Part shown: positions 1-8,943 of the stretch, piece by piece
How the letters are laid out: the number at the start of each line of letters is the position of its first letter
Numbering within the stretch: the stretch's first letter is position 1
NCBI GenBank assembly: GCA_023421735.1
Contig: JAEZSP010000048.1
Coordinates: 1 to 8,943, forward strand
Origin: Bacillota bacterium
GTDB taxonomy: Bacteria > Bacillota_A > Clostridia > Christensenellales > Aristaeellaceae
Direction of reading: 5' to 3'
Length of the DNA stretch: 8,943 nucleotides
The notes under the pieces: model-generated
Seen by the model: the letters and a program-made list of their open reading frames with translations, nothing else
The model's database searches: none
Told to the model about the DNA's origin: nothing
Position numbers and translations under genes: made by a program

Positions 1-35
1 CCTTGGCCCCTTGGCCCCTTGGCCCCTTGGCCCCT
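1..35. repeat. Tandem 8-bp repeat array, unit CCTTGGCC
   Basis: Four perfect copies of CCTTGGCC plus a partial CCT run from the first base of the window to base 35, where the array ends abruptly in a run of A. The left boundary is the window edge, so the true copy number is unknown. No gene overlaps it. It differs in unit length and sequence from the two heptamer arrays at the right end but is similar in style: C-rich, perfect, intergenic. Confidence 0.95.
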
Positions 36-102
36 AAAAAATTGTCTGCCTTTCACCGCACACGTCAAGCTAATTCCGCAGCGCTTACAAACTTAACGGA
101 TA

Positions 103-139
103 CAAAAGCGACGGCATGCGCACAAATCCGCATGCCGTC
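103..139 (-). terminator. Intrinsic terminator of the ABC exporter/DsrE unit
   Basis: On the minus strand an 11-bp perfect stem (arms GACGGCATGCG and CGCATGCCGTC) encloses an 8-base loop and is followed by GC and TTTT. It starts 21 bases after the stop codon of the DsrE-family gene, so it closes the three-gene transcript that begins near 4109. The T-tract is short, but the stem is long and GC-rich. Confidence 0.85.
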
Positions 140-160
140 CTTGCTGAAACGACGAAATGA

Positions 161-502
161 TCAGATCGTCAGGAGTTTCCCTTCGCCTTTCAGGATGTCC
201 GTCAATCCGACACCCCAATACTTGATTTCGATGCCGAGCGCTGCCAGGTGATCGGACACACCCAATTGATCCGTACACGCCTTGCACGCGGAAAACCGCA
301 CGCCCGCATTTTGCGCAAGCTGAATTTTCATGCGAATCAGTTCGTTTTCCGAGACAAGCTTGGCAGTTGCCCCCCAAATGATGACGGTCACCTCGTCCCA
401 CCAATGGTGGATCATGCTGTTGGTCGCGTACATCATCACCATTTTCTCGGCAGTCAGAGCATCCGCGTTTGTCCAGAGAATAAAAAGTTTTTCCGTATCC
501 AT
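161..502 (-). CDS. DsrE-family small protein
   Basis: A 113-residue cytosolic protein of the DsrE/DsrF-like fold, a family that includes sulfur-relay subunits and many small proteins of unknown role. The N-terminal beta strand (KLFILWTNAD, residues 5-14), the central WWDEVTVIIWG segment (34-44), the CKAC motif (Cys73 and Cys76) and the C-terminal YWGVGLTDIL stretch (95-104) fit stand-alone DsrE proteins of Firmicutes. Length is typical and there is no signal peptide or membrane segment. The ATG is preceded by GGGAGG with 7 bases of spacing, nearly the same ribosome binding site as the first gene of the unit. It lies 19 bases after the stop of the upstream ABC gene and before a strong terminator, so it is the last gene of that transcript. 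Cys73/Cys76 could carry persulfide or redox chemistry, but that is inference; no partner sulfur-relay genes are present. Confidence 0.85.
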   Translation of the reverse strand: MDTEKLFILWTNADALTAEKMVMMYATNSMIHHWWDEVTVIIWGATAKLVSENELIRMKIQLAQNAGVRFSACKACTDQLGVSDHLAALGIEIKYWGVGLTDILKGEGKLLTI

Positions 503-521
503 CCTGTTGCCTCCCGTTTGC

Positions 522-2303
522 TTATTTGTACCAATCCGCCTGTGCCGTCACCATCTCGGCATAATGCCCGCCACGCGCGAGCAATTCCTCATGGCTGCCC
601 TCTTCCTCGATCACGCCGTCATTCATCACCACGATGCGATCGGCGATGCGCGCGGAGCCAATGCGGTGCGTCACGATGATGGCGGTCACTTCTTTTGAAA
701 CCTCCGCAAATTTCCGGTATACCCGCGTTTCCTCGAGTGGATCGATGGCTGCGGTCGGTTCGTCGAGCACAATCACGCCGTGACCGCGGTAAAACCCGCG
801 CGCAAGCGCCACGCGCTGCCATTGCCCGCCGGAAAGATCAACGCCCTCAAATTCGCGCGAGAGCATGGTGTCGTTCCCGTCCGGGAAACTCGCGTCCGTC
901 GGCGCAAGGTCGGCCCGCGCGAGCGAAGATTCGATCTCTTCCGTCGAATCGGGCGAACTCACCTGCACGTTGTCCTGAAGCGTCATCCGGTAGCGCATGT
1001 ACTTCTGAAACGCAGCGGACGTATGCAAAAACAGGCTCTTTGGATGAACGTCCCGCATGTCGTGCCCGTCGACGGTCGATTTTCCTTCTGTCGGCAGATA
1101 AAGCCCCGTCAAAAGACGCACGAGCGTCGTCTTGCCCGCCCCGTTTTCGCCCACCACCGCCAACGACTCCCCGGGCCGCACCGTCAGATTGACGCCCCGC
1201 ACAGCCTCCTTCTCGGCGCCGGGATACCGGAAATGCGCGTTTTCGAGCCGAATCTCCGGCCGCGCGGATAGATCGACAGCCGCACCCGTGCGCTCCGGCG
1301 CGTAGAGAAAGTCCACAAAGTTCTTCACCGTACCGACCTGCTTCGCCATCCCGCCAATGTGCCGACAGATCACCTCTTCCATAATGCCAAACATCACGCC
1401 GACTTCCGCAAACACCGACGCGAACACGCCGATTGAAATCTCGTCCGCCATGAGCGCCGAAAAGAGCAGATACAGAATGCCCATGTAGCCCATGAGCGTG
1501 ATCAGCTTCATGAAAAGTTCCCAGCGCGCGGTCTTCTTCTCCGCCTTGCCAGAAAGACCGCTGAAGTCCGCAAGCGACCCGGTGAACAGCTTTCTCAAAA
1601 ACCGATAGTTTCCCAGAAGCCGCGTCTCCTTGAATGAATCGCGGTCGGCAATCGACTTCTCAAAATACTCGTATTTGCGTCTGACCGACCCCAACTTTTC
1701 CTCGAGGTCCGCAAACACCTTCGTGCGGATAAACTGCGTAATCGCCACGGGAATGAACACCAGCGGGATCGCCAGCGCAAGGATCGGTTTTCTGGAGTAC
1801 AGGTAGATCGTCAGGACGACAAAATACGGCAGATAAAACGTGAAAAGACCAATGGGGGTAAAGATCGCCATCGCGCTGTTCTCCGCGCCCTCCTGCGCCT
1901 TGTTGACGCCGTCGAGCATCTTCGGATCTTCAAACAGTACTGCGTTCACGCGCCCGGCCTTCCTGGCGAGCAGCGCCTTCATTCGCGCCGCAAATCGCTC
2001 AAACCAGCGCATGATCAGGAAATTCGATAGCCCGTTCAACCCCTGCTGCGCCGTGGTCACAAACCCATAGATGACGAGCATCCAGACCGCAAATCCGATC
2101 GTCCCGTTCCCCGTCGCCGCACCCGTCACGGCATCGAAAAACCATTGCCGCGCAAACACGGACATGCCCCAACTCACGCTGTGCAAAATGGACAGCATGT
2201 TGTTCATCAGAAAATACCCGCGCTCATATTGAAAAGCCAGCGGCATGAGCTTCGCCAATAGCCCGAATAGCGAGGTCTTCTTCGTCACGGCTGTCTCGCT
2301 CAT
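522..2303 (-). CDS. ABC exporter half-transporter, second of a pair
   Basis: A 593-residue fused permease/ATPase of the type IV exporter architecture (about six membrane segments, then a nucleotide-binding domain). Hydrophobic segments lie near residues 30-55, 68-90, 145-168, 172-192, 265-285 and 290-310. The ATPase domain has the A-loop aromatic in HFRYPG (Tyr360), Walker A GENGAGKTT (385-393), Q-loop Gln433, signature LSGGQ (490-494), Walker B VIVLDE with catalytic Glu515, D-loop AAIDP and switch His546. All key residues are intact, so this half should hydrolyse ATP. The start codon overlaps the stop of the upstream ABC gene (ATGA), with AAAGGAG upstream inside the end of that gene, indicating translational coupling. 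Equal length and tandem arrangement suggest a heterodimer with the upstream protein. The substrate cannot be told; peptides, lipids or drugs are all possible for this class. Confidence 0.95.
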   Translation of the reverse strand: MSETAVTKKTSLFGLLAKLMPLAFQYERGYFLMNNMLSILHSVSWGMSVFARQWFFDAVTGAATGNGTIGFAVWMLVIYGFVTTAQQGLNGLSNFLIMRWFERFAARMKALLARKAGRVNAVLFEDPKMLDGVNKAQEGAENSAMAIFTPIGLFTFYLPYFVVLTIYLYSRKPILALAIPLVFIPVAITQFIRTKVFADLEEKLGSVRRKYEYFEKSIADRDSFKETRLLGNYRFLRKLFTGSLADFSGLSGKAEKKTARWELFMKLITLMGYMGILYLLFSALMADEISIGVFASVFAEVGVMFGIMEEVICRHIGGMAKQVGTVKNFVDFLYAPERTGAAVDLSARPEIRLENAHFRYPGAEKEAVRGVNLTVRPGESLAVVGENGAGKTTLVRLLTGLYLPTEGKSTVDGHDMRDVHPKSLFLHTSAAFQKYMRYRMTLQDNVQVSSPDSTEEIESSLARADLAPTDASFPDGNDTMLSREFEGVDLSGGQWQRVALARGFYRGHGVIVLDEPTAAIDPLEETRVYRKFAEVSKEVTAIIVTHRIGSARIADRIVVMNDGVIEEEGSHEELLARGGHYAEMVTAQADWYK

Positions 2304-4084
2304 TGATACCAGCTCCTTTGCGCCTCATACATCTCGGCATATAACCCGCCTGCCGCCGCAAGCGCGTCGTGCGAACCGGTTTCGAGCACCTTGCCAGCGC
2401 CCAGCACGTAGATGCGGTCGGCCAGCTTCGTCGATCCCAGCCGGTGGCTGATGAACAGCGTCGTCACGCCCCGCGAGAGCGCCTTGAACTTCTGATAGAT
2501 GTCCGCCTCCGCAATGGGATCGAGCGCGGCGGTCGGCTCGTCGAGGATGCGCACCGGCGCGGGATTCGCAAGCGCGCGCGCGATCGCAACCCGCTGCCAC
2601 TGTCCGCCCGAAAGCTCCTGCCCGTTCTCGTAAAGCCGCCCAAGCGGCGTGTCCGCGCCCTCCTTGAGGTGTGAAATGGTCTCCCCCAGGTTCAGCGCAT
2701 CCGTCACCTCGTCAAACCGCTTCTCCCGATCCGTGTGCCCGAACGCCACGTTGTCGCGCATCGAAATCTGATAGCGCACAAAGTCCTGAAATACGAGCGC
2801 ATACAGGCTCTTCAGTTCCGCCTGTGAAATCGTGCGCAACTCCCGCCCATTCACGAGAATCTCGCCCTCGTATGCGCCGTACAACCCGGTCAAGAGCTTC
2901 GTCACCGTCGTCTTTCCCGCGCCGTTCACGCCCACAAACGCGATGTGCTCCCCCGCCTCAATCCGAAGAGACAGCCCGTCGAGGATCTTGCGCTCCGTGC
3001 CGGGATATGTAAACGTCACGTTCTTCAGTTCCAGCGATTCGAACGCAAGCGGCGGTTCGGCGGGTACGGCGAGCGCGTCCTCCACTTCAGACAACGCCAT
3101 AAATTTTGTCAGATCCTTCATGTACTCGCGCTTTTTCGCAATGGTGTCCGCAATGCCCGTCAAACTCCAGCTCATCGCCTGCACCAATGAAAACGCCGCG
3201 ATCGTCAGCGACATGAACATGCCGGTCGTCATCTCGCCGCGCACCGTGGGAATCAAAAGCGTCAGCGCGATTAAAAGCGAAATCACCCCGAACAGCGACG
3301 CGCCCAGCTTCATCCGGAAAAACCACTTGGCCTGCACCTTGAAGCGCAGCTTGTATGCCCGCTGAAACGCCGCCCGGAATTTCTCCGACAGCCGCTCCAC
3401 ATACCCGAAAAGCGCGCGTTCCTCCGCCGCCTCGCGGCTCAACAGCGTCTCGATCAGGTATTTTTGCAGCCGCTCCTCCCGCTCGGTATCGCGGTTCGCC
3501 TGGTATGTCTCCTTGCCGCCCTTGAGCGCCACCCACATCAGCGGCACGGAAAACGCAACCGTCACAAGGGCCGCCCACCACACCGACGCTAGCAGAAGCC
3601 CCACCACACTTAATACATTCAACGCAAGCTGCACGGCGGCCATGATGCCGCCATAACCCGCAAAGCCCTCCTCTATTTCGGTCTCGGGCTTTTTCGTTAC
3701 GCGGCTGATGAGGTCCCACGTCGCAGGATCCTCGATGTGCCGGTATTCCAGCCGTGCGCACTTCCCGAGCATTTCGGTTCGCAATACTTCCCGCAGCCGC
3801 AGGGTCAGCATCCGGTCGGCGAACTGGTAAAACTGATAGGAGAACCAGTTGACGGCAACGACGACCACGACCCATACGATCGGCAGATCAATCGCCGTGC
3901 GCGCCAAATCGCCCGCGCGAACGGACAGGGCGGTATCGATAAAGTGCGCCGTCGTCAACGCCGTTGCGGAGGGCAAAAGCCCCATCACAATGCTCATCAA
4001 CATGGTGAGCACGCTAAAAAAGGGCGATGCGCGCAGACTCAGGCGAATCAGATCCACAATTTTGTAGGTCCGCTCTTTCAGCAT
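2300..4084 (-). CDS. ABC exporter half-transporter, first of a pair
   Basis: A 594-residue permease/ATPase fusion of the same architecture as its downstream neighbour. Membrane segments lie near residues 22-50, 66-88, 148-188 (two segments), 262-282 and 288-310. The nucleotide-binding domain shows A-loop Tyr360, Walker A GVNGAGKTT (385-393), Q-loop Gln433, signature LSGGQ (491-495), Walker B VRILDE with catalytic Glu516, D-loop AALDP and switch His547. Walker A and Q-loop fall at the same residue numbers in both proteins, and the signature, Walker B and switch His are only one residue apart, which suggests an old duplication with sequence divergence. The ATG is preceded by GGGAGG with 7-base spacing, and a consensus promoter lies just upstream. 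It is the first gene of a three-gene unit. Unlike many heterodimeric exporters of Firmicutes, neither half shows a degenerate Walker B or signature. Substrate unknown. Confidence 0.95.
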   Translation of the reverse strand: MLKERTYKIVDLIRLSLRASPFFSVLTMLMSIVMGLLPSATALTTAHFIDTALSVRAGDLARTAIDLPIVWVVVVVAVNWFSYQFYQFADRMLTLRLREVLRTEMLGKCARLEYRHIEDPATWDLISRVTKKPETEIEEGFAGYGGIMAAVQLALNVLSVVGLLLASVWWAALVTVAFSVPLMWVALKGGKETYQANRDTEREERLQKYLIETLLSREAAEERALFGYVERLSEKFRAAFQRAYKLRFKVQAKWFFRMKLGASLFGVISLLIALTLLIPTVRGEMTTGMFMSLTIAAFSLVQAMSWSLTGIADTIAKKREYMKDLTKFMALSEVEDALAVPAEPPLAFESLELKNVTFTYPGTERKILDGLSLRIEAGEHIAFVGVNGAGKTTVTKLLTGLYGAYEGEILVNGRELRTISQAELKSLYALVFQDFVRYQISMRDNVAFGHTDREKRFDEVTDALNLGETISHLKEGADTPLGRLYENGQELSGGQWQRVAIARALANPAPVRILDEPTAALDPIAEADIYQKFKALSRGVTTLFISHRLGSTKLADRIYVLGAGKVLETGSHDALAAAGGLYAEMYEAQRSWYQ

Positions 4085-4115
4085 GTCGTTGCCTCCCTAC
4101 CTCGTTTCCAGTCAC

Positions 4116-4144
4116 AATATACCATCCCCTGCAAAGCCAGTCAA
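4116..4144 (-). promoter_or_regulatory. Promoter of the ABC exporter/DsrE unit
   Basis: On the minus strand TTGACT (4144-4139) and TATATT (4121-4116) are separated by exactly 17 bases, each matching 5 of 6 consensus positions of the housekeeping sigma factor. Transcription would start near 4109, leaving a leader of about 25 bases that contains the GGGAGG ribosome binding site. The 7-mer TGACTGG overlaps the -35 box and recurs at the predicted start site. Confidence 0.8.
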
Positions 4145-4271
4145 TCGCACCGCCCCATTCCCGCCCGCTATTCTAAAATCAAGCGCATTTCACGTTGACC
4201 GAATCTCGTAGGTCAGTCCCACAGGCGCACTGCAGCGTTTACAGAACTTTGCGGATGCCTCATTGCGCAAC

Positions 4272-4312
4272 AAAAAGCCCCGGCTGCTCCCTTCATCGAG
4301 GATGCGCCGGGG
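4272..4312 (-). terminator. Intrinsic terminator after the GNAT gene
   Basis: On the minus strand CCCCGGC pairs with GCCGGGG (7 bp), with a weaker inner pairing (CCT/AGG) in the long loop. The stem is followed by C and TTTTT. It begins 14 bases past the acetyltransferase stop codon, so it ends that transcript and any read-through from the uracil permease gene. Confidence 0.8.
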
Positions 4313-4326
4313 TTTCTCCCGCCCTG

Positions 4327-4788
4327 TCAAATCGGCGGCAGCTTGTAAATCAGATTTCTGTACGCGGGAAGCGCCGGATCAACATAGCCCGCATCCACAA
4401 ATCCTGCCTTCTCGCAGACGCGCAGCGCGTGCGCATTCCGGCGATCCACACTCAACTCCACGAGCGGATACTTTCCCTCATGACCGCAAATCTGCACGAT
4501 CTGCCGAAGCGCCTCCGTTGCGATCCCCTGATTCTGATGCGCGCGGTCGATCAGCAATTCCATCAGGCAATAGCAGGCGGGCGTCTGGTTCAACTCGTAC
4601 AAAAGCGCCAGTCCCGCAATCGTCTCTTCCGCCCGGATGGCATACATCCGTACGCCCTGATTGCGATATGCCCAAGCGCGCGCGAGAATCCCCTCGGGCG
4701 TCGGCACAAAATCCCTCTGCGCATCTTCGACGCGCAACGCCAGTATATCCCGTAAATCATCCGTTCCAATGTCGGTCAGCGTAATCAC
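4327..4788 (-). CDS. GNAT-family N-acetyltransferase
   Basis: A 153-residue GCN5-related acetyltransferase that would transfer an acetyl group from acetyl-CoA to an amine. The central strand MELLIDRAH (76-84) leads into the pyrophosphate-binding motif A QNQGIA (85-90, form Q/R-x-x-G-x-G/A), followed by the helix TEALRQIV. Motif B is seen as NAHALRVCEKAGF (118-130). The overall pattern resembles small polyamine/diamine acetyltransferases of the BltD kind, but the acceptor cannot be assigned from sequence. The start is GTG with GGGGGG six bases upstream as the only plausible ribosome binding site, an unusual run. It has its own promoter, starting inside the end of the permease gene, and is followed by an intrinsic terminator, so it is probably an independent unit that also receives some read-through. 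Confidence 0.88.
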   Translation of the reverse strand: MITLTDIGTDDLRDILALRVEDAQRDFVPTPEGILARAWAYRNQGVRMYAIRAEETIAGLALLYELNQTPACYCLMELLIDRAHQNQGIATEALRQIVQICGHEGKYPLVELSVDRRNAHALRVCEKAGFVDAGYVDPALPAYRNLIYKLPPI

Positions 4789-4815
4789 AATAAACCCCCC
4801 ATAAGAATAGGTAAA

Positions 4816-4846
4816 CCGCGGTCAAACCCTTCCGGGTTCGCCGCGG
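4816..4846 (-). promoter_or_regulatory. 5'-terminal hairpin of the GNAT transcript
   Basis: On the minus strand CCGCGG pairs with the second CCGCGG, followed by a single bulged A and seven further pairs (CGAACCC with GGGTTTG, one of them G-U) around the tetraloop GGAA. Only TTT and then ACC follow, so it is a poor intrinsic terminator for the permease gene. The predicted start site of the GNAT promoter (about 4845) puts it at the very 5' end of that mRNA, where such stems are known to protect transcripts. Role inferred. Confidence 0.6.
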
Positions 4847-4851
4847 CTCCT

Positions 4852-4880
4852 ATTATATGACAGAATTTATTCTTTTGCAA
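4852..4880 (-). promoter_or_regulatory. Promoter of the GNAT gene
   Basis: A perfect -10 box TATAAT (4857-4852) lies exactly 17 bases downstream of TTGCAA (4880-4875, 4 of 6 matches to TTGACA) on the minus strand. The -35 box is within the last codons of the uracil permease gene. The predicted start is near 4845, giving a leader of about 57 bases that begins with a hairpin. Confidence 0.75.
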
Positions 4881-6246
4881 CCTTTCTGTCGCCAATTGAC
4901 AGGATCAGATTCAAAAATATGCCGAAGATGGCCGCGCCCGCGACGGCGGGAACGCCAAAGCCGAAGAAGTTCAGGGTACCGCCGAAGGTGTAGTTGACGC
5001 CCAGACCGATCACCATAATGCTCGCGATGACCGCGATGTTTTTGGAGGAGAACATGTCGCACTTGCGATCGATCAAAATCGCGATGCCCTGCGCCGCGAT
5101 GGCGCCGAACAGGTAGATCTCGAGGCCGCCGATGACCGCCAGCGGGATGCCGTAGATCACCTGAATGAGGGGCGTAAAGCAGCTCATGATCATTGCCATC
5201 ACCGCGGCAACCATCAGAACCGGGACGCTGAACACGCGGGTAATCGCCATGGTGGAGATGTTTTCTCCGTAGTTGGTGCCAGCAGGTCCGCCAATGACGC
5301 CCGCAACCATGTCGCACAGACCGTCGCCGATGAGGTTCCTGTGGAGCAGGCCAACCATGTCGTACTTCTTGGTCGACTTCTTTTCGCGCGCCACGTCGTT
5401 GACGTAGATGTCAAGCTGGTAGACGTGCGCGGTCGACTCGGGAATGGTCGCAATGGCGATGGGCATGATGGCAAAGATTGCCGCCATGCTCGCCTTCGGG
5501 AAGGAGAACGCGGGAAGCGCAAAGATCGCGCCTTCGCCCAGCTTCCAGGTCGAGGCCGCAAGCGCCTGACCGGGCAGTTCGCGGAAGAAATTGAAGCCGT
5601 CTCCGCCTGCCGCATAGATGATCAATCCCGTCAGACAGCCGACGCCCGCGCCCAGAAGCAGCGGAAGCTGACCCAGGAAGCCTTTCAGATACCGGGAGAA
5701 GAGGACGGTGGAGAAGAATGTCGCGAGCGAGATGATCCAAACGACCTGCGACTGACCTGCTGCCGGCGCCGCGTCCGAAAGCGCGTTGCCCGCGAGCGTC
5801 AAGCCGATGATCATCGCGACCGGACCCGTGACGGCCGGGGGAAGGATCTTTTCGACGATGTCGCGCCCCGCGATCTTCACGAGAAGACCCGCGGCAATCG
5901 ACACGAGACCGGAGGCCACGATGCCGAACTGTGCGATCTGGATGCCTTCGGTGGGCAGAATGCCGCCGATTTTCTCAAATCCCTGCGCGGCCATAAGTCC
6001 GGAGATGGCGGAGAGGTACGCAAAGCTCGATCCGTAGTAGAGCGGGAGCTTTTTGCCCGTAATGAATGTGAAGCAGAGTGTCGCAAGGCCGCTTGCGAAG
6101 ATGGTTGTCGAAACCTGGAACCCGGTGATGAGCGCGACGGTGATGGTCGCGGGGAACATGACGACAACCTGCTGCAAAGCGTACAGCAGCAGTCGCCAAA
6201 TCGGCGGTCTCTCGTCCGGCAGGTATCCAATCTTCTTCTTGTCCAT
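4867..6246 (-). CDS. uraA: Uracil permease (NCS2 family)
   Basis: A 459-residue inner-membrane nucleobase:cation symporter of the NCS2 family, predicted to import uracil. Many hydrophobic segments cover residues 18 to 455. Family landmarks are YYGSSFAYLSA (70-80), the TM8 glutamate in TIPESTAH (Glu270, matching the substrate-binding Glu of E. coli UraA) and the TM10 signature NYGENISTMAITR (325-337), whose Glu328 matches the second uracil-binding glutamate. The TM1 motif usually read as QH is QQ here (Gln25-Gln26), a variant that may be normal for this subgroup. The ATG has AAGGAGG ten bases upstream. It lies 23 bases after pyrR, and both share the PyrR-controlled promoter, which supports uracil as substrate over xanthine or urate. 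Confidence 0.93.
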   Translation of the reverse strand: MDKKKIGYLPDERPPIWRLLLYALQQVVVMFPATITVALITGFQVSTTIFASGLATLCFTFITGKKLPLYYGSSFAYLSAISGLMAAQGFEKIGGILPTEGIQIAQFGIVASGLVSIAAGLLVKIAGRDIVEKILPPAVTGPVAMIIGLTLAGNALSDAAPAAGQSQVVWIISLATFFSTVLFSRYLKGFLGQLPLLLGAGVGCLTGLIIYAAGGDGFNFFRELPGQALAASTWKLGEGAIFALPAFSFPKASMAAIFAIMPIAIATIPESTAHVYQLDIYVNDVAREKKSTKKYDMVGLLHRNLIGDGLCDMVAGVIGGPAGTNYGENISTMAITRVFSVPVLMVAAVMAMIMSCFTPLIQVIYGIPLAVIGGLEIYLFGAIAAQGIAILIDRKCDMFSSKNIAVIASIMVIGLGVNYTFGGTLNFFGFGVPAVAGAAIFGIFLNLILSIGDRKVAKE

Positions 6247-6269
6247 GAATCCCTCTCCTCCTTGAAAGG

Positions 6270-6818
6270 TCAGCTTCTATTTCCCAGCCCCATAAGGCAC
6301 ACGCGCGTTTCACCATCGAACGGGGGCATGCGTACCTCGATGAGCTCGGATTGCGATGTAGGGACGTTCTTGCCCACGTAGTCGGCCCGAATGGGCAATT
6401 CGCGGTGCCCCCGGTCGATCAAAACCGCGAGCCGGATCGCCTTAGGCCGCCCGCACGCGATCACCGCCTCCATGGCGGCGCGCGCCGTGCGCCCGGTAAA
6501 CAGAACATCGTCGACGAGGATGATCACCCGCCCCGTCACGTCGAAGGGCAGTTCGGGCTTGCGCCACACGGGCGCGTCCTCCAAATGCGTCAAATCGTCG
6601 CGGTAAAACTTGATGTCCACGCTCCCGCACGGCACATCCACTTCCTCGATTCGTGCGATGTTGGCGCGAATGATCTCGGCAAGCACCTCGCCCCGCCGTT
6701 TGATTCCGACGATGCAAAGGTCGCCCGTGCCTCTGTTTTTTTCGACAATTTCGTGCGCGATGCGCATCAGCGCCCGGCGCATTGCCATCTCGTCCATGAT
6801 CTCTGCCTTAAACTCCAT
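6270..6818 (-). CDS. pyrR: PyrR, pyrimidine operon attenuator and uracil phosphoribosyltransferase
   Basis: A 182-residue protein of the PyrR family, the usual length. With UMP or UTP bound it binds a hairpin in pyr mRNA leaders and favours transcription termination; it can also convert uracil and PRPP to UMP. The PRPP-binding motif VIILVDDVLFTGRT (98-111) is complete, and VGIKRRGE (37-44) and FYRDDLTHL (71-79) are typical of the family. The ATG is preceded by GAGGTG with correct spacing, just after the attenuator's T-tract. It is the first gene of the pyrR-uraA unit and its own leader carries a PyrR-binding hairpin, so it should be autoregulated. No biosynthetic pyr genes are adjacent in the window. 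Confidence 0.97.
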   Translation of the reverse strand: MEFKAEIMDEMAMRRALMRIAHEIVEKNRGTGDLCIVGIKRRGEVLAEIIRANIARIEEVDVPCGSVDIKFYRDDLTHLEDAPVWRKPELPFDVTGRVIILVDDVLFTGRTARAAMEAVIACGRPKAIRLAVLIDRGHRELPIRADYVGKNVPTSQSELIEVRMPPFDGETRVCLMGLGNRS

Positions 6819-6836
6819 ACGTCACCTCGAGGCATG

Positions 6837-6865
6837 AAAAAAGCCTTGCCGGAATTCGGCAAGGC
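6837..6865 (-). terminator. Attenuator terminator in the pyrR leader
   Basis: On the minus strand a perfect 9-bp stem (GCCTTGCCG with CGGCAAGGC) closes a 5-base loop and is followed directly by TTTTTT. It sits between the PyrR-binding hairpin and the pyrR ribosome binding site, in the standard place for a pyr attenuator. Its left arm can instead pair with the PyrR-binding region (see leader entry). Confidence 0.92.
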
Positions 6866-6897
6866 GCGGACACACGCAACGATCGTGCGACAAACGT

Positions 6898-6918
6898 TTG
6901 CCGGCATCACGGTACCGG
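6898..6918 (-). ncRNA. PyrR-binding hairpin (anti-antiterminator) of the pyr leader
   Basis: On the minus strand the arms CCGGTA and TGCCGG form six pairs around the hexaloop CCGTGA, which fits the PyrR-binding loop consensus CNGNGA. It is flanked by TTTTAAA on the 5' side and CAAACG on the 3' side, also family-like. The sequence CGGCAA (6903-6898), made of the 3' arm plus the next bases, is complementary to TTGCCG (6862-6857) in the terminator's left arm. PyrR binding should therefore keep CGGCAA in the hairpin and permit termination; without PyrR, the 6-bp antiterminator pairing can form. A smaller hairpin (about 6875-6889) lies between the two partners. Confidence 0.9.
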
Positions 6919-6939
6919 TTTAAAACTCTATCGCGTGCT

Positions 6940-6968
6940 AGTTTAGCGCATGATTGCGCATCTGTCAA
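6940..6968 (-). promoter_or_regulatory. Promoter of pyrR-uraA
   Basis: On the minus strand a perfect TTGACA (6968-6963) is followed after 17 bases by TAAACT (6945-6940, 4 of 6 matches). The predicted start near 6933 gives a leader of about 115 bases containing the whole PyrR switch. The -35 box begins only 16 bases past the stop codon of the ClC gene. Confidence 0.85.
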
Positions 6969-6984
6969 GTCATATTTGTGTAAT

Positions 6985-8550
6985 TTATGTGTCAGCCGCG
7001 CTGCATAGCGCGGTGAGCATCCGGCTCGCCTCCTCTGGCACGGCGTTCGATGCGAGAAAAATCAAATAATCCCCGTTTAAAATCCGCGTTTCGGCATTGG
7101 GCACAAACGCCGCCTCCGCGCGGTTGATCTGCGCGATGATCGCACCCGCAGGAAGCACCACGTCACGCAGCCGCTTTCCTGCGATGACGCTTCCGAGCTC
7201 CACCGGGCATTCCACGATCGTTCCACTCTTCCCCTCCTCCGCATCCGCCCGCTTTTCCCCAATCATGCGCTCGAGGAGCACATCGTAAATCGGAGCGGCC
7301 TTCAGAACATCCGCGGTCAAAAGCGCGATAAAGGCCACGATCGCCAGCGGCAAAAAGTGCATGAGCGAGCCCGTCATCTCCGCCACCAGCAACACGCTCG
7401 AAACCGGCGCCTTGATCGCGCCCGCCATCACACCCGCCATGGCGCACACGCAAAATGCCGGGATGTATGCCGCCGGAGCGCCCAAATGTGAAAGCCCCAA
7501 TCCGAAAATCGCTCCCACAAGCGCACCCATCGAGAAGATCGGCATAAAGAGCCCGCCCGGGATGCCGCTGCCAAAGCACAGACACGTGAACGCAAATTTC
7601 ACCGCGAGCAAAACGAGCATCGCCCCGATCCCCGCACCCGCACCCTCCGCCAGCGTCACAAGTCCCTGTCCGCCGCCCAGCACGCCCGGCAACAAAAGGC
7701 CCAGCGGAATCGCGCAAAGTAGAGCTACGGCGGGCCGCGCAAACGCCGGTATTTTTTTGTATAACCCGCCAATTTGCAGCAGGCCGCGGTTCACCGCCCA
7801 TCCGATCAGTCCTGCAATCAGCCCCAAGGGGATCAGCAGCGCGTAATACGGAAGCGGAAGCTGCGCAATGTCGCCGTTGTTGAGAACGGGCTTCAGCCCG
7901 AAAAACACCTTCGAAACAACGTCAGCCGTTAGGGCCGCAGAGGCCGCGGCAATGAACACCTTGGGCGAAAATGACCGATGTACCTGTTCGAGCGCAAACA
8001 CCACGCCCGCAAGGGGCGCATTGAACGCCGTGGAAAGCCCTGCGGCCGCGCCCGCCGAGGTCAGCAGTCGCCGCTCGAGCGCGCCGTCCTTGGTGCTGCC
8101 TTCGATCGCCTGCGCACCCGCCGCGCCAATGGCGATGGATGTGCCGCCCTTTCCAAGCGATACGCCAAAAAACATCGCCCCGAGACCCGCCACAAAGCGC
8201 ACCAGGAGCACCGTATACCAGCGCATCCGCACGCCCAATCGCGCCACGGCCTCAACCTGCGGTATGCCGCTCCCCTTTGCATAGGGTTCAATTATCTCCA
8301 AACGATAGATCAAATAACCCACTGCGCACGCAAACAAAACCCACAGTGGGATGTACGCGGGATGTGCGCCCAAATATCGGTACACCCACAGCGCTTTTTC
8401 CATGCAAAAATCAATCCCACCGCGATAAAGCGCAGCCAGCAGCCCGGCGACAACGCCGACGAGCACCCCCTTATACGCAAGCCGCCACCTGAGGTGCCCC
8501 AAATCCGACAGCGCCTTTCGCGCCCGCGTCATGTCCATGCGCCCCCGCAC
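6985..8550 (-). CDS. ClC-family chloride channel/transporter with TrkA-C-like domain
   Basis: A 521-residue membrane protein of the ClC family, with the ClC core to about residue 420 and a C-terminal TrkA-C/RCK-C-like domain (about 443-500) that usually binds a small ligand. The anion-site motifs GSGIP (93-97) and GGLFMP (332-337) are present. The third motif, normally GREGP, reads GKGGT (133-137), so Gly135 replaces the gating glutamate (E. coli Glu148). FALEQVH (185-191) has Gln189 where exchangers have the internal proton glutamate (Glu203), and Leu396 sits where E. coli has Tyr445. This suggests an uncoupled channel rather than a proton exchanger; alignment was by eye. The given start is GTG at 8550 with no good ribosome binding site; ATG at 8538 (residue 5) or 8532 (residue 7) is equally possible and loses nothing of the domain. 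No gene on the same strand lies close upstream, and no intrinsic terminator follows. Confidence 0.93.
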   Translation of the reverse strand: MRGRMDMTRARKALSDLGHLRWRLAYKGVLVGVVAGLLAALYRGGIDFCMEKALWVYRYLGAHPAYIPLWVLFACAVGYLIYRLEIIEPYAKGSGIPQVEAVARLGVRMRWYTVLLVRFVAGLGAMFFGVSLGKGGTSIAIGAAGAQAIEGSTKDGALERRLLTSAGAAAGLSTAFNAPLAGVVFALEQVHRSFSPKVFIAAASAALTADVVSKVFFGLKPVLNNGDIAQLPLPYYALLIPLGLIAGLIGWAVNRGLLQIGGLYKKIPAFARPAVALLCAIPLGLLLPGVLGGGQGLVTLAEGAGAGIGAMLVLLAVKFAFTCLCFGSGIPGGLFMPIFSMGALVGAIFGLGLSHLGAPAAYIPAFCVCAMAGVMAGAIKAPVSSVLLVAEMTGSLMHFLPLAIVAFIALLTADVLKAAPIYDVLLERMIGEKRADAEEGKSGTIVECPVELGSVIAGKRLRDVVLPAGAIIAQINRAEAAFVPNAETRILNGDYLIFLASNAVPEEASRMLTALCSAADT

Positions 8551-8574
8551 CGCCTTCTCAAAGATCAGGCGAAT

Positions 8575-8583
8575 AGCATAACA
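8575..8583 (-). promoter_or_regulatory. Possible extended -10 promoter of the ClC gene
   Basis: The minus strand reads TGTTATGCT (8583-8575), an extended -10 element (TGn then TATGCT, 4 of 6 matches). No convincing -35 box is seen at normal spacing; TTCATT lies 16 bases upstream. It would start transcription near 8568, 18 to 30 bases before the candidate start codons. Weak evidence. Confidence 0.3.
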
Positions 8584-8727
8584 CCGGCACGTAAAGAATG
8601 AACTGCAAAAAAGACGTAGATGCCTATCCCATGCCGCCGAAAATCATTAAAATATTGCGCACATGGAGGATATCCGTATTCCATTGCGCGCAGATTCACG
8701 CCGATGTACATGAATATCCCGCCGAGC

Positions 8728-8765
8728 AAGTCCCAAGTCCCAAGTCCCAAGTCCCAAGTCCCAAG
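8728..8765. repeat. Tandem heptamer array, unit AAGTCCC
   Basis: Five perfect head-to-tail copies of AAGTCCC (8728-8762) are followed by a partial AAG, with unique sequence on both sides, so this array is complete in the window. A period of 7 would shift reading frame in each unit, so it is not a coding repeat. It lies 178 bp upstream of the ClC start. Confidence 0.95.
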
Positions 8766-8873
8766 CGATTGTACGCCTTTCTCCTTGCCTGTCTACCTTC
8801 CTGCGCATCATCCGCAAACTTTACATAGCGCGGCACGATGCAACGCAATGTGAACACCCATCCGCCCCTTTGC

Positions 8874-8943
8874 CCCCTGATCCCTGATCCCTGATCCCTG
8901 ATCCCTGATCCCTGATCCCTGATCCCTGATCCCTGAACCCTGA
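8874..8943. repeat. Tandem heptamer array, unit TCCCTGA
   Basis: Eight perfect copies of TCCCTGA (8881-8936) are bordered by a variant CCCCTGA on the left (8874-8880) and a variant ACCCTGA on the right (8937-8943), which is the end of the window. The array may continue. Variants at the edges with a uniform interior are typical of arrays that grow and shrink by slippage. It shares the TCCC core with the AAGTCCC array 108 bp away but is a different unit. Confidence 0.95.

Follow-up and report, generated by a model that had tools for sequence, protein, structure and literature searches.

The window analysed here, which is the whole stretch of DNA of 8,943 nucleotides, encodes on its minus strand (6985..8550) a ClC protein with a TrkA_C tail, in which both glutamates involved in proton coupling are replaced and the residues of the anion site are retained. 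That this protein is an exchanger turned uncoupled, in which any movement of Cl- would be passive, we consider an evenly balanced proposition. Below, Gluex and Gluin denote the positions of Glu148 and Glu203 in the E. coli exchanger CLC-ec1 (ClcA).

The frame of the ClC gene contains no internal stop or frameshift. A GTG at 8550 would give 521 codons and a probable ATG at 8536-8538 gives 517. Here, an alignment with four relatives revealed that these begin at Met5 of the window protein, and its database copy (P0002) has 517 amino acids, so that the real numbering is likely Gly131 and Gln185. The residue numbers used in this text follow the 521-residue count of an initial, sequence-only reading of the DNA. 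The Voltage_CLC domain PF00654 spans residues 75-413 (7312..8328, minus strand) with an E-value of 5.6e-80 and 269.5 bits, compared to a curated Pfam cut-off of 24.8. The AlphaFold model (pLDDT 87.3) displays the CLC fold, and the top rows obtained for it with Foldseek and VIA-align are CLC-ec1 entries. By profile cut-off, fold and anion site the protein is thus a member of the CLC superfamily. The score for the ClcA equivalog NF003640 (247.6 bits) is below the 350-bit cut-off; this is uninformative on coupling, since P0003-P0005, which contain both glutamates, fall short as well (280-290 bits).

The residues were mapped by a phmmer alignment to the ClC structures of E. coli and Salmonella (all coordinates on the minus strand). 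LGKGGT pairs gap-free with LGREGPT, and GKGGT (8140..8154) replaces GREGP, which places Gly135 (GGC, 8146-8148) at Gluex. ALEQV pairs with the IIEEM stretch, which places Gln189 (CAG, 7984-7986) at Gluin, next to the retained Glu188 (7987..7989), the equivalent of Glu202. Both replacements had been proposed by eye in the sequence-only reading, together with the statement that GKGGT is not a frame artefact, and they agree with the alignment, the open frame and the codons on this strand. Furthermore, the scan for a substitute gate glutamate came out as that reading had implied: between Glu100 and Glu150 the protein contains no acidic residue, and those private to it in comparison to its relatives (85, 150, 155, 438, 439 and 520) all lie outside the gate motif. 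Of the anion site, Ser94 (8269..8271, in GSGIP) corresponds to Ser107 of the central site, and Phe335 (7546..7548, in GGLFMP), the equivalent of Phe357 in CLC-ec1, is likewise present. The third residue had been misplaced, as Leu396 was said to replace Tyr445. Here, APIYDVLL falls on KPLYSAIL / KPLYSTIL, and the column is occupied by Tyr422 (TAC, 7285-7287). The protein therefore has neither acidic residue of the exchangers, although the one at Gluin is not an absolute criterion, and displays the combination of the ClC-K type, namely a Gluex position without glutamate and a non-acidic Gluin.

Among the relatives this combination was not encountered. The main homologue set comprised the best 120 of 761 matches, P0002 being the protein itself, and a second set obtained with query residues 110-200 (best 120 of 165 matches) added 98 new proteins. 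Glutamate is present at both sites in all 119 non-self homologues of the first set and in all 98 of the second, so that either glutamate is missing in 0 of 217 proteins among the matches listed. The Tyr445 column holds tyrosine in 119/119 and in 95 of the 98, the other three having a gap. A search with residues 114-156 yielded 116 candidates, from which only the window's own protein was recovered at E <= 1. In addition, genomes were searched, of which 27 of 398 from the Caproiciproducens family matched at E <= 1e-60 and 6 of 394 from the order containing this family at E <= 1e-100. This gave 33 distinct ClC loci (26 + 7), several of which repeat listed homologous proteins, after exclusion of the duplicates L006-L008; L005 and L009 match in the TrkA_C part only. 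Gluex is kept in 33/33 of these loci and Gluin in 32/33. The exception is a locus from Salinisphaera (L004), whose ClC at 6001-7284 has glutamate at Gluex and isoleucine at Gluin and in this resembles the exchangers without Gluin described in the literature. As a separate observation, L014, L015 and P0117 contain GGGVP in place of GSGIP and have thus lost the central anion-site serine, next to a GPEGP or GHEGP gate with Gluex kept, and an altered anion preference of these proteins is possible.

A clade sharing Gly135 and Gln189, which the sequence-only reading had suggested looking for, was found neither in the listed matches (of 761 and 165 in total) nor in the 33 genome loci. Among the matches listed, the double loss is that of a lone sequence without a family of such proteins. 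Since search candidates had to share exact five-residue words with the query, a distant protein with an equal loss could have escaped.

For the mechanism, the two glutamates carry different weight. CLC-ec1 with a nonprotonatable Gluex has lost H+ transport and retains uncoupled Cl- movement (PMC3519907), and the H+ signals of E148Q resemble those of control vesicles (PMC7253180), which agrees with the initial statement that loss of the external glutamate uncouples. Loss of Gluin by itself would be no proof of uncoupling, although the change of Glu203 to Gln had been stated to abolish proton transport: E203Q still pumps H+ weakly with a Cl-/H+ ratio of about 75 (PMC7253180), and H+ pumping is also known from several natural CLC transporters in which Gluin is not titratable (PMC3519907, PMC7253180). 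The case for uncoupling therefore rests on Gluex: Gly135 alone predicts it and Gln189 adds little. The natural Gluin-less transporters speak for a rival idea, in which the window protein takes an alternative route to proton coupling or moves some other anion, as do the retained Glu100 and Glu188 and the new acidic residues 150 and 155. Nevertheless, residues 101-149 hold no carboxylate able to replace Gluex, and together with the E148Q result this makes such a route very unlikely.

The proposed uncoupling takes the window protein to be a folded membrane protein of the ClC type whose ancestor was an ordinary Cl-/H+ exchanger of the clostridial ClC-TrkA_C group. Its two proton-carrying carboxylates have been lost, and Ser94, Phe335 and Tyr422 are retained for anion binding. 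If the protein transports, this would leave a proton-independent, passive pathway for Cl- (or anions), with the inner Tyr/Ser constriction as its only possible gate. Passive Cl- would then follow its electrochemical gradient and might act as a charge shunt or in chloride release. Expression, transport and uncoupling of the window protein are all inferred here.

The descent fits such an ancestor. In a tree of 88 rows, calculated by a quick method, the window protein is nested in a clade of ClCs with both glutamates; its neighbours are P0004 and P0005 (SH-aLRT 89 for the trio), and the trio sits in a group of 53 rows with a support of 95. The window protein has the longest terminal branch (1.1 compared to a median of 0.22), and the tree program flags its row for long branches and unusual composition. 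Long branches are more commonly misplaced to the base of a tree than into a clade, and because of this the nested position is not the usual artefact, with the caveat that the sister group itself has a support of only 89 in a tree built quickly. Tail and tree position indicate that the protein is a member of the clostridial ClC-TrkA_C group and that it descends from ordinary proteins of this group bearing both glutamates, which we infer from their residues to be Cl-/H+ exchangers.

The long branch might also point to relaxed constraint with the function being lost, Cl-/H+ exchange no longer being needed and the intact frame being a stage of this process. A core was defined as the 125 columns in which the other 119 listed proteins reach an identity of at least 98%. 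The window protein has 22 changes in this core, and among the 120 the second highest count is 7 and the median 0. L012-L015, which are outside the core-defining set and have mean identities of 0.52-0.58 to it, show 2, 2, 11 and 10 changes, compared to a mean identity of 0.515 for the window protein; a load like its own is otherwise seen in loci at mean identities of 0.33-0.39 (22-38 changes of 108-125 core positions). In the uracil permease encoded nearby, which served as a control, only 5 of 177 core positions are changed, within the range of 0-12 of its 26 relatives. The excess change is thus specific to the ClC gene and to positions fixed in its relatives, and constraint on this gene is clearly relaxed. 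The changes are scattered over the CLC and TrkA_C domains, the gate region 129-143 (4/11 core positions changed, Fisher p 0.10) is not significantly enriched, and five other regions gave p 0.30-1.0. Furthermore, the TrkA_C score is reduced (34.5 bits compared to 47.7-55.1 in three relatives), and the content of Gly, Ala, Arg and Pro is 2.5 SD above the GC3 expectation (z 2.5; 26 loci). That the frame has no stops argues only weakly against decay, since pure neutrality with 91 replacements would predict just 1.9-3.4 of them (0 observed, P 0.03-0.15).

In favor of a change of function, the 22 core replacements are mild, with a mean BLOSUM62 score of 0.45 compared to -0.60 for random ones and only 1 of 5000 trials as high. 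In the variable columns, where its mean identity is 0.418, the protein ranks fourth in divergence among 129, near relatives with 0-2% core change and within the range of the clade. Among 11 near-invariant acidic columns the carboxylate is lost at Gluex and Gluin alone (chance 0.018, post hoc; 0.025, also post hoc, for a looser set of 16 columns with 3 losses), the equivalents of Ser, Phe, Tyr and Glu202 are retained, and the frame has neither stop nor frameshift. Decay is the main rival explanation, though on the unlikely side, and we rank it somewhat behind a passive function that is maintained. The same counts bear on a sequencing or assembly error at the codons of Gly135 and Gln189. The window may be a metagenome record, which would favor such an error. 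Against it stand 22 separate core changes within an open frame, the normal adjoining permease and the recording of the protein on 3 contigs, even if these may not be independent, so that we regard an error as the most improbable of the explanations considered.

The window contains six genes with family matches, all on the minus strand, of which ClC is the first in transcription order. It is followed by PyrR (6818-6270), a uracil permease of the NCS2 family (6246-4867), a GNAT acetyltransferase (4788-4327) and two ABC exporter half-transporters (4084-2300 and 2303-522). The frames of the latter (522-4084) overlap by four bases (2300-2303), and the pair probably forms a heterodimeric exporter. 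Among the 398 genomes of the Caproiciproducens family the best match of the permease has 73% identity, which makes a clostridial source probable. A search at E 1e-8 for the remaining five genes of the window recovered none of them beside the ClC of L001, L003, L010 or L011, the available sequence spanning about 1.5 kb on each side for L010 and L011, and beside the ClC of L002 there are ABC matches alone (33-35%, E 1e-8). At gathering thresholds Rfam matched nothing in the window, and hence the stretch before PyrR (6819-6984) showed no PyrR-binding RNA element. Repeat arrays are present as well. Upstream of the ClC gene lie two heptamer tandem arrays, (CCCTGAT)x9.9 at 8875-8943, which reaches the window edge, and (CAAGTCC)x5.6 at 8727-8765, and there is an octamer array, (CCTTGGCC)x4.4, at the opposite edge (1-35).

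The sequence-only reading had gone further and proposed a genuine bacterial chloride channel under TrkA_C regulation, which would have a role of its own. Both coupling residues are indeed gone, and the TrkA-C-like domain it had noticed is PF02080 (residues 446-502, 7045..7215, minus strand; E 2e-8). Animal CLCs lend this proposal a precedent, as ClC-K lacks the gating glutamate (PMC5362633) and the Gluin position of CLC channels is occupied by valine (PMC3519907). The part of it that concerns the loss of proton coupling is sensible. The term channel is left without specific support, because the stated loss of Tyr445, which would have implied an opened inner gate, is mistaken and Tyr422 is kept; the protein could equally well be a slow passive uniporter. 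For ligand modulation the only basis is the TrkA_C domain, which is present in all 120 listed proteins (best 120 of 761), thus common to ordinary relatives, and scores lower here. In addition, the isolated RCK_C/TrkA_C domain of streptococcal EriC, assayed alone, gave no c-di-AMP signal (PMC5919688). Regulation of ClC proteins by c-di-AMP via RCK_C/TrkA_C is possible but hypothetical. With no clade sharing the trait among the matches listed, a dedicated regulated channel is a doubtful explanation.

How an exchanger becomes a passive conductor is a standing question, for which most arguments have come from mutants made in the laboratory and from animal channels. A natural bacterial protein with the double loss, a retained anion site and ordinary relatives would allow this transition to be studied in a simple system; it is weakened as a case by being represented by one sequence, which shows signs of relaxed constraint. 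Bacterial ClC genes missing at least one glutamate are already in print, since in L. reuteri just two of four ClC genes are said to have both (PMC6909576). A natural bacterial CLC without both glutamates and with measured function was not found in the literature searched. The natural exchangers without a titratable Gluin, the Phillips 2012 homolog and cmCLC, resemble the window protein at this position and pump H+ (PMC3519907, PMC7253180). Streptococcal EriC shares the ClC plus RCK_C/TrkA_C architecture (PMC5919688).

Compared to the clostridial ClC-TrkA_C exchangers, of which the Caproiciproducens ClC P0003 has 57% identity, the window protein is alike in length, CLC domain, TrkA_C tail and anion site. 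It differs in that the relatives read have a glutamate gate, mostly GREGP, and an inner EE, whereas it has GKGGT and EQ. CLC-ec1 (about 27% identity) couples Cl- to H+, and the window protein resembles its uncoupled mutants; with Tyr422 kept, it is nearer to these than to the doubly ungated E148A/Y445A (3det). The natural Gluin-less exchangers keep Gluex. ClC-K has a C terminus with CBS domains and barttin as a partner, and for CBS no Pfam match was found in the window ClC protein. Animal ClC-Ka/Kb have lost Gluex naturally (PMC5362633), as has the window protein, and at Gluin, where it has Gln189, valine is found in CLC channels (PMC3519907); a natural double loss is thus known in animals. 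The similarity of ClC-Ka to the window protein is distant (phmmer E 1.1e-11), and the shared losses are convergent and not a sign of close kinship. Taken as a whole, the picture of a bacterial ClC turned passive by losing exactly both proton carboxylates, with its anion site kept and possibly under TrkA_C control, is tentative and rather unlikely, and it would be the bacterial parallel to ClC-K.
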